The notes under the pieces are model-generated. The model did no database searches, was not told the origin of the DNA, and was given only the letters and a program-made list of their open reading frames with translations. Positions 1-64,000 of a DNA stretch of 64,000 bases are shown in pieces. The stretch covers positions 1 through 64,000 of the forward strand of contig NZ_SMKG01000009.1 in the NCBI RefSeq assembly GCF_004348525.1. Reading direction: 5' to 3'. The number at the start of each line of letters is the position of its first letter. Position 1 is the first letter of the stretch. The position numbers and the translations under genes were made by a program. This DNA comes from Micromonospora sp. 15K316. Lineage in GTDB: Bacteria; Actinomycetota; Actinomycetes; Mycobacteriales; Micromonosporaceae.

Positions 1-119
1 AGCCGCCGCTGGGCCGGATGGGCATGCCCGAGGACGTCGCGCCCATCGTGGCGTTCCTCGCCGGCCCGGGCCGCTGGATCAACGGCCAGGTGGTGTACGC
101 CAACGGCGGCGCCATCTGA
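1..119 (+). CDS. SDR family oxidoreductase, C-terminal fragment (5' end outside window)
   Basis: The first 117 bases read in frame from position 3 as the last 38 residues of a classical short-chain dehydrogenase/reductase: a G-R-M-G-M-P-E-D-V block, a W-I-N-G-Q segment and a terminal Y-A-N-G-G-A-I before TGA at 117-119. This is the usual SDR end that closes the substrate pocket. The Rossmann fold and the catalytic Tyr/Lys lie to the left of the window, so the substrate cannot be guessed. It is co-directional with the SDR starting 65 bases downstream and may share its transcript. Confidence 0.8.
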
Positions 120-183
120 CCGCCGGCCGATCCGGTCCCGCCCTCTCCCGAACACACTCCCCCAGCAGATCCGAGGTGTCGAC

Positions 184-1080
184 ATGAGCAAGATCATCCT
201 CATCAGCGGCGCGTCCAGCGGGTTCGGCGCGCTCGCCGCCCGGGCCCTGGCCCGCGCCGGCCACACCGTCTACGCCGGCCTGCGTGACCAGGCCGGGAAG
301 AACGCCCCGGCGGTCGTCGCCGCCGCGGAGTACGCCGCCGAGCACGGCGTCGACCTGCGCACGGTGGAGCTCGACGTGTCGAACCAGCCCTCGGTGGACG
401 GCGCGGTCGCCACCGTCCTGGCCGAGCAGGGCCGGCTGGACGTCCTGATCCACAACGCCGGCCACATGGTCACCGGTCCGGCCGAGGCCTTCACCCCCGA
501 GCAGATGGCCGCGGTCTACGACACGAACGTGCTCGGCACCCAGCGGCTCAACCGGGCCGCCCTCCCCCACCTGCGGGCCCGGCGCAGCGGCCTCGTGGTC
601 TGGGTCGGCAGCTCCAGCACCCGCGGCGGCACCCCGCCCTACCTGGCGCCGTACTTCGCCGCCAAGGCCGGCATGGACGCGCTCGCGGTCAGCTACGCCG
701 CCGAGCTCGCCCGGTTCGGCATCGAGACCTCGATCATCGTCCCCGGGGCCTTCACCAAGGGCACCAACCACTTCGTCAACAGCGGTCACCCGGCCGACCG
801 GGCCGTCGTCGCCGCCTACGACGAGCTGTACCCCGCGCTGACGGAGCAGGTCGGCCAGCGGCTGGCCGAGCTCGAACCGCCGGACGCGGACGTCTCGCAG
901 GTCGCCGAGGCCATCCGTACGGTGGTGGACACGCCGGCCGGCAAGCGTCCGTTCCGCGTCCACGTCGACCCGTCGGACGACGGGGCCGAGGTCGTCAACG
1001 GGGTGGCCGACCGGGTACGCGCCGAGCTGCTCACCCGGATCGGGCTGGCCGACCTGCTCCGGCCCCGCCTTGCCCACTGA
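184..1080 (+). CDS. SDR family NAD(P)-dependent oxidoreductase
   Basis: 298 residues, a slightly long classical SDR. Visible motifs: cofactor loop G-A-S-S-G-F-G at residues 9-15, N-A-G-H at 91-94, a Ser cluster at 143-145 and the catalytic Tyr157-x-x-x-Lys161. It should reduce or oxidise a carbonyl/alcohol in the cytoplasm with NAD(P)H. The ATG at 184 follows a GAGGTG ribosome site. The closest relative in the window is the SDR at 2116-3033 on the other strand, alike along the whole length, including a long tail after the catalytic domain that ends in an L-T-R-I-G-L-A-D-L-L type helix. Its last 11 bases overlap the LysR gene, suggesting co-expression with that regulator. Substrate unknown. 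Confidence 0.93.
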   Translation: MSKIILISGASSGFGALAARALARAGHTVYAGLRDQAGKNAPAVVAAAEYAAEHGVDLRTVELDVSNQPSVDGAVATVLAEQGRLDVLIHNAGHMVTGPAEAFTPEQMAAVYDTNVLGTQRLNRAALPHLRARRSGLVVWVGSSSTRGGTPPYLAPYFAAKAGMDALAVSYAAELARFGIETSIIVPGAFTKGTNHFVNSGHPADRAVVAAYDELYPALTEQVGQRLAELEPPDADVSQVAEAIRTVVDTPAGKRPFRVHVDPSDDGAEVVNGVADRVRAELLTRIGLADLLRPRLAH

Positions 1081-2080
1081 GTTCGGGCCGCCGGCGCCGA
1101 CCAGCGCCGCCGAGGCGTCGCGCCGCACCGGACGCGACGCCCGGCGGCGGCCGCGGGCGGCCCGCCCCGCGGAGCCCGGTGGCCTGCACCTGAGGCAGCT
1201 GGAGTACTTCCTCGCGGTCGCGGCCGAGCAGAGTTTCACCCGAGCCGCCGCGCGGCTGCACGTGGTCCAGTCGGCCGTGTCGGCCGCGATCGCCGGGCTG
1301 GAACGCGAACTGGGCGCGGTGCTCTTCGACCGCGACGCGCGGCGGGTGACGCTGACCGCCGCCGGGGAGGCGCTGCTCCCGAAGGCCCGGACGACGCTGG
1401 ACGCCGCCCGTGCGGCCCGGGACGCGGTCCGGCAGTTCGGCGCGGAGCTGGGCGGCACGATCGCGATCGGTTGCCTGAGCGGGGTCGGCGGGATCGATTT
1501 CGCGGGCCTGCTCGGCCGGTTCCACGCCCGGCATCCGCTGGTCCGGCTCCGGCTCCGCACGGCCGAGTCGGACGGCTCCGCCGGGCTGGCCAGGTCGCTG
1601 GCGCACGGCACGCTCGACGTGGCCTTCCTCGGCGTCGGCCCGCGCCCGTTCCCCGGGCTGCGTACCCGACGCCTGCTGCGCCTGCCCCAGGTGCTGGCCG
1701 TGCCCGCCGGTCACCCGCTGGCGAGTCGGCGCAGCATCGCCCTGGCCGACGTGGCGGGCGAAGCGTTCATCGACTACCCCGTCGGCTACGCCACCCGCAG
1801 CGCGACCGACCAGGCGTTCGCCGCGGCGCGGTTGGAGCGGACCATCGCGATGGAGGTCAGCGACGTGGCCGTGGCGGCGGACTTCGTCGGTCACGGCCTC
1901 GGGGTGGCCTTCCTGCCCTCCCGGATGGTGCCGACCGGTACCGGGATCACGGCCCTGCCGGTGACCGATCAGCCGCTGGAGTGGTCGCTGCACGTGGCGA
2001 CCGCCCAGGACCGGCGGACCAGCGCGGCCACCCGGGCGCTGCTGGAGATGGTCGACGAGCACCTGGAGCCGGGCGTCTGA
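1070..2080 (+). CDS. LysR family transcriptional regulator
   Basis: 336 residues with an N-terminal winged helix-turn-helix (L-R-Q-L-E-Y-F-L-A-V, then S-F-T-R-A-A-A-R-L-H and Q-S-A-V-S) at about residues 40-100 and a periplasmic-binding-like effector domain after about residue 125. This is the standard LysR layout. The only in-frame start candidate upstream of the HTH is TTG at 1070, inside the end of the preceding SDR gene. It gives an unusual basic 40-residue N-terminal extension, so the true start may be a rarer codon near 1183. LysR genes are usually divergent from their target. Here the gene runs with the SDR at 184 and toward the paralogous SDR at 2116, which makes both SDRs candidate targets. 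Confidence 0.9.
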   Translation: MPTEFGPPAPTSAAEASRRTGRDARRRPRAARPAEPGGLHLRQLEYFLAVAAEQSFTRAAARLHVVQSAVSAAIAGLERELGAVLFDRDARRVTLTAAGEALLPKARTTLDAARAARDAVRQFGAELGGTIAIGCLSGVGGIDFAGLLGRFHARHPLVRLRLRTAESDGSAGLARSLAHGTLDVAFLGVGPRPFPGLRTRRLLRLPQVLAVPAGHPLASRRSIALADVAGEAFIDYPVGYATRSATDQAFAAARLERTIAMEVSDVAVAADFVGHGLGVAFLPSRMVPTGTGITALPVTDQPLEWSLHVATAQDRRTSAATRALLEMVDEHLEPGV

Positions 2081-2115
2081 TGCTGCGCGTGACCAAGGTC
2101 GGCGGCGGGCAGGCA

Positions 2116-3033
2116 TCAGAGGTCCAGAGCCCGTTCGTCCTGGGGGGTTCTGACGTGCAGCAGTTCGCCGAGGCCCAAGCGGGTGATGAATTCCTCCTGC
2201 GCACGACGCAGCATCTCGTTGACCCGCTCGACCCCCGCGTCGGTGAAGTCGACGACGCTACGGAAGGGGCGGGTGCCGGCGGGCAGGGCAAGGATTCGGG
2301 TGATCTCCTCGGCCACCGCTCGCGGATGGGCGTCCACACCCGGGGTGAAGAGATTCGAAGTCGCCTGCTCGTAACCGGCCACCAGTGGGTCCAGCGCCGA
2401 GTAGGCCGGTTTGCGCTTCTCGTCCCCGGCGTGGCTGGCGTTGGGGAAATGGTCGGTGCCCTGGGTGAAGGGGCCGGGAACCACGATGGTGGTTTCGATG
2501 CCGAGGTGGTTCACCTCGTACGCGGTGACCTGGGCGAGAGCGTCTGCGGCGACCTTCGATGCGACGTAGGGCCCCATGAAAGGAGGCATCACCACGGAGG
2601 TGGTGCTGCCGACGTAGAGCAGCGTCCCGGAGCGGCGACTCCGCATGTGCGGAAGCACGGCGCGATTGACACGCTGGATGCCGAGGACGTTTATGTCGAA
2701 CAGTCGCTGAACGTCTCCGGGAGTGAATGCCTCGACGTAGCCGATGTACAGATGCCCCGCGTTGTGCACGACGGTGTCGAGCCGGCCCGTTTCGTCGAGG
2801 ATGGCCGCGACGGCGGCTTCGGCGGACGACTCGGACTGCACGTCGAGTTCGACCACACGCAGATCGAGGCCGGCACGAAGACTGAGTTCGAGCAGGTCCT
2901 TCACGCGAGCGGAGTTGCGTCCCTCTATGTCGCGCAGGCTGGCGTAAACCGTGTGTCCGGCGGTGGCGAGGGCGCGAGCGGTCAGGTTTCCGATGCCGGT
3001 CGCGGCGCCGGTGATCAGAACAGTAGAGGACAT
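2116..3033 (-). CDS. SDR family oxidoreductase, paralogue of the gene at 184
   Basis: 305 residues. Cofactor loop G-A-A-T-G-I-G at residues 9-15, N-A-G-H at 91-94, catalytic Tyr156-x-x-x-Lys160, and a long C-terminal extension shared with the SDR at 184-1080, including the T-R-P-F-R-S-V-V-D block matching R-P-F-R-V-H-V-D there. The ATG at 3033 follows an AAGAGGGA ribosome site. Its 5' side faces the aldo/keto reductase at 3307 across a 270-bp gap, so the two may share a control region. Predicted cytosolic NAD(P)-dependent alcohol/carbonyl enzyme of unknown substrate. The two SDRs look like an old duplication around the LysR gene rather than a recent copy, since they differ at most variable positions. 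Confidence 0.93.
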   Translation of the reverse strand: MSSTVLITGAATGIGNLTARALATAGHTVYASLRDIEGRNSARVKDLLELSLRAGLDLRVVELDVQSESSAEAAVAAILDETGRLDTVVHNAGHLYIGYVEAFTPGDVQRLFDINVLGIQRVNRAVLPHMRSRRSGTLLYVGSTTSVVMPPFMGPYVASKVAADALAQVTAYEVNHLGIETTIVVPGPFTQGTDHFPNASHAGDEKRKPAYSALDPLVAGYEQATSNLFTPGVDAHPRAVAEEITRILALPAGTRPFRSVVDFTDAGVERVNEMLRRAQEEFITRLGLGELLHVRTPQDERALDL

Positions 3034-3306
3034 CGGGGGTCCCTCTTCTCAATGCATTGATGGCCCGGTGGAATGAAAAACCGCCGGGAAATTTCGAGCA
3101 GACGACCGGCCCTGGTCATGGGTTGGACGTAGCCTTCGGCCAAGCACTAGGGACGCTACCCGGATTCCGGGCACGCTTCGTGGTCCTGCCAGGGCGAGGA
3201 TAGGTGGGACGACGGTAGTAACGGCGACGTGTTGCACGCTGTCCTGTGGCAGCCGAATCCGGTACTGCGACACCACAATTCGAGAACAGAAAGACAGGAA
3301 ATCGCA

Positions 3307-4308
3307 ATGACTGTTCGGAAACACGTGATCGGCAGTCGCGGCCTGACCGCTTCCGTCGAAGGACTCGGCACCATGGGCATGACCGCGATGTACGGCACGC
3401 CCGACGACGCGGAGTCGGTGGCCACGGTGCACCGTGCCCTCGAACTCGGCGTGACGTTGTTCGACACCGCCGACCTTTACGGTCCCTTCACCGGCGAGGA
3501 ACTGCTCGGTCGGGCCCTGCGGGACCGCCGGGACCAGGCGATCATCGCCACCAAGTTCGGCGGCATGACGATCGACGACGACGGCAAGATCGTCGGAGGC
3601 CCGAACGGGCGTCCGGACTACGTACGCAGGTCGCTCGAAGGGTCGCTGCGCCGGCTCGGCACCGACCACATCGACCTGTACTACCAGCACCGGGTCGACC
3701 CGAACGTGCCGATCGAGGAGACCTTCGGCGTCCTCGGCCAACTCGTCGCCGAGGGCAAGGTGCGCTACCTGGGCATCAGCGAGGCCTCGCCGGAGACCAT
3801 CCGCGCCGCGCACGCCACCGCCCCGCTGTCCGCCGTGCAGACCGAGTACTCGCTGTTCACCCGCAACGTCGAGACCAACGGCGTACTCGACACGGCACGT
3901 GAGCTGGGTATCGGGTTCGTGGCCTATGCACCGCTGGGTCGGGGCTTCCTCACCGGCAGTGTCCGCACCCTCGACGACCTGCCGAAGAACGACTGGCGTC
4001 AGACCTGGCCGCGCTTCGCCGGGGAGAACCTGCAGCAGAACCTGCGCCTGGTGGACCGCATCAGCGCCATCGCCGAGCAGCGGGGTGTCACGGCCGGGCA
4101 GCTCGCGCTCGCCTGGGTCCTCAAGCAGGGTGACCACATCACGGCGCTCCCGGGCACCAAGCGCCGGGCCTACCTTGAACAGAACGTCGCCGCCGCTCAG
4201 ATCGAGCTGAGCGACGACGTGGCCGAAGAGCTCAGCGCCGCCGCCCCCGTCGGCGCCGCGGTCGGGGAACGGTACATCCCCGCAACGATGGCCACGATCG
4301 AGCAGTAG
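3307..4308 (+). CDS. Aldo/keto reductase
   Basis: 333 residues, the normal size of an AKR TIM barrel. The catalytic tetrad is visible: Asp53 and Tyr58 in F-D-T-A-D-L-Y, Lys83 in A-T-K-F-G-G and His128 in Y-Y-Q-H-R-V. The C-terminal cofactor segment L-P-G-T-K-R-R-A-Y-L-E-Q-N predicts NADPH use. The frame is open further upstream, but the ATG at 3307 with an AGGAAA ribosome site gives the family-typical N-terminus. It should reduce an aldehyde or ketone. Neighbours are a divergent SDR and a downstream XRE/MmyB-type regulator on the same strand, a common actinobacterial arrangement in which the regulator controls the dehydrogenase genes. Substrate unknown. Confidence 0.94.
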   Translation: MTVRKHVIGSRGLTASVEGLGTMGMTAMYGTPDDAESVATVHRALELGVTLFDTADLYGPFTGEELLGRALRDRRDQAIIATKFGGMTIDDDGKIVGGPNGRPDYVRRSLEGSLRRLGTDHIDLYYQHRVDPNVPIEETFGVLGQLVAEGKVRYLGISEASPETIRAAHATAPLSAVQTEYSLFTRNVETNGVLDTARELGIGFVAYAPLGRGFLTGSVRTLDDLPKNDWRQTWPRFAGENLQQNLRLVDRISAIAEQRGVTAGQLALAWVLKQGDHITALPGTKRRAYLEQNVAAAQIELSDDVAEELSAAAPVGAAVGERYIPATMATIEQ

Positions 4309-4368
4309 CGACAACATCAGCAGGACGTCGCGGCGCCGCCGGCAGCACCTGGGCGGCTGGTGGCGGCG

Positions 4369-4410
4369 CCACGAGCCACGAGCCACGAGCCACGAGCCAC
4401 GAGCCACGAA
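4369..4410 (+). repeat. Six tandem copies of the heptamer CCACGAG
   Basis: Positions 4369-4410 hold six head-to-tail copies of CCACGAG, the last one ending in A instead of G. The array sits in the 110-bp gap after the aldo/keto reductase and stops directly at the AAAGGA ribosome site of the regulator starting at 4420. A 7-bp unit is prone to slippage, and gain or loss of a copy would alter the leader or promoter spacing by 7 bp without touching the coding frame. Confidence 0.95.
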
Positions 4411-4419
4411 AGGAATCAT

Positions 4420-5277
4420 GTGTCAGGGTCCGAACTCGGCGACTTCCTGCGAACCCGCCGGCTGGCGTTGCGGCCGGCCGACGTCGGATTCCCCGCCGGC
4501 AGCCGCCGGCGCACCCCGGGACTACGCCGAGTGGAAGTCGCGCTTCTCGCCAACATGTCCGTGGACTACTACTCACGGCTCGAACAATCCCGTCGCGCCA
4601 ACCCCTCAGAGGCTCTTCTCGCGAACCTCGCCCGCGCGCTACGGCTCTCCGTCGACGAACGCGACTACCTGTACCGTCTCGCCGGATTCCAGCCGCCGGC
4701 GAGCAACGGGATCAGCGGCTACGTCGAACCGTCGATGATGTTCCTGCTCGATTCCCTGACCACCGTGCCTGCGCACGTCATGGACGACCTCACCACCGTC
4801 CTCGCCCAGAACACGCTCAGTCGTGCGCTCGTGGGCTCGTGGGCCGGTGGTGACGGACGAAGTGCGAACGTGGCCTGGCGCTGGTTCACCGACGACGGGT
4901 CGCGGGCGCTGAACGTGCCGGAAGAACACGAAGAGATCGGCCGCGGATACGTGGCCGATCTGCGTGCCGCCGCTGCCCGGCGTGGCCGGGACCGAACCGT
5001 CGGACAGCTGATCGCCGACCTCAGTGCCGCCAGCGGGGAGTTCGCCAGTTACTGGGACGAGATGCGGGTCGCCCCTCTTCAGAGCACCCGCAAGATCCTC
5101 AATCACTCTCACGCCGGACGTCTCGACGTGCAGTGCGACTTCGTACTGAGCAGCACCAGCGGTCAACGCCTGGTGATCTTCCGACCTCAGCCGGGCTCCG
5201 GCACCGCGGACAGCTTCGACTTCCTTCAGGTCCTCGGTCAGCAGTCCTTCGACCCTCAGGAGCCTGGTGCCCAGTGA
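4420..5277 (+). CDS. XRE family regulator with MmyB-like ligand-binding domain
   Basis: 285 residues from a GTG at 4420, preceded by AAAGGA; the frame is open upstream only through the heptamer array, so GTG is preferred. Residues 1-75 form the XRE helix-turn-helix typical of MmyB-type regulators (L-G-D-F-L-R-T-R-R, R-R-T-P-G-L-R-R-x-E-V-A, S-V-D-Y-Y-S-R-L-E-Q). Residues about 105-275 form the PAS-like MmyB ligand-binding domain (W-R-W-F-T-D, W-D-E-M-R-V). Family members bind fatty-acid-like ligands and repress neighbouring dehydrogenase genes; the aldo/keto reductase and SDR immediately upstream are the obvious targets. The ligand here is inferred from the family, not shown. Confidence 0.92.
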   Translation: MSGSELGDFLRTRRLALRPADVGFPAGSRRRTPGLRRVEVALLANMSVDYYSRLEQSRRANPSEALLANLARALRLSVDERDYLYRLAGFQPPASNGISGYVEPSMMFLLDSLTTVPAHVMDDLTTVLAQNTLSRALVGSWAGGDGRSANVAWRWFTDDGSRALNVPEEHEEIGRGYVADLRAAAARRGRDRTVGQLIADLSAASGEFASYWDEMRVAPLQSTRKILNHSHAGRLDVQCDFVLSSTSGQRLVIFRPQPGSGTADSFDFLQVLGQQSFDPQEPGAQ

Positions 5278-5359
5278 CGCGGCGGCCGACCATGCGGCTC
5301 AGCGCGCTCCGGCGGTTCGTGGCCGGCTGGCGGTCGCGGATCAGGTTCGCGCGACGTGA

Positions 5360-5818
5360 TCAGGACTCGGCGGACGCGGGGGCGAGCAGCTTCTCCATCT
5401 CTGGGCGGACCAGGTCGGTCCACGGCGTCGGCCGCAGGGTCGCCGGGTCGAGGCGGACGACGACCCGCCGGCCCTCGGCGTTCACTGTCGCGCCGTCCGG
5501 GGAGAGGATCCGGAAGCCGTACTCGGCGCTGGTGCGGCCGACGCTGTCGAACCAGAAGTGCACCAGCCGGGAGCCGCTGCCCGTGATCGGCTGGTGGTAG
5601 GTGACGAGCAGCTCCCGAACGACGTGGAACGAGTCCGGGAACCGCTCGTACGAGTTCAGGTCGAACCCTCGCCCCGTCCAGTACGCGGAGAGCGCCCGCT
5701 CCAGCAACGTGGCGTACCGGCTGTGGTGCAGCATGCCGAAGGCGTCCAGTTCATCCCAGTTGACAAGGCTCGGCTCGACATGGCCGTACGCGACCTGGAT
5801 GGGGGCGGTGGATGACAT
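5360..5818 (-). CDS. Acyl-CoA thioesterase-like hotdog protein
   Basis: 152 residues, the size of a single hotdog-fold thioesterase. The segment V-N-W-D-E-L-D-A-F-G-M-L-H-H-S-R-Y is the family signature of 4-hydroxybenzoyl-CoA thioesterase/YbgC-like proteins, with Asp in the D-x-F-G-x-L-H-H motif as the expected catalytic residue. It would hydrolyse a short or aromatic acyl-CoA in the cytoplasm. ATG at 5818 is chosen because a GGAGAGAA ribosome site precedes it; upstream codons in the same frame are Pro/Arg rich and look non-coding. It lies 160 bp downstream of the TetR gene on the same strand. Substrate not predictable. Confidence 0.82.
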   Translation of the reverse strand: MSSTAPIQVAYGHVEPSLVNWDELDAFGMLHHSRYATLLERALSAYWTGRGFDLNSYERFPDSFHVVRELLVTYHQPITGSGSRLVHFWFDSVGRTSAEYGFRILSPDGATVNAEGRRVVVRLDPATLRPTPWTDLVRPEMEKLLAPASAES

Positions 5819-5980
5819 GGCTTCTCTCCGGCGAGGGTCTGGTCCCGGGCGCGCCGGCACCGGGGGTACGGCGCGAACGCTACCGGGCTGACCTGCCCGG
5901 ACACCCGACTCGATCGAGGGTCGGATCTTTGTCACACGGGCAGACCCCGTCGTACGCGCAGGTCGGGCGCCGGCGGGCCG

Positions 5981-6562
5981 TCAGCTCGCCGTGGTCGCGG
6001 CGAGCGCGGAGTCGACGAGCGTCGCGGCCGCGGCGCGGGCGTGCACCGCGGCGTCGCTCGTACCGGCGATCGCCGCCGTGGTCTGCGCTCCCTCGGCGAG
6101 GATCGCGAGTTGGGAGGCGAGCGACGCGGGGCCGCCGGCCTCGGCGACGAGCTCGCCGAGGCGGGCCTGGAACTGGGCCTTGTGCTCGCGGACGAGGTCG
6201 GCGAGCTGCGGGGCGACGGCACCGAGCTCGCCGAAGGTGTTGATGAAGACGCAGCCGCGGAAGTCCTCCTCGTCGAACCAGCGGGCGAGCATGTCGTAGA
6301 CGGCGAGCAGCCGGGCGCGCGGCGTCGGGCCGGTCGCCACGGCCGTCTCGACGAGCCCGTTCCAGAGCCGGCGACGACGCTGCAGGACCTCCTCGACGAG
6401 GCTCTCCTTCGAGGGGAAGAGCTGGTAGAGGCGCTTGAGGGAGATGCCCGCCTCGGCCCGGAGCGCGTCCATCCCCACCGACTGGACGCCCCGGCTGTAG
6501 TAGAGCCGGTCGGCGACGTCCAGCACCCGCTCCCGGATCTCCTCATCAACCTGTACCGGCAT
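5981..6562 (-). CDS. TetR/AcrR family transcriptional repressor
   Basis: 193 residues. The N-terminal HTH is clear (V-L-D-V-A-D-R-L-Y-Y-S-R-G-V, then A-E-A-G-I-S-L-K-R-L-Y-Q-L-F-P-S-K-E-S-L-V), followed by an all-helical ligand domain with a W-F-D-E-E-D-F-R-G-C-V-F-I-N segment of the TetR_C type. ATG at 6562 follows a GGGAGGG ribosome site. It is divergent from the alpha/beta hydrolase at 6706, and the 143-bp gap holds two near-identical palindromes placed to repress both promoters. The likely job is induction of the hydrolase, and perhaps the thioesterase downstream, by an unknown small molecule. Confidence 0.94.
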   Translation of the reverse strand: MPVQVDEEIRERVLDVADRLYYSRGVQSVGMDALRAEAGISLKRLYQLFPSKESLVEEVLQRRRRLWNGLVETAVATGPTPRARLLAVYDMLARWFDEEDFRGCVFINTFGELGAVAPQLADLVREHKAQFQARLGELVAEAGGPASLASQLAILAEGAQTTAAIAGTSDAAVHARAAAATLVDSALAATTAS

Positions 6563-6591
6563 ATTCCCTCCCGCTTCGCGGATCTCGGTGA

Positions 6592-7539
<948 letters not shown>

Positions 7540-7544
7540 TCCGA

Positions 7545-7593
7545 CCGGCCGAGGGGCGGGTCGCCGTACGGAGCGACCCCACCCCTCGGCCGG
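7545..7593 (+). terminator. Strong GC hairpin after the alpha/beta hydrolase
   Basis: A near-perfect stem of about 20 bp pairs 7545-7564 (CCGGCCGAGGGGCGGGTCGC) with 7573-7593 around an 8-nt loop, with one bulge. A second, shorter hairpin pairs 7599-7606 with 7621-7628. There is no T tract, as is usual for actinobacterial terminators. Confidence 0.75.
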
Positions 7594-7682
7594 ACGTCGG
7601 CCCGGAGCGGGGTGGCCCGTTCCGGGCCGGAGCCGTAGCATGAGCCGGCGAGCATAGATGCATAACGATCTTCGGGGGACTC

Positions 7683-8750
7683 GTGGCCGACCAGCAGCTC
7701 CAGCGCGTGTTCGTACCGCCGTCCGACGGGTCCGGCTCGGACGCCCCGAGCGGCGCGGACCCGGCGCCGCCGCTGAGCCCCGCGCGGATCACCGGCGTGG
7801 CGGCCGGTTTCATGACCGCCAAGGCACTCTTCGTCGCCGCCGAGGTCGGCCTCTTCGCCGCCATCCCCGCCGAGGGCGCGACCGCGCCGGCCATCGCCGA
7901 ACGCTGTCGGATCCCGGTGCGCAGCGCCCGCGCGCTCGCCGACCTGCTGGTCCCCACCGGTCTGCTCGAACACGACGGTGAGCGTTACCGCAACGCCGCC
8001 GACACCGAGGCGTTCCTCGCCGAACGCGGTCCGCTCGACATGCGTCCCATGCTGACCTACTGGGACCTGGTCAGCTACTCGGCCTGGACCCAGGCGTCCA
8101 CCGCGTTCCGCACCCGGCAGGGCGTCCGGCCCGACCTCGACGAGGCACAGACCCGGGCGTACGAGGCCTCGGTGGCCCTGGTGACCGCGGAGACGGCCGC
8201 CGACCTCGCCAAGGCGTACGACTTCGGCCCGCACCGGCGGGTGCTCGACGTCGGCGGCGGCATCGGCACCTTCGTCAAACCCATCCTGAGCGCGCATCCC
8301 CAGCTCACGGCGACCCTGCTCGACCTGCCCGACGTGGTGGAGGTCGCCCGCGCGACGGTCGCCAGTGACGCCTTCGCCGACCGGCTCGACCTGGTCGGTG
8401 CGGACGTGTTCGTCGACCCGCTGCCGGGCGGGCACGACGCGATCATCGTGGCCAACTTCCTGCACCTGTTCTCGCCGGAGCGCAACACCGAACTGCTCAC
8501 CCGCCTGCGCGACGCGGTGGCGCCGGACGGCCGGCTGCTGCTTGTCGACTGGTGGCGCGACGCCTCGGCGCCGCACCCGGCGACCCGCCTCGGCGGGGGT
8601 GAGTTCCTCATGATCAGCGGTGGCGACACCTACGAGGCCGACGAGGCGGCACAGTGGCTCGACGCGACCGGGTGGCGGCTCGTCGCGCACGTGCCGCTGG
8701 CCGCGCCGGCCGGGTTGATCGTCGCCGAGCCGGTCGAGGCACACCCGTAG
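7683..8750 (+). CDS. SAM-dependent O-methyltransferase (acetylserotonin-type)
   Basis: 355 residues with the two-part layout of small-molecule O-methyltransferases: a winged-helix dimerisation domain (residues about 35-110) and a Rossmann methyltransferase domain. The SAM motif is V-L-D-V-G-G-G-I-G-T-F, followed by the acidic T-L-L-D-L-P and by F-L-H-L-F-S-P-E-R in place of the plant-type catalytic H-D-W segment. GTG at 7683 has a GGGGGA ribosome site; ATG codons upstream are out of frame. The N-terminal 30 residues are disordered and Pro/Ser/Gly rich. Family members methylate hydroxyl groups of aromatic or polyketide metabolites. No biosynthetic core gene is nearby, so the substrate is open. 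Confidence 0.88.
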   Translation: MADQQLQRVFVPPSDGSGSDAPSGADPAPPLSPARITGVAAGFMTAKALFVAAEVGLFAAIPAEGATAPAIAERCRIPVRSARALADLLVPTGLLEHDGERYRNAADTEAFLAERGPLDMRPMLTYWDLVSYSAWTQASTAFRTRQGVRPDLDEAQTRAYEASVALVTAETAADLAKAYDFGPHRRVLDVGGGIGTFVKPILSAHPQLTATLLDLPDVVEVARATVASDAFADRLDLVGADVFVDPLPGGHDAIIVANFLHLFSPERNTELLTRLRDAVAPDGRLLLVDWWRDASAPHPATRLGGGEFLMISGGDTYEADEAAQWLDATGWRLVAHVPLAAPAGLIVAEPVEAHP

Positions 8751-8799
8751 CCCCGATTTCCCGACCGGACACCGATGCCGACGGCCCTAGGGTGGACGC

Positions 8800-10044
8800 A
8801 TGGCTAGCCCTGCCCCTGACGCCGAGGGATCCGCCCGGAATCCGCTGACCTCGCTCACGCTCGCCGAGCTCCGCCAGCGCACCAGCGTGAAGTGGCGGAT
8901 GCACCCACCCGACGTACTGCCGCTCTGGGTCGCCGAGCAGGACGCACCCCTCGCACCCCCGGTGGCCGACGCGCTGCGCCGCGCGATCGACCTCGGCGAC
9001 ACAGGCTACCCGCACGGGACGGCGTACGCGGAGGCGCTCGGCGGGTTCGCCGCCCAGCGCTGGGGCTGGCCCGACTTCCCCGTCGGCCGCAGCGCGGTCG
9101 TACCCGACGTGATGATGGGCATCGTCGAGCTGCTCCGCCTCGTGACCGATCCCGGGGACGCCGTGGTGGTCTGCTCCCCCGTGTACCCGCCCTTCTACGC
9201 CTTCGTCGGCCACGCCGACCGAGCGGTCGTCGAGGCGCCGCTCGGTCCGGACCTGCGGATGGATCCCGCGGCTCTCGACGAGGCGTTCCGCCGGGCCCGC
9301 GCCCACGGCCCCCGGCCGGCGTTCCTGCTCTGTAATCCGCACAACCCGACCGGGGTGGTGCACCGCCGCGACGAACTCGAGGCGGTCGCCGAACTGGCCG
9401 ACCGGCACGGCGTGCGCGTCGTCTCCGACGAGATCCACGCTCCGCTCGTGCTGCCCGGGGCGCACTTCACGCCGTACCTCACGGTGGCCGGCGCCGAGAA
9501 CGCGTTCGCCCTGACCTCCGCCTCGAAGGCGTGGAACCTCGCCGGCCTCAAGGCCGCGCTCGCGATCGCCGGGCCGCGGGCCGCCGCCGACCTCGACCGG
9601 ATGCCGGAAGAGGTCAGCCACGGCCCCAGCCACCTGGGGGTCATCGCGCACACCGCCGCGTTCCAGGCCGGTGGGCAGTGGCTCGACCTCCTCCTCCACG
9701 GCCTCGACGAGAACCGCGCGCTCCTGGCGACGCTGCTGGCGAAGCACCTGCCCACGGTCACCTACCACCGCCCCGAGGGCACCTACCTGGCCTGGCTGGA
9801 CTGCACCCGGCTGGGTGTCGCCACGCCCCGGCCCACGGATGAGCCCGGCGTCGCCAGCGACCTCGCCGGCCCCGCGAAGATGTTCCTGGATCGCGCGCGG
9901 GTCGCGCTCAGCTCCGGGCACGTCTTCGGCACCGGCGGTGCGGGCTTCGTACGACTGAACTTCGCCACCTCCCCCGCGATCCTCACCGAGGCCGTCGCCC
10001 GGATGGGCCGAGCGGTCGAGGCGCATCCGGCGGTGGCGGGCTGA
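8800..10044 (+). CDS. PLP-dependent aminotransferase, MalY/PatB type
   Basis: 414 residues, fold type I. The Schiff-base lysine lies in [13 protein letters not shown]; the cofactor loops C-N-P-H-N-P-T-G and S-D-E-I-H-A-P-L and the N-terminal L-P-L-W-V-A-E-Q-D (W-V-A-x-M-D in MalY) are present. The MalY/PatB branch mainly performs cystathionine/cysteine-S-conjugate beta-lyase reactions, which would release thiols from S-conjugates; a transaminase role is the alternative. A -10-like TAGGGT at 8790-8795 lies 6 nt before the ATG, suggesting a leaderless transcript. Cytoplasmic. Pyridoxal kinase, which makes its cofactor, is the next gene, on the opposite strand. Confidence 0.9.
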
Positions 10045-10138
10045 TCCTCCGGGTGGCGTCAGCCGGAGGTGTCGCCGCAGACGGCCCAGGTGGCACGGCC
10101 GTCGGCGGGTGGACCGGCGGCAGCGGTGGGGCGCCGGG

Positions 10139-10990
10139 TCAGCGCAGCCGCCGGGCGGCGAACTTCGCGGGCGGCTCGGCGATCGCGTCCTGGGCCGCGA
10201 TCAGCTGGAGCTCGCGGGTCCCCGCCGTGAGCGTCGCGTCGAGAACGGCGAAGACGGAGCCGATGGTGCGCTCCAGCGCGGTCGCCGGCGAGCGCGTCGT
10301 CCACAGGTGCGCGAGGTACAGGGCGGCGGTGATGTCGCCACCGCCGTTCGGGTTGATCGGCAGCAGCGGCGTGGTCACGACCCAGGCGCCCTCGTCCGAG
10401 ACCGCCACCACCTCCAGTGACCCCTCCGGCACGTCACCGTGCAGCACGCTGGTGACCAGGACGTGCCGCGGGCCTGTCGCGCGTACCGCGTCGACGGCGT
10501 CCAGCAACTCCGTCAGCGAGCTCGTCGTGCGGCCGGCGAGGAAATCCAGCTCGAAGTGGTTCGGGGTGATGATGTCCGCGCGCGGGACGACGACGTCGCG
10601 CAGGTACTCGGGGATGCCGGGCCGGACGAACATGCCGCGGCCGACGTCGCCCATCACCGGATCGCAGCAGTACACCGCGTCCGGGTTGGCGGTCTTGACC
10701 TTCTCCACCGCGTCGAGGATCACGGCGCCCATCGCCGGGTCACCCTGGTAGCCCGACAGCACCGCGTCGGCACCGCCGAGCACGCCCCGGTCCTCGATGC
10801 CCGCGATCACCTCGGCCACGTCGCCCGGTGCCAGCAGCGGCCCCCGCCACGCGCCGTACCCGGTGTGGTTGGAGAAGTGCACCGTCAGCACCGGCCACAC
10901 CTCGTGCCCGAGCCGTTGCAGGGGGAAGACAGCCGCCGAGTTGCCGACGTGGCCGTACGCGACCGAGGACTGGATGGACAGGATTCTCAC
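10139..10990 (-). CDS. pdxY: Pyridoxal kinase
   Basis: 283 residues from GTG at 10990, close to the 287 residues of E. coli PdxY. Family features: N-terminal R-I-L-S-I-Q-S-S-V-A-Y-G-H-V-G-N-S-A, the D-A-V-L-S-G-Y-Q-G segment, D-P-V-M-G-D, and the anion-hole/catalytic block N-P-N-G-G-G-D near the C-terminus (normally G-T-G-D). It phosphorylates pyridoxal with ATP to make PLP, the cofactor salvage step. A longer reading frame exists upstream, but CATGAT 6 nt before the GTG is a plausible -10 and gives the family N-terminus. It converges on the PLP aminotransferase at 8800-10044. Confidence 0.93.
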   Translation of the reverse strand: MRILSIQSSVAYGHVGNSAAVFPLQRLGHEVWPVLTVHFSNHTGYGAWRGPLLAPGDVAEVIAGIEDRGVLGGADAVLSGYQGDPAMGAVILDAVEKVKTANPDAVYCCDPVMGDVGRGMFVRPGIPEYLRDVVVPRADIITPNHFELDFLAGRTTSSLTELLDAVDAVRATGPRHVLVTSVLHGDVPEGSLEVVAVSDEGAWVVTTPLLPINPNGGGDITAALYLAHLWTTRSPATALERTIGSVFAVLDATLTAGTRELQLIAAQDAIAEPPAKFAARRLR

Positions 10991-11071
10991 CGCCTCATCA
11001 TGGCGGGTGCCGCCGGCGCCGTTCGCACTGGCCACCGCACCTGTCGGCCGAGACACGCCCCGGCCGGACCG

Positions 11072-11941
11072 TCACCGTCCCCGCGCCCCGCTCCCGGTCC
11101 CCCGGGTCAACGCCGTGATGATCTCATCCGGCGGGAGGCCGGACGGCCGGTCGCTGACCTGGCCGTCGCCGAGTTCCACCACGCGCCACGCGCCGTCGTC
11201 GCGCAACGCGAGGTCCACGGTCACGAAGGGCAGCCCCATCCCGGTCACCAACGGCGCCAACCACTGCGGGTCGAACTCCTCCGGCGGGTGTGCGTTCGGG
11301 GTGTCGGGGTGGGGTCCGACCAGGACGCAGCTGCCCCGCACCCACCAGGTTCGCGCCTCCGCCGAGGTGAACGACTCGAACTCGCGCAGTACGAACCCGC
11401 CCACGAAGTCGTCGTCCCGCAGTTCCCGCAGTCGGGAGGCGACTCGCCACGCGCCGTCGGCGTCCGAGACGTCCGGGATGAAGGTCGCCTCGTCCCAGTG
11501 GTGCTTCATCGACTTGACGTGGTCCCGTACGACTGCGGGGCCCGTGCCGAGCTCCCGTCGCGCGCGGTCGAAGTCCGTCCGGTCCGTGCCGGTCGTCCAC
11601 ACCGAACGTGGCGTCACCGGCGCCAGCGCCGGATACCAGCCGGGCAACTCGTGGGCCCGCCGATACTGCGCGGCGCTCGTGAGCGGGGTGACGCCCCGGT
11701 CGGCGAGCACCCGCGCGAGCGCCGCGTACCTATCGCCGGGGAGCATCCAACCCCGGTAGACGGCGGTCTCGCCGGCCGGCAGGGGCGGCACGGCGCGCTC
11801 CGGTTCCGCACCTCGGAGCAGCGCGTCGTGGTCGACCACGGCGACGGTCAGGCCGGCGTCCCGGGCCGCCCGCGCCTCCGGGGCGAAGTGCTCATCGGGA
11901 CGGCGCGGCCGCAGCGGATCGGCGGGGACGAGGAGCAGCAC
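11072..11941 (-). CDS. ATP-grasp-like protein of unknown function
   Basis: 289 residues from GTG at 11941. A CACTAT hexamer 7 nt upstream looks like a -10, so this start is preferred over ATG at 12094, which would add an Arg/Gly-rich stretch. The protein opens with S-V-L-L-L-V-P-A-D-P, and its second half has an ATP-grasp-like layout: V-V-R-D-H-V-K-S-M-K-H-H-W, F-V-G-G-F-V-L-R-E-F, then V-D-L-A-L-R-D-D-G-A-W-R-V-V-E-L-G-D-G-Q. The V-D-(V/L)-A-...-W-x-V-(V/I)-E-x-(N/G)-D-G-Q ending is shared with single-domain ATP-grasp proteins that join acids to amines. No signal peptide. It is divergent from the LtrA gene. Substrate unknown. Confidence 0.7.
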   Translation of the reverse strand: MLLLVPADPLRPRRPDEHFAPEARAARDAGLTVAVVDHDALLRGAEPERAVPPLPAGETAVYRGWMLPGDRYAALARVLADRGVTPLTSAAQYRRAHELPGWYPALAPVTPRSVWTTGTDRTDFDRARRELGTGPAVVRDHVKSMKHHWDEATFIPDVSDADGAWRVASRLRELRDDDFVGGFVLREFESFTSAEARTWWVRGSCVLVGPHPDTPNAHPPEEFDPQWLAPLVTGMGLPFVTVDLALRDDGAWRVVELGDGQVSDRPSGLPPDEIITALTRGTGSGARGR

Positions 11942-12162
11942 GCTCCAGATAGTGCCCGGTTCGACCGCGCCGCGCCCACCGGCTCGTCCCGCACGTGACG
12001 CACGTACCCGGGGTCGGGGCGGTGGGGCTGACCGAAACAACCGAGAATCCGCAAGGATCTTCGATTGCCGTCCGCCGCTTCTGGCTGCGCCCATTACCGC
12101 CTGGCCGGTTCTCCCGGCGTGGTACGAATAGCTGGTTGCACGATCGGCGAGGCGGGCGAGCT

Positions 12163-14454
12163 GTGGCGCGGACCAGATGGGAAAGCCTCATCCGGACTCC
12201 CCGCCAGCCCCGGGACATCACCTTCGTCGAACTCTTCTTCGACCTCGCCATCATCTTCGCGCTCATGCAGTTGTCGCGACGTCTGCTGAGCGATTTCGAC
12301 TGGGAGAACTCGCTTCAGACCCTGCTCCTGCTGGCGGCGGTCTGGTGGATCTGGGTGGGGGCCGCCCGTACCACCGACTGGCTGGACCCGAACCAGCGTT
12401 TCACGCAGGGAATCGTCATCGGGATGATGTTCGCCGGCCTGGTGGCCGCCGCCTCCGTACCCGAGGCCTTCGGCGAACACAGCATCGTCTTCGCCGCCGC
12501 GAACGTCGCGGCGCACCTCGTACGACATCTGTCGATCGTGGCGGCGCTGCACGGCCACCCGGTCGGGGCGCGGTCGACGCGCGCCGCGATCTGGTTCGGC
12601 TCGACCGCCGTCCTGTGGATCACCGGGGCGTTCCTGCCGACCGCACCACAGCTGGTGCTCTGGTCGGTGGCCATGATCCTGGACTACGTGGGCGTCGGGG
12701 TCGGCTGGCGGGTGCCCCGTCTGGCGCCGCTGGGCGAGGAGCACCTGCGAGTACGCGGCGACCACATCGCGGAGCGGCACCGGCAGGTCTTCATCATCGC
12801 GGTCGGGGAAGTGCTCCTGACCAGCGGCGTCTCCCTCAGCCGGGCCGGGCTCGACGGTGTCCGGATCGGCGCCTTCGTCCTCGCGTTCGCGATCGCCGGG
12901 CTGATCGCGCGGGCCTTCTTCCTGCCCCGCGGCCTCTCCCTCCAGGACGCCCTCGACCGGCGCCCCTCGACGGTGGCCGTCCGCGCCTCGTACACCCACC
13001 TGGTCATGATCGTCGGCATCGTGGTCACGGCGATGGGTGCCGAGATCCTGATCTCCGAGCCCCTCGGCGAGGCTCGGGCACAGTGGTCGGCCGCCATCCT
13101 GGCCGGACCCTTCCTCTTCCTCGGCGGTCGCGCCCTGTACGCCCGGCTCGTGTTCCAGCGGCGCCCCTGGCGGGCCCCGACCGGGATGCTGATCATCGCG
13201 GCCATCTCGCCGGCCATGCTGCGACTGCCGCCGCTCGCCGTGGCCGGCACCGTCACCGCGGTGCTGCTCGGCGTCGTCTTCACCTACGGGCGGATCGGCG
13301 CCGACCCGCCCCGGGCGGAGACTCCGCTGGCCCAACTCCTGCAGAAGCGCGAGAACCCGCGGCGGCTCTCCGCCTACGAGCTCTTCTTCGACCTCGCCAT
13401 GATCTTCGCCCTCACCCAGGTGTCGCAGCGCATGCTGGCCGACATCACTCTGGGCAACATCGCGGAGTCGATGGTCCTGCTGGCCGGGGTCTACTGGGTC
13501 TGGGTCGCGACCGCGTGGTCGACGGACTGGTTCAACCCGGACGATCCTCGACTGCAACGGCTCATCGTCGTCGTCATGCTCGCCGGACTCCTGATGGCGG
13601 CCGCGGTGCCGAGCGCCTTCGGCGAACACGGCCTGCTCTTCGCCGGTGCGTACGCCGGGACCCACCTCGTCCGGGGGCTCGTACTCGTCCCGGCGTTGCG
13701 GGGGTCCCCGCTGCAGGCCCGCTCGGCGCGGGTGCTCGTCTGGTTCGGCATCTCGGCCGTCCTGTGGCTGGTGGGCGCCTTCCTCCCGGCCTCGGATCGG
13801 CTCTTCCTCTGGGCGGCGGCGATCGTCGTCGACGGCGTGAGCGCGTGGTTCGGTTGGCCGGTGCCGGGGCTGAGCGCGCCCCAGTCGCACCTGAGGGTGA
13901 TCGGCGAGCACATCGCCGAGCGGTACCGTCAGGTCTACATCATCGCCCTGGGCGCGGTGGTCCTGCTCAGCGGCCAGGCCTACAGCAGCGCGGGCTTCGA
14001 CGACTTCCGGACGCTGGCCTTCGCCCTCGCCTTCACCAGCGCGGCGCTGATGCTCTGGAGCTACTTCCTGCCCCCCGATCGCGACCTCGGAGACGTGGTC
14101 AACTCGACCGCACCGAAGGTCGCGGTCGCCGCCGGGTACTGCCACGGGATCATGATCGCGGGGACGGTCGTGGTGGCGGCCAGCGCGGAGATCTACATCC
14201 GTAGTCCGCTCGGGCAGGTGAACGCCGCCTGGGTGCTCATCGTGGGCGGGGTCGCCCTGCACACGGTCGGGCGGACCTTCTTCGGCATCGTGATGTACGG
14301 GGCGAGACATCCGTGGCGCGGCCCCCTGGCACTGGTCGTACTCGCCGCCATCACGCCCGGGTTGCTGACGGCGCCGCCCCTCGTGGTGGCCGCCGCCGCC
14401 ATCTCCGTGGCCTTCCTCCTCACCCTCGCGTACGGGCGCTCCAGGATCCGCTGA
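12163..14454 (+). CDS. Double-length LtrA (low temperature requirement A) membrane protein
   Basis: 763 residues from GTG at 12163. LtrA proteins are normally about 370-400 residues; this one carries two complete copies in one chain, offset by 383 residues. Matching blocks: E-L-F-F-D-L-A at residues 23 and 406; W-V-G-A-A-R-T-T-D-W-L / W-V-A-T-A-W-S-T-D-W-F; V-P-x-A-F-G-E-H; H-L-R-V-x-G-(D/E)-H-I-A-E-R. Each half has about ten hydrophobic helices. The family G-E-V (usually G-E-S) after the E-R-x-R-Q-V segment is kept in copy 1 but is G-A-V in copy 2, so one half may have lost a functional acidic residue. LtrA was first linked to cold growth in Listeria; the biochemical role is unknown. The start codon is uncertain, with a weak GGCGAG upstream. 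Confidence 0.88.
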   Translation: MARTRWESLIRTPRQPRDITFVELFFDLAIIFALMQLSRRLLSDFDWENSLQTLLLLAAVWWIWVGAARTTDWLDPNQRFTQGIVIGMMFAGLVAAASVPEAFGEHSIVFAAANVAAHLVRHLSIVAALHGHPVGARSTRAAIWFGSTAVLWITGAFLPTAPQLVLWSVAMILDYVGVGVGWRVPRLAPLGEEHLRVRGDHIAERHRQVFIIAVGEVLLTSGVSLSRAGLDGVRIGAFVLAFAIAGLIARAFFLPRGLSLQDALDRRPSTVAVRASYTHLVMIVGIVVTAMGAEILISEPLGEARAQWSAAILAGPFLFLGGRALYARLVFQRRPWRAPTGMLIIAAISPAMLRLPPLAVAGTVTAVLLGVVFTYGRIGADPPRAETPLAQLLQKRENPRRLSAYELFFDLAMIFALTQVSQRMLADITLGNIAESMVLLAGVYWVWVATAWSTDWFNPDDPRLQRLIVVVMLAGLLMAAAVPSAFGEHGLLFAGAYAGTHLVRGLVLVPALRGSPLQARSARVLVWFGISAVLWLVGAFLPASDRLFLWAAAIVVDGVSAWFGWPVPGLSAPQSHLRVIGEHIAERYRQVYIIALGAVVLLSGQAYSSAGFDDFRTLAFALAFTSAALMLWSYFLPPDRDLGDVVNSTAPKVAVAAGYCHGIMIAGTVVVAASAEIYIRSPLGQVNAAWVLIVGGVALHTVGRTFFGIVMYGARHPWRGPLALVVLAAITPGLLTAPPLVVAAAAISVAFLLTLAYGRSRIR

Positions 14455-14537
14455 GCCACTGGCTGCGACCGGGGGGTTACTGATAGGTTTCGATCGGTTG
14501 GCTCGTCGCGCCGCGGGCGGGCCGGCGAGGAGGCGAG

Positions 14538-15770
14538 ATGTCGGGTCAGCCACAGCCGTACGTTCTCGATCCGACCGGTCGGGACATCCACGCCGAGGCC
14601 GCCCTCGTCCGCGAGCACGGGCCGGCGACCCTCGTCGAACTGCCGGGCGGAGTGACGGCGTGGGCGATCGGTCGACCGGACACGTTGAAGGCGCTGCTCA
14701 CCGACCCCCGCGTCTCCAAGGACCCCCGGCGGCACTGGCCCCGATGGATCGCCGGCGACGTCGGTCCCGAGTGGGTGTTGAGCACCTGGGTGTCGGTGCA
14801 GAACATGTTCACCGCGTACGGCGACGAGCACCGGCGGCTGCGATCGCTGGTCTCCCGGTCGTTCACCGCGCGCCGCGTGCACGACCTGCGGCCGTGGGTC
14901 GAGCGGATCTGCGCCGGCCTCCTCGACGACCTGGCCGGCGCGCCGCCCGGCGAGCCGGCGGACGTTCGTGCCCGCCTGGCCAGTCCGCTGCCGGTCGAGG
15001 TGATCTGCCAGCTCATGGGCATCCCGGACGAGCTCCGCCCCGGCCTGCGGCGGGTGGTGGACGTCATCTTCGACACCAGCGCCACGCCGGAGGAGGCGGG
15101 GGCCAACGCGGTCGAGATGTACCAGATCATGACCGAGCTCGTGGCCCGCAAGCGACACACTCCCGGCGACGACCTGACGAGCAGCCTGATCGCCCAGCGG
15201 GACGGCGACGGCTCCGGCCTGAGTGAGCAGGAGGTGGTCGACACGCTGCTCCTGATGATCTCGGCGGGACACGAGACCACCGTCAACCTCATCGACCACG
15301 CGCTGGTGGCCCTGCTCACCCACCGCGATCAGCTCACACTGGTCCGCAGTGGCCAGGTCGGTTGGGACGCGGTGATCGAGGAGGCGCTGCGCTGGCAGGC
15401 ACCGGTGGCGAACGTGCCGCTGCGCTTCGCGGTGACCGACCTCGTGGTCGGTGACGTCACCATCCGCGCCGGGGAGGCGATCCTTCCCGCGTACGCGGCC
15501 GCCGGCCGGGCCCCGGAAACGCACGGAGCGAGCGCCGACCGGTTCGACGTGACCCGGCGGAGCAAGGAGCACCTCGCGTTCGGGCACGGGGTCCACTTCT
15601 GTCTCGGCGCCCCACTGGCCCGCCTGGAGGCCACCGTCGCGCTGCCCGCGTTCTTCACCCGCTTTCCGGACGCCACGCTCGCCGTGCACCCGGCCGAGCT
15701 GACTCCACTGACGTCCTTCATCTCCAACGGTCACGTCGAGGTGCCGGTCCTGCTGCACGGGCCGCGCTGA
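14538..15770 (+). CDS. Cytochrome P450 (class I bacterial, CYP107-like)
   Basis: 410 residues, a soluble bacterial P450. The oxygen-activating I-helix motif A-G-H-E-T-T is at 243-248, the K-helix E282-x-x-R285 is present, and the haem loop F-G-H-G-V-H-F-C-L-G-A-P-L-A-R has Cys355 as axial ligand. Another conserved spot is G-D-E-H-R-R-L-R-S-L-V at about 95-105. ATG at 14538 follows GAGGAGG. The overall pattern resembles the CYP107/CYP105 group that hydroxylates macrolides and other natural products or xenobiotics. No ferredoxin or ferredoxin reductase gene is adjacent, so electrons must come from elsewhere. Substrate unknown. Confidence 0.95.
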   Translation: MSGQPQPYVLDPTGRDIHAEAALVREHGPATLVELPGGVTAWAIGRPDTLKALLTDPRVSKDPRRHWPRWIAGDVGPEWVLSTWVSVQNMFTAYGDEHRRLRSLVSRSFTARRVHDLRPWVERICAGLLDDLAGAPPGEPADVRARLASPLPVEVICQLMGIPDELRPGLRRVVDVIFDTSATPEEAGANAVEMYQIMTELVARKRHTPGDDLTSSLIAQRDGDGSGLSEQEVVDTLLLMISAGHETTVNLIDHALVALLTHRDQLTLVRSGQVGWDAVIEEALRWQAPVANVPLRFAVTDLVVGDVTIRAGEAILPAYAAAGRAPETHGASADRFDVTRRSKEHLAFGHGVHFCLGAPLARLEATVALPAFFTRFPDATLAVHPAELTPLTSFISNGHVEVPVLLHGPR

Positions 15771-15788
15771 GTTCCCCCGGCCGCACCG

Positions 15789-15827
15789 GACGGGTACCGA
15801 CGCGGTCCCGGCGCGACGGGTACCGAC
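15789..15827. repeat. 13-bp direct repeat GACGGGTACCGAC, 26-bp period
   Basis: Exact copies at 15789-15801 and 15815-15827, separated by 13 bp just after the P450 stop codon. The inner CGGTACCG-like core is nearly palindromic. The role is unknown; it could be a paired protein site, as 26 bp is about two and a half helical turns. Confidence 0.7.
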
Positions 15828-16012
15828 ACCTTGACCTCGGCGGCCTCCGCGAGCGAGCCCCACGGGTGGGACGTGCGCAGGCCGGAGACGCTCGCTGAGT
15901 CGGCGGATGCTGCGGGAGGCCCCCGTCCGACGGTGGCCGCCGGCCCGGCAGCGCACGGTGATCCGGTCCGTCATCGACGGTGGACAATCTGCCCGACTCT
16001 TGATATCGATGA

Positions 16013-16026
16013 TGTTAACGATAACA
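16013..16026. promoter_or_regulatory. LacI-family-type operator TGTTAACGATAACA
   Basis: A dyad with perfect 5-bp arms TGTTA/TAACA around ACGA, 145 bp before the GH127 start. GTTAxCGxTAAC-type dyads are characteristic of LacI-family sugar regulators upstream of actinobacterial glycoside hydrolase genes. No LacI gene is present in this window, so the regulator would act in trans. Confidence 0.65.
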
Positions 16027-16170
16027 GTGCCTATCGCCAGGTGCCCCGCTTACCGCTGCTCGCACCCGAGAGGCCGGGCCCATGGGCACGTTCACAAGAG
16101 CGGACCACCGCGACCGGCACCGGAGCTCTCGTCGAGGGAGCCGGCCCGGCCGGACGAAGGAGAGTGAGAC

Positions 16171-19083
16171 GTGACCAAGCAGTTCTCCCGACGACGCCTG
16201 CTCCAGGTGGGCGCGCTGGCAGCCGCCGCGCCCACCACGCTGGCCATCACCTCGACCTCCGCCTCGGCGGCGACCGCCCACGCCGGTGGCACCGGTGGTG
16301 CCGGTGGCGCCGGCAACCCCCCGGTCGAGCCGTTCGCCCTCGACCGGGTCGCCCTGCACGACGGCGTCTTCCGGCAGAAGCGCGACCGGATGCTCAACTA
16401 CGCCCGGAACTACCCCGGCACCGGCGGCGTCCTGGACGGTCCCGACCGGATGCTGCACCTGTTCCGGGCCAACGCCGGGCTGCCGGCGCCCGGCACCTGG
16501 CCGGGCGGCTGGGACACCCCGAACCACCTGCTGCGCGGGCACTTCACCGGGCACTACCTGACGATGCTGTCCCAGTCCTACGCGGCGACGGGTGAGGAGA
16601 TCTTCCTGGAGAAGCTCGACTACCTGGTCGAGGAGTTGGGAAAGTGCCAGCGCGCGCTGGACGCCCGGGCGGTGGGCCGGATCGCGGGCCGGTCCGGCAA
16701 GGCGGTACGGCTCAGCGACCCCCACCCGAACCAGTACGTGTCGCTGCCCGGGGGGTTGCTCGACGGCGTCGGCGACGTGACATTCGCGGTCTGGGTGCGG
16801 CTCGCCGCCGGCCAGACCAACGCCCGGATCTTCCACTTCGGTGCGGGCACGAACAGCTACCTGTCGCTGTCGCCCTGGGTCTCGGCGAACATGGGGCCCC
16901 GGTTCGCCATCACCATCGGCGGGAGCGGCAACGAGCAGCGCGTCGACGGTACGAGCAACTCGATCCCGGTGGGCGAGTGGGCGCACGTGGCGGTGGCCGT
17001 CTCCGCCGCCGACGCCGTCGGCCGGCTCTACGTCAACGGCGTCCAGGTCGGCGAGAACGCGATCACGTTGACCCCGGCCGACCTGGGCCCCACAGTCAAC
17101 AACTGGATCGGGCGGTCGTCGAACCTCAACGACCCGTACCTCAACGCGAGCGTGGACGACTTCCGGATCCACCGCCGGGCGCTGACCGCCGCCGAGGTGC
17201 AGGCGCTCGCCACCGCGGACCCGGCGACGGCGCCGCCGATACCGACCGACCTGGTGGCCTGGTATCGCTTCGAGGAGGAGGGCGAGACCGCCGCCGACCA
17301 CTCGGGCAACGGTCGCGACGCCACCATCGTCGGGACGAGCTACCCCGGCTACCTCGCCGCGTTTCCGGAGGGCCAGTTCAGCCGCCTCGAACCGCCGACG
17401 CTCCGGCCGAACAGCGGCGCGAACGCGGTCTGGGCGCCCTGGTACACCTGCCACAAGATCATGAGAGGGCTGCTCAACGCCTACCACCTCACCGGCAACG
17501 AGGAGGCGCTGGAGATCGTCTTCCGGATGGGCGACTGGGCGCACCAGCGACTCAGCCGGTACAACCAGGCCGAGCTGGACCAGATGTGGAACATCTACAG
17601 CGCGGGCGAGGCCGGCTCCATGAACGAGGTCATGGCCGAGCTGTCCGCGCTCGCCCCGGACGCCGACGCGAAGGCCCGATACCTCCGGACCGCCACGGCG
17701 TTCACCTTCACCACGCTCTTCGACGCCACGATCGAGAATCGCGACATCCTGGACGGACGGCACGCCAACCAGTACATGGCGCCGAACATCGGCTACCTGC
17801 GGATCTTCGAGCAGACCGGCGCCGACGAGTACCGCACCGCGGCCACGAACTTCTGGGCGATGGTCGTCCCGCACCGCACCTTCAGCAACGGCGGCGCGGG
17901 CCGCAGCGAGCACTTCGGCGTACGTGGGGTGATCACCTCCGGCTTCACCTCGAACTCCGACCCCCGGCACGCCGAGACGTGCTGCGCCTACAACATGCTC
18001 CGGCTGACCCGGAACCTGTTCTTCCACGAGCCGGACCCGGCGTACATGGACTACTACGAGAAGGCGCTGCACAACCAGATCCTCAGCTCACGCCGGGACG
18101 TCGACAGCGTCACCGCCACCGAGGTGACCTACCACCAGAACATGTGGCCGGGCCGGTCACGGCAGATCGGCAGCTTCGTCGAGTACAGCCGGTACGGCGG
18201 CAACGGCAGCTGCTGCAACGGCACGGGCCTGGAGAGCCACACCAAGTACCAGGAGTCGATCTTCTTCCGGTCCGCCGACGAGTCGACGCTCTACGTCAAC
18301 CTCTTCATCGCCTCGACGTTGACCTGGCCGGGCCGCGGCTTCGTCATCACCCAGGAGACGAGGTATCCGACCGAGGGCGCGAGCCGGCTGCGGTTCGACC
18401 GGGGCAGCGGCCGTCTCAAGGTCAAGCTCCGGGTGCCGTCGTGGGCCGTCAAGGGGTACACGGTCCGGGTCAACGGCGTCCGCCAGCGACTCGACGCCGC
18501 CCCCGGCAGCTACGTCACAGTGGATCGCCGCTGGTCGCGCGGGGACACCATCGACATCGCGATGCCGTTGCGCTTCCGGGTGGAGAAGGCGCTCAACGAC
18601 AAGTCGGTCCAGTCCATCCTCTACGGCCCGACCCTGATGGTGGTCCGCGACGGCACCCCCAGCTACCGGGAGTTCTCCTTCTACGCCGACCTCAAGCTGG
18701 ACGGGGACCTGGCGGCCGCGATCGCGCCCACCACCGTCCCGATGCACTTCACGACGCACGGCTACACCCTGGCGCCCTACTACGAGGCCGACCCGGTACC
18801 GGGCCAGTTCAACGCCTTCCACCCCTACGTGAAGCGGGTGGAGCCGGAGGTGGTGTTCGGCTCGCAGGCCACCGGCGTACCCAACGACGCGCTCCGCGAC
18901 GACGAGGGTGAGACGTTCCTCGACCGGGTCTGGGACGCGGCGCCGTTCCGCACCCACGGGCACTTCGTCCAGCGGGTGGCGCAGGTGTCGGGCGAGTGGC
19001 TCAGGGCCGGGCGGCACACCGAGCCGCAGCGCAAGGCCATCCTCGTCGCCGCCGCCCGATCCGCCGGGGACCTGCGGCCGTGA
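16171..19083 (+). CDS. Tat-exported GH127 beta-L-arabinofuranosidase-type enzyme with inserted LamG domain
   Basis: 970 residues from GTG at 16171 (GAAGGAGA ribosome site). The N-terminus S-R-R-R-L-L-Q-V-G with a hydrophobic stretch and A-S-A is a twin-arginine signal. The GH127 (DUF1680) barrel begins at about residue 55 and resumes at about 400. Between about 175 and 390 sits a LamG/concanavalin-like domain (V-T-F-A-V-W-V-R, G-E-W-A-H-V-A-V, L-Y-V-N-G-V). The zinc/thiolate site of Bifidobacterium HypBA1 (Glu338, Cys340, Cys417, Cys418) maps onto Glu602, Cys604, Cys681 and Cys682, with the 77-residue Cys340-Cys417 spacing kept exactly. It should remove beta-L-arabinofuranose from plant glycoprotein or glycan chains outside the cell. 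A LacI-type operator lies upstream. Confidence 0.92.
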   Translation: MTKQFSRRRLLQVGALAAAAPTTLAITSTSASAATAHAGGTGGAGGAGNPPVEPFALDRVALHDGVFRQKRDRMLNYARNYPGTGGVLDGPDRMLHLFRANAGLPAPGTWPGGWDTPNHLLRGHFTGHYLTMLSQSYAATGEEIFLEKLDYLVEELGKCQRALDARAVGRIAGRSGKAVRLSDPHPNQYVSLPGGLLDGVGDVTFAVWVRLAAGQTNARIFHFGAGTNSYLSLSPWVSANMGPRFAITIGGSGNEQRVDGTSNSIPVGEWAHVAVAVSAADAVGRLYVNGVQVGENAITLTPADLGPTVNNWIGRSSNLNDPYLNASVDDFRIHRRALTAAEVQALATADPATAPPIPTDLVAWYRFEEEGETAADHSGNGRDATIVGTSYPGYLAAFPEGQFSRLEPPTLRPNSGANAVWAPWYTCHKIMRGLLNAYHLTGNEEALEIVFRMGDWAHQRLSRYNQAELDQMWNIYSAGEAGSMNEVMAELSALAPDADAKARYLRTATAFTFTTLFDATIENRDILDGRHANQYMAPNIGYLRIFEQTGADEYRTAATNFWAMVVPHRTFSNGGAGRSEHFGVRGVITSGFTSNSDPRHAETCCAYNMLRLTRNLFFHEPDPAYMDYYEKALHNQILSSRRDVDSVTATEVTYHQNMWPGRSRQIGSFVEYSRYGGNGSCCNGTGLESHTKYQESIFFRSADESTLYVNLFIASTLTWPGRGFVITQETRYPTEGASRLRFDRGSGRLKVKLRVPSWAVKGYTVRVNGVRQRLDAAPGSYVTVDRRWSRGDTIDIAMPLRFRVEKALNDKSVQSILYGPTLMVVRDGTPSYREFSFYADLKLDGDLAAAIAPTTVPMHFTTHGYTLAPYYEADPVPGQFNAFHPYVKRVEPEVVFGSQATGVPNDALRDDEGETFLDRVWDAAPFRTHGHFVQRVAQVSGEWLRAGRHTEPQRKAILVAAARSAGDLRP

Positions 19084-19137
19084 CCGGCGACCCCGGCCCT
19101 GGTCGGCCGCGACGACGGCCCTGAGCCGATCGCACCG

Positions 19138-20091
19138 TCACCGCACGGCGCGCTGCGCGGGGAGCTGGCGCAGCGCGCCGTCGCGGAGCACCGCGTGCGC
19201 GCCGACGGTCTGGTTGACGATCTGCGTCACCCGCACGTCGACCGCGACGCTGGCCAGCGCCACCGCGTCGGCGCGGCTGATCTCGTACTGCCGCTGCAGG
19301 AGGGTCAGCATCGAGTCCAGCGCCATGAACGTGGCGTCGTCGAGGGTCGCGCCGACGCCGAGAGTCAGCCAGGAGTCCGCGGTGCGGGCCACCGGGGTGG
19401 TGATCGGAAAGTCGTCGCGGACGCCGAAGGTCAGCGTCACCTCCTCCATCGGGCACTCGATGGCCGTACCGCCGATCTCCCCGTCCCCCTGCGCGGCGTG
19501 CCCGTCACCGACCGAGAAGAGCCCGCCGTCGACCGGGATCGGCAGCAACAGGGTGGTGCCGGCGGTCAGCTCCTTGCAGTCCAGGTTGCCGCCGCAGCGG
19601 CGGGGCGGGACCGTCGAGTGCAGCCCCGGCTCGGCCGGCGGCATGCCGAGCACCCCCATGAAGGGGCGCAGCGTCACCGTGTGTCCGTGCTGGTTACGGC
19701 CGACCATCGCCACCGGGTCCAGCTCCCAGGCATGCACCACCGCGTGCTCCTCGACGCCGTACTGCTTGTTGAAGCCGCCCGGCCAACCACCGGCCACCGT
19801 GGTTCCCCAGGTGGCCGGGACCACCGCGTCGATGCGTACCTCGAGGGTCTGGCCGGCCCGGGCGCCACGGACCGCGACCGGGCCGATCAGCGCGTGCCCG
19901 TGGTCGGGCTGGTACTGCGGGGCCCGGGGGCGGTCCCGGTTCCGGCCGCCCGGGTACGGCCCCGCCGACCACCAGCAGTCCAGGGTGCGGTAGGTGACGG
20001 TGTCGCCGGCGTCGATGGTGAGCGCCGGCGGGAAGTCGGGAGAGAAGTGTCCGTGCAGCGTGTCGTCGCCTGGTGCGAGGATGTGTCGCAT
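19138..20091 (-). CDS. Acetamidase/formamidase family protein
   Basis: 317 residues, the usual size of the FmdA/AmdA family. The N-terminal G-D-D-T-L-H-G-H-F-S-P-D-F-P-P, a G-H-A-L-I-G-P-V segment, the central D-x-K-E-L block (L-D-C-K-E-L-T-A-G-T-T-L-L-L-P-I) and the H-A-A-Q-G-D-G-E-I-G-G-T-A-I-E-C motif are all family hallmarks. The reaction is hydrolysis of short amides such as formamide or acetamide to ammonia and the acid, in the cytoplasm. A TAGCCT hexamer 6 nt before the ATG suggests leaderless transcription. It is divergent from the CocE-type hydrolase, with a perfect 14-bp palindrome in the shared control region. Confidence 0.93.
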   Translation of the reverse strand: MRHILAPGDDTLHGHFSPDFPPALTIDAGDTVTYRTLDCWWSAGPYPGGRNRDRPRAPQYQPDHGHALIGPVAVRGARAGQTLEVRIDAVVPATWGTTVAGGWPGGFNKQYGVEEHAVVHAWELDPVAMVGRNQHGHTVTLRPFMGVLGMPPAEPGLHSTVPPRRCGGNLDCKELTAGTTLLLPIPVDGGLFSVGDGHAAQGDGEIGGTAIECPMEEVTLTFGVRDDFPITTPVARTADSWLTLGVGATLDDATFMALDSMLTLLQRQYEISRADAVALASVAVDVRVTQIVNQTVGAHAVLRDGALRQLPAQRAVR

Positions 20092-20166
20092 CTGCGCAGG
20101 CTAGTTGCTGTCCCCCGCACGGGGTAGATGCATCGCTCCCAGCATGGGGTCGACGGCCGGGACGGC

Positions 20167-20180
20167 ACGACATATGTCGT
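20167..20180. promoter_or_regulatory. Perfect 14-bp palindrome ACGACATATGTCGT
   Basis: A fully self-complementary 14-mer in the 190-bp gap between the divergent acetamidase and the secreted CocE-type hydrolase, about 75 bp from the first and 105 bp from the second start. It is probably an operator; the cognate regulator is not encoded next to it. Confidence 0.6.
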
Positions 20181-20283
20181 AACGCAGCAGAGCCCATCCA
20201 CTACGGATGGTCATTGACTCGACTGATCAATATCGATGAACATGCATCTGCCAGATGTCTCTGGAGCTGACGGAGGTAGGGGC

Positions 20284-22188
20284 ATGGGAGTTGCACGGCG
20301 ACTGATAGCCGTGGGAGCGATCGTCGGGATGGCGGTCGTGAGCGCACCCGCGGTGGCGAGCGCCCAGGTGGCGACACCCGGGATCGTGATCGAGAACGGG
20401 GTGACCCAACCGGTCTTCTCGTACGAGGAGGCGATCCAGGAGGTCGTCTACGTCGAGGCGCCGATGGACAGCGACGCCGACGGGCGCCGGGACCTGATCG
20501 AGGTCGACGTGGTCCGGCCGGCGGAGACCGAGGCGGGCCTGCGGGTGCCGACGATCATGGAGGCCAGCCCGTACTACGGCCGGGAGACGGGCGATCCGCT
20601 GCCGGATCAGACCCGCGGCTTCCCCGGCTGGTGGGACGAGTACTTCGTGCCGCGGGGGTACGCCGTCGTCCAGGTGGAGATGCAGGGCACGTCGCGGTCC
20701 TTCGGCTGCCCCACCACCGGTGGGCCCGAGGACACGATCAGCGCCAAGGCCGTCGTGGACTGGCTCAACGGCCGCGCCCCGGGCTTCCACCACGACGGAA
20801 GCGTGGCGGTCGCCGACTGGAGCACCGGCAACGTCGGCATGCAGGGCGTCTCGTACGTCGGCACCCTGCCCAACGCGGTCGCCACCCAGGGTGTGCCCGG
20901 CCTGCGGACCGTGGTGCCCATCGCCGCGATCTCCAGCTGGTACCGGTACGTGAACGACCAGGGTGTCGCCTGGTCGACCTGGAGCGAGAACGTCGACTTC
21001 CGGTACACCGAGTACCTCGCCGACTACGTCTCCGTCGGCCGGACGCTCCCCGGCTCCGCGTCGGCGCCGGCCTGCGAGTCGGTCATCACCGGGATCGGCG
21101 ACGCCGAGGAGGCCAGCGCCTCCGACTTCACCCGGTTCTGGCAGGAGCGGAACTACCTGCCGGACGCGAAGAACATCAAGAAGGCGGGCACCTCCGTCTT
21201 CATGGTGCACGGTCTCACCGACTTCAACGTGAAGACCATGCACTTCGCCGACCTGTGGCGCGAGATCGAGAAGCGCAACATGCCCCGCAAGATCTGGCTC
21301 CACCGGGGCGCGCACGTGAACCCGACCAGTTTCCGCCCGGCGGAGTGGCAGGCGGTCATGCACCGCTGGATGGACTACTGGCTCCACGACATCGAGAACG
21401 GGATCATGGACGAGCCGATGGCGGACATCCAGCGCCCCGACGGCACCTGGGAGACCCACTCGACCTGGCCGGACGCCGCCACCAAGGAGGTCGACCTGCG
21501 CTTCGGCCCGGCCACGGCCGACGCGGCGGGCACGCTCTCGCCGCGCAAGCCGGGCGGCAACCCCACGCAGAGCTTCGTCGACCAGCGCGAGTCGCAGGCG
21601 GTCAAGATCGGGGACGCCGAGCAGGCCAAGCCGGGGAGGCTCGCCTACGTGACCCCTCCGCTCGCGTCCGACGTGCGGCTCTCCGGCACGCCAGAGCTGG
21701 CGGTAAGGATGTCGACGACGGCCGAGACCGCGCTGCTGTCGGCCATGCTCGTCGACTACGGCGCGGGACCCACCGTCACTGTGGAGGGCAAGGACCCGCT
21801 GGAGGTGGTCCAGGAGTCCTGCGAGCCTGAGGACCTGGCCAGCCGGACCGGGTGCGCCGAGCCGATGGAGACGGACGTCGCGATCACTCCGGAGCGCGTC
21901 CTGGCGTGGGGCCACATCGACGTGAAGAACTCGCCGGACCTCCGGCGGAGCCGCCCCCTGACGCCCGACAAGCAGTACAACGTGAGGTGGACGACCCTTC
22001 CCTCCGAGCACGTGATCCCGGCCGGGCACCGGATCGGACTCGTCATCACCGGCAACTACGACGCGAACCCGTCGTCGAACCGGCCGGCGCGGGACACGGC
22101 CGCCATCGGCAGCCAGATCACCGTGTACCTGAACGGCAGCACCCTGACGCTTCCGGTCGTGGGGGGCAGGAACGCCCTGGGCCTCTGA
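20284..22188 (+). CDS. Secreted CocE/NonD family hydrolase (X-Pro dipeptidyl-peptidase-like)
   Basis: 634 residues from ATG at 20284, chosen for its GGAGG site. Residues 1-29 are a Sec-type signal peptide (R-R-L-I-A-V-G-A-I-V-G-M-A-V-V then A-x-A). The alpha/beta hydrolase core follows: D-S-D-A-D-G-R-R-D near the start, nucleophile loop G-V-S-Y-V-G-T (G-x-S-Y-x-G of the S15/CocE family), acid in V-H-G-L-T-D-F-N-V and His in H-R-G-A-H-V-N-P. The C-terminal third is the jelly-roll X-Pro dipeptidyl-peptidase C domain (L-S-G-T-P-E-L-A-V-R, then P-A-G-H-R-I-G-L-V-I-T-G). Extracellular release of Xaa-Pro dipeptides is most likely, an esterase/acylase role second. Confidence 0.92.
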   Translation: MGVARRLIAVGAIVGMAVVSAPAVASAQVATPGIVIENGVTQPVFSYEEAIQEVVYVEAPMDSDADGRRDLIEVDVVRPAETEAGLRVPTIMEASPYYGRETGDPLPDQTRGFPGWWDEYFVPRGYAVVQVEMQGTSRSFGCPTTGGPEDTISAKAVVDWLNGRAPGFHHDGSVAVADWSTGNVGMQGVSYVGTLPNAVATQGVPGLRTVVPIAAISSWYRYVNDQGVAWSTWSENVDFRYTEYLADYVSVGRTLPGSASAPACESVITGIGDAEEASASDFTRFWQERNYLPDAKNIKKAGTSVFMVHGLTDFNVKTMHFADLWREIEKRNMPRKIWLHRGAHVNPTSFRPAEWQAVMHRWMDYWLHDIENGIMDEPMADIQRPDGTWETHSTWPDAATKEVDLRFGPATADAAGTLSPRKPGGNPTQSFVDQRESQAVKIGDAEQAKPGRLAYVTPPLASDVRLSGTPELAVRMSTTAETALLSAMLVDYGAGPTVTVEGKDPLEVVQESCEPEDLASRTGCAEPMETDVAITPERVLAWGHIDVKNSPDLRRSRPLTPDKQYNVRWTTLPSEHVIPAGHRIGLVITGNYDANPSSNRPARDTAAIGSQITVYLNGSTLTLPVVGGRNALGL

Positions 22189-22222
22189 CCGGCTGCTCCG
22201 GTCGTCGACCAGGTAACTCGGT

Positions 22223-22266
22223 CGGCGGGTCCCTCATCGGCTCCGGCCGAAATGAGGGACCCGCCG
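22223..22266. terminator. Bidirectional hairpin terminator
   Basis: A perfect 15-bp stem pairs 22223-22237 (CGGCGGGTCCCTCAT) with 22252-22266, leaving a 14-nt loop. It lies between the convergent CocE-type hydrolase and F420 oxidoreductase genes, so it can end both transcripts. Confidence 0.8.
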
Positions 22267-22291
22267 CGCGGGTGACGGGGCGGGTCGGAGG

Positions 22292-23008
22292 CTAGGCCGG
22301 CCCCTCCGGTGTCCCGGTTCGGGCCGCGGCGACGATCCGCCCGCGCTCCGACTCCGGAAAACGGTCGAGCATGGCCCGCACCTCGTCGGCGCTCACGTCG
22401 GCGCCGAAGAGCTCGCTGCCCGGTTCGAGCCGTACGCCCTCGGCGAGCGGGCCGGCGACGACCGGGTCGAAGCCGAGCCGGTCCACGAGGGCGGCGACGG
22501 CAGCGAGGCCGGCGGGGTCGTCACCGGCGATCGCGATGGCCTTGCGACCGGGCGCGCCGTGCGGCCGCGCCTCGTCCTCGAGATCGTGGTACCCCATGTG
22601 GTTGAACGCCTTGACGACGTGCGAGTCGGGCAGGAACGCCTGCACCGTCTCACTCGACGAGGTGCTCGGATCGGTGAGGTCGTCGCGGATGCCGTCCACC
22701 TCCCACCAGTAGTTCATGGCGTCGACGACGAGCTTGCCGCGCAACGCCTCGGCGGGGATGTTGCGGTACTTGCCCAACGGGAGAGCGAGGATCACGATGT
22801 CGGTGCCCGCCACGGCGTCGGCCGCAGTGGTGGCGACCGCGCCGGGCGTGAGCACCTCGACGGTGAGCGCGATCTTCGCCGGGTCGCCGGAGCCGGCGAC
22901 GAGCACCCGGTAGCCGGCGGCGACGGCGAGCCGGGCGAGCACGGTGCCCACCTTGCCGGCCCCGAGGATGCCCAGGGTCTCCGGCCCGCTGCTCGGGCTG
23001 TCGTTCAT
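22292..23008 (-). CDS. NADPH-dependent F420 reductase-like protein (Fno type)
   Basis: 238 residues. The N-terminal nucleotide fold [15 protein letters not shown] with V-A-G-S-G-D-P, the I-L-A-L-P-L-G-K-Y segment, [10 protein letters not shown], and V-K-A-F-N-H-M-G-Y follow the F420H2:NADP oxidoreductase (Fno) pattern. Such enzymes move hydride between NADPH and coenzyme F420 in the cytoplasm. It is the last gene of a three-gene minus-strand operon (25108 to 22292), 26 bp after the second luciferase-like enzyme, which suggests that it supplies reduced F420 to one or both of them. F420 use by this protein is inferred from the family fold. Confidence 0.87.
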
Positions 23009-23034
23009 GTCTTCCTCCGGGTACGGCAGGGGCG

Positions 23035-24066
23035 TCAGCCGGCCAGCATGTCACGGACCATCGGGATCACCCGCGTGCCGTAGAGCTCCACCGCGCGCAG
23101 GCGCGCGCTCACCGGCTGCGCGCCGGCGGTGTAGATGAGGTCGAACCGGCCGACCCCGAGGCTGCGGATCGCGCCGGCCATGCGGCGGGCGACGGTCTCC
23201 GGCGAGCCGATGTAGAGGGAGCCGTTCGCCACCTCGGCGTCGAACTCCGCACGGCGGATGGGCGGCCAGCCGCGCAGCTTGCCGATCCGGTCCCGCATGA
23301 CCCGGTAGTGCGGCCAGAAGACCTCCTTGGCCTCCTCGTCGGTGTCGGCGACGAAGCCCGGCGAGTGCATCCCGACCGGGTACGCGGTCGTGCCGAACTG
23401 CTCGGCCGCCCGCCGGTACAGGTCGAGGTAGGGCGCGAAGCGTTCCGGAGAGCCGCCGATGATGGCGAGCATCAGCGGGAACCCGTAGTGGGCGGTACGC
23501 ACGACCGACTGCGGCGAGCCGCCGACGCCCACCCACGTGTCGAGTCGTCCCGAGTCCGTCTTCGGGAAGACGTCGGCGTTCTCCAGCGGGGCACGCACCG
23601 TACCGCTCCAGCTGACCGGCTTCTCGTCCAGCAGCTTCGCGAACAGCTCGATCTTCTCCTCGAAGAGCACGTCGTAGTCGCGCAGGTCGTAGCCGAAGAG
23701 CGGGAAGGACTCGGTGAACGAGCCGCGCCCGAGGATGACCTCGGCCCGGCCGTTCGACAGCGCGTCCACCGTGGCGAAGCGCTGGAACACCCGGACCGGG
23801 TCGTCCGAGCTCAGTACGGTCACGCCGGAGGCGAGCCGGATACGTGAGGTGCGGGTGGCGATCCCCGCCAGCACGGTCTCCGGCGTCGATACCGAGTACT
23901 CCGGCCGGTGGTGCTCGCCGAGGGCGATCACGTCGACGCCGAGTTCGTCGGCGAGCACCGCCTCCTCGACCACCTGCCGGATCGCGGTGGCGTGGGAGAC
24001 GGGCTTGCCGGCGTCGTCCTGCGGCACGTCGCCGAAGGTGTCGAGGCCGAACAGGAGATCAGACAT
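23035..24066 (-). CDS. LLM class flavin/F420-dependent oxidoreductase (second copy)
   Basis: 343 residues, a luciferase-like TIM barrel. Landmarks: [44 protein letters not shown] and [11 protein letters not shown] at 24066 lies inside the 3' end of the upstream luciferase-like gene (8-bp overlap), so translation is probably coupled. The two proteins are paralogues across their full length and may form a heterodimer, as bacterial luciferase LuxAB does. Substrate unknown; F420 or FMN could be the cofactor. The operon is controlled by the divergent MarR. Confidence 0.92.
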
Positions 24067-25108
24067 GAGCGGGCTCCTTCGCCAGTAGCTCCCGCACCCG
24101 CGGGGCGACCTCACGGCCGAACAGTTCGATCGAGCGGGCACGGGCCTCGCGGGGCAGGTGCATGATGTCGTACTTGAGGTCGAAGCGGCTCAGCCGCAGG
24201 TCACGGGCCATCACAGCGATCTTCCGCGCGACGGTCTCGGGTGACCCGACGAAGAGCGCGCCGTGGTCGATCTCGGCCTCGTAGCGCGTGCGGTCCGGCC
24301 GGTAGAAGCCGCGCTCCTCGGCGAGCGCCGCCACGACCGGCTGCCAGTACCGCCACCAGGTCTCCACGGCCTCCTCGTCGGTCTCCGCGACCAGGCCGAG
24401 CGAGTGCTGCCCGATCGGCTGCCCGGGGTGGCCGAACTGTTCGAGCGCCCGCTGGTAGAGGTCGACGTGGCCGGCGAAGCGCTGCGGGCGCCCGCCGATG
24501 ATCGCGAGCATGAGCGGCAGTCCGTAGCGGGCGGCGCGGATCACCGAATTCGGGCTCCCGCCGACGCCGATCCAGGTCGGGATGCCCCCCGGGGGCATCC
24601 GGGGGTGCAGCCGCTGGGCCACCAGCGGGGTACGCACCGTCCCCGACCAGGTGACGGCCTCCTCCCGCTGGAGTCGGACGAAGAGGTCGAGCTTCTCCTC
24701 GAAGAGCCGCTCGTAGTCCGCCAGGTCGTAACCGAACAGCGGGAACGATTCGGTCGCCGAGGCGCGTCCGAGGACGAGCTGGGCGCGACCGTTCGAGACG
24801 GCGTCGAGCGTCGAGAACTCGTGGTAGAGCCGTACCGGGTCGTTGGTGCTGAGCACCGTGACCGAGGTGCCGAGCCGGATCCGCTCGGTCGCCGTCGCGA
24901 TCGCCGCGAGCAGCACGGGCGTCGCCGAGTCGTTGTGCCCCTCGCGGTAGTGCTCACCCACGCTGAACACGTCGAGCCCGACCGACTCCGCGAGCCGCGC
25001 CTCCTCGACGAGCAGCCGCAGAGTCTCCGCGTCGCTCAGGGGCCGGCCACCGTCGGTCGCCACCTCCCCGAACGAGTCGAGCCCCAGTTCGAAGCCTTCC
25101 GCTGTCAC
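24059..25108 (-). CDS. LLM class flavin/F420-dependent oxidoreductase (first copy)
   Basis: 349 residues from GTG at 25108, selected because a GAGGAGGG ribosome site precedes it; the longer frame reads into the operator region. Same family as the next gene: [44 protein letters not shown] and W-I-G-V-G-G-S-P-N-S-V. It is the promoter-proximal gene of the three-gene operon, with two MarR-type operators 60-100 bp upstream. The second-copy start overlaps its stop. Likely a monooxygenase or F420-dependent dehydrogenase; substrate unknown. A 21-bp near-palindrome inside the gene (24580-24600) encodes part of a Met-Pro-Pro-Gly-Gly loop. Confidence 0.92.
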   Translation of the reverse strand: MTAEGFELGLDSFGEVATDGGRPLSDAETLRLLVEEARLAESVGLDVFSVGEHYREGHNDSATPVLLAAIATATERIRLGTSVTVLSTNDPVRLYHEFSTLDAVSNGRAQLVLGRASATESFPLFGYDLADYERLFEEKLDLFVRLQREEAVTWSGTVRTPLVAQRLHPRMPPGGIPTWIGVGGSPNSVIRAARYGLPLMLAIIGGRPQRFAGHVDLYQRALEQFGHPGQPIGQHSLGLVAETDEEAVETWWRYWQPVVAALAEERGFYRPDRTRYEAEIDHGALFVGSPETVARKIAVMARDLRLSRFDLKYDIMHLPREARARSIELFGREVAPRVRELLAKEPAHV

Positions 25109-25166
25109 CGTGCCCTCCTCACGCCCGCGCCGAGCTGGGTACCCCGCTCCGCGGGTCTCCCTCGGC

Positions 25167-25211
25167 GATTGACACGTCAATCATGTTAGCCTGTTGATTG
25201 ACATGTCAATC
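25167..25211. promoter_or_regulatory. Two palindromic MarR operators in the divergent promoter
   Basis: GATTGACACGTCAATC (25167-25182) and GATTGACATGTCAATC (25196-25211) share perfect 7-bp arms GATTGAC/GTCAATC; the second is fully self-complementary. Centres are 29 bp apart, close to three helical turns. The right-hand site ends directly at the GGGAG ribosome site of marR, and both contain TTGACA or TTGACG -35-like hexamers. The layout indicates repression of both marR and the luciferase-like operon. Confidence 0.88.
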
Positions 25212-25222
25212 GGGAGATGCGA

Positions 25223-25714
25223 ATGACGAAGGCCACACCCGAGCGGCGGAAGGGGCGGCAGCTGCCGACCGCCGAGGAGCTACGGATTTGGCGCGACTTC
25301 ATCGAGACGACGGACGTGCTCCGGTCCCGAATCGCGTCCCGCCTGCAGAGCGAGTCCTCGCTCTCGCCGGGCGACTACGCCGTGCTGCTCGCCCTCAGTG
25401 AGGCGCAGGAGCGGCAGCTGCGCTCCTCCGAACTCGCGACGCACATCGGCTGGGAACGCAGCCGGCTCTCCCACCACCTCGGGCGGATGGAGCGGCGGGG
25501 TCTCATCCGCCGCCAGGAGTGCGCGACCGATCCGCGCGGCGCGGAGGTCCACCTCACCACGGCCGGGGCCGAGGCCTTCCAACGGTCGACCTATCCGCAC
25601 CTCCGTGCCATCCGCGAGATCTTCGTCGACGCCCTCACGCCGGACCAGCTCCGCGCGGCGGGCGAGATCGCCGAGGCGCTCCGCGCCCATCTCGACGCGC
25701 CACTCACGGAGTGA
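25223..25714 (+). CDS. MarR family transcriptional regulator
   Basis: 163 residues from ATG at 25223, which has GGGAG at the right distance; an in-frame ATG at 25217 would overlap that site. The winged HTH is clear: S-P-G-D-Y-A-V-L-L-A-L-S-E-A, L-R-S-S-E-L-A-T-H-I-G-W-E-R-S-R-L-S-H-H-L-G-R-M-E-R-R-G-L-I and the wing D-P-R-G-A-E-V-H-L-T-T-A-G. It is divergent from the luciferase-like/F420 operon and lies immediately beside two strong palindromes. It probably represses both units and is released by the pathway substrate. The stop codon directly abuts that of the convergent acetyltransferase. Confidence 0.95.
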   Translation: MTKATPERRKGRQLPTAEELRIWRDFIETTDVLRSRIASRLQSESSLSPGDYAVLLALSEAQERQLRSSELATHIGWERSRLSHHLGRMERRGLIRRQECATDPRGAEVHLTTAGAEAFQRSTYPHLRAIREIFVDALTPDQLRAAGEIAEALRAHLDAPLTE

Positions 25715-26323
25715 TCACCCGAGGGGCGCGCGCGGCGCCTCGTCGCCTCGGATCCGGGCGTGCAGGTGCATGTCGTGCCGGCCGTCGGCGTGCACGGCAT
25801 CGCTGCGCTTCGTGCCCTCCAGCCGGAAACCGGCCTTGACGGCCACCCGGCAGGAGGCCTGGTTGCGGGTGGAGTGATCCAGCTCCAGGCGGTGGAAGCC
25901 GGCCTCGCCGAGGGCCCACTCGCTCACCGCGGCGAGCGCGCGCGGGGCGACGCCCGCGCCGCGGGCGGCCGGGAGCACCCAGTACGCGCACCCGGCGACA
26001 CCGTCGTCGAGATCGAATCCGCGCACCGCGATCCGGCCCAGCACCTCCCCACCGCCCCGGGTCACCGCCCAGTGCGCGCCCCGCTCCTGCGCCCAGTCAA
26101 GGCGGTACGTGTCGAACCAGTCACGGACCTGCTCCTCGGTGACCGGTCGGCGGGTGTGCCACCGCTGGATCTCGGGATCACGGTAGGCGGCGAGGAAGAC
26201 CGCCGTGTCGATCGCCTCCCAGGGCCGCAGCAGCAGTCCACCGGCGGCGGGGAGCACGGGTTGCGCGCCGCCGCAGAGCGTGCCGGCGGAGATGGTCGGC
26301 GGCGTCGTGAGAGCGGACGTCAT
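25715..26323 (-). CDS. GNAT family N-acetyltransferase (RimJ-like)
   Basis: 202 residues from ATG at 26323, with AAGGATGG before it. The protein reads L-L-L-R-P-W-E-A-I-D near residue 30 and carries the acetyl-CoA loop R-G-A-G-V-A-P-R-A-L-A, the L-E-L-D-H-S-T-R-N-Q-A-S motif and V-A-V-K-A-G-F-R-L-E-G, the standard RimJ/RimL ending. It transfers acetyl from acetyl-CoA to an amine, on a protein N-terminus or a small molecule. A much longer frame upstream on this strand is antisense to the PP2C-like gene and is discounted. It converges with marR without any spacer or terminator. Confidence 0.9.
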   Translation of the reverse strand: MTSALTTPPTISAGTLCGGAQPVLPAAGGLLLRPWEAIDTAVFLAAYRDPEIQRWHTRRPVTEEQVRDWFDTYRLDWAQERGAHWAVTRGGGEVLGRIAVRGFDLDDGVAGCAYWVLPAARGAGVAPRALAAVSEWALGEAGFHRLELDHSTRNQASCRVAVKAGFRLEGTKRSDAVHADGRHDMHLHARIRGDEAPRAPLG

Positions 26324-26441
26324 GACCCATCCTTGGCCGCCGCCCGGCACACGTGTCAAGTTGTCGGAAACGACGTGGGGCGCGAGCGCACCGGCGCTCG
26401 TCCGGTCCACGCCTCGATCCGCGGATGGGTGATTGAAGCGC

Positions 26442-27236
26442 ATGCGGGTGACGATGGCGACCGCCGCCGCGCGGAGCGGCCGGCTGAACGAGGACTTCAC
26501 CGGCGCGATACCGGCCGCCGCGGTGCTGGTCGACGGGGCCGGCATCCCGGGCGCGGAGGCGACCTGCCGGCACGGCGTGGCCTGGTACGCCGACCGGCTG
26601 GGCGGCAACCTCCTCGGCCTCCTGTCCCTCGTGCGCGACCGCGGCCTCCCCGAGCTGCTCGCCGCGGCGATCGCGCAGGTCACGGACGCGCACCGGGACA
26701 CCTGCGACGTCGCCGACCCCATCAGCCCGTCGGCCGCCGTCGCCGTCCTGCGCGTCTCGGGCGGCCTCGTCGAGCACCTGGTGCTCGGTGACGCGGTCCT
26801 CGTGCTCGACCGGACGGACGGCGCGCCACTCGTCGTCACCGACCCTCGCGAGGTGCTCATCAGCCGCTCGTACCAGAGCGCGATCGAGGCCACCGCCGAG
26901 GACGGCGACGAGCGCCACCGGCTCCTGCGGGAACTGCGCGCCAACCGGAACCGACCGGGCGGATTCTGGGTGGCCAAGGACGACCCGAAGGCGGCCGACG
27001 AGGCGGTCACGGGCAGCTGCCCGGCCGCCGAGCTGGCCGGCGCCGTCCTGCTCAGCAACGGCGCCAGCCGCATCGTGGACCGGTTCGGGCTCGCCGAGTG
27101 GCCGGAGGTGCTCACCGTCCTGGCATCCGCTGGACCCGCCGAGATCATCCGACGGGTCCGGCAGGCCGAGGCCCGCCACGGCGTGGCGGCGGACGACGCG
27201 ACGATCGCGCACTGCGACCACCTCGGCGGGAGCTGA
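26442..27236 (+). CDS. PP2C-like protein phosphatase domain protein
   Basis: 264 residues, essentially one PP2C fold. Order of motifs: R-L-N-E-D-F at about residue 15, L-V-D-G-A-G at about 29 (D-G-x-G in PP2C), a P-S-A-A-V-A-V-L strand where G-T-T-A would be, L-G-D-A-V-L-V-L (G-D-S-R-A), L-L-S-N-G-A-S (normally S-D-G) and D-D-A-T-I-A at the end (D-N-I-T). The conserved metal-binding Asp of the S-D-G motif is Asn here, so metal binding may be altered. A Ser/Thr phosphatase role is possible but unproven. It is divergent from the acetyltransferase. ATG at 26442 is preferred; TTG at 26433 and GTG at 26448 are alternatives. Confidence 0.75.
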   Translation: MRVTMATAAARSGRLNEDFTGAIPAAAVLVDGAGIPGAEATCRHGVAWYADRLGGNLLGLLSLVRDRGLPELLAAAIAQVTDAHRDTCDVADPISPSAAVAVLRVSGGLVEHLVLGDAVLVLDRTDGAPLVVTDPREVLISRSYQSAIEATAEDGDERHRLLRELRANRNRPGGFWVAKDDPKAADEAVTGSCPAAELAGAVLLSNGASRIVDRFGLAEWPEVLTVLASAGPAEIIRRVRQAEARHGVAADDATIAHCDHLGGS

Positions 27237-27286
27237 CCGCTCTCGGCCGAATGTCGGTCGACGGCCCGTCGCGGCGCCCGTCCCGG

Positions 27287-28489
27287 TCAGCCGGTGCTGA
27301 CCGGCAGCGTGGCGTAGCCGCGCAGCACCAGGCGGTCGCGGCGCTCGGCCGGACCGGCCAGGCTCAGCCGGGGCAGCATCGCCAGCAGCAGCGGGAACGC
27401 GACCTGGGCCTCCAACCGGGCGAGCGGCGCACCGAGGCAGTAGTGGGCGCCACCACCGAACGAGACCGGCTGGATGTTGGGCCGGTCCGGGTCGAAGCGG
27501 TGCGGGTCCGGGTAGCGGGCCGGATCCCGGTTGGCCGCGCCGAGCAGCATGGTGACGTCCGCCCCGGCGGGGAGCCGCAGCCCGTCGCCGAGCTCCAGTG
27601 GGACGGTCGTGAGCCGTCCGGTGAGCTGCACCGGGGAGTCGTACCGCAGGATCTCCTCGACGAATGCCGGCGCGAGGTGGGGGTCGCCGCGCAACCGGTC
27701 CGCCTGCTCGGGATGCTCCAGCAGGAGCTTGATGCCGGTGCCGAGCAGGTTCGTGGTGGTCTCGAAGCCGGCCACCAGGAGCAGCACCAGATTGGCGAGC
27801 AACTCCTCGCCGGTCAGCCCGACGCCGTCGGTGTCGTCGTGCGCCGCGACGAGCGCGGTGGTCAGGTCCTCCTGCGGGGCGCGGCGGCGCTCCTCGATCA
27901 GGTCGACGAAGTAGGCCTCCAGCTCCCGGCCGGCCACGTCGGCGAGCCGCATCTCCTCCTCGGTGCTGATCGGCTCCAGCACCACGGTCAGGTCCGCGGT
28001 CCGCTGCCGGAACCACGACCGGTCCGCCTCGGGCACGCCAAGCAGCGCGCAGATCACGCCGATCGGCAGCGGGAACGCGAACGCGCTCATGAAGTCCGTG
28101 CCGGACGGCATCGCCTTGATCAGATTCTCGGCCTGGCCGGCGATGACGTCGCGCATCTCGGCGACACGGCGGGCCGTGAAGGTGGCCGCGGCGGCCCGGC
28201 GAACCCGGCCGTGGTCCGGCGGGTTGGTCTGCAGCATGGAGAGCACGATCGAGGCGACTCCCCGGTTCTGCCGCCAGTCCGGCCAGAAGCCGTCGTAGTC
28301 GGCGGCGTCGGCGATGCGCAGGCTCGGCTCGCGCAGCAGGCGGTTGGTGAGCGCGTGCGTGGTGACGAACCAGCGGCCGTCGGGCGCCTGGACGACCGGC
28401 GAGTGCGCCCGGATCACGTCGTAGGCCGGGTACGGGTCGACGCGCCCCTCCGGCAGGAACAGTGACGCCAACGCGGTCTGGTAGTCCAT
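27287..28489 (-). CDS. Cytochrome P450 (second in window)
   Basis: 400 residues from ATG at 28489. I-helix A-G-F-E-T-T at 240-245 (Phe replaces the common His), K-helix E279-x-x-R282, haem loop F-G-G-G-A-H-Y-C-L-G-A-P-L-A-R with Cys351. The N-terminal part has N-P-P-D-H-G-R-V-R-R at about 89-98. It is a soluble class I P450 that needs ferredoxin from elsewhere. The family includes hydroxylases of polyketides, terpenes and xenobiotics; nothing adjacent defines the substrate. The frame extends 700 bases upstream, but that part is antisense to DUF488 coding sequence and is not taken. Confidence 0.95.
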   Translation of the reverse strand: MDYQTALASLFLPEGRVDPYPAYDVIRAHSPVVQAPDGRWFVTTHALTNRLLREPSLRIADAADYDGFWPDWRQNRGVASIVLSMLQTNPPDHGRVRRAAAATFTARRVAEMRDVIAGQAENLIKAMPSGTDFMSAFAFPLPIGVICALLGVPEADRSWFRQRTADLTVVLEPISTEEEMRLADVAGRELEAYFVDLIEERRRAPQEDLTTALVAAHDDTDGVGLTGEELLANLVLLLVAGFETTTNLLGTGIKLLLEHPEQADRLRGDPHLAPAFVEEILRYDSPVQLTGRLTTVPLELGDGLRLPAGADVTMLLGAANRDPARYPDPHRFDPDRPNIQPVSFGGGAHYCLGAPLARLEAQVAFPLLLAMLPRLSLAGPAERRDRLVLRGYATLPVSTG

Positions 28490-28654
28490 CCTCGTGCCTC
28501 CCCTGTAGACGCGGGTGCCGTCTTGCATCATGCCCGGCGTCGCCTCGCCACGGTCGGCCCCGCCGAGGCAGGTCGCCCGCCTCGCCACGTCGGCCCGCCG
28601 AGGCGGGTCGCCGGTTGACCGGCGCAGCCCGCGGCGACGCGGGATGATCTGCTC

Positions 28655-29203
28655 GTGGAGGCGGCGGAGGAGGAGCGGATCCTGCTGACGGTCGGCCACG
28701 GGCCGATGCGCCGTGCCGCGCTCGGCGGCCTGCTGGCGGACGCCGGTGTCGAGTTGGTCGTCGACGTGCGCCGCTTCCCCGGCAGCCGCGCCAACCCGGA
28801 CGTACGCCGGGACGCCCTGGCGGAGTGGCTGCCGGAGCTGGGGATCGGCTACCGCTGGGAGGAGCGCCTCGGCGGCCGGCGACATCGGCCGGCCGGCACA
28901 GCGGAGCACGACACGTGGTGGACCGTCCCGGCGTTCCGCGCCTATGCCGCCCACACCCGCACCGCACCGTTCACGGCAGCGTTGGATCTCGTCCTCGGCG
29001 AGGCCGCGTCGGGCCTGACGGCGGTCATGTGCAGCGAGAGCGTCTGGTGGCGTTGCCATCGCCGGCTGATCGCCGACGTCACGGCCCTCAGCCGCGCGGT
29101 GCCCGTACGCCACCTGATGCCGGACGGACGGCTGGCGCCGCACGCGGTGGCGGCCGGGGCGCGGCTTCGCCCCGACGGGGCGGTCGAGTGGACCGGCGGC
29201 TGA
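28655..29203 (+). CDS. DUF488 family protein
   Basis: 182 residues from GTG at 28655, with GATGAT 6 nt upstream as a possible leaderless -10. The family features are seen in order: T-V-G-H-G-P at residues 12-17, L-V-V-D-V-R-R-F-P-G-S-R-A-N-P (D-V-R-x-x-P-x-S) at about 34-48, Y-R-W-E-E-R-L-G-G-R-R, and the metal/thiol-like motif M-C-S-E-S-V-W-W-R-C-H-R-R-L-I at about 126-140 (C-x-E-x-x-x-x-x-C-H-R). Family function is unestablished; the conserved Cys/His/Asp set suggests a nucleic-acid or metal-linked hydrolase. Soluble. It is antisense-flanked by the P450 and the membrane protein genes and stands alone. Confidence 0.9.
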   Translation: MEAAEEERILLTVGHGPMRRAALGGLLADAGVELVVDVRRFPGSRANPDVRRDALAEWLPELGIGYRWEERLGGRRHRPAGTAEHDTWWTVPAFRAYAAHTRTAPFTAALDLVLGEAASGLTAVMCSESVWWRCHRRLIADVTALSRAVPVRHLMPDGRLAPHAVAAGARLRPDGAVEWTGG

Positions 29204-29221
29204 GCGGGGCCGCACCGGGTG

Positions 29222-29650
29222 TCAGGGCGTGGCGAGCAGGAGGATCCCGAGGGTGAGCAGGGTGCCCGCCTTCGCCACCTCCAGCAGCACGTAGCTCTGG
29301 TGGCTCCCGGAGCGCGGTGCGTCCTCACCCGCGAGCACCCGCCTGGTCCGGCTGTTCAGCCGGGGCCGCACTGCGCCGAGTTGCAGCAGCAGCACCGCCA
29401 CCGCCAGACCGGCCACCGCCGCGACGGGGCCGGACGCCGCGCCGAGGGCGACGGCCGCGAGCAGGGCCAGCGCGAAGAAGGACTCGATCACGTTGAGCGC
29501 CCGGAAGACGAGTCGTCCGATGCCGAGCCCGACGGGCACGGTGACCCCGGGTGCGCGGAACTTCAGTGGCGCTTCGAGGAACGAGATGGCCAGCACCATC
29601 CCGAGCCAGACGAAGACCACGCCGGTGGCGACCGCTGACGGCAGGCTCAT
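29222..29650 (-). CDS. Four-helix membrane protein cotranscribed with the truncated haemoglobin
   Basis: 142 residues with about four hydrophobic helices: residues 8-27, 42-62, 65-90 and 118-140. A conserved-looking F-L-E-A-P-L-K-F-R-A-P-G follows helix 1, a feature of small DUF4149/TMEM205-like proteins. It starts 9 bp after the stop codon of the truncated haemoglobin gene on the same strand, so it is almost surely the second gene of that operon. Function unknown. A role at the membrane linked to the globin, such as electron delivery or NO/O2 tolerance, is an inference from position alone. Confidence 0.8.
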   Translation of the reverse strand: MSLPSAVATGVVFVWLGMVLAISFLEAPLKFRAPGVTVPVGLGIGRLVFRALNVIESFFALALLAAVALGAASGPVAAVAGLAVAVLLLQLGAVRPRLNSRTRRVLAGEDAPRSGSHQSYVLLEVAKAGTLLTLGILLLATP

Positions 29651-29659
29651 CGACCTCTC

Positions 29660-30106
29660 CTATCCCTGCGGACCGTCTTCGTACGCCCGGCGGGTCGGCC
29701 CGGCCACCGGGACGGGGCTCGGAACGGCCCGCCGGTCGCCGGCCAGCCGGCGCTGCATCGCACCGGCGATCCGGCCCGCCTGGAGCTTGGCGTGCTCGGC
29801 GTGCGGTCCGGCGTGCCGGTCGTCGATCGTGGCCATCCAGAGCGCGAGCCAGCGGGTGAAGTGCCGTTCGGTCAGCGGCTCGAGCCGGTGCAGGTCGAGA
29901 TGGAGCCGGAGGGCGTTGCGCCGGTAGGTGCCGGTCTTGAAGAGCACGGTCTCCCAGAAGTCGCACATGATCGGGAGGTGCCGGTCGAGGTCGAGCTTGG
30001 CGACGTCGACGAAGACGTGCCCGAGGAGCTCGTCGGCGAAGGCGCGGGAGTAGAAGTCGGTGATGACCCCGGCGATGTCGCTGCGGTCCCTGATGTCGGT
30101 CACCAT
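29660..30106 (-). CDS. Group III truncated haemoglobin
   Basis: 148 residues from ATG at 30106 (AAAGGAG site). The 2-on-2 globin pattern of group III is clear: I-T-D-F-Y-S-R-A-F-A-D-E-L-L-G-H-V-F, H-L-P-I-M-C-D-F-W-E-T-V-L-F-K-T-G, R-L-H-L-D-L-H-R-L-E-P-L and H-F-T-R-W-L-A-L-W, with His of R-L-H-L as the likely proximal haem ligand. The C-terminal 25 residues are an added disordered tail. Such globins bind O2 or NO in the cytoplasm and are linked to nitrosative stress. It forms an operon with the membrane protein at 29222 and is divergent from a Cys-bearing HTH regulator; nsrR-hmp lies next to it. Confidence 0.94.
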   Translation of the reverse strand: MVTDIRDRSDIAGVITDFYSRAFADELLGHVFVDVAKLDLDRHLPIMCDFWETVLFKTGTYRRNALRLHLDLHRLEPLTERHFTRWLALWMATIDDRHAGPHAEHAKLQAGRIAGAMQRRLAGDRRAVPSPVPVAGPTRRAYEDGPQG

Positions 30107-30124
30107 CTCCGGCACTCCTTTTTC

Positions 30125-30145
30125 ACGATACTCATCGTATATATT
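30125..30145 (+). promoter_or_regulatory. Dyad operator plus -10 of the HTH regulator gene
   Basis: ACGAT-ACTC-ATCGT (30125-30138) is an inverted repeat in the 45-bp divergent gap between the globin and regulator genes, overlapped by ATAC-tcatc-GTAT on the other phase. TATATT (30140-30145) ends 6 nt before the GTG at 30152, a strong leaderless -10. The dyad sits immediately upstream of it and beside the globin ribosome site, so a bound protein would block both genes. Confidence 0.7.
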
Positions 30146-30151
30146 TGGCCG

Positions 30152-30802
30152 GTGAGCAGCCACGTGAGCTACGGCGCACTCGCGGTCCCGACCCGCCGGC
30201 ACCTGCTGGACACGCTTCGCGCGCAGCGCCGGCCGATGGACCTGCGCGAGCTGGCCGCGATCACCGGACTGCACGCCAACACCGTCCGGTTCCACCTGGA
30301 GGTGCTGACCCGGGCGGGGTTCGTCGCTCGCGAGCAGGCGTCGCGGACCGGGCCGGGACGACCGGCGGCTCTCTACCGGAACACCAGCCCCGGCACCTCC
30401 GGCGGCGGCTACCAGCTGCTGGTCGAGATCCTGGCCGAACGCCTCACCGAGGCCGACGCGGAGGGCCTGGCCGAGCAGGCCGGGCAGAAGTGGCTGGACA
30501 CGTCCGCGCCGTCCACCCCACCGGCGGACGCCGATCCGCTCGGCACCGCGACGACCCGCTCGGTCGCCCTCTTCACCGAGCTCGGCTTCGCTCCCACCCC
30601 GGAGACGGCCACGTCCGGCACCCGGATCGAGCTCCACGCCTGCCCCTTCATCGACGAGGCACGCAGACATCCGGACGTCGTCTGCGGCGTACACCGCGGC
30701 CTGCTCCGGGGGGTCGCGGAGGCGGTCGCGCCCGGCGGCCTGACTACCAGCCTGACGCCGTTCGCCCGCCCCGGCGTCTGCCTCGCGGAGATCAGCCGGT
30801 AG
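30152..30802 (+). CDS. HTH regulator with C-terminal Cys/His cluster (ArsR/SufR-like)
   Basis: 216 residues from GTG at 30152. The winged HTH is at residues 12-75 (R-R-H-L-L-D-T-L, L-R-E-L-A-A-I-T-G-L-H-A-N-T-V-R-F-H-L-E-V-L, G-P-G-R-P). The C-terminal part carries Cys164, Cys178, His181 and Cys210, a pattern like the Fe-S-ligand region of SufR-type regulators (COG2345). Divergent from the globin operon, with a dyad between, it is the obvious local regulator. An Fe-S sensor of NO or O2 is inferred from the cysteines and from the neighbours, not demonstrated. A large antisense frame covers this gene but has non-coding composition. Confidence 0.85.
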   Translation: MSSHVSYGALAVPTRRHLLDTLRAQRRPMDLRELAAITGLHANTVRFHLEVLTRAGFVAREQASRTGPGRPAALYRNTSPGTSGGGYQLLVEILAERLTEADAEGLAEQAGQKWLDTSAPSTPPADADPLGTATTRSVALFTELGFAPTPETATSGTRIELHACPFIDEARRHPDVVCGVHRGLLRGVAEAVAPGGLTTSLTPFARPGVCLAEISR

Positions 30803-30895
30803 CCCCACCGGTCCCGCCGGAGCGTTCCGGCGCCGCACGGGCGCTGATGCCCGCTCCTCACGGGCAGCAGCGCCCGCCGGCGCAGCCGGGTACGG

Positions 30896-32119
30896 CTAGG
30901 ACCGGCTACCCGCCCATGCGTCGGAGCCGAAGACCTCGTACCGGATCTGGGTACCGGGTACGCCCCGGTCCCGAAGCCGGCCGCGGACCGCCCGCATGAA
31001 CGGCAGTGGCCCGCACAGGTACACCTGTGCCTGCGGTGACAACGGAATCTCGTCGACGTCGATCCGTCCGGCACGCACCTCGGTCGACCCGTCGGCCTCG
31101 TGCGGCGTCTCCCGCTCGTACCAGACCAGGTGCCGGAAGGAGCGCAGCCGAGCTCCGCTGCCGATGATGTCGGGACGCAGGCAGTGGCGTGCGGGACTGC
31201 GTTCGGCGTGCGCGACGACGACGTCGCGGTTCGGCTCCGTGCGGGAGACGTGGTCGAGGATGGCGGCCATCGGCGTGATCCCGACACCGGCGCTGACCAG
31301 CACCAACGGCTCGGTCCCGGCGGTCAGGGTGAGATCGCCGTAGGGAGCGCTCACGGCCAGCCGGTCCCCGGTACGGACGTGGTCGATGAGATGACTCGAC
31401 ACGAGCCCGTCAGGCGCCCCACCGACGCCCCGAACCCGTCGCACGGTGATCCGCAGCCCACCCAGCCCGTGGGCCGCCTGGGACAGTGAGTACTGGCGGA
31501 TCTGCCGTCCACCGTCCGGCAGGTCGACGGCGACGCTGATGTACTGCCCCGCCCGGTAGCTCGGCATCGGCGCCCCGTCGGCGCCGGTCAGCACGAACGA
31601 GACCGTGTCCTGGGCCTCCTCGCGCCGGTGACTCACCACGACCTCGCGCCACGGGTGGTCCGGATCGATGTCGGCGTTGGCGTACAGCCGGGCTTCCAGG
31701 CCGATCAGACGGCAGGCGAAGAGCCAGTAGACCTCGTCCCAGGCGGCGGCCACCGCGGGGGTGACCGCGTCGCCGAGCACGGCGCCGACCGCGTTCAGCA
31801 GGTAGCGACCGACGAGTGTGTACTGCTCCGGCCGGATACCGAGGGAGGCGTGCCGGTGGGCGATTCGGCGGACCACCGGGTCGAAGGACGGGCCCTCGCC
31901 CACCAGGTTCGAGGCGAAGGCGACCACGGCGCCGGCGAGCGCCCTGCGCTGCTCACCGCTGGCCTGCGCGCTGCGACTGAACAGGCGCAGCAGCTCCGGA
32001 TTCTCGGTGAGCATGGTGTCGTAGAACAGGCCGGTGATCGTTTCGAGGTGTGCGCCAACGGCGGGAAGCGTGGCGCGCACGGTCGCTTCGTGCGTGGAGG
32101 ACAGCACGGGGTCTCCCAT
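30896..32119 (-). CDS. hmp: Flavohaemoprotein, nitric oxide dioxygenase
   Basis: 407 residues, full-length Hmp: globin domain (residues 1-140, with L-F-Y-D-T-M-L-T-E-N-P-E-L-L-R-L-F and R-R-I-A-H-R-H-A-S-L, whose last His is the proximal ligand), FAD domain (R-Q-Y-S-L-S at about residue 208) and NAD domain (S-A-G-V-G-I-T-P-M, C-G-P-L-P-F-M, Y-E-V-F-G at the end). It converts NO and O2 to nitrate with NAD(P)H in the cytoplasm. It lies 39 bp downstream of nsrR on the same strand; the pair should be cotranscribed from the dyad promoter at 32597 and derepressed by NO. Confidence 0.96.
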   Translation of the reverse strand: MGDPVLSSTHEATVRATLPAVGAHLETITGLFYDTMLTENPELLRLFSRSAQASGEQRRALAGAVVAFASNLVGEGPSFDPVVRRIAHRHASLGIRPEQYTLVGRYLLNAVGAVLGDAVTPAVAAAWDEVYWLFACRLIGLEARLYANADIDPDHPWREVVVSHRREEAQDTVSFVLTGADGAPMPSYRAGQYISVAVDLPDGGRQIRQYSLSQAAHGLGGLRITVRRVRGVGGAPDGLVSSHLIDHVRTGDRLAVSAPYGDLTLTAGTEPLVLVSAGVGITPMAAILDHVSRTEPNRDVVVAHAERSPARHCLRPDIIGSGARLRSFRHLVWYERETPHEADGSTEVRAGRIDVDEIPLSPQAQVYLCGPLPFMRAVRGRLRDRGVPGTQIRYEVFGSDAWAGSRS

Positions 32120-32158
32120 CAGCTGTGGTGGATCGATGACTCGGGTGGGCTCGGGTCG

Positions 32159-32584
32159 CTATCGGGTGGTGAGCGACAGGAGCAGGTCCCGGGTCGGCGG
32201 GTGCAGCAGATCGCCGATGGTCACCTCGTCGAGGCTGGCGTAGAAGGCCTCCTGCGCGCGGCGGAGGGCGCCACGGAGCCGGCAACCGGCCCGCAGCGGG
32301 CAGGCGGGTGTGTCGCAGTTGACCACCTCCCCATCGGCCTCCAGGCGACGGATCAGGCCACCGATGCTCGCCGTTGTCGCGCCGTCCGCGAGCAGGACGC
32401 CGCCGCCACGCCCGCGGATCGTCTCGATCAGCCCCAGATGCTGGAGCCGCTGGACGATCTTCGCGAGGTGGTTGCGTGGTACCGCGAGGGACTGCGCCAG
32501 TTCGTCGACAGTGGTCTTACCGCCCCGAGTCCCCAGGAGCATCACGACTCGGAGACCGATGTCCGTCGACTGATTGAGCTGCAC
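32159..32584 (-). CDS. nsrR: NsrR, Rrf2-family NO-sensing repressor
   Basis: 141 residues. The Rrf2 winged HTH is visible (M-Q-L-N-Q-S-T-D-I-G-L-R-V-V-M-L-L at the start, V-P-R-N-H-L-A-K-I-V-Q-R-L-Q-H-L-G-L-I). The Fe-S cysteines are Cys90, Cys95 and Cys101, spaced C-x4-C-x5-C; characterised NsrR proteins have x5 to x8 in the first gap, so this is one residue tighter. NsrR binds a [4Fe-4S] cluster, represses hmp, and leaves DNA when NO destroys the cluster. It is the first gene of the nsrR-hmp operon and lies directly behind a 31-bp dyad, so autoregulation is expected. Confidence 0.94.
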   Translation of the reverse strand: MQLNQSTDIGLRVVMLLGTRGGKTTVDELAQSLAVPRNHLAKIVQRLQHLGLIETIRGRGGGVLLADGATTASIGGLIRRLEADGEVVNCDTPACPLRAGCRLRGALRRAQEAFYASLDEVTIGDLLHPPTRDLLLSLTTR

Positions 32585-32596
32585 ACCGGGAGCCTA

Positions 32597-32627
32597 ACAA
32601 AACAGGTATTTCAGATTCCTGTTTTGT
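32597..32627 (-). promoter_or_regulatory. NsrR operator upstream of nsrR-hmp
   Basis: Perfect 10-bp arms ACAAAACAGG (32597-32606) and CCTGTTTTGT (32618-32627) flank an 11-bp AT-rich spacer that is itself partly symmetric. It is 12 bp upstream of the nsrR ATG and is the most AT-rich stretch nearby, so it probably overlaps the promoter. Long interrupted dyads of this type are bound by dimeric Rrf2 repressors. Confidence 0.82.
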
Positions 32628-32743
32628 GGGTGGGCTCACCGCAGGCCGGATCCGACCACCCGGCCGCCCGGCCGGCGCAGGTAGGACAGGACGACGGGCC
32701 GCCTGGGAACCCCGCGGTCGTGCCTTCCGCCTAGTCTCGGCAG

Positions 32744-33850
32744 GTGGCCGTGCACACGCTGTCCCGCGCCGACGCGCGTCGCCTCGCCGTGCGCGCCCAG
32801 CTTCTGGACGCGCATCGCCCCGCCGGGATGTTCGACGTCGTCCGTCAGCTGACGCTCGTGCAGAACGATCAGACCGCGGCCGTCGCGCCCAGCGCCGACC
32901 TGGTTCTGTGGAGCCGCCTCGGCGACTCGTACTCCCCTGGGCGGCTGCGTGACGCCCTCGACGAGCAGTCCCTGCTGGAGCTGCACGGTTTCGTCCGGCC
33001 GCCGGAAGACCTCGCGCTCTACACGGCCGAGATGGCCGAGTGGCCCGGCCGTCCCCCGCTGAGGCCGTGGCAGGAGGAGCTGCGGGAGTGGGTGGCCGCC
33101 AACAACGGCTGCCGGCTGGACATCCTCGCCCGGCTCCGCGCCGACGGGCCGCTGACCTCGCGCGAGCTCCCAGACACCTGCGCGGTCCCGTGGCGCTCCT
33201 CCGGCTGGACCGACAATCGCAACGTCACCAAGCTGCTCGACTTCCTCGTCCAGCGGGGCGAGGTCGCCGCCGCCGGTCGGCGCGGCGGCGACCGCCTGTG
33301 GGACCTCGCCGAGCGGATTCACCCGGACGAGGTGGTGCCCTACGAGGAGGCGATGCGGATCCGGGACGAGCGTCGGCTGCGGGCGCTGGGTATCGCGCGC
33401 GCCCGTGCGCCGGTGAGCCCGGGTGAGCCGAACGACGTCCGGGAGGCCGGCGAGCCCGCCGTCGTCGAGGGGGTGAAGGGCCGCTGGCGGGTCGACCCCG
33501 AGCTGCTGGACCGGACGTTCACGGGCCGGACGGCGCTGCTCTCCCCGCTGGACCGGCTCGTCTTCGACCGCAGGCGGATCGCCGAGCTGTTCGAGTACGA
33601 CTACCAGCTGGAGATGTACAAGCCGGCCGCCACGCGCCGCTGGGGCTACTGGGCGATGCCCGTCCTGCACGGGGACCGGCTGGTCGGGAAGCTCGACGCG
33701 GCGGCCGACCGCAGGGCCGGTGTGCTTCGGGTGCACGCGATCCACCAGGACGTCCCGTTCACCAGGGCGATGACGGCCGCGGTGCGGCACGAGATCGAGG
33801 GCCTCGCGCAGTGGCTGCGGCTGTCCCTGCTGGCGCCGAGCCCGGGGTGA
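32744..33850 (+). CDS. Winged-helix protein of the AlkZ/YcaQ (HTH_42) family
   Basis: 368 residues from GTG at 32744; TAGTCT 6 nt before it looks like a leaderless -10. It matches the HTH_42 family: R-A-D-A-R-R-L-A-V-R-A-Q, V-R-Q-L-T-L-V-Q-N-D-Q (the position of the catalytic Q-x-Q or Q-x-D motif), L-L-E-L-H-G-F-V-R-P, and S-P-L-D-R-L-V-F-D-R-R-R-I-A-E-L-F-E-Y-D-Y in the C-terminal third, followed by Y-W-A-M-P-V-L-H-G-D-R-L-V-G-K. Known members, AlkZ and YcaQ, are DNA glycosylases that unhook interstrand crosslinks. Whether this branch keeps that activity is unproven. It stands alone between nsrR and the M14 peptidase. Confidence 0.85.
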   Translation: MAVHTLSRADARRLAVRAQLLDAHRPAGMFDVVRQLTLVQNDQTAAVAPSADLVLWSRLGDSYSPGRLRDALDEQSLLELHGFVRPPEDLALYTAEMAEWPGRPPLRPWQEELREWVAANNGCRLDILARLRADGPLTSRELPDTCAVPWRSSGWTDNRNVTKLLDFLVQRGEVAAAGRRGGDRLWDLAERIHPDEVVPYEEAMRIRDERRLRALGIARARAPVSPGEPNDVREAGEPAVVEGVKGRWRVDPELLDRTFTGRTALLSPLDRLVFDRRRIAELFEYDYQLEMYKPAATRRWGYWAMPVLHGDRLVGKLDAAADRRAGVLRVHAIHQDVPFTRAMTAAVRHEIEGLAQWLRLSLLAPSPG

Positions 33851-33955
33851 TCAGGTGGCCGGCGCGGCTCGCACGTCGACCGCCCCGGCCGCGGCACCCG
33901 GTGGGGCACCGCAGCCGGGGCGGCCGTGAGGGACGTGACAGCCGATCAGCCAGCG

Positions 33956-36610
33956 CTAGCGGAAGAGCTTGACCAGTTGATCCGCGTCGACGTCCGCGCC
34001 GGCGCCGTTGTACATGGCGTTGGTGACCACCGTCCAGCTGGCCCGAGGCCAGGTGCGGAAGGTGATGTGGCCGCCGGCGATGGTGGCCTCACCCTTGCCC
34101 ACGTCGAACGTGGCGATGTTCGCGGCACCGCCGATGGCCGAGGTGCCGTGCGCGTAACCGCTGACGAGCAGCTCCTCCTCCTGCGGGTAGGTGGCGGCGA
34201 TCTGCGCGTCCCCGGTCACCTTGAACGACGGGTCGTTGTTGAACCAGGTGGGCCAGGACTCGGGCATGCCCCAGACCGCCGGGACGTCGGCGTCGTAGTG
34301 CTGCTTGAGCAGCGCCCCCGGGGCGTTGAAGGCGGCCCGGTCGGTGGGCGTGACGTTCTGCACCGGCAGGCCGAGCGACGTGGCCGCGGTGGTGGACGCG
34401 CTGCCGAGCGCCACGAGGTTGCCGCCGGCCTTCACGAACTGCTGGAGCTTGTCGAGTCCGTCGGGCACCCCGCGAGCCCAGGCGAACTCGGGGGGATTCT
34501 TGGCCGGGTCGAGACCGCGGGTGATGCTGTTCGCCGAGATCCCCGGAGCGAGCACGATGGTGTCGTACTCGGCGCCCAGGTCGGCGTAGTCGTCGGCGGA
34601 GACGACCTGGTAGTTCACACCGATCTGGTCGAACATCCACATCATCCAGCCGCCGGGCATGTTGTTCGCCCCGCGGATGAGACCCACCCGGGTGCCGTCC
34701 TTCAGCTTGACCGCGTCGACCTCGGGCACCGCGTTGGTGGCGTACACCGGCAGGCCGGTCTCCTGGCTGGCCTTGGTGAGCACCCCCCGCGCCCGCGGGT
34801 CCTTGGCCGGCACGAGCAGCGCTCCGGCCGGCAGCTTCCGGCCCTCGACCGTGACGCCGGCCTTGGCCCGGTACGTCGGCACCTCGGCGCGCTGCAGGTC
34901 GGCGATGACCTGACCCAGCCCGTACGAGGTGGGGCTGAGGACGTAGGCGCCGCGCCGGCCGGGGTGGGCCGGCATCCGCTGCTGCACCGGCTCGACGTCC
35001 CGGACGCGGGTCGTGGTCGCCTCGAAGGGCTCGGTGACGGCGTCGACGTCGACACCCAGGAGCAGAGCGAGATTGTCGGTGGTCTCGCTGTACGGCATGA
35101 TCAGCGGGCACTGCGCGCACTTACGCGCACTGTCCGGGTATTCGTCGATCCGAAGTAGCTGGTCGATCCAGCGCCCCATCGGCTGCTTGGTCTTGAGGAC
35201 GTAGGAGCCCTCGGGGTACTTCTTCTCCCCCGCGGTGAACGACCGGGTGGCCTTGTCGATCTCCGCCTGACCGAAGTCGAAGAGCTTCAGCATGTCGTAC
35301 AGGGCGTACGGGTCACGCTGGTTCGCCGGCACGACGTAGGCGTACGGGCCGCCGGTCCAGCTCTCGCTGTTGCGGTTCGACAGGTACAGGTTGTTGTACA
35401 GCCACGACCTGGGTTCGCCGGAGACCGTCTTCATACCCGAGTAGACCGCCGCGGCGCCGTACTCCACGATCTGCTTGAGCGTCCAGGTCTTGCTGTCGTA
35501 CGGCAGCACCGACCGCAGGGTGTTGTCGGCGGGTTCGAGGATCTTGTCGGAGGTGTAGGTGTACGCGAGATCCCGGACCGACGCGATCTCGGTCAACCAG
35601 GTCGACGTGCCGAGGAACGGGCTGTAGCCGATGACGTCGGCGTTCCACAGAATGCCGTACGCGTCATTCCACTTCGAGCCCTTCTTGCCCTCCGCGACCA
35701 GGTCACGCTGGGTCTGCATGCCGAGCGAGTTGGAGGCGGACACCACGATCGGGTCCAACGTGTCGGACATCGGCTCGTCCCACGGCGGTGACCAGATCCG
35801 CGGGGACGTGGCGCCCGCCTGGTGCATGTAGTGCTGGGCGACGGGACGGTACTTCTGCTCCAGCCGGACCCGGGTCTGCGACTCCTTCTGGGTCATCATG
35901 AACCAGTCGCGGTTGTCGTCGTGCCCGGTGTAGTGGTGGTACAGGTCGGGGTAGATCCGGTCGTAGCCGGTGCCCGCCGTCTTGTTGAAGTGGTCGACCA
36001 CGAGGTGCTGCCCGTCGGGATTCTGCGACGGGACGATCAGCAGGATCACGTTGTCGAGAACCTGTCGGGTGAAGTCGGAGTTCTCCGTCGCCATCCGGTG
36101 CACGACGTTCACCAGCGACTGGGTGGCGCCGACCTCGGTGGAGTGGATCGTCGCCTCGATGTAGTAGACCGGCAGGCTCTTGGCGGCGAGTTGTCGCGCG
36201 TACTCGTCGACGGCGATTCCGGCCCGCTGCGCCTCGGCCCGCATCACGCGGGGGTCGGAGAGCCGTTTGTTGATGTCGAGAACCTGGTCGATTCGCTTGA
36301 GGTTGTGCTTGTTGCTCATCAGCAGAATCGGGTAGTCGTTGCCGAGGGTCGTCTTGTCGACAACCTGGTATTCGGCTTCGTCGGAACGGTCCGCGACGAG
36401 CTTGAGGTAGCGTTTGACGCTGTTGAAGTCGGCGAGCTTCCCCTCATCCCCCATCTCGAAACCGAAGAATTCCTTCGGTGTCGGGACACCCTTGACCTTG
36501 ACGCCGGCCTGGGCTGCCACCCGCTCGCCCACCTGGGCCTGCACGGGCACAGCCACGAGTCCCACCATGGCCGTGACGATCGCCACGGAGGCCACGTGCC
36601 GTAACCTCAT
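33956..36610 (-). CDS. Secreted M14 family zinc carboxypeptidase
   Basis: 884 residues with a Sec signal at 1-26 (V-A-S-V-A-I-V-T-A-M-V-G-L-V-A-V-P-V then Q-A-Q). The M14 catalytic domain follows: zinc motif H156-S-T-E159, substrate-binding V-P-S-Q-N-P-D-G and H-D-D-N-R-D-W-F, and a later His at 260 or 263 (Q-H-Y-M-H-Q) as third zinc ligand. The C-terminal half contains a Rossmann-like/gasdermin-type extension common in large actinobacterial M14 proteins. It would trim peptides or peptidoglycan outside the cell. ATG at 36610 has GAGGAGG; TTGACC and GAATCT form a promoter upstream. Confidence 0.92.
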   Translation of the reverse strand: MRLRHVASVAIVTAMVGLVAVPVQAQVGERVAAQAGVKVKGVPTPKEFFGFEMGDEGKLADFNSVKRYLKLVADRSDEAEYQVVDKTTLGNDYPILLMSNKHNLKRIDQVLDINKRLSDPRVMRAEAQRAGIAVDEYARQLAAKSLPVYYIEATIHSTEVGATQSLVNVVHRMATENSDFTRQVLDNVILLIVPSQNPDGQHLVVDHFNKTAGTGYDRIYPDLYHHYTGHDDNRDWFMMTQKESQTRVRLEQKYRPVAQHYMHQAGATSPRIWSPPWDEPMSDTLDPIVVSASNSLGMQTQRDLVAEGKKGSKWNDAYGILWNADVIGYSPFLGTSTWLTEIASVRDLAYTYTSDKILEPADNTLRSVLPYDSKTWTLKQIVEYGAAAVYSGMKTVSGEPRSWLYNNLYLSNRNSESWTGGPYAYVVPANQRDPYALYDMLKLFDFGQAEIDKATRSFTAGEKKYPEGSYVLKTKQPMGRWIDQLLRIDEYPDSARKCAQCPLIMPYSETTDNLALLLGVDVDAVTEPFEATTTRVRDVEPVQQRMPAHPGRRGAYVLSPTSYGLGQVIADLQRAEVPTYRAKAGVTVEGRKLPAGALLVPAKDPRARGVLTKASQETGLPVYATNAVPEVDAVKLKDGTRVGLIRGANNMPGGWMMWMFDQIGVNYQVVSADDYADLGAEYDTIVLAPGISANSITRGLDPAKNPPEFAWARGVPDGLDKLQQFVKAGGNLVALGSASTTAATSLGLPVQNVTPTDRAAFNAPGALLKQHYDADVPAVWGMPESWPTWFNNDPSFKVTGDAQIAATYPQEEELLVSGYAHGTSAIGGAANIATFDVGKGEATIAGGHITFRTWPRASWTVVTNAMYNGAGADVDADQLVKLFR

Positions 36611-36642
36611 TGCGCCTCCTCGCCTGGAAAACTGGTGGCGAT

Positions 36643-36672
36643 AGATTCACGGCGATCTCACGAGATGGTCAA
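36643..36672 (-). promoter_or_regulatory. Sigma-70-type promoter of the M14 peptidase gene
   Basis: Read on the minus strand, TTGACC (36672-36667) and GAATCT (36648-36643) are 18 bp apart and 33 bp upstream of the start codon. Spacing and position fit a housekeeping promoter; the match to -10 is moderate. Confidence 0.45.
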
Positions 36673-36873
36673 CCATTACCAATGGGTAAGATCAGAATTG
36701 AAGACGATCTTCCCGTGAGGCGCTGCCCACGGGGCCATCCGTCCGCCGGGCGGCAGGAACCGACCCTTTTGATCCACGCCTATGCCGAATCCCGCTTCGG
36801 GAGTTCGATCCACCGGCGGTGACCAGAGGTGCCCGCCGATGGCCGGCACCGTATGTCGCACGTCGGGCCGGGC

Positions 36874-37518
36874 TCACCGCAGGACGCCCTCGTGCAGGGC
36901 CCGCAGCACCGCGTTGGTGCGGTCCCGGGCGCCGAGCTTGAGCAGGATCGTGGAGACGTGGTTCTTCACCGTCCCCTCGGCGAGGAACAGGGCGCCCGCG
37001 ATCTCCCGGTTGGTGTATCCCGCGGCCACCAGCCGCAGCACCTCCAGCTCCCGTTCGGTCAGCTCCTGCGCCGGCGCCGCGGCCACGCCGACGGGCAACG
37101 GTGCGGAGCGGATGGCGCGCAGCAGCCGGTCGGTGATCGACGCGGCGATGAGCGTGCCACCGGACGCGAGCGTCTCCACCGCCCGGGTCAGCTGTTCCAG
37201 CGTGACGTCCTTGAGCAGGTAGCCGCGCGCCCCGGCGCGAATCGCGTCGAGGACCAGGGTGTCGTCGTCGAAGGTGGTCAGCACGAGCACCGGGACGTCC
37301 ACCGCGCGTTCGCGCAGCCGCCGCAGCGTCCAGATGCCGTCGCGGTGCGGCATCCGCAGGTCGAGCAGGGCGACATCAGGCCGCCGCTCGACGATCACCG
37401 CCAGCGCCGCCGCACCGTCGTCCGCCTCCCCCACCACCTCGATGCCCGCCACGTCGAGGAGGCTGCGGATGCCCTGCCGGACCAGGGTCTGGTCGTCGAC
37501 CACCACGACCCGGGTCAT
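36874..37518 (-). CDS. NarL/LuxR family response regulator
   Basis: 214 residues from ATG at 37518. Receiver domain with V-V-V-D-D-Q, phosphoacceptor Asp53 in L-L-D-L-R-M-P, and the Thr/Lys switch positions (V-L-T-T-F-D, L-L-K-D); LuxR HTH after about residue 145 (L-T-E-R-E-L-E-V-L-R-L-V-A-A-G-Y-T-N-R-E-I-A-G-A-L-F-L). Its start overlaps the end of the sensor kinase gene by 4 bp (ATGA), so the pair is coupled. The divergent ABC exporter at 38733 is the natural target; such trios commonly respond to envelope stress or antibiotics. Confidence 0.95.
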   Translation of the reverse strand: MTRVVVVDDQTLVRQGIRSLLDVAGIEVVGEADDGAAALAVIVERRPDVALLDLRMPHRDGIWTLRRLRERAVDVPVLVLTTFDDDTLVLDAIRAGARGYLLKDVTLEQLTRAVETLASGGTLIAASITDRLLRAIRSAPLPVGVAAAPAQELTERELEVLRLVAAGYTNREIAGALFLAEGTVKNHVSTILLKLGARDRTNAVLRALHEGVLR

Positions 37519-38621
37519 CGCAGCGGCACCCGTGCGGTGACCCGGAAACCCGGTCCGCCGTCGTACGCGACCTCCCCACCCAGCGCCGCGAAGCGCTCCG
37601 CGATCCCGCACAGCCCGTTTCCGGGAACGACCTGGGCCGCGCCCTGCCCGTCGTCGGTCGCGGCGAGCCGGATGGTCTCGCCGTCCCGCGCGACGGTGAT
37701 CCGGAGCTCCCGTGCCTGGGCATGGCGCAGGGTGTTCGTCACGATCTCCTGAACCGCCCGGACGAGTGCCGCGCTCTGCTCCTCGTCCACCTCGACGTCG
37801 TCGCTCACCTCGACCGTGACGTCCAGGCCCGGAACGTTGCGGCCGACGTCGCGCAGCGCCTGGGCCAGGTCGGTGGCCGGCGCGACGCGCAGCGCGCCGA
37901 CGGTGGCGCGTACGTCCGCCAGCACGTCACGGGCCACCTGGTTGGCCCGCTCGACGTGTTCCCGGCCGGCCTCCCCGGGGCGGTGCCGCGCGGCCTCCAG
38001 CTCCAGCGTGAGGACGGTGAGCTGGTGTCCGATCAGGTCGTGCAACTCACGGGAGATACGCAGCCGCTCCGCCGTACGCGCGGAGCCGGCCAGCAGCACG
38101 CTCGCGGCCTGCAGGTCGACGTGCGCCTCGGCGAGTCGACGGCGCAGCTGCTTCTCCCGCTGGATCGCCGTCAGGCTGAACACCGACGCGAGCTGGATCA
38201 GTGCGTAGAACGCCGCAGCCGTCACGAGCGGGAGCCCGTCGTCGTGCACCCGGCTCGTGGAGACGGCCACCACACCGCTGTTCAACGCGACCACCACGAG
38301 GTTGGCCGGTAGCCGAACGACCTCCGGCCCCAGTGCGGCGATCACGACCAGCAGGATCGGCAGCAGGTCGGCCCGGGGAGCGGTCACGACGACGCCCCAG
38401 CCGGCGAGGACCGCGATGCCGTAGGCGGTCCGCCGCGCGGCCGGACGGTCCGCCAGCGCGACGGAGACGGTGGCCGCGACGAGCGTTGTCAGGAACAGCC
38501 CGATCCACGCCACCACCGGGATGTCCGGCTCGACCAGGCCGAGCACGACGGGTGACGCGGTGCCCACGCAGACGGCGAGCATCACGAGGCCGGACCACTC
38601 GTCGAGCCCGAACCGCCGCAT
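37515..38621 (-). CDS. Sensor histidine kinase (HisKA_3 type)
   Basis: 368 residues. About five membrane helices fill residues 10-155, with no large extracellular sensor domain. HisKA_3 follows with phosphoacceptor His194 in S-R-E-L-H-D-L-I-G-H and a HATPase domain with E-I-V-T-N-T-L-R-H-A, D-D-G-Q-G and G-N-G-L-C-G-I. TAGATT lies 6 nt before the ATG on the minus strand, suggesting leaderless transcription. Stimulus sensing within the membrane or through a partner such as the ABC exporter is typical of this architecture. Confidence 0.94.
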   Translation of the reverse strand: MRRFGLDEWSGLVMLAVCVGTASPVVLGLVEPDIPVVAWIGLFLTTLVAATVSVALADRPAARRTAYGIAVLAGWGVVVTAPRADLLPILLVVIAALGPEVVRLPANLVVVALNSGVVAVSTSRVHDDGLPLVTAAAFYALIQLASVFSLTAIQREKQLRRRLAEAHVDLQAASVLLAGSARTAERLRISRELHDLIGHQLTVLTLELEAARHRPGEAGREHVERANQVARDVLADVRATVGALRVAPATDLAQALRDVGRNVPGLDVTVEVSDDVEVDEEQSAALVRAVQEIVTNTLRHAQARELRITVARDGETIRLAATDDGQGAAQVVPGNGLCGIAERFAALGGEVAYDGGPGFRVTARVPLR

Positions 38622-38732
38622 GGGTCCAATCTAACGAGCGGGTCCCTCGCGCCGCGGGTGCCGGAAGTCATGGTGGACGGTGCTGACCTGTGGCACAGGC
38701 GGCCGGACGGCCGGGCACCCACCATCGTGGTC

Positions 38733-39464
38733 ATGAGACAGCCCGCCATCCACGTCGAGCACGTGCACAAACGGTACCGAGGCGTCGTCGCGGTCGAGGA
38801 CGTGAGCTTCCAGGTGGAGGCCGGTGAGGTGTTCGGCATCCTCGGCGCCAACGGAGCCGGGAAGACCACCACTGTCGAGCTGATCGCCGGCCTGCGCCGA
38901 CCGGATCGGGGGCGGATCCGGGTGCTCGGCCTCGACCCCCGCCGGGACCGCGCGGCCCTGCGTCAGGTGCTCGGGGTGCAGTTGCAGCAGTCCCACCTGC
39001 ACCACGCCCTGACTGTCGCCGAACTGGTCGGCCTCTACCGCTCGTTCTACCCCGATCCGCGCCCCGCCGCCGCGCTGCTGGATCTGGTCGAGCTGAGCGG
39101 GCACGCCCGGACCCGTTTCGAGAAGCTCTCCGGGGGTCAGCAGCAGCGCCTCTCCATCGCCCTCGCCCTGGCCGGCCGACCACGCGTGGTGATCCTCGAC
39201 GAACTCACCACCGGGCTCGACCCCCGGGCCCGACTGCGGGTGTGGGCGGGCGTCGAGGAGCTGCGCGACGAAACCGTACTGCTCGTGAGCCACTCGATGG
39301 AGGAGGTCGAGCGGCTCTGCGACCGGGTCGCGCTCTTCGACCGCGGTCGGATCGTCGCCGTGGACACCCCCGCGGAACTGGTCGTCCGGGCCGGCGCCGC
39401 GACCCTGGTGGAGGCGTTCGTCGCGCTCACCGGGAGGGAACTCACGCCGGAGGAGGACGCATGA
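38733..39464 (+). CDS. ABC transporter ATP-binding protein (drug export type)
   Basis: 243 residues. Walker A G-A-N-G-A-G-K-T-T at 38-46, signature L-S-G-G-Q-Q-Q-R, Walker B V-V-I-L-D-E-L-T-T-G-L-D-P and the H-loop region S-H-S-M-E-E. ATG at 38733 is chosen over the longer frame as it gives the family N-terminus; the ribosome site is weak. It pairs with the permease by a 4-bp ATGA overlap. Divergent from the two-component system. Confidence 0.93.
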   Translation: MRQPAIHVEHVHKRYRGVVAVEDVSFQVEAGEVFGILGANGAGKTTTVELIAGLRRPDRGRIRVLGLDPRRDRAALRQVLGVQLQQSHLHHALTVAELVGLYRSFYPDPRPAAALLDLVELSGHARTRFEKLSGGQQQRLSIALALAGRPRVVILDELTTGLDPRARLRVWAGVEELRDETVLLVSHSMEEVERLCDRVALFDRGRIVAVDTPAELVVRAGAATLVEAFVALTGRELTPEEDA

Positions 39465-40225
39465 CCGAGCTGACGGTACGGCGACCGGGCCCCCGCGCCT
39501 GGCTGACCCTGACCGTGTGCGAGGCGAAGATGGTGGTCCGGGACACCGCCGGCCTGGTCGTGCCGATCGGCCTGCCGATTCTGATCATGGTCATGAACGC
39601 CTCTGCCGCCGCCGGCGAGCAGGTCGTCAACGGCCGCTCGGCGCTGGACGTCTACGTGCTGCCGCTGGTCCTCACGATCGTCCTCACCAGCATCGGCGTC
39701 GTCAACATGCCGAGCTTCCTGGCGTACTACCGCCGGTCGGGGATACTGCGTCGGCTCGCTGTCACTCCGGCCTCGCCCGCGATGGTGCTCGCGGCGCAGA
39801 TGGTGGTGAGCCTCGCCCAGGCGGTGATCGGCATCGGCGCGGCCTACGCCGTCGCCGTGTTCGCGTACGGGGCACTCCCGCCCGTCGACCTGGGTGTCGC
39901 GCTCGGTGTCGCCGGGCTCGCGGTCGCGGCGATGTACGGAACGGGGATGATCGTGGCCTCGGTGGCGCCCACCCCGAACTCCGCCGTGGCGATCGGACTG
40001 ATCGCGTTCTTCGCGTTCGGGGCGGTCGGTGGGATGTTCGGCGACACCTCCGCCCTGCCGGACCCGTTGCGGCAGGTCGGCTCCTGGCTACCGTTCGGCG
40101 CGACGGTCGACGCGCTCTCCGCCGCCTGGGCCGGAACGGCCGTCGACACGTCGAGCCTGGTCGGTCTGGCGCTCTCGGCGACCCTCGGAGCGGGCGTGGC
40201 GACGGTGTTCTTTCGCTGGGACTGA
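39461..40225 (+). CDS. ABC-2 type transporter permease
   Basis: 254 residues with six predicted helices in the ABC-2 pattern, starting near residue 30; the segment F-L-A-Y-Y-R-R-S-G-I-L-R-R-L-A-V-T-P is the coupling-helix region typical of drug/antibiotic exporters, and the last long loop contains L-P-D-P-L-R-Q-V-G-S-W-L-P-F-G. It overlaps the ATPase gene by 4 bp, so subunits are made together. Substrate unknown; a two-component system next door probably tunes it. The 295-bp gap after it holds one palindrome (40327-40346). Confidence 0.92.
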   Translation: MTELTVRRPGPRAWLTLTVCEAKMVVRDTAGLVVPIGLPILIMVMNASAAAGEQVVNGRSALDVYVLPLVLTIVLTSIGVVNMPSFLAYYRRSGILRRLAVTPASPAMVLAAQMVVSLAQAVIGIGAAYAVAVFAYGALPPVDLGVALGVAGLAVAAMYGTGMIVASVAPTPNSAVAIGLIAFFAFGAVGGMFGDTSALPDPLRQVGSWLPFGATVDALSAAWAGTAVDTSSLVGLALSATLGAGVATVFFRWD

Positions 40226-40326
40226 ACGGACGGGCGGCGGCCAGGCCGACCGGGCGCGAGGGACGGCCCGCGCGTCGGTGGGCGACCACTCGCGCCGATG
40301 GTGAGGATCACCACCATCGGCGAACT

Positions 40327-40346
40327 CTACCCTTACGGAAGGGTAG
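40327..40346. promoter_or_regulatory. Perfect inverted repeat upstream of SulP-MerR
   Basis: CTACCCTT-ACGG-AAGGGTAG has perfect 8-bp arms, 175 bp before the SulP start. Size and symmetry fit a MerR-type operator, and a MerR gene is cotranscribed with sulP. A short factor-dependent terminator for the ABC permease is the alternative, though no T run follows. Confidence 0.6.
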
Positions 40347-40520
40347 GGTTTGCCGAGGTCGTCAGGGTGTGGCAAGGGCCGCCCCGACGGCCCTGCCGCG
40401 AGCCGGGGCGATGAGGCCCATCCGGATCGCGGCCGACACCGATCGCCTCTTCAGCCGTCTCCCGCCCACGGGGACGGCTGACGCGCGCCCTCCCATGGGC
40501 GACTGAGTGGAAATGGCTGA

Positions 40521-42020
40521 ATGTCTCCTGCACTGTCGGCGGTCACCCGACCGCACCTGCCCCGCCCGTCCTGGCTCGCGCCCAAGGTGTTGCGCACCGA
40601 GGTCCTCGCCGGCCTGGTCGTCGCGCTCGCGCTGATCCCCGAGGCGATCTCCTTCTCGATCCTGGCCGGCGTCGATCCCCGCGTCGGCCTCTTCGCCTCG
40701 TTCACCATGGCGGTCACCATCGCGATCTGCGGCGGCCGCCCGGCGATGATCTCCGCGGCGACCGGCGCCGTCGCCCTCGTCGTGGCGCCGCTGGCCAAGG
40801 AGCACGGCCTGAACTACCTCATCGCGGCGGTGATCCTCGGGGGCGCGATCCAGGTCCTGCTCGCCGCGCTCGGGGTGGCGAAGCTGATGCGGTTCATTCC
40901 CCGCAGCGTCATGGTCGGCTTCGTCAACGCCCTCGCCATCCTGATCTTCACCGCGCAACTCCCGCAGCTGGTCGGGGTGCCGTGGCTGGTCTACCCCCTC
41001 GTCGCCCTGGCGCTGGCGATCATCGTGCTGCTCCCCCGACTCACCCGCGCGGTCCCCGCTCCGCTGGTCGCGATCGTCGTGCTGACCGTCGTCACGGTGG
41101 TCGCCGGGCTGGTCGTGCCGACAGTCGGGGACGAGGGCGCCCTCCCGGACAGCCTGCCGACGTTCGGCGTGCCGCAGGTGCCCTGGACCCTGGACACCCT
41201 CACCCTGATCGCCCCCTACGCCCTGGGGATCGCACTGGTCGGGCTGATGGAGTCGCTGATGACGGCCAAGCTCGTGGACGACATCACCGACACCCACTCC
41301 AACAAGACCCGGGAATCCTGGGGTCAGGGCGTCGCGAACATCGTCACCGGCTTCTTCGGCGGCATGGGCGGCTGCGCGATGATCGGGCAGACGATGATCA
41401 ACGTTAAGGCGTCGGGTGCCCGAACCCGTCTCTCCACGTTCCTGGCGGGCGTGTTCCTCCTGCTCCTGGTCGTGGCGCTCGGCGACGTGGTAGCCGTCAT
41501 CCCGATGGCCGCGCTGGTAGCCGTGATGATCATCGTTTCCGTGTCGACCTTCGACTGGCACTCGATCGCACCGAGGACGTTGAAGCGGATGCCGTACGGC
41601 GAGACGGCCGTCATGCTGGCCACCGTCGCGGTCACGCTGGCCACCCACAACCTTGCCGCCGGGGTCGTCGTCGGCGTGCTCACCGCCATGGTCGTCTTTG
41701 CTCGGCAGGTCGCCCGGCTGGTCGAGGTCACCAGCGTCCTTGACCCGGAGGGGACGACCCGGATCTACTCGGTCCATGGTGAGCTCTTCTTCGCCTCCAG
41801 CAACGACCTGGTCGGGCAGTTCGACTACGCCAACGACCCGGACAACGTGGTGATCGACATGACAGACGCGCACGTCTGGGATCCGTCCTCCGTCGCCGCG
41901 CTGGACGCGATCACCACGAAGTACGCCGCGCGGGGCAAGACCGTCGAGATCGTCGAGCTGAACAAGCCGAGCGCCCGGATCCACGGCACCCTGGCCGGCC
42001 GGCTCGGTGGCGCCCACTGA
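40521..42020 (+). CDS. SulP family anion transporter with STAS domain
   Basis: 499 residues. About twelve membrane helices (residues 25-390) of the SLC26/SulP fold, with early A-L-A-L-I-P-E-A-I-S-F-S-I-L-A-G-V-D-P and G-G-M-G-G-C-A-M-I-G-Q-T. A short STAS domain closes the protein (Y-S-V-H-G-E-L-F-F-A, D-M-T-D-A-H-V-W-D-P-S-S-V-A-A-L-D). It imports sulfate, bicarbonate or another anion. The stop codon shares a base with the ATG of the MerR gene (TGATG). Confidence 0.93.
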   Translation: MSPALSAVTRPHLPRPSWLAPKVLRTEVLAGLVVALALIPEAISFSILAGVDPRVGLFASFTMAVTIAICGGRPAMISAATGAVALVVAPLAKEHGLNYLIAAVILGGAIQVLLAALGVAKLMRFIPRSVMVGFVNALAILIFTAQLPQLVGVPWLVYPLVALALAIIVLLPRLTRAVPAPLVAIVVLTVVTVVAGLVVPTVGDEGALPDSLPTFGVPQVPWTLDTLTLIAPYALGIALVGLMESLMTAKLVDDITDTHSNKTRESWGQGVANIVTGFFGGMGGCAMIGQTMINVKASGARTRLSTFLAGVFLLLLVVALGDVVAVIPMAALVAVMIIVSVSTFDWHSIAPRTLKRMPYGETAVMLATVAVTLATHNLAAGVVVGVLTAMVVFARQVARLVEVTSVLDPEGTTRIYSVHGELFFASSNDLVGQFDYANDPDNVVIDMTDAHVWDPSSVAALDAITTKYAARGKTVEIVELNKPSARIHGTLAGRLGGAH

Positions 42021-42463
42021 TGGCCGCCCCCGGCCACCGTGCCGGTCCGGAGCGCAGCTCCGGACCGGCACCGGGTCAGCTGATGCAGATCGGGGAGGCC
42101 GCCGAGCGGGTCGGGCTCAGCATCCGCACCATCCGCCACTACGAGGAGGCCGGCCTGATCGTGCCCTCCGCGCGCAGCGACGGCGGTTTCCGGCTCTACA
42201 CCGACGCCGACCTGGACCGCCTCGCCGTGGTCAAGCGGATGAAGCCGCTCGGCTTCACTCTCGAGGAGATGCGTGACCTGCTCCTCGTCCTCGACGCCCT
42301 CGACACCGCCACCGGCACCGACCGCCAGGAGTTGCTGGACCGGCTCGCTCTGTTCCACAGCACCGCGACGGCCCGGGTCAGCGCGCTACGCGACCAGCTC
42401 GCCATGGCCGAGGAGTTCGCGGGCACCCTCCGCGGCAGACTCGACCGGCACCGGAACGGCTGA
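42020..42463 (+). CDS. MerR family regulator coupled to SulP
   Basis: 147 residues. The MerR HTH is intact (Q-I-G-E-A-A-E-R-V-G-L-S-I-R-T-I-R-H-Y-E-E-A-G-L-I, then G-G-F-R-L-Y-T), followed by a coiled-coil dimerisation helix. No Cys is present, so metal sensing of the MerR/CueR type is unlikely. The start ATG at 42020 overlaps the sulP stop (TGATG); a second in-frame ATG at 42083 would remove a basic leader of 21 residues. It probably controls sulP through the dyad at 40327. Confidence 0.9.
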   Translation: MAAPGHRAGPERSSGPAPGQLMQIGEAAERVGLSIRTIRHYEEAGLIVPSARSDGGFRLYTDADLDRLAVVKRMKPLGFTLEEMRDLLLVLDALDTATGTDRQELLDRLALFHSTATARVSALRDQLAMAEEFAGTLRGRLDRHRNG

Positions 42464-42502
42464 CCGCCCCGCCGCTGCCGGCTCGGGAACCCACCCGACC
42501 GG

Positions 42503-43612
42503 TTAGTCCGGTGCGGCCGGGTAGGTGCGGGTCTCGGTGGCCTTCACAGCCGCCCAGACCCGCTGGCCCGGCGCGAGGTGCAGCTGGGCGGCGGCGAGCG
42601 GAGTGATGTCGGCCGCGACCTCGATCGGACCGGAGAGCTGGACCCGGAGGTTGTCGCCGTTCGGCTGGATGCCGCTGATGGCGGCCGGCCAGGTGTTGCG
42701 GGGGCTGCCGTCGGGGCGCTCGGGATGCAGGGCGACGGCCGACGGCGGGAAAGCGACGAAGACGTCGCCGTCGTGCTGCTCGGCCGCCGTCAGCCGGAAC
42801 CCGTCGCTGAGCAGGACGGTCTGCCCGGTGGCGCGACCGCGGTAGAGGTTGAGACCGACGAGGCGGGCGACGTAGTCGGTGCGGGGCTGTGCGGTGATGG
42901 TCGCGGCGTCGCCCTCCTGGACGACCTGACCGTGCTCGATGATGACGAGCCGGTCGGCGAGGACGAGAGCGTCGAGCGGGTCGTGCGTGACCAGCAGGGT
43001 GGCTCCGGGGTGCGCGGCGAGGTGCCGCTGGAGCTGGGCGCGGGTGTCGAGCCGGGTGCGGGCGTCGAGAGCGGCCAGCGGTTCGTCGAGCAGCAGCAGC
43101 GCCGGGGCGACCGCGAGGGCCCGGGCGAGGGCGACCCGTTGGGCCTGCCCGCCGGAGAGCTGGCGAGGCTTGCGGCGGGAGTGCTCGGCCAGCCCCATCC
43201 GGTCCAGCCAGTCGGCCGCCCGCTGCCGCGCCTGCCGCCGGTCCAGCCCGTGCCGGCGGGGGCCGAAGGCGACGTTGTCCAGCGCGCTGAGGTGCGGAAA
43301 GAGCAGGTAGTCCTGGAAGACCACACCGACCGGGCGTTGCTCGGTGGGAACCCGGATCCGGCTGCCGGGACGGTCGAGCTCGTGGCCGGCGAGGGTGAGG
43401 TGCCCGGCCGACAGGCCGAGCAGCCCGGCGAGTGCCCGCAGGGCGGTGCTCTTACCGGCGCCGTTGGGTCCGAGGAGGGCGACGACCTCACCGGAGCTGA
43501 TCGTCAGCGGCAGGTCGAGCCGGAAGCTCCCCCGGTCCACGACGAGATGGGCGTCGAGCAGCGGCTCGAGCACCTGCGGCGCCGACGGATGGACGGTGAG
43601 GTCGGCGGTCAC
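42503..43612 (-). CDS. modC: Molybdate ABC transporter ATP-binding protein
   Basis: 369 residues. Walker A G-P-N-G-A-G-K-S-T at 48-56, Q-loop F-Q-D-Y-L-L-F-P-H-L, signature L-S-G-G-Q-A-Q-R, Walker B L-L-L-L-D-E-P-L-A-A-L-D, and a C-terminal TOBE/MOP domain (about 300-365) that binds the oxyanion. GTG at 43612 overlaps the modB stop by 4 bp (GTGA). It powers molybdate import with ModB and ModA. Confidence 0.93.
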   Translation of the reverse strand: MTADLTVHPSAPQVLEPLLDAHLVVDRGSFRLDLPLTISSGEVVALLGPNGAGKSTALRALAGLLGLSAGHLTLAGHELDRPGSRIRVPTEQRPVGVVFQDYLLFPHLSALDNVAFGPRRHGLDRRQARQRAADWLDRMGLAEHSRRKPRQLSGGQAQRVALARALAVAPALLLLDEPLAALDARTRLDTRAQLQRHLAAHPGATLLVTHDPLDALVLADRLVIIEHGQVVQEGDAATITAQPRTDYVARLVGLNLYRGRATGQTVLLSDGFRLTAAEQHDGDVFVAFPPSAVALHPERPDGSPRNTWPAAISGIQPNGDNLRVQLSGPIEVAADITPLAAAQLHLAPGQRVWAAVKATETRTYPAAPD

Positions 43613-44454
43613 GGGGCGCTGATCCAACGGTCCCGAAGGGTGGCCAGGATCGCCACCGACACGGCGAGCAGGACGAGGCTGAGCACGATGGCGGCCTCCA
43701 GGTCGGTCTCCAGCGCGAGGTAGACGGCGAGCGGCATGGTCTGCGTACGCCCGGGGAAGTTGCCGGCGAAGGTGATGGTGGCGCCGAACTCGCCCAACGC
43801 CCGCGCCCAGCAGAGCACCCCACCGGCCGCGATACCGGGCGCGACGAGCGGGAGCGTGACGTGGGTGAAGGTGGTCCAGCGGTTGGCCCCCAGGGTGGCC
43901 GCGGCTTCCTCGTACCGGCTGTCGGCGCCGCGCAGCGCCCCCTCGACGGCGATGACCAGGAAGGGCATGGCGACGAACGCCTCGGCGAGCACCACACCGG
44001 TGGTGGTGAACGGCAGGGTGACGCCGAACGTGGAGTCGAGCCAGGAGCCGAGCAGGCCACGGCGACCGAAGACGAGCAGCAGCGCCACGCCGCCGACCAC
44101 CGGTGGCAGGACGAGCGGCACGGTGACCAGGGCGCGCACGATCCGCCGGCCGGGGAACTCGATCCGGGCGAGCAGCCACGCCAGCGGCACGCCGAGGGCC
44201 AGGCAGAGCAGCGTCGCGAGGGTGGCGGTCAGCAGGGAGAGCCGGAGCGCGGTGAGTACGCCCGGTTCGGTGAGCCGCTGCGGCAGCGTCGCCCACGGGG
44301 CGCGCGCCAGCAGACCGGCCAGCGGCAGGATCAGAAAGAGCAGTCCGAGCACAGCCGGCAGCAACAGGGCCAGCGGGATGCGACCGGCGCGCCGGGGTCG
44401 CTGCCGTGGCGCGGCCGGTCGGGGGCGCGCCACGGTGGTGTCGAGCCGGGGCAT
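43609..44454 (-). CDS. modB: Molybdate ABC transporter permease
   Basis: 281 residues with six to seven helices and the EAA loop Y-E-E-A-A-A-T-L-G-A-N-R-W-T-T-F for docking ModC; R-A-L-G-E-F-G-A-T-I-T-F-A-G-N follows, a strong ModB signature. An extra basic N-terminal tail of about 25 residues precedes helix 1. It starts 3 bp after the modA stop and overlaps modC by 4 bp. Confidence 0.95.
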   Translation of the reverse strand: MPRLDTTVARPRPAAPRQRPRRAGRIPLALLLPAVLGLLFLILPLAGLLARAPWATLPQRLTEPGVLTALRLSLLTATLATLLCLALGVPLAWLLARIEFPGRRIVRALVTVPLVLPPVVGGVALLLVFGRRGLLGSWLDSTFGVTLPFTTTGVVLAEAFVAMPFLVIAVEGALRGADSRYEEAAATLGANRWTTFTHVTLPLVAPGIAAGGVLCWARALGEFGATITFAGNFPGRTQTMPLAVYLALETDLEAAIVLSLVLLAVSVAILATLRDRWISAP

Positions 44455-44457
44455 CGG

Positions 44458-45255
44458 CTACGGGGCCCCGAACCCGGCCGCGGTGAGGACGGCGCGGCCG
44501 GGGTCGGAGAGCACGTAGTCGACGAACGCCTTCGCGGCCGGTTTGTGGGGTGCGTCCTTCAGCACGATGATCGGGTACTCGTTGATCGCCCCGGCCGACT
44601 CGGGGAACTCGACGCCGTCGACGTCCGCGGCGGCGCTTTTCGCATCGGTGCGGTAGACCAGCGCGGCGTCGACCTCGCCGAGTTTGACCTTGGCCAGTGC
44701 GGCCTTGACGTCCTGCTCGAGGGTCACCGGTGTGAGTCTCACACCCGCCGCGTCGAGCGCCTTCCTCGCCGCGGCGCCGCACGGGACCTGCGCGGCACAG
44801 AGCGCCACCTTCACCTCCGGCTCGGTCAGGTCCGCCAGGCCGCCGATCCCGGCGGGGTTTCCCCTGGGTACGGCGATCACGAGCTGGTTCTTCACGAAGA
44901 TGGTCGGCGTACCGTCGCCGTTGCCCGCGTCGGTGACGGTCTTCATGTTGGCCGGGGCCGCGGAGGCGAAGACGTCGGCCGGTGCGCCCTGGTTGATCTG
45001 CGTGGCGAGCGCGGAGCTGCCGGCGAAGCTGTAGGTGACAGTCGTCCCCGGGTTGGCCGCTTCGAAGTCCTTGCCGAGCTGGGTGAACGACTCGGTCAGC
45101 GAGGCGGCGGCGAAGACCGTGACGTCGCCGGTGATGCCGGAGGTCGCGCTGCCCGGCCGCGAGCCGGCGGATTCCTCACCACCGCACGCGGCCAGACCCA
45201 CCACCGCCAGCGCGGCGACGGCCGCCAGGACGGTGCGAGACCGTCGTGTCGTCAC
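44458..45255 (-). CDS. modA: Molybdate-binding lipoprotein
   Basis: 265 residues. Lipoprotein signal with lipobox L-A-A-C and Cys24 as anchor. Mature part: V-F-A-A-A-S-L-T-E-S-F, S-F-A-G-S-S-A-L-A-T-Q-I, G-A-P-A-D-V-F-A-S-A, the oxyanion-binding residues of ModA. GTG at 45255 overlaps the stop of the HTH-TOBE gene by 4 bp. It captures molybdate outside the membrane for ModBC. Confidence 0.95.
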   Translation of the reverse strand: MTTRRSRTVLAAVAALAVVGLAACGGEESAGSRPGSATSGITGDVTVFAAASLTESFTQLGKDFEAANPGTTVTYSFAGSSALATQINQGAPADVFASAAPANMKTVTDAGNGDGTPTIFVKNQLVIAVPRGNPAGIGGLADLTEPEVKVALCAAQVPCGAAARKALDAAGVRLTPVTLEQDVKAALAKVKLGEVDAALVYRTDAKSAAADVDGVEFPESAGAINEYPIIVLKDAPHKPAAKAFVDYVLSDPGRAVLTAAGFGAP

Positions 45256-45674
45256 GAGCCGGCCCTCCCTCTGTTCCCCGCGATCGCCGCGGGCTTCTCC
45301 ACGACGACGTTCGTCGACTTGATCACTGCGACCGCTACTGTGCCGACCTCCAGACCCAACTCGTCGACGGCCTCCCGGCTCATCAGCGACACCACCCGGA
45401 AGGGGCCGGCCTGGATGTCCACCTGCGCCATGACGGCGTCCTTGACCACGGACGTGACGATGCCGCGCAGCCGGTTGCGCGCCGACGACTCGTCGCGGCC
45501 CTCCGGGTCGGCGGACTGCGCCCGCACGAACGCGGCGAGGTCGACCCCGTCCACCACCCGGTGCCCCTGCTCGTCCCGGCCGGCGGTGAGCCGCCCGGCA
45601 TCCACCCAGCGCCGGACCGTGTCCACGCTGACGCCGAGCAGCTCGGCCGCTTCACTCATCCGAAACACCGTCAC
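45252..45674 (-). CDS. HTH-TOBE molybdenum-responsive DNA-binding protein
   Basis: 140 residues: an excisionase/MerR-like HTH (S-E-A-A-E-L-L-G-V-S-V-D-T-V-R-R-W-V-D-A-G-R-L) joined to one TOBE/Mop domain (R-N-R-L-R-G-I-V-T-S-V-V-K-D-A-V-M-A-Q-V-D-I and S-R-E-A-V-D-E-L-G-L-E-V-G). It is the first gene of the modABC operon and probably replaces ModE as the Mo sensor. GTG at 45674 is chosen as TACTGT lies 6 nt upstream (leaderless -10); ATG at 45659 is the alternative. Confidence 0.88.
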   Translation of the reverse strand: MTVFRMSEAAELLGVSVDTVRRWVDAGRLTAGRDEQGHRVVDGVDLAAFVRAQSADPEGRDESSARNRLRGIVTSVVKDAVMAQVDIQAGPFRVVSLMSREAVDELGLEVGTVAVAVIKSTNVVVEKPAAIAGNRGRAGS

Positions 45675-45802
45675 ACGGCCACAGTAACGGACGGCACCTG
45701 CGGCCGAGAAGACGCAGAACGTGCCGTAACTGCGGCTGGTCGTTCCGTTCTCCGGATCGCATCTGCGGGATGGCGACGGCCCTCCCCCGCGACCCGCAGG
45801 CG

Positions 45803-46774
45803 CTAGAAGCCGGCCACCGGACGTGGCCGGTAGGGCGCCTCCAACGCCTCGACCTCCTCGTCGGTCAGTTCGATGTCGAGCGCGGCGACGGCGTCGTCGA
45901 GGTGGACCGGCTTGGTCGCGCCGACGATCGGCGCGGTGACCCGGCCGGCCACCCAGGCCAGCGCGATCTGCGCGCGGGACACCCCCCGGTTCTCGGCGAT
46001 CGTCGCGACGGTCTCCACGATCTGCCGGTCGGTCTCCTCGTGGCCGCCGTAGAGGGTGCGGCCGAACTCGTCCGACTCGGTGCGCGTGGTGCTCGCGCCC
46101 CAGTCGCGGGTCAGCCGGCCGCGGGCGAGGGGGCTCCATGGGATCGTCGCGATGCCCTGGTCCGCGCAGAGCGGCAGCATCTCCCGTTCCTCCTCGCGGT
46201 ACAGCAGGTTGTAGTGGTTCTGCATCGAGACGAACCTCGTCCAGCCGTTCAGGTCGGCCAGGTAGAGCGCCTTGGCGAACTGCCATGCGTGCATCGAGGA
46301 CGCCCCGAGGTACCGCACCTTGCCCGCCTTGACGAGGTCGTGCAGGGCCTCAAGGGTCTCCTCGATCGGCGTCGCGTGGTCGAAGCGGTGGATCTGGTAG
46401 AGATCGACGTAGTCGGTGCCGAGCCGGCGCAGGCTGTTGTCGATCTCGGTGTTGATCGCCTTGCGGGACAGGCCGGCGCCGTTCGGGCCGGGACGCATCC
46501 GACCGTGCACCTTGGTGGCGATGACCACGTCGTCGCGGTGGGCGAAGTCCTTCAGCGCGCGGCCGACGATCTCCTCGCTACTGCCGTCGGAGTAGACGTT
46601 CGCGGTGTCGAAGAAGGTGATCCCGGCGTCGAGCGCCTGCCGGATGAACGGACGGGCCTCCGCCTCGGGCAGGGACCACGCATGGTTGCCCCGAGCCGGA
46701 TCGCCGTAGCTCATCGTCCCCAGGCAGACCCGCGAGACCTCCAGACCGGTCGAGCCCAGCCGTACGTACTGCAC
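45803..46774 (-). CDS. Aldo/keto reductase (YajO-like)
   Basis: 323 residues from GTG at 46774 with a GGAGG site. Catalytic pattern: F-F-D-T-A-N-V-Y-S-D-G, A-T-K-V-H-G-R and Y-Q-I-H-R-F-D. The insertion M-Q-N-H-Y-N-L-L-Y-R-E-E-E-R-E-M and the P-I-V-G-A-T-K-P cofactor segment fit the AKR11-13-type, NADPH-dependent aldehyde reductases. It is the second aldo/keto reductase in the window and only moderately similar to the first. No regulator is adjacent. Confidence 0.94.
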   Translation of the reverse strand: MQYVRLGSTGLEVSRVCLGTMSYGDPARGNHAWSLPEAEARPFIRQALDAGITFFDTANVYSDGSSEEIVGRALKDFAHRDDVVIATKVHGRMRPGPNGAGLSRKAINTEIDNSLRRLGTDYVDLYQIHRFDHATPIEETLEALHDLVKAGKVRYLGASSMHAWQFAKALYLADLNGWTRFVSMQNHYNLLYREEEREMLPLCADQGIATIPWSPLARGRLTRDWGASTTRTESDEFGRTLYGGHEETDRQIVETVATIAENRGVSRAQIALAWVAGRVTAPIVGATKPVHLDDAVAALDIELTDEEVEALEAPYRPRPVAGF

Positions 46775-46873
46775 GATGCCTCCACTGTGGGCTGACGGGA
46801 GGTGCCCACAGTTGCGCACAGTACTCCGGCGGACGGCGGAGTCCCTGGTCCGCGGACTCGCGCCCGGCCCTAG

Positions 46874-47074
46874 CTAGCCCCGCGCCGCGTCGTCGCCGCG
46901 CAGGCTCCGGTAGAGCCCGTACCCGGCCTCCAGACCTCCGACGACCATGAGGACCACACCGAGCTTGGAGGGCGTGAAGACGAGAACGTGCTCGTCGGAC
47001 CCGAAGAGCCGGAGCGCCAGCCCCAGCACGAAGGTGACCAGGCCGGTCACGAGCGTCTTGCGGGCAGCGGCCAC
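46874..47074 (-). CDS. Small two-helix membrane protein (DUF5708-like)
   Basis: 66 residues from GTG at 47074, placed 6 bp after GGGAGGG; an upstream GTG at 47089 would overlap that site. Two membrane helices (residues about 8-25 and 36-53) are joined by a charged loop with F-G-S-D-E-H-V-L, and T-P-S-K-L-G-V-V-L-M-V-V-G-G opens helix 2. This resembles small DUF5708 proteins of Streptomyces. Function unknown. Confidence 0.72.
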   Translation of the reverse strand: MAAARKTLVTGLVTFVLGLALRLFGSDEHVLVFTPSKLGVVLMVVGGLEAGYGLYRSLRGDDAARG

Positions 47075-47275
47075 AGCGATCCCTCCCACGGGTCCGTGTC
47101 ATCAGCTGGGAAAACCGTATTCAGTCCCGCCCGGGGCGGCCTCCTGCCGGTTGCGGAGATCGCACTACATCCTTCGGCCGACAATGCCGTTCCCCCGCCG
47201 GAACCGTTGTCGCCTCCGTCCGCATCCTCCGGCACTACGATCATCACAGGGAGATAACGGAATTGAGGTTCACCC

Positions 47276-48289
47276 ATGCTTACGGCCGTTGCCACCGGCG
47301 TCGACGAGCCGCTGTCGATCACCGAACGCGAGGTCCCGGAGCCCGGCCCGGGTGAGGTCCTGGTCAGGATCACCGCGTGCGGGGTCTGCTACACGGACCT
47401 GGACCTGCTCCAGGGGCACTGGCCCGTCGCCCGTTTCCCGGTCGTGCCGGGCCACGAGATCACCGGTGTGGTGGCCGCCGCCGGTCCCGGCGTCTCGTGG
47501 CCGCCGGTCGGCACCGCCGTCGGCGCCCAGTTCCTCGGCGACTCCTGCCGCCACTGCGACTACTGCGTACGCGGCGAGCAGATCCTCTGCCCCCGCAAGC
47601 GGATCACCGGCATCCTCATGGACGGCGGATACACCGAGTACGCCGTTCTCAAGGCCGACTTCGTCACGCCGCTGCCGGAGGGGCTCGACCCGGTCGCCGC
47701 GGCGCCGCTGATGTGCGCGGGGCTGACCGCCTTCAACAGCCTGCGGCAGGGCGGGATCAGCGCCACGTCGCGCGTCGCGGTCATCGGCACCGGCGGGGTC
47801 GGCACGCTGGCGGTGCGCTACGCCGTCGCCATGGGCGCCCGTGTGACAGTCATCGGTCGGTCGCACCGGGGCGAGGCGGCGGCGAGGGAGATGGGCGCCG
47901 AGCGGTTCATCGCCACCCAGGACACCGACCCGGGCGAGGCTCTCAAGACCTGGGACAACTGCGGGGCGAACCTCGTCGTCAACGCCTCCCCCTCGACCTC
48001 GGCCGCGGCGGCGACCATCACCGGCCTGGCGCCCGACGGCTGGCTCGTGCTGTGCGGGTACGACCCCGAACCGTTGATCCTGCCCACCCGGGTGATGGTC
48101 CTCAACCGGCTGCACGTCATGGTCAACCCGTCCGGCTCCCCGCACGACCTCCGCGACACGCTCGCGTTCTCGGTGGCGCACGGCATCCTGCCCGAGGTCG
48201 CCCCGATCGGGCTGCGGGACGTCAACGCCGCGCTCGACGGCATGGCCCAGGGTTCCTCCGGCCAGCGGTCGGTCATCGCCTTCGACTGA
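47276..48289 (+). CDS. Zinc-dependent alcohol dehydrogenase
   Basis: 337 residues, MDR superfamily. Catalytic zinc ligands: Cys in C-G-V-C-Y-T-D and His in G-H-E; structural zinc Cys cluster C-R-H-C-D-Y-C-V-R-G-E-Q-I-L-C; cofactor loop G-T-G-G-V-G-T-L-A-V. It oxidises alcohols or reduces aldehydes with NAD(P) in the cytoplasm. It stands alone on the plus strand. The V-T-V-I-G-R-S end of the second beta strand has no acidic residue, which favours NADP. Confidence 0.93.
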   Translation: MLTAVATGVDEPLSITEREVPEPGPGEVLVRITACGVCYTDLDLLQGHWPVARFPVVPGHEITGVVAAAGPGVSWPPVGTAVGAQFLGDSCRHCDYCVRGEQILCPRKRITGILMDGGYTEYAVLKADFVTPLPEGLDPVAAAPLMCAGLTAFNSLRQGGISATSRVAVIGTGGVGTLAVRYAVAMGARVTVIGRSHRGEAAAREMGAERFIATQDTDPGEALKTWDNCGANLVVNASPSTSAAAATITGLAPDGWLVLCGYDPEPLILPTRVMVLNRLHVMVNPSGSPHDLRDTLAFSVAHGILPEVAPIGLRDVNAALDGMAQGSSGQRSVIAFD

Positions 48290-48535
48290 CCGGTCGCCGA
48301 GCGCCGGCGCAGCGACTGCCGGCCGCGGTTTCCTCGGGCGGCAGCGGGAAGTCGCCCCGGCCGGCGACCGCCGTCCCCGTCTCGCCGGGGAGGTCCGGGA
48401 TGGCTCGCAGGGGCGTGCTGCTGGTCGCCGCCTTCATCCCCTTCTCCTGGCCGCCCATCGAGGGTGAGGTCGCCGGCGTCCGCCGCGCCCACGAGAGGGC
48501 GCCTGAGCCGCCCGCCCGGGAGCGTGGCAGGGCGG

Positions 48536-49594
48536 TCAGGCGGGCTGCGGCGCGGGCGATTCGCGGGGAGGTTCGACCGAGACGTAGGCGGATACCGCGC
48601 GGAGGAAGTCCGGCGCGTCGAAGATCCTGCCGGCGGAGGCGACGCCGCTCGTCCTGGTCCGACCGTCGAGGACGCGGCGGACCGCCTCGACCGCCAGCGG
48701 CGCGCTGACGGCGTAGATGTCCTGGCCGCTGGCGACGACCCGACGCCGCGTCCGGCCGGAGCGCACGACGACGTCGACGGTGAACGTCTGGGCGGACCGG
48801 CCCCGCTCGTCGACCGCGGTCGGAGGGGTGTCCGCGGCGGCCAGGTCGTGCGCCGCGTCGGCGGTCAGGTAGGTGCGCACCTCGGGGATGGACAGGTGGC
48901 TGGGGACGGTGACGACCTCGGCCATCGTGAACCCGCCGAGAACGGTCCGCGGGCCCAGCGGCGCTGGGAAATCCCAGTTCACGGCCGGCAGGTCGCTCTC
49001 GTCGGAGTAGTACTCCAGCCGGCCGCCGGTGTAGCGGACACGTCGGCCGTCGCGCCGCTGCCGGGAGACGGTGCCGGAGGCGAGGGTCCCGGCCGTGGGG
49101 TGCCAACTGCTCAGCCCGTACGCGACGTGCGCCTCGTCGGCCGCCGTCCAGTCGCCCATCGCCGTGGTGACCAGCAGGTCGCCGAGCCCGCCGAAGAAGG
49201 CCATCGCCGGGACCACCGCGACGCCCGCGCCGAGGGCGCGCTCGGCGTACCGGGTGAACGTGTCGAGGTTCGCCTCGATCTCGGCCGCCACGTCGAGGTA
49301 CGGAATCCCGGCGCGCAGGGCTGCCTCGATGACGGGGCCCGCGGTCGAGGCGAACGGGCCGGCGCAGTTGATGACCGCGTCCGCGCCCTTCAACGCCGCG
49401 TCGAGCGAGGCCGGATCGTCGACCGACGCCACCCGGTGGTCGAGGCCCGGATGCGATGCCGCCAGCGCCTGGAGCTTGCCGGCGTCACGGCCGAGCGGAA
49501 GCGGGACGAACCCACGATCGCGCAGCTCCGCCAGCACGAACCGCCCGGTGTGCCCGTACGCACCGAACACCGCCACGGTCTGTCCCGAAATCAT
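48536..49594 (-). CDS. Saccharopine dehydrogenase-like NAD(P)-binding protein
   Basis: 352 residues from ATG at 49594 with GAGGAGG upstream. The N-terminal fold V-A-V-F-G-A-Y-G-H-T-G-R-F-V, L-G-R-D-A-G-K-L, A-D-A-V-I-N-C-A-G-P-F and Y-L-D-V-A-A-E matches the trans-acting enoyl reductase/saccharopine dehydrogenase-like group. Some act on lipid-bound acyl chains; no such partner is nearby. It is divergent from the GlxA-type regulator at 49692, the likely controller. Confidence 0.87.
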   Translation of the reverse strand: MISGQTVAVFGAYGHTGRFVLAELRDRGFVPLPLGRDAGKLQALAASHPGLDHRVASVDDPASLDAALKGADAVINCAGPFASTAGPVIEAALRAGIPYLDVAAEIEANLDTFTRYAERALGAGVAVVPAMAFFGGLGDLLVTTAMGDWTAADEAHVAYGLSSWHPTAGTLASGTVSRQRRDGRRVRYTGGRLEYYSDESDLPAVNWDFPAPLGPRTVLGGFTMAEVVTVPSHLSIPEVRTYLTADAAHDLAAADTPPTAVDERGRSAQTFTVDVVVRSGRTRRRVVASGQDIYAVSAPLAVEAVRRVLDGRTRTSGVASAGRIFDAPDFLRAVSAYVSVEPPRESPAPQPA

Positions 49595-49691
49595 CTGCGG
49601 CTCCTCCTCAGGAGATCGACTGAGAAGATCCTCTCCGCTGCGGTAGGACCGGACGAGTGTCTGGAACGCCATCCCCCATACAATTTCGGAC

Positions 49692-50648
49692 ATGAGTACC
49701 GTCGCGCTCGCCGCCACCGACGGAATGCTGCACTTCGAGCTCGCGATGGCCTGTGAGATCTTCGCCCACGACCCGTCCGGCCTGGCCGACCCCTGGTACG
49801 ACCTGGTGGTCTGCGGCCCGGGCCCGGCCGGGATCGGCCGGTTCCGGATGGATCCCGACGACGGGCTGGAGCGGCTCGCCCGCGCCGACACCGTGATCAT
49901 CCCCGCCGTCGAGGACGTCGACGCGGAGGTACCACCCGACCTGCTGGACGCCGTCCGCGCGGCGCACGCGGCGGGCGCCCGGCTGGTCTCGCTCTGCACC
50001 GGCGCGTTCGTGCTGGCCGCCGCCGGCGTGCTGGACGGGCTGCGGGCGACCACGCACTGGGCCCACACCGAGGTGCTGGCCGCCCGCTATCCACGGGTGG
50101 AGGTCGACCCGGACGTGCTCTACGTCGACAACGGCAGCGTGCTCGCCTCCGCCGGCAAGGCCGCCGCCATCGACCTGTGCCTGCACCTGATCCGCCGCGA
50201 CCACGGCTCGACGGTCGCCAACGCCGTCGCCCGCCGCCTGGTCGTACCGCCGCACCGCGCCGGCGGTCAGGCCCAGTTCGTCACCACCCCGGTGCCCGCC
50301 CGCGACGACCATCCCCTCGCCGAGCTCTTCCCCTGGGCGATGGAGCGGCTGGACCGGCCGCTGACCGTGGAGGATCTGGCCCGCCGGGCGAACATGAGCT
50401 CCCGCAACCTGACCCGCCATTTCCGGTCGGTGACCGGCACCACCCCGTTGCAGTGGCTCTCCACGCAGCGGATCCGCCGGGCGCAGGAGCTGCTGGAGCA
50501 GACCGACGACGGCATCGACGCCATCGCGGAGGCGGCCGGCCTGGGCACCGCCACGACGCTACGAAGGCACTTCCACCGCACCGTCGGTGTACCGCCGGAC
50601 GCCTACCGCCGCACCTTCCGCAGCGCCGGGCCCGCAGCCGGATCGTGA
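49692..50648 (+). CDS. GlxA-type AraC family transcriptional regulator
   Basis: 318 residues: a DJ-1/PfpI-like domain (1-185), with L-C-T-G-A-F-V-L-A-A-A-G carrying the nucleophile-elbow Cys, then two AraC helix-turn-helices (T-V-E-D-L-A-R-R-A-N-M-S-S-R-N-L-T-R-H-F; I-A-E-A-A-G-L-G-T-A-T-T-L-R-R-H-F). TACAAT lies 7 nt before the ATG, a leaderless promoter. Divergent from the saccharopine dehydrogenase-like gene. Confidence 0.94.
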   Translation: MSTVALAATDGMLHFELAMACEIFAHDPSGLADPWYDLVVCGPGPAGIGRFRMDPDDGLERLARADTVIIPAVEDVDAEVPPDLLDAVRAAHAAGARLVSLCTGAFVLAAAGVLDGLRATTHWAHTEVLAARYPRVEVDPDVLYVDNGSVLASAGKAAAIDLCLHLIRRDHGSTVANAVARRLVVPPHRAGGQAQFVTTPVPARDDHPLAELFPWAMERLDRPLTVEDLARRANMSSRNLTRHFRSVTGTTPLQWLSTQRIRRAQELLEQTDDGIDAIAEAAGLGTATTLRRHFHRTVGVPPDAYRRTFRSAGPAAGS

Positions 50649-50796
50649 CGACCACCCGGCCGACCGGTGGCGCGCGGCTCCGGCGCCGCGTCACCCGACA
50701 ACCGCCCTGGTGGCCGGTGCCGATCCGCCCGGGTCGCCGTCGCGACGACTCCGACCGGCGGTCCCGGCCACCACCTCCCGCGGCCGCCCCGACGCG

Positions 50797-51036
50797 CTAC
50801 TCGGAGGACCGGGCGCGCTGCTGCTCGCGGTACCGGTCGACCGGCAGGCCGCCGCGGCCCCAGTTCTCGGTCTCGACCTCGTCGATGACGACGAAGGTCG
50901 AGTCCATCGGCTTGTGCAGCACGTCGAGCAGGAGCTTGCTGACGCCCTGGATGAGCGCCGCCTTCTCCTCGGCGGTGGCCGCCGTCGCGCCGGGGCTGGT
51001 CCCCTCGCGGGTGATCTGGATCGTGACGATGGGCAT
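50797..51036 (-). CDS. 4-oxalocrotonate tautomerase family enzyme
   Basis: 79 residues beginning M-P-I-V-T-I-Q-I-T-R, so Pro2 becomes the catalytic N-terminal proline after Met removal. V-I-D-E-V-E-T-E-N-W-G-R-G-G is the family C-terminal turn. It catalyses keto-enol tautomerisation of a 2-oxoacid-like compound, as a small oligomer. It is 29 bp downstream of the SDR on the same strand, and both should be TetR-controlled. Confidence 0.92.
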   Translation of the reverse strand: MPIVTIQITREGTSPGATAATAEEKAALIQGVSKLLLDVLHKPMDSTFVVIDEVETENWGRGGLPVDRYREQQRARSSE

Positions 51037-51065
51037 CTCGGGTCCCTTCCGGAGGATCGACTCGG

Positions 51066-51776
51066 TCAGTTGCCGGCGTTCTGACCGCCGTCGACGTGCA
51101 GGATCTCGCCGGTGACGAACGGGGCGGACTCGAGATAGACGACGGCGTCGACGATGTCGCTCGTCTCGCCCATCCGGCCCACGGGGTGCAGCGCGGCGAA
51201 CGTGTCGTGGTACTCGACCGGGTGCATCGGGGTCTTGATGATGCCCGGGGCGACGGCGTTGACCCGTACGCCTCGGGTCGCGTACTCGATGGCCAGCGAC
51301 TTCGTGGCGGAGCTGAGGCCGCCCTTGGTCAGCGACGCGAGGACGGACGGCACGTTGGAGTTGGGCTGGTCCACGAAGCTGGTGGTGATGGTGACGATGT
51401 GCCCCCCGCCGTTGGCGAGCATGTGCGGCAGGACGCGCCGGGTGAGGTGGAAGAACCCCCCGAGATTGACCCCGGTGAGCAGCGCATAGTCCTCGTCGGT
51501 GTACTCGGTGAACGGCTTGGCGACGAAGACGCCGGCGTTGTTGACCAGGGTGTCGATGCGGCCGAAGCGCTCCAGCGCCGCGCTGACCACCCGGTCGGCG
51601 GTCTCAGCGTCGGCGATGTCTCCCTGCACGACGACGACGTCCGGGTCGGTGGTGGTGATCGAGCGTGAGGTGGCCACGACGGCGTAGCCGAGCTTGCGGT
51701 ACGCCTCGACGAGGCCGGCCCCGATGCCCTGCGACCCGCCGGTGATCACGGCAACCTTCTGATTGGTGCCCATCAT
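51066..51776 (-). CDS. SDR family protein lacking the catalytic tyrosine
   Basis: 236 residues from ATG at 51776 (GGAGAGG site). Cofactor loop G-G-S-Q-G-I-G at 13-19, N-N-A-G at 79-82, I-T-T-S-F at 130-134. The Y-x-x-x-K motif reads Ala147-S-L-T-Lys151, so Tyr is missing while the rest of the helix and G-I-I-K-T-P are normal. Either chemistry is rewired or the protein is not a dehydrogenase. It is followed by the tautomerase and divergent from tetR. Confidence 0.9.
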   Translation of the reverse strand: MMGTNQKVAVITGGSQGIGAGLVEAYRKLGYAVVATSRSITTTDPDVVVVQGDIADAETADRVVSAALERFGRIDTLVNNAGVFVAKPFTEYTDEDYALLTGVNLGGFFHLTRRVLPHMLANGGGHIVTITTSFVDQPNSNVPSVLASLTKGGLSSATKSLAIEYATRGVRVNAVAPGIIKTPMHPVEYHDTFAALHPVGRMGETSDIVDAVVYLESAPFVTGEILHVDGGQNAGN

Positions 51777-51814
51777 GATCCTCTCCATCTGTTGGTTTGC
51801 GCCCGGATGTCCAC

Positions 51815-51855
51815 TAGACGACCGGTCGACTAAACGCTAGCCGACCGGTCGGGTA
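51815..51855. promoter_or_regulatory. Two TetR operators with CGACCGGTCG cores
   Basis: TAGACGACCGGTCGACTA (51815-51832) and a near copy at 51838-51855 share the perfect 10-bp palindrome CGACCGGTCG. Centres are 23 bp apart. The right site overlaps TATCGT (51854-51859), a leaderless -10 lying 7 nt before the tetR ATG; the left site covers the SDR promoter side. Confidence 0.85.
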
Positions 51856-51866
51856 TCGTCGAATGC

Positions 51867-52487
51867 ATGGGACGGACGAGTGACGCGCGGAACAAGATCC
51901 TCGAAGCGGCCGCGACGCTTATCGAGCAGCGTGGCTACTCGGCGCTGGGTGTGGCCGAGATCTGCGCGACGGCGGGCGTGCCGAAGGGCAGCTTCTACTA
52001 CTTCTTCGAGTCCAAGCAGGCCCTCGCCCTCACCGTCATCGACGAGCACTGGGCGGCCCAGCGGCAGCAGTGGGTCGAGCTGCTCAGCAGCGAACGCGAC
52101 CCGCTGCACCGCCTGCGGGACCTGTTCGAGGCGACGGAGGAGGTGCAGCGGGTCGGGCAGCAGAAGGCCGGGCTGGTCACCGGCTGCCTCTTCGGCAACC
52201 TCGCCCTGGAGCTGAGCACCCAGGCCGAGGAGATCCGCAGCCGCCTGCAGGAGATCTTCGACGCCCAGATCGACCTGATCGAGCAGGTGGTCGTCGAGGC
52301 GAAGGAGCGCGGTCAGGCCGCCGCCTCGGTCGACGCCCGCGACGCCGCCCGATCCATCGTCGCCCAGATCGAGGGGCGCGCCCTGCTCGCGAAGCTGCTC
52401 AACGATCCGGCCCAGCTCGAAGCGCTCTGGCGCAACTGCCTGGACCTGCTCCAGGTGCCGGCGCCGGAGCGGTCCACCATCGGCTGA
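51867..52487 (+). CDS. TetR/AcrR family repressor
   Basis: 206 residues. HTH at residues 8-52 (I-L-E-A-A-A-T-L-I-E-Q-R-G-Y, A-T-A-G-V-P-K-G-S-F-Y-Y-F-F-E-S-K-Q-A-L), with the G-V-P-K-G-S-F-Y-Y-F-F block of the TetR_C_11-type family that senses reactive electrophiles or quinones. The C-terminal domain has C-L-F-G-N-L-A-L-E-L and one Cys that could be reactive. It probably represses itself and the SDR-tautomerase operon. Confidence 0.94.
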   Translation: MGRTSDARNKILEAAATLIEQRGYSALGVAEICATAGVPKGSFYYFFESKQALALTVIDEHWAAQRQQWVELLSSERDPLHRLRDLFEATEEVQRVGQQKAGLVTGCLFGNLALELSTQAEEIRSRLQEIFDAQIDLIEQVVVEAKERGQAAASVDARDAARSIVAQIEGRALLAKLLNDPAQLEALWRNCLDLLQVPAPERSTIG

Positions 52488-52573
52488 GCTCCCCCACCCC
52501 CCCCCACCGGTACGCACGGCGCGGGTGACGAAAATCGGTATGCGTGGCCGCACATCGTTCTCACAATGGCGGC

Positions 52574-53110
52574 GTGACCGGCACCGTTCCCCGCAGCCAG
52601 ACCTGGACCGTCGCCCCGGTCGATGTGAGCTCACCCGAGGCGGCTTCGCTGCTCCGGGATTACTTCATCGACGTCAGCGACCGCTATTTCCAGCTCCACC
52701 TCGGCCGCCGGTCGACACCCGCCGAGATCGAGGAGGGGCTCGCCGACCATCCGAGCGACGATCTCACCCCGCCCACCGGCGTGTTCCTGGTGGCGAGACA
52801 CGGCGACGACCCGGCCGGCTGCGCGGGCCTGCGCGTGCTCGACAGGCGGACTGTCGAATTGACCCGGATGTTCGTACGCCACGCGCGGCGCGGCACGGGC
52901 GGCGGCGCGCGCCTGCTGGCCGCGGCCGAGGAGGCCGCCCGCGACCTCGGCGCGGCGCGGATCGTGCTCGACACCCGGCTCGACCTGGTCGAGGCGCGCG
53001 CCCTCTACGTCAGGCACGGCTACGCCGAGGTGCCGGCGCACAACGACCGCCGGTACGCGGAGATCTGGTACGGCAAGGAGCTCGGCCCGGCACGGTCATC
53101 GCCTCGCTGA
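52574..53110 (+). CDS. GNAT family N-acetyltransferase
   Basis: 178 residues from GTG at 52574; CACAAT 6 nt upstream is a plausible leaderless -10 and the longer frame adds little. It has V-E-L-T-R-M-F-V-R-H-A-R-R-G-T-G-G-G-A-R (acetyl-CoA loop), I-V-L-D-T-R-L-D-L-V-E-A-R-A-L-Y and H-G-Y-A-E-V. It acetylates an unknown amine. Ends 57 bp before the convergent DUF1028 gene. Confidence 0.88.
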   Translation: MTGTVPRSQTWTVAPVDVSSPEAASLLRDYFIDVSDRYFQLHLGRRSTPAEIEEGLADHPSDDLTPPTGVFLVARHGDDPAGCAGLRVLDRRTVELTRMFVRHARRGTGGGARLLAAAEEAARDLGAARIVLDTRLDLVEARALYVRHGYAEVPAHNDRRYAEIWYGKELGPARSSPR

Positions 53111-53166
53111 CCGGGCCGGCCGTCGTGGAGGCGTCGGCGCGCGGCCCGGGGAGGGCGGACCGCCCG

Positions 53167-53844
53167 CTACCCGAGCGCCTGCCGGGCGGCCTCGCCCATG
53201 GGGTCGTCGCGGGTGGGCAGCCGGCGGATGGTCGGCAGCACCTCCTCCCGGAAGACGGCGTGCAACCGGCGCAGCTCCCGCACCGGATACGTGGCGTCGT
53301 CGACCCGCACGTCCCAGAGCGGGTACGGCTGATCGCCGATCACCGTGACGGTCGCCGACCGTCCGCCGTGCCGGTCGCCGCCGGTCCCCTCGCCGGCCTC
53401 GATCGCGAGCACGAGCCGTTCCGCCAGGTCCAGCTCCCGGCTCTCCTCGAACACCCGGACAATCTCCCCCAGCGTCTCCGGGCCGACCAGGCGGTTGCCC
53501 TGCGCCGCGTAGCCCGGCCCGGTCCGGTGCCCGGCCCAGCCCTTCGTCCGGGAGCCGGTGAAAGCGTGGGAACGGCCCTGCTGGTCGACCATGCCGACCT
53601 GCCGCACCTCCCGACCGGGGTCCCGGGCCAGCAGCTCCGTCAGGACGTCGTGCGGCGAGCGCCCCTCGCCGAGCAGCGGCAGGCCGTCGTAGGCCAGGAA
53701 CGGGTTGGGGGTGGCCTGGGTCGCCACCGCGCCGGCGCCGGCGTGGACGTGCGCGACGAGCTTGCCGACCGCGGGTCTGGCCGTCAGCGCGCCCACCCCC
53801 AATTGGCCGGTACGCGGACACCGTGCGGCGATCGAGAAGGTCAC
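53167..53844 (-). CDS. DUF1028 family protein
   Basis: 225 residues from GTG at 53844. The family N-terminus is T-F-S-I-A-A-R-C-P-x-T-G-Q-L-G-V-G, then G-A-G-A-V-A-T-Q-A, N-P-F-L-A-Y-D-G-L and Q-G-N-R-L-V-G, an Ntn-hydrolase-like pattern in which the Thr after the initiator or the inner S-x-A may be the nucleophile. The chemical role is unknown; relatives occur near peptidase and amidase genes. A later piece, E-A-G-E-G-T-G-G-D-R-H-G-G-R-S-A, is a family signature. Confidence 0.88.
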   Translation of the reverse strand: MTFSIAARCPRTGQLGVGALTARPAVGKLVAHVHAGAGAVATQATPNPFLAYDGLPLLGEGRSPHDVLTELLARDPGREVRQVGMVDQQGRSHAFTGSRTKGWAGHRTGPGYAAQGNRLVGPETLGEIVRVFEESRELDLAERLVLAIEAGEGTGGDRHGGRSATVTVIGDQPYPLWDVRVDDATYPVRELRRLHAVFREEVLPTIRRLPTRDDPMGEAARQALG

Positions 53845-54007
53845 GTCCGGCAGGTACCCGCAGCGACGCCCGGCATGCCGCCCGCTGCCGGGCTGCCCTG
53901 ATGGTCGCCACCACCACCAAGACATTGATGGACTTGCATGTCTTGCGCGGGCTCGTGTATGAAGACTTACGACTCGTTAAGGCTCTGCTTCCGCGGAAGG
54001 AGCGACG

Positions 54008-55231
54008 ATGAAACATGCCCTGCGACGCCTGCGAACGGTGGCCGCACTCGGCGCCTGCGCACTCGGGCTGAGCCTGCTGTCGGCACCCGCCCAGGCGTAC
54101 TCGGTTCAACCTCTCGCGCCACTCTCCGACCGAGCACCCGAGTCGGAACAGTTCGCCGCCGAGGGCGTGACGACCGTCGGTGAGTTGCGTACCGTCGACG
54201 GCTCGTTGTCGTACGCCCGCAACGGCCGGACCCAGATCATCAGCCACCCCGGCGCCACCTACGTCAAGGTGCACTTCAGCTCCCTGCGGCTGACCCCCGG
54301 CGAGTACGTCACCGTGGCGAGCCCGGACGGCCGGGAGAGCTACCGGTACGACCGCGAGCTGAACCGGGCCACCGGCTCCGACTACACCACCGACGGGCAG
54401 CCCGGCTTCTGGGCGATGTCGGTGGAGGGCGACACCGCGGTGGTGACGCTGCACAGCAGCCGCCCCTCCGGCGGCAGCGCCGCGACCATCGACCGGTTCT
54501 GGCGCGGCTACGACCGCGCGGAGATCGCGCAGCACAACTTCTCCACCCAGTCGGTCTGCAGCACCGACGCCCGCCGCGACGCGGTCTGCTACCAGAGCAG
54601 CCACCCCACCGAGTACGCCCGCGGCAACGCGGTGGCGCGGCTGCTGATCAGTGGCGGCGGACTGTGCACCACGTGGCGGGTCGGCGACACCAACCGCATG
54701 CTGACCAACAAGCACTGCTTCTCGACGCAGGCCGCGGTCAGCGGCAGCGAGATGCAGTTCAACTACCAGTGCGCCACCTGCGGCGGCGCGAACCCCGGCG
54801 CCGGCACCAAGGTCAGCGGCGCCACGCTCTACCGGGTCAGCAGCGGTGGCTCCAACCAACTGGACTACGCCCTGTACTCGGTGAACAACTTCGCCTCCAT
54901 CCAGGGGTTCGGCACGCTCTACCTGGCGACGAGCGCCACCACCACCGGCACCCAGATGTACATCCCGGGGCACGGCGACGGCAGCCCGAAGCGCTTGTCG
55001 ATCTTCGAGGACTCGCAGAACGGCGCGAGGTGCACCGTACGGAACGCGAACTACAACACCTGGAACATCAGCTACAGCTGTGACACCTCCGGCGGCAACT
55101 CCGGCTCGCCGGTGCTGAACAGCAGCCACCGGGTGATCGCCCTGCACCACCTCGGCGGCTGCCCGTCCAACCAGGGCGCGAAGGCGCACCTCATCTACAA
55201 CGAGATCGCCAGCCTGATCGACAACGGCTGA
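54008..55231 (+). CDS. Secreted trypsin-like serine protease
   Basis: 407 residues. Sec signal at 1-30 (L-G-A-C-A-L-G-L-S-L-L-S-A-P-A-Q-A). A propeptide and a beta-rich domain precede the S1 fold. Catalytic triad: His236 in N-K-H-C-F, Asp286 in L-D-Y-A-L, Ser365 in G-G-N-S-G-S-P-V. Cys pairs (C-A-T-C, S-C-D-T) fit disulfides. Resembles lysyl endopeptidase-like actinobacterial proteases. A strong terminator follows. Confidence 0.94.
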   Translation: MKHALRRLRTVAALGACALGLSLLSAPAQAYSVQPLAPLSDRAPESEQFAAEGVTTVGELRTVDGSLSYARNGRTQIISHPGATYVKVHFSSLRLTPGEYVTVASPDGRESYRYDRELNRATGSDYTTDGQPGFWAMSVEGDTAVVTLHSSRPSGGSAATIDRFWRGYDRAEIAQHNFSTQSVCSTDARRDAVCYQSSHPTEYARGNAVARLLISGGGLCTTWRVGDTNRMLTNKHCFSTQAAVSGSEMQFNYQCATCGGANPGAGTKVSGATLYRVSSGGSNQLDYALYSVNNFASIQGFGTLYLATSATTTGTQMYIPGHGDGSPKRLSIFEDSQNGARCTVRNANYNTWNISYSCDTSGGNSGSPVLNSSHRVIALHHLGGCPSNQGAKAHLIYNEIASLIDNG

Positions 55232-55245
55232 CGACGGCGAACGGT

Positions 55246-55274
55246 GTCCGGGGGCGCGCCTCGCGCCCCCGGAC
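55246..55274 (+). terminator. Perfect hairpin terminator of the serine protease gene
   Basis: GTCCGGGGGCGCG (55246-55258) pairs perfectly with CGCGCCCCCGGAC (55262-55274) around a 3-nt loop, 15 bp after the stop codon. Confidence 0.85.
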
Positions 55275-55321
55275 TGCCGTCAGAACCAGTGCCGTGAACG
55301 GGGTGTCTGCCACCGCGCCCG

Positions 55322-55761
55322 AGCCTCACTTGCCGTAGTAGAAGTCGGCCGCCTCTCATCGAGTGGCCGTGGTGGGAAACCGACCCCGAGTCGGCCAACT
55401 CGTGGGACGGCACTGTGGGCTTTCCGCGTGACCCGGGCGCTCACGGCTGGCACAACACGCCCTGGCGGCGGGAACCCGATTCCGCCCAACTCCAACCCGG
55501 TGACCCTTGCTTGGTCGGCCTCCCACCGACGGAGGTCCTGATTACCTCCGTCGAGAGGTTCGATCCTCCCGCCGACTTCGGATTCCTACCCCGGCCGGAC
55601 TACGTGCTCGGCGTCGTTCCTGTCGCCGCGATCGAGGAACAGGAAGCGGGCTACGTCCTCTACCCCACGGCCTGGAAATCCTCGACGCCGGCAAGCGCCT
55701 GCCACCGGCGCTCCTACGGGCAATCCTCGACCCGACCGCGGAGCAGGTCGAAGCCGACTGA
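55322..55761 (+). pseudogene. Frameshifted remnant of an unknown gene
   Basis: One frame (about 55322-55668) reads W-P-W-W-E-T-D-P-E-S-A-N-S-W-D, then P-T-E-V-L-I-T-S-V-E-R-F-D-P-P and G-Y-V-L-Y-P-T with real-protein composition; the next frame continues it as L-E-I-L-D-A-G-K-R-L-P-P-A-L-L-R-A-I-L-D-P and ends at TGA 55759-55761. No start codon precedes the first part. A single indel near 55668 and loss of the 5' end explain this. The family is not recognised. A sequencing error could account for the shift but not for the missing start. Confidence 0.5.
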
Positions 55762-55921
55762 ACCGGCCTGAGCACCACACCCCGGCGCGGGCGGAATCGC
55801 GACGGCTCGCCGGCAGGGCCGGCGCTCGCCCGGGAATGCCACGGTAGGTCCCTCTCGTGAGGGAGCACCTTCCCCCGTCGGCGGGGGCCGTCCGCGCCGG
55901 TGCGCGGGAAGGATCGGGTGC

Positions 55922-56857
55922 ATGACGACATCGGCATCGATCGCTCGCGGGACCGGTAGCGGCCTGACGTACGCAGTGCTCGGCTGGGCCGTGGCATACG
56001 GGGGCGTACGTCTGGCGTGGACGATCGGCGAGGCCCCGGAGTTCGGGCCGTTCGTCTCGGACCTGCTGGGCTTCACCGGCTGGCGGTCGGTGGCGTTGTG
56101 CGTGGCAGCAGGGGTTCTGGCGGTCGCGCTGGACCGGGCGGCGACCTGGCGGCCGGTGCTTGCCGGCGTCGCCTGGACGGTAACCGGGGCGCTGGTCGCG
56201 GCCGCCGGAATCCTGCTGCCGGAGCTGGTCGGGTTCCTGCTGTTCACGGTCGGCCCGTACTTCGACCCGGTGGCGCTCGCCAGCCGACTCGGTTGTGTCA
56301 CCGGAGCGGCCCTGCTCGGGCTGGCCACCGCCGGTTACCAGCGGCGCACCCGAGGGGACTGCCCGGACTGCTGCCGTACGGGCAGACCGGGGCTACGGCG
56401 GTCAGCACCTGCCCGATGGGCGCGCTGGGCCGCGTACGCCGCGGTGGTCGGCCTCGTCACCCGCTTCGCGGCCCAGTTCGTGGTGGGCTTCGACGGCCTC
56501 ACCCAGAACGCCTCCCTGATCGGGCTGGAGATCGGCCTGCTGCTGGCCGGAGTGCTGCTGCCGCTCGCCCTCGTACACCGCTGGGGCGAGATCTGGCCGG
56601 GCTGGGTGCCGCTGCTCGCCGGTCGCCGGATCCCTCGACTGCTGTTGCTGGTGCCCGGCTTCGGGCTCGGGGCGGGCATCGTCGCCTACTTCGGCATGGG
56701 GATCGTGCAGTTGAGTTCGGGATCGGTCAGCCAGTTCTCCGACACGTTCCTCTGGGTGGCGATGTCGGCGTACTGCCTCCTGGGGCTCGGCCTGCTCGCG
56801 GCGTCGGGCGACTACCACCTGCGCACCCGCGTCCCGTGCCGGGCCTGCGACCGGTGA
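55922..56857 (+). CDS. Eight-helix membrane protein with two CxxC loops
   Basis: 311 residues from ATG at 55922 (GGGAAGGA site). Two halves match: four helices, then a basic loop with paired cysteines. Half 1 ends L-A-T-A-G-Y-Q-R-R-T-R-G-D-C-P-D-C-C (Cys147, 150, 151); half 2 ends L-A-A-S-G-D-Y-H-L-R-T-R-V-P-C-R-A-C-D-R (Cys306, 309). By the positive-inside rule both CxxC loops face the cytoplasm. I recognise no family. The pairs could bind a metal or act as thiols. Confidence 0.8.
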   Translation: MTTSASIARGTGSGLTYAVLGWAVAYGGVRLAWTIGEAPEFGPFVSDLLGFTGWRSVALCVAAGVLAVALDRAATWRPVLAGVAWTVTGALVAAAGILLPELVGFLLFTVGPYFDPVALASRLGCVTGAALLGLATAGYQRRTRGDCPDCCRTGRPGLRRSAPARWARWAAYAAVVGLVTRFAAQFVVGFDGLTQNASLIGLEIGLLLAGVLLPLALVHRWGEIWPGWVPLLAGRRIPRLLLLVPGFGLGAGIVAYFGMGIVQLSSGSVSQFSDTFLWVAMSAYCLLGLGLLAASGDYHLRTRVPCRACDR

Positions 56858-56945
56858 CCGGTTCGACACGGGCATCACCGATGGATGCCGCGCGAGCACC
56901 TGAAGCAGCTCCGTTCGTCTGCTCGGCGAGGACGGTGCGGAGGTA

Positions 56946-57275
56946 TCAGCCGCGATGCTCGGGCGCGGCGTGGTCAACCTCGACCTGAGGCTTTTCGGGC
57001 TCGGCCAAGCCTTCCGCGCGCAGCCGTGCCGAGCGCTCGACGAGCATGTCCTGGGCTTCGTGCAGGCCCGGCCGAGGATCAAGGCCCTCGTGTGAGCGCA
57101 ACAGCACCGCGGCCTGTATCACCCAGCCTCGGCGAAGGTTTTCGTCGATCCGCTCGCGCACCTGCCGGGACAGCGACATCCACCTCGGATCCTGCACTTG
57201 CTCGACCTCCGACCGGAGCCGGTCCGGCCCGTCGCCCTGCGGTTCGTCCACGACGCCTACCCTGCCGCCCGTCAT
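56946..57275 (-). CDS. Small helical protein of the sigma-factor operon
   Basis: 109 residues. The core S-R-Q-V-R-E-R-I-D-E-N-L-R-R-G-W-V-I-Q-A-A-V-L-L-R and G-L-H-E-A-Q-D-M-L-V-E-R-S-A-R-L is strongly helical, with no membrane segment. Its ATG directly follows the TAG of the propeller protein (TAGATG), the third gene of the operon. Similar helical proteins link to ribosome or sigma partners, but I cannot assign one. Confidence 0.65.
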   Translation of the reverse strand: MTGGRVGVVDEPQGDGPDRLRSEVEQVQDPRWMSLSRQVRERIDENLRRGWVIQAAVLLRSHEGLDPRPGLHEAQDMLVERSARLRAEGLAEPEKPQVEVDHAAPEHRG

Positions 57276-58754
57276 CTAGCCGGACCCGTCACCCGCGCCC
57301 GGAGACCGAGGTGTCACGGACGTCCCGAGACCCGACACGGCCGGATTCGCATCGAGCCGGGCGCGCCGTCGCCGGGCGATCATTCGCCAGCCTGCCACCA
57401 GCGTCACCAGTCCGACCAGCGCCACCAGGAACTGTCCGAGGGGCCACCAGAGGGCGAGCAGCCGCCTGACGGCGCCTTCAGGCCACGACGGCGACGGCCC
57501 CCCGAAGCTGTCCAGCAGGTCGGCCGGCACGTCCACGAAGAGCGCGCCGGACGGTAGCTCCACCAGCTCCGGTCGGGAACCGTCCGGCCGGAACTCCCGC
57601 AGCTCGACCGCACCCACCTGCGTCCAGCCGGTCTCGGACCAGAGCTGGTCGTCCGGTCGCTTGGTCAGCCGCTTTTCCGGCTGGTATTCGGCGACGACCG
57701 CGTCGCCGTCGCGCTGCCAACCGAGCAGCCGGGCTGCCAAGCCCTGCGCGGGGGGCAGCGTCGGGCCGGTGGCCGGCGCGCCGGTGCGTGCGTCCAGGTA
57801 GCCGATCCGGATCGGACGCCGGGCGAGGCGTTGCTCGTCGCAGCCGCCGCCGTCCTCGCAGTCGCCCATCGACCACACGGCGATCCGGTCGCCGTCGGGC
57901 AGCCACGCGCCAGGCCCGGCGAGCCGGTCGCGCGGGGTGAGGGCTATGAGGGTACGGGTCGTCCCGGCGGCCAGGTCGACGATATGCAGCGCGTCGGACG
58001 TCGCCACGGCGAGGCGGGAGCCGTCCGCCGAGAAGGCGGCGAGGTTGCCGGGACGATACGTCCCGCTGATCTGGGGGAGCTGGCGCAGCGCCGCGGTGGC
58101 GGGGTCGAGCAGGCTCAGGCGCCCCAGCCGCCCGTCGAGGGTCTGTGCCATGACGAGCAATGACCGGCCGTCCGGGGCCCAGGTCACCGGCATGCCACCG
58201 GCGTACTGCCGCACCTGGCCGGTGGTCAGGTCGAGGATCGCCGTCTGCCCGACCGGATCGTCGGGCCAGTGGCTGCCCTCCAGCCAGGGTTGTGCGGCCA
58301 ACCGGCGGCCGCCGGGCGACAGGAGCAGATCCTCCGTCCCCGCGGCGGTCTCCCCGACCGTACGGGCCAGCCGGTAGCTGCCGTCGCGCCCGACCACCAG
58401 GCTCCGCCCCTCCCAGCCCCAGATGTCGCTGCCGCGCAGCTCCTGGTCGCCGGCCACCACCAGGGCTGCCGGGCCCGGCGGGTCCTCGACGGCCGTCGCC
58501 TCTCCGGTGAGCGGTGGGTAGACCCGCGACGGCACCACCGGACGCTCCGCGCCGGCCGGCGAGGGCCCGGCGCCCGGCAGCGCGGGCGGCAGCAGCGGCA
58601 CGCCGACCAGCACCCCTACGATCGCCACCAGCGCTGCGCCCACCTGGCGCCGGCGACGCCGCCGACCGCGTTGCCAGGTGTCGGGTGAGACCCGTGCGGG
58701 GCGGGACTCCTCAGCCAACCGATGCAGGACTTCTCTCAGCGCCTGATCGCTCAT
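57276..58754 (-). CDS. Membrane-anchored beta-propeller protein, sigma-factor partner
   Basis: 492 residues. Short cytosolic N-terminus (1-36) ending in six Arg, helix 38-58, a large extracytoplasmic part with WD40/TolB-like repeats (T-W-A-P-D-G-R-S-L-L-V, A-F-S-A-D-G-S-R-L-A-V, A-W-L-P-D-G-D-R-I-A-V), a second helix at about 433-455 and a basic cytosolic tail. ATG overlaps the sigma stop by 4 bp. It takes the place of an anti-sigma factor but lacks a zinc anti-sigma motif. Confidence 0.85.
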   Translation of the reverse strand: MSDQALREVLHRLAEESRPARVSPDTWQRGRRRRRRQVGAALVAIVGVLVGVPLLPPALPGAGPSPAGAERPVVPSRVYPPLTGEATAVEDPPGPAALVVAGDQELRGSDIWGWEGRSLVVGRDGSYRLARTVGETAAGTEDLLLSPGGRRLAAQPWLEGSHWPDDPVGQTAILDLTTGQVRQYAGGMPVTWAPDGRSLLVMAQTLDGRLGRLSLLDPATAALRQLPQISGTYRPGNLAAFSADGSRLAVATSDALHIVDLAAGTTRTLIALTPRDRLAGPGAWLPDGDRIAVWSMGDCEDGGGCDEQRLARRPIRIGYLDARTGAPATGPTLPPAQGLAARLLGWQRDGDAVVAEYQPEKRLTKRPDDQLWSETGWTQVGAVELREFRPDGSRPELVELPSGALFVDVPADLLDSFGGPSPSWPEGAVRRLLALWWPLGQFLVALVGLVTLVAGWRMIARRRRARLDANPAVSGLGTSVTPRSPGAGDGSG

Positions 58755-59263
58755 GACCGCACCTCCAGCAGTTCCGCCAGCTCCGGGGCGAGCACTTTCA
58801 GCCGAGCCAGCCCGTCCCGCAGTTGGCTCTTCACCGTCCCCGCCCGGCAGCCGAGGGTGGCGGCGATCTGCGCCTCGCTGAGGTCGGCGAAGTACCGCAG
58901 CACGATCGCGGCGCGCTGCCGGGGAGCGAGCCGGGCCAGCGCCGCCTGGACCGCGAGTGTCACGGCGATCGAGTCCGCCTCGTCCGGCACCGGCCGGTCG
59001 GTCCCCTCCAGCGGAGCCTCCGGTACCTGCCGGGCCCGCCGCCGCCACCAGGAGACGTGCTGGTGGTAGAGGACTCGGCGCACATACGGGTCCGGGTCAC
59101 CGCCGGCCACCACCCGCCTCCACCGGCCGGCGACCCGCAGCAGCGTCTGCTGGACCAGGTCCTCGGCGAGGTGATGGTTGCCGGTGAGCAGATAGGCCTG
59201 CCGAGAAAGACCCGGACCGCGAGCCCGCACGTACGCCTCGAACGACTGCCGGTCGGCATCCAC
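58751..59263 (-). CDS. ECF sigma factor, SigE family
   Basis: 170 residues from GTG at 59263 (CAGGAGGTG site). Sigma region 2 (A-Y-L-L-T-G-N-H-H-L-A-E-D-L-V-Q-Q-T-L, R-V-L-Y-H-Q-H-V-S-W-W-R-R-R) and region 4 (L-A-P-R-Q-R-A-A-I-V-L-R-Y-F-A-D-L-S-E-A-Q-I-A, G-T-V-K-S-Q). It directs RNA polymerase to a small regulon. First gene of a three-gene operon; its stop overlaps the propeller gene. A dyad lies upstream (59300-59339). Confidence 0.94.
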   Translation of the reverse strand: MDADRQSFEAYVRARGPGLSRQAYLLTGNHHLAEDLVQQTLLRVAGRWRRVVAGGDPDPYVRRVLYHQHVSWWRRRARQVPEAPLEGTDRPVPDEADSIAVTLAVQAALARLAPRQRAAIVLRYFADLSEAQIAATLGCRAGTVKSQLRDGLARLKVLAPELAELLEVRS

Positions 59264-59634
59264 ACAGCACCTCCTGCTCTACTCACACGCCCGGCAGCGG
59301 ATCGTGGAGGGGCATCGGTGCCAGGAAATTTCCACGATCGCCCCGTGGCGGGTCCAGGAGTGTTCTGCCATCCTGTCCGGTCCCACCAGGAGGGGATCCC
59401 GGGGAGGCAGGACCGGCCGGCGGAGGCGGTGCTCGCCGTGCGCCGCGGCAGCGCTGATCCACAACGTGGGAATCGTGCTGGTCTGCCGCGGCCTGCCCGG
59501 CCGACCTGGCTTCGAGCGATTGCGGCGCGCGATCGGCGGCCGGGCGATCGCTCGTCGCACGCCCGGCGACGTGACGGCCCGGTCGGGATGCCGGACCGGA
59601 ACCGGACCGCCACGCGGGGCGATTACCGCATCGA
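59264..59634. other. 371-bp region between sigma factor and DUF1801 genes
   Basis: No supported gene. Contains the inverted repeat 59300-59339 and presumably the sigma promoter. Possible reading frames have the composition of GC-rich noise. Confidence 0.6.
59300..59339. repeat. Inverted repeat upstream of the sigma factor
   Basis: GATCGTGGA (59300-59308) and TCCACGATC (59331-59339) are perfect 9-bp arms around a 22-bp spacer that holds the palindrome GGAAATTTCC (59324-59333). Lies 37-76 bp before the sigma start; an operator or leader hairpin is likely. Confidence 0.6.
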
Positions 59635-60084
59635 TCAGGAGACCGCGACCTTCACCAGCTGGATGACCTTCTGCTCCACGGCGGGGCTCCACTTCTGGAG
59701 CGCGTACGACACCGGCCACATGTCCTCGTCGTCAAGGTTGGCCGCGTCCTGGAACTCCAGGGTCGAGTAGCGGGAGTTGAACTTGCCCGAGTTCTTGAAG
59801 GCGACGATGATCTTGTCGTCCGCGTTCGTGTAGGCGGGCATCCCGTACCAGGTCTTCGGCGACAGCTCGGGAGCGGTGGCGGTGATCGTCACGTGTACGC
59901 GCTCGGCGAGGGCACGATCCTCCGGCGCCATCTTCGCGATGCTGTCGAGGACGGCCTGCAGCCCGTCGGCCTTCTTGGCTCCCTTCTTGCCCTCAGCGCG
60001 CAACTCGGCGGCGCGCGCCTTCATCGCGGCACGCTCCTCGGCGCTGAAGCCGTCGGACTGGATCGTGGTGTTCTTCTCGGGCAT
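59635..60084 (-). CDS. DUF1801-domain protein (YdhG-like)
   Basis: 149 residues. N-terminal charged helix (S-A-E-E-R-A-A-M-K-A-R-A-A-E-L, Lys rich), then the DUF1801 fold with T-W-Y-G-M-P-A-Y, K-I-I-V-A-F-K-N-S-G-K-F-N and W-P-V-S-Y-A-L. Related to Bacillus frataxin-like YdhG/Fra, an iron chaperone, but the role here is unproven. Stands alone with an AAAGGCAG ribosome site. Confidence 0.85.
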   Translation of the reverse strand: MPEKNTTIQSDGFSAEERAAMKARAAELRAEGKKGAKKADGLQAVLDSIAKMAPEDRALAERVHVTITATAPELSPKTWYGMPAYTNADDKIIVAFKNSGKFNSRYSTLEFQDAANLDDEDMWPVSYALQKWSPAVEQKVIQLVKVAVS

Positions 60085-60175
60085 GTCGGGCTGCCTTTCG
60101 ACGCTCGGGGTTCGGCGAGATGCCGGCCGTCACGAGGAAGACTAGGTTCGGCGACACCCGGCCGCTTCTCGATTC

Positions 60176-60712
60176 GTGATCGAATCGGCGGCCCGGCCGA
60201 TCGCCGGGGTCTGCCGCCGACAAGGCGTCGTGATCGTGGCCGCCGACGGCCGCCGCAGTCAACGGACGCTGCACCCGTACGGGCTCGTCGCCCACTCGGG
60301 CCGGTGGTACGTCACGGGTGTGGACCCCCGGGATCGGCGAGGACCGGACGTTCCGGCTCGATCGCATCACCGACGCGAGGCCCCTGCCCGGTTCGTTCGA
60401 GCCGGCCACCGGACCCGATCCGGCGCAGCGCGTCCTCTCGGCGCTCGCCACGGCCCCGTACCGCCATGAAGTGACCCTGCGGATCCAGGCGACGGTGGAG
60501 CAGGCCCGCGCCCGGCTTCCCGCCAGCGTCGCCACCGTGGAGGAGTCCCCACCCCCGGCGGACGCGGACCCCGAGGCCGAGGGCTGGCTCCGCGTCGAAC
60601 TGCGGGCGGAGCGGCTCGACTGGCTGCCTTCGGTGCTCGCGTCGCTCGACCGGCCGTTCGTCATCGAGCGGCCGGATGAACTCCGCGGCCTCGTCATCGC
60701 ACCTCCCCCTGC
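60176..60712 (+). pseudogene. Truncated, frameshifted WYL-domain transcriptional regulator
   Basis: Frame one gives R-T-L-H-P-Y-G-L-V-A-H-S-G-R-W-Y-V-T-G-V-D-P (WYL domain); near 60325 the sense moves to another frame as R-T-F-R-L-D-R-I-T-D-A-R-P-L-P-G-S-F-E-P and runs to R-P-D-E-L-R-G-L-V-I-A. The usual N-terminal HTH (about 130 residues) is absent. At least two lesions: a 5' deletion and an indel. A YafY-like regulator is the ancestor. Confidence 0.8.
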
Positions 60713-60771
60713 GTCACCCCTGGTCGGGGCGCCTGCTGACACAGTCGGGCCGTTCAGGCGTACGGGCAAAG

Positions 60772-60794
60772 ATCCTTGCTGCGGTGGCAAGATT
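60772..60794. promoter_or_regulatory. Dyad next to the XRE-cupin start
   Basis: ATCCTTGC (60772-60779) and GCAAGATT (60787-60794) form an inverted repeat (7 of 8 matched) ending 5 bp before the ATG at 60800. Likely autoregulatory operator; it could also hide the ribosome site. Confidence 0.5.
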
Positions 60795-60799
60795 GGGGC

Positions 60800-61408
60800 A
60801 TGGATGACGAGACTGCATCGACGATGGCGTCCGTCGGCCCCCGCCTGAAGGGGCTCCGTACGCAGCGCAACCTGTCGCTGACCCACCTCGCGCAGGCCAC
60901 CGGGATCTCCCTGAGCACGCTCTCCCGCCTGGAAGCGGGCCAGCGCCGCCCCACCCTCGAACTCCTGCTCCCCCTGGCACGCGAGCTGCGCGTGGACATC
61001 AGCGAGATCATCGGGGCGCCGCAGACCGGCGACCCCCGCCTGCACCTCAAACCGGTCACCCGCAACGGCATGACCATGCTGCCCCTGACCCGACGGGCAG
61101 GAAGCCTGCAGGCCTACAAACTGATCATCTCGCCCAGGATGCGCTCACCCGAACCCGAGCAGTCCAGCCACGAGGGCTACGAGTGGCTCTACGTCCTCGA
61201 CGGTCGCCTGCGCCTCGTCCTGGGAGACAAGGACCTGGTCATGGGTCCCGGTGAAGCGGCCGAATTCGATACCCACCTCCCGCACTGGTTCGGCAACGCC
61301 GACGAGAACCCGGTCGAGATCCTCAGCCTCCTGGGCCTTCAGGGAGAGCGCGCGCACCTCCGGATCCGGACCGTACGGGGCGAGAGCACCGCAAAAGGTT
61401 CCACGTGA
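60800..61408 (+). CDS. XRE-cupin transcriptional regulator
   Basis: 202 residues from ATG at 60800. N-terminal HTH (R-L-K-G-L-R-T-Q-R-N-L-S-L-T-H-L-A-Q-A-T-G-I-S-L-S-T-L-S-R-L-E) at about 10-65, and a C-terminal cupin with H-E-G-Y-E-W-L-Y-V-L-D-G and G-P-G-E-A-A-E-F-D. PuuR-like layout; the ligand is unknown. Starts inside the tail of the WYL remnant and is followed by the GyrI-like gene, probably one transcript. Confidence 0.93.
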   Translation: MDDETASTMASVGPRLKGLRTQRNLSLTHLAQATGISLSTLSRLEAGQRRPTLELLLPLARELRVDISEIIGAPQTGDPRLHLKPVTRNGMTMLPLTRRAGSLQAYKLIISPRMRSPEPEQSSHEGYEWLYVLDGRLRLVLGDKDLVMGPGEAAEFDTHLPHWFGNADENPVEILSLLGLQGERAHLRIRTVRGESTAKGST

Positions 61409-61474
61409 CGCCCGCCGGGGTCCGCCTCATGAAGGCCGAACGGCAGTGGCTCGCCGCCCGAATCCAGGTGCCCG

Positions 61475-62116
61475 GTGACCAGGAAGACTGACGGCAAGGT
61501 CGACTTCAAGAAGATCCTCGACGCCTACCAGGCGACACGAGGCCGGTTCCGGATCGTCGACGTACCCGACATGCAATACCTCATGATCGACGGCCACGGC
61601 GACCCGAACACCTCGCCCGCCTTCACGGCGGCGGTCGAGGCGCTCTACCCGGTGGCGTACAAGCTGAAGTTCGCCAGCAAGCGGGACCTCGGGCGCGATT
61701 ATGTCGTCCCGCCATTGGAGGGCCTGTGGTGGGCCGAGGACATGGCCGCCTTCACGGTGGCACGGGACAAGTCGCGGTGGGACTGGACGCTGCTGCTCAT
61801 GGTCCCCGACTGGATCGACCAGACCATGTTCGCCACCGCCGTCGAGCAAACCGGCGCCAAGCGTCGGCCGGCGCGTCTGGACGATGTCCGCCTCCGTACG
61901 CTGTCCGAGGGGCGGTGCGTGCAGACGCTGCACGTCGGTTCCTTCGACGACGAGGCCGGCGTCCTCGCACGACTGCATCACGGGTTCATCCCCGACAACG
62001 GGCTTCGCCCGGCCGGAACTCACCACGAGATCTACCTCAGCGACTTCCGCAGGGTCGCACCCGACGAGCAGCGCACCATCCTCAGGCAGCCGATCACTTT
62101 CGACACCGGGGTGTGA
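61475..62116 (+). CDS. GyrI-like domain protein
   Basis: 213 residues from GTG at 61475. The GyrI/SOUL-like ligand fold is seen: V-P-D-M-Q-Y-L-M-I-D-G-H-G-D-P-N at 30-45, W-W-A-E-D, W-D-W-T-L-L-L-M-V-P-D-W and H-E-I-Y-L-S-D-F-R-R near the end. Such stand-alone proteins bind, and some hydrolyse, lipophilic toxins. Its 66-bp distance from the XRE-cupin gene suggests co-expression. Confidence 0.9.
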   Translation: MTRKTDGKVDFKKILDAYQATRGRFRIVDVPDMQYLMIDGHGDPNTSPAFTAAVEALYPVAYKLKFASKRDLGRDYVVPPLEGLWWAEDMAAFTVARDKSRWDWTLLLMVPDWIDQTMFATAVEQTGAKRRPARLDDVRLRTLSEGRCVQTLHVGSFDDEAGVLARLHHGFIPDNGLRPAGTHHEIYLSDFRRVAPDEQRTILRQPITFDTGV

Positions 62117-62259
62117 ACGCGAGCACGGCCGACCGCACCGCCCCGTGGTTCGGCGCGTGGGAAGGCGACGCGACCTCGCAGGGCTGCCAGTGGGTAGAGC
62201 ACACGCCACTGACGGACGGCCGAATCCTCCATCGCCGGCTGAGTGGTAGCTCCGGGTAG
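62113..62259 (+). CDS. Possible 48-residue protein overlapping the GyrI-like stop
   Basis: GTG at 62113 overlaps the previous stop (GTGTGA) and opens N-A-S-T-A-D-R-T-A-P-W-F-G-A-W-E-G-D-A. It ends before the terminator at 62292. It may be a truncated protein or chance frame; no family recognised. Confidence 0.25.
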   Translation: MNASTADRTAPWFGAWEGDATSQGCQWVEHTPLTDGRILHRRLSGSSG

Positions 62260-62291
62260 CAGCGGCTGCCTGTCCTGCGGAGCGTGGACAC

Positions 62292-62334
62292 GGTCAGAGC
62301 CTCCCCGGTAATTCTCTCCGAGGAGGCTCTGACC
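62292..62334. terminator. Bidirectional hairpin terminator
   Basis: GGTCAGAGCCTCC (62292-62304) pairs perfectly over 13 bp with 62322-62334, loop 17 nt. It separates the convergent GyrI-like and exported-protein genes. Confidence 0.85.
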
Positions 62335-62360
62335 ACTACTTGTGGAACGGTTGGGCTATC

Positions 62361-64000
62361 TCACAGGCGCGGGTCCTCCTGGACCTTCAGGGCGTTGAGG
62401 ATCGGGTCGCTCTCGCCCTTCTCCCGGCGAAGCTCGATCTTCAGATCGCCACCGGCGTGCTCGACGGTGACCGTGTTCATGTCCGCGGTCAGCGCACCCA
62501 CCTTCGCCTGCACGTCGTGGTCGTAGAGCACGACCTTGCCGTCGGCCAGAACATCGAAGGCGCGCTTGCCGACCTTCACCTTCTCGATCTCCGCGAAGTC
62601 GAGGCCGATCCGGTACGTCCCGGCGGGCGCGTTCTTGAACACGTAGCTGAACGTCTCGCCGGTCCGCTGGGTACGGAACAGCGCGTCGTCCGTGGTGCCG
62701 GCGATGTCGGCCTTGGTGGCGCGCGCCTTGCCGCCGACGTAGCCCCACGGCCGCGAGCCGAGCTGCTGGTCGGGCGACCAGACGAAGCCGTCGGCGCCGA
62801 CGTACCCGGAGCCGCCCACGTCGACGCCCCTCCAGTAGGCGGAGGTCGCCAGGCGGACCGGCTTGAGCTGGGTCTCGCCCTTGCCGGCGTTCGACGCCAC
62901 GAGCACGTCCCCGACGAGCACGCCGGGCTGGACGCCGGCGTTGTCGGCCGTCGCCGTGACCCTGGTGGACTCGCCGGCCGCGAGCTTCACCGTGCCGGTT
63001 GCGGCCGCGCCCGTGAGGGTCAGCCACGGAAGGTCGCCGGCCTCGTGCCCACCGTCGTCGGTGCGCTTCTGCTCGCTGATCCGTACGTCGAGCGGGGCGG
63101 AGCCGGTGTTGGTCACCGTCACCTCGGCCGTCGCCTTCTGGTCCGGGCCGACGAGCCAGTCGAGGTCGCCTCCGGTGACGCTGGCGATGCCCGTGGTCAA
63201 CGCCGTGTCGACCACCTCGGCCTGATCCTTCTTCGCGATGGTCACCGGGTGGCTGGCGGTGACGTAGTTCGGCACCGACACCTCCACGGTGTTCTCGCCG
63301 ACCAGCGCCTGGGCCTTCCACCGGCCCTTCGCGTCGGCCGTGATGACCCGCTCACCGCCCGGCCCCTTGAGCGTGACGATCGCGCCCTCGATCGGCTTGC
63401 CGTCGTTCGCGTCGGTGACCGTGCCCTCGATCGTGCCCGCGGCCGGGAGGGTGTACTCCAGCCCCAGGCCGGCCTTCAGGACAGGCTGGTCGAAGGAGTA
63501 CTGACTCGCGGGGTTGCGCGTCAGGCTCTCCACGCCGACCGTCGCCGACGACCCCCGGGTGAGGGGGTTGTCGCCGCCGACGCCGTCGCCGTACCCGATC
63601 TGGATCCGGCCGTCGGCGATCAGGGTGACCGAGAAGCTCACCCGAGCCGTCTGGTCGTTGTAGAAGGTGGCGTTGCGCCACTCGATGACCTCAGCGGCCA
63701 GGCCGTCCACCTCGGTCCTGCCGAAGTAGATGCCCGCCTCGTCGTCGACGACCAGGTCGTCCCAGAGCGGATAGATCGCGTCGAACGCGAACGGCGACGG
63801 CAGCTCCGTGTTGCCGCCCACGGCGCTGGCCTGGTCGAAGATCAGCTGGCCGTTCGTCGTCACGCACACGCCGTCCCAGGCCGTGTCGTAGAACGGGAAC
63901 AGGAAGCTGGAGTCGAACCACAGCACACCGCAGACGTCATCGCCGTGCCACCCGGACTCCTGCGCGCCCTGGCGGTAGAGCCCGTCGGTCACCTTCATCG
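62361..64000 (-). CDS. Exported multidomain surface protein, C-terminal part (start outside window)
   Basis: At least 545 residues ending at 62361. From the visible N-side: a nidogen-like beta domain (F-L-F-P-F-Y-D-T-A-W-D, V-T-T-N-G-Q-L), a carboxypeptidase-regulatory-like beta sandwich (G-T-I-E-G-T-V-T-D-A-N-D-G-K-P-I-E-G-A), an Ig/CARDB-like domain, and a malectin-like domain to the end. These C-terminal modules are typical of secreted S8 subtilases. An in-frame ATG at 63998 is at the edge, so I treat the gene as partial. Confidence 0.8.
   Translation of the reverse strand, partial: MKVTDGLYRQGAQESGWHGDDVCGVLWFDSSFLFPFYDTAWDGVCVTTNGQLIFDQASAVGGNTELPSPFAFDAIYPLWDDLVVDDEAGIYFGRTEVDGLAAEVIEWRNATFYNDQTARVSFSVTLIADGRIQIGYGDGVGGDNPLTRGSSATVGVESLTRNPASQYSFDQPVLKAGLGLEYTLPAAGTIEGTVTDANDGKPIEGAIVTLKGPGGERVITADAKGRWKAQALVGENTVEVSVPNYVTASHPVTIAKKDQAEVVDTALTTGIASVTGGDLDWLVGPDQKATAEVTVTNTGSAPLDVRISEQKRTDDGGHEAGDLPWLTLTGAAATGTVKLAAGESTRVTATADNAGVQPGVLVGDVLVASNAGKGETQLKPVRLATSAYWRGVDVGGSGYVGADGFVWSPDQQLGSRPWGYVGGKARATKADIAGTTDDALFRTQRTGETFSYVFKNAPAGTYRIGLDFAEIEKVKVGKRAFDVLADGKVVLYDHDVQAKVGALTADMNTVTVEHAGGDLKIELRREKGESDPILNALKVQEDPRL

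Follow-up and report, generated by a model that had tools for sequence, protein, structure and literature searches.

A Micromonospora double LtrA that arose by internal duplication, with a predicted TMEM175-like fold

The double LtrA gene and its genomic setting

The window, which is the whole 64,000-nucleotide stretch of Micromonospora sp. 15K316 DNA that was analysed and forms part of a 6.96 Mb draft genome, contains a gene that is open throughout and is translated into a protein of 763 residues with two LtrA units (Table 1). Its start is supported by five orthologues, whose homology begins at the same residue, and a longer open reading frame from position 11995 would overlap the divergent gene at 11072-12094. 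A Pfam search returned LtrA (PF06772) alone, as two stretches scoring 451 bits against a cut-off of 31.9, with the best stretch covering model positions 2-355 of 356; a search of NCBIfam returned no family for double LtrA. Alignment of the halves with each other pairs 366 residues, 47% of them identical, and scores 835 under BLOSUM62, as compared with a mean of 47.6 and a maximum of 75 for 200 shuffles, and the FFD motifs of their first helices (TM1) lie 383 residues apart (D27 and D410). The sequence-only reading had described two full LtrA units in one polypeptide, 383 residues apart, and both points are borne out by the Pfam stretches, the shuffle control and the motif spacing.

Table 1. 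Positions in the window of the double LtrA gene and of its parts
Feature	Position	Strand	Basis
Double LtrA CDS, 763 aa, GTG start	12163..14454	+	Pfam match; homology of orthologues begins at the same residue
Half 1, residues 1-383, LtrA domain, 12 long predicted helices as 2 x 6	12163..13311	+	Pfam, alignment of the halves, AF2 model of half 1
Half 2, residues 384-763, LtrA domain, 12 long predicted helices as 2 x 6	13312..14451	+	Pfam, alignment of the halves, AF2 model of the double
FFD motif of TM1, half 1, residues 25-27	12235..12243	+	Asp in 150/150 distinct single LtrAs; on Asp41 of the human TMEM175 FSD if ungapped
FFD motif of TM1, half 2, residues 408-410	13384..13392	+	Same register from the alignment of the double's model
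G-E site of TM7, half 1, Gly215-Glu216	12805..12810	+	Alignments of LtrA domains
Matching site in half 2, Gly597-Ala598, no Glu	13951..13956	+	Alignments of LtrA domains
Linker between halves, residues 378-403, one short predicted helix 388-397	13294..13371	+	AF2 model

Both halves contain E-L-F-F-D in TM1 and E-R before TM7 in all six orthologous doubles, and the glutamate site of TM7 is occupied by E216 in half 1 and by A598 in half 2. Four comparisons among close orthologues gave dN/dS values of 0.22-0.45 for half 1 and 0.26-0.45 for half 2; as these are 0.45 or less in both, neither half is decaying and both are under purifying selection.

We know of no biochemical function, nor of any agreed function, for LtrA (low temperature requirement protein A). 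The literature found on LtrA consists of cold-growth and genome papers and one on milk bacilli; for example, LtrA is cited as needed for Listeria growth in the cold in one paper (PMC5491136) and is named among psychrotolerance markers in another (PMC6449464). Of the 29 LtrA matches in the host genome, 22 are full-length domains, encoded by 18 single genes and by two doubles; the other 7 are partial and confined to four loci (C277, C422:76162-77234, C425 and C222) where LtrA is present only in partial or split form, perhaps a sign of birth and death within the LtrA family. The frames of the single genes are mostly about 390-470 aa.

The double is flanked by an ATP-grasp gene (R2K_3), which is the divergent gene mentioned above, and is followed by a cytochrome P450 gene (14538-15770, + strand). 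When the frames of window positions 3001-25000 were compared at E 1e-15 with the 20 kb around each of the five orthologues, other window genes were shared only by the nearest species, and none were shared in the remaining four neighbourhoods. The P450 has no match at this threshold even in the nearest species, whose 20 kb segment is syntenic. Since the neighbours are not shared around four of the five orthologues, gene context gives no clue to function, and the P450 and ATP-grasp genes are not counted as parts of an operon or of a neighbour-based function.

Origin and spread of double LtrAs

Orthologues of the window double were sought in 160 genus genomes and 354 family genomes, with the best three candidates per genome scored in the latter search, and five were found, in four genera including that of the host, with identities of 89, 77, 72, 61 and 59%. 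In a careful tree of 62 LtrA domains the 12 halves of the six orthologues form one clade (100/99) that contains no single LtrA, and within it the first halves form a clade (100/99) and the second halves another (100/98). A FastTree analysis of 174 distinct domains, reduced from 191, grouped the halves in the same way with support of 1.0. Since each half forms its own clade, one duplication preceded the split of the six orthologues. Within the LtrAs sampled, the phylogeny of the halves against single LtrAs shows that the double arose by internal duplication, as had been proposed for it. LtrA paralogues do adjoin one another in several of the loci fetched, which speaks for a fusion of two unrelated LtrA genes, but each half has the other as its closest relative (100/99), and this origin, hardly credible for the window protein, is ruled out by both trees within the same sample.

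Double LtrAs extend well beyond these six proteins. A family search with a profile of both kinds of double, in which the best two candidates per genome were scored, gave 71 matches in 58 genomes; with the two removed that are not two full domains (in G133 and G047) this leaves 69 matches, so that at least 57 of the 354 family genomes encode a two-domain LtrA. A phylum search scored in the same manner found doubles in at least 2 of 396 genomes, both of one genus. Among plasmids, 79 records matched, all at less than 60% identity, and the 15 matches listed are 1.0-1.2 kb in length, too short for a double.

Many of these proteins belong to a second double-LtrA family of the same bacteria (the C22 type: L018, L030-L032, L034, L035 and others), of which one member, L018, is encoded in the host genome itself. 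It shares with the window double the two-in-one architecture and the presence of at least one Glu per chain; unlike the window double, its halves fall in another LtrA subfamily and have a separate origin. A tree with 19 of its 63 distinct doubles places the first halves in one clade and the second halves in one clade (100/100 each), which makes a single origin likely. Tandem single LtrAs lie among or beside the halves of this family, next to the first halves in the tree of 19. Three loci (L041, L043 and L047) hold such tandem genes on one strand, grouping near the halves of this family, and may represent its unfused form. The route to this family would be either duplication or fusion of tandem genes. 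In the genomes searched, double LtrAs recur within a single bacterial family, where they belong to two separate subfamilies. The sequence-only reading was to be given up if double LtrA proved common and already characterised; common it is, and no description of it was found in the literature searched on LtrA or low temperature requirement protein A.

The TM7 glutamate in doubles, singles and gene pairs

Among 150 distinct single LtrA domains, the G-E site of TM7 is occupied by Glu in 122, Val in 16, Asp in 6, Ala in 4 and Ser and Gly in one each. The six Asp-bearing singles are L002, L003, L011, L013, L021 and L087, and the two singles with Ser (L023) and Gly (L125) sit at contig ends. All six orthologous doubles have exactly one Glu at this site, in one half or the other. 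Five of them, the window protein included, have it in half 1, while the orthologue that is 61% identical to the window double has Val in half 1 and Glu in half 2. The placement of this orthologue (L057) on the 62-domain tree indicates that Glu has been lost more than once and in either half. The earlier statement that only the first half keeps the Glu consequently holds for five of the six orthologues, the window protein among them, and fails for L057. The lasting asymmetry of the halves is supported, and a division of labour between them stands as a description of which residues are kept and not as a statement of function.

When the doubles of both families are taken together (84 open reading frames, reduced to 69 distinct), the residues at this site in half 1 and half 2 are Glu/Glu in 40, Glu/Gln in 18, Glu/Ala in 4, Glu/Gly in 3, Gly/Glu in 2, and Glu/Val and Val/Glu in one each. 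Thus 29 of the 69 have one Glu per chain, 40 have both, and none lacks Glu in both halves. This last result is not significant alone, as the rates of loss (3/69 in half 1 and 26/69 in half 2) lead to an expectation of about one such double by chance.

Such a pattern could arise from neutral redundancy, in which the two Glu present after duplication exceeded requirements and each lineage lost one of them at random, giving asymmetry without gain. The losses in either half, the 40 doubles that retain both Glu and the closeness of the zero double losses to chance expectation are all in keeping with this explanation, which we consider unlikely but still deserving of weight. Against it, exactly one Glu has been lost in every one of the six orthologues and purifying selection acts on both halves. 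A further argument against it comes from single LtrAs that are encoded as gene pairs.

The 20 singles with Val or Ala are all located tail-to-tail beside a Glu-bearing LtrA, and most of these were found by way of the partner. A search that starts from the Glu-less protein avoids this bias, and it gave 48 matches in 46 of the 160 genus genomes; three that carry Glu themselves were set aside, and the 45 Glu-less orthologues that remain, from 45 of the 160 genomes (loci L145-L187, L020 and L040), are without exception tail-to-tail with a Glu-bearing LtrA. A Glu-less member on its own was not seen in the genus sample at the thresholds used. The reverse search, from the Glu-bearing partner, recovered that protein in 44 of the 45 genomes, and the 45th (G009) holds it in pieces. 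The two frames are separated by 8 to 68 bases in 41 of the 44 unbroken pairs and overlap by 27-30 bases in the other three. In the broken pair (L187, G009:C2:33800-39100) both genes are interrupted, which could reflect joint decay or an assembly error.

Relatives of the Glu-bearing member do occur alone. One genus genome (G156) encodes a Glu-bearing protein of 55% identity with no second LtrA within the 7 kb read, and an LtrA from another genus, that of Plantactinospora alkalitolerans (L078), falls in the partner's clade; the roughly 6 kb on its tail side contain no LtrA, and a cut LtrA lies on its head side. The two members of the pair are not sister groups in the 62-domain tree. As the Glu-less unit was never seen alone in this sample and relatives of the Glu-bearing unit were, these data support a joint role for the pair; they fall short of proof, because linkage alone could hold neighbouring genes together. 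The invariable presence of a Glu partner beside the Glu-less singles (45/45) suggests a use for the Glu-less unit and in this respect argues against neutral redundancy.

Predicted fold, a channel model and comparison with TMEM175

An AF2 model of the double has a pLDDT of 86.7 and a pTM of 0.86, from an alignment that holds only two sequences over half 2, and a model of half 1 alone has values of 91.9 and 0.91. Each modelled half contains two sets of six long helices and one short helix. VIA-align searches with the double gave a top ten made up entirely of TMEM175 entries (Z 19.5-23.6; next match 10.8), with matches that span 287-340 residues of half 2 at an rmsd of 3.8-4.6, and searches with half 1 gave eight TMEM175 entries at the top (Z 18.6-23.2; next 7.9). 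Entries titled only "membrane protein" were counted here once their sequence had been confirmed as that of TMEM175. No bacterial TMEM175 occurs among the matches listed for either query, a result that excludes nothing. Foldseek placed TMEM175 (6w8o) first for half 1 (prob 1.00, TM 0.51/0.48, E 0.035) and returned nothing at E 0.001 for the double.

At the sequence level the match is faint. Identity to TMEM175 in the structural alignments is 8-13% with Foldseek E-values above 0.01, an LtrA profile run against the PDB at E up to 10 had no hits, and a Pfam search of the double at E up to 10 gave no match to PF06736, the six-helix TMEM175 family. The host has four separate PF06736 matches elsewhere, on contigs C22, C5, C266 and C299. 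When the N-terminal repeat of LtrA was compared by hhalign with bacterial TMEM175s (15 proteins, chosen for the very FSD-type motif in question from 20 loci fetched), FFD fell on FSD with a P of 0.004 and a probability of 8.7%; nothing useful was obtained for the C-terminal repeat against TMEM175 or for the two LtrA repeats against each other. The structural alignments begin at residue 17 of half 1 and residue 401 of half 2, each opposite human residue 32, which if ungapped sets D27 and D410 on human Asp41. The fold match is strong but rests on predicted models, and its sequence support is weak; on these models, a TMEM175-like fold for the LtrA halves is strongly suggested. No paper that combines TMEM175 and LtrA was found among the 5.39 million papers searched, and the link may already be known elsewhere.

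Human TMEM175 is a lysosomal K+/H+ channel, and its fold is linked to Parkinson disease. It is described as a homodimer in which each chain comprises two six-helix repeats, with a pore lined by TM1 and TM7 and a constriction formed by Ile46 and Ile271 (PMC9129878). The bacterial protein is described as a tetramer whose subunits each consist of one six-helix repeat, in which helix 1 begins with the FSD motif (PMC7176437).

One LtrA half would equal one human TMEM175 subunit, and hence the double would correspond to a whole channel. We lean, by a little, towards a reading of the double as the product of an internal LtrA duplication, a single 24-helix chain that forms by itself the TMEM175-like channel which ordinary LtrAs probably form as a dimer; from the models, a one-chain asymmetric channel is likely. 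Each half would contribute a pair of six-helix repeats folded as in TMEM175, the halves would pack as in a dimer, and TM1 and TM7, with which the repeats begin, would line a central pore common to both halves through which a cation, K+ or H+, could permeate. In TM1 the FFD motif would take the place of FSD, with its Asp in register and no such motif in TM7; in the deduced register, the position five after this Asp is Phe or Leu in 127 of the 150 singles and Phe in both halves of the double. The isoleucine gate would not be kept, since in the same register the TM7 site in the double is Glu or Ala.

Two register arguments place the TM7 Glu relative to this gate. First, the loops of the TM1-TM2 and TM7-TM8 hairpins match in length (43/47 and 228/232), so that E216 would lie opposite residue 31, four after the FFD Asp, for which the TMEM175 equivalent is Ser45 or Ala270. 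Second, E216 follows the invariant Arg205 by 11 residues, and the same spacing separates Ile46 from Arg35 and Ile271 from Arg260. The arguments disagree by one residue, and both would set the Glu level with the gate or next to it. An ordinary LtrA dimer would then have two Glu at its narrow point, and the double and the two-gene pair one. In the double, one of the two was kept after duplication, which would leave the pore a single carboxylate. The earlier suggestion that a single chain stands in place of a homodimer gains support, by way of the models, from the TMEM175-like fold, since human TMEM175 is homodimeric.

Alternatively, the fold could be real and LtrA no channel, with each half containing its own Glu site as in a transporter or an enzyme, the Glu-bearing half being active and the other serving as a structural or regulatory pseudo-subunit. 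That Glu is kept in 122 of the 150 singles, with Asp in 6, and that one Glu per chain suffices in 29 of the 69 doubles would suit such a protein as well, but both register arguments map the Glu near the gate level of a pore helix, and we regard this alternative as rather improbable. The channel reading can be widened to the whole family, such that LtrA is an unrecognised branch of the TMEM175 fold with a gate Glu, the doubles are single-chain, four-repeat, 24-helix channels that need one carboxylate, and the Glu/Glu-less gene pairs are that asymmetric channel encoded by two genes. We offer this wider proposal tentatively, as something that may well not hold in full.

The fold match would give the LtrA family a testable function and would place relatives of a channel fold linked to Parkinson disease across bacteria. 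Additionally, a natural one-chain version, unlike a homodimer, permits individual pore sites to be changed separately.

Among LtrA proteins the double is set apart by the presence of two domains, each of them full, in one chain. Human TMEM175 resembles each LtrA half in its predicted fold of two times six helices and in an acidic motif at the same place in TM1. It differs from the double in sequence (8-13% identity), in an FSD in TM7 that the double lacks, in having the gate Ile or its neighbour where LtrA would have Glu, and in being made of two separate subunits where the double has two units in one chain. Bacterial TMEM175 (PF06736) is a tetramer of chains with six transmembrane helices whose FSD region aligns weakly, in register, with the LtrA N-terminal repeat; unlike LtrA it contains one six-helix repeat per chain, and LtrA has no PF06736 match. 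If the channel reading is true, the doubles would complete a series that begins with a six-helix tetramer and runs through a 12-helix dimer to one chain, and the one-chain form would show a tetrameric channel passing through a dimer to a single chain, in the way that four-domain sodium channels compare with tetrameric ones.
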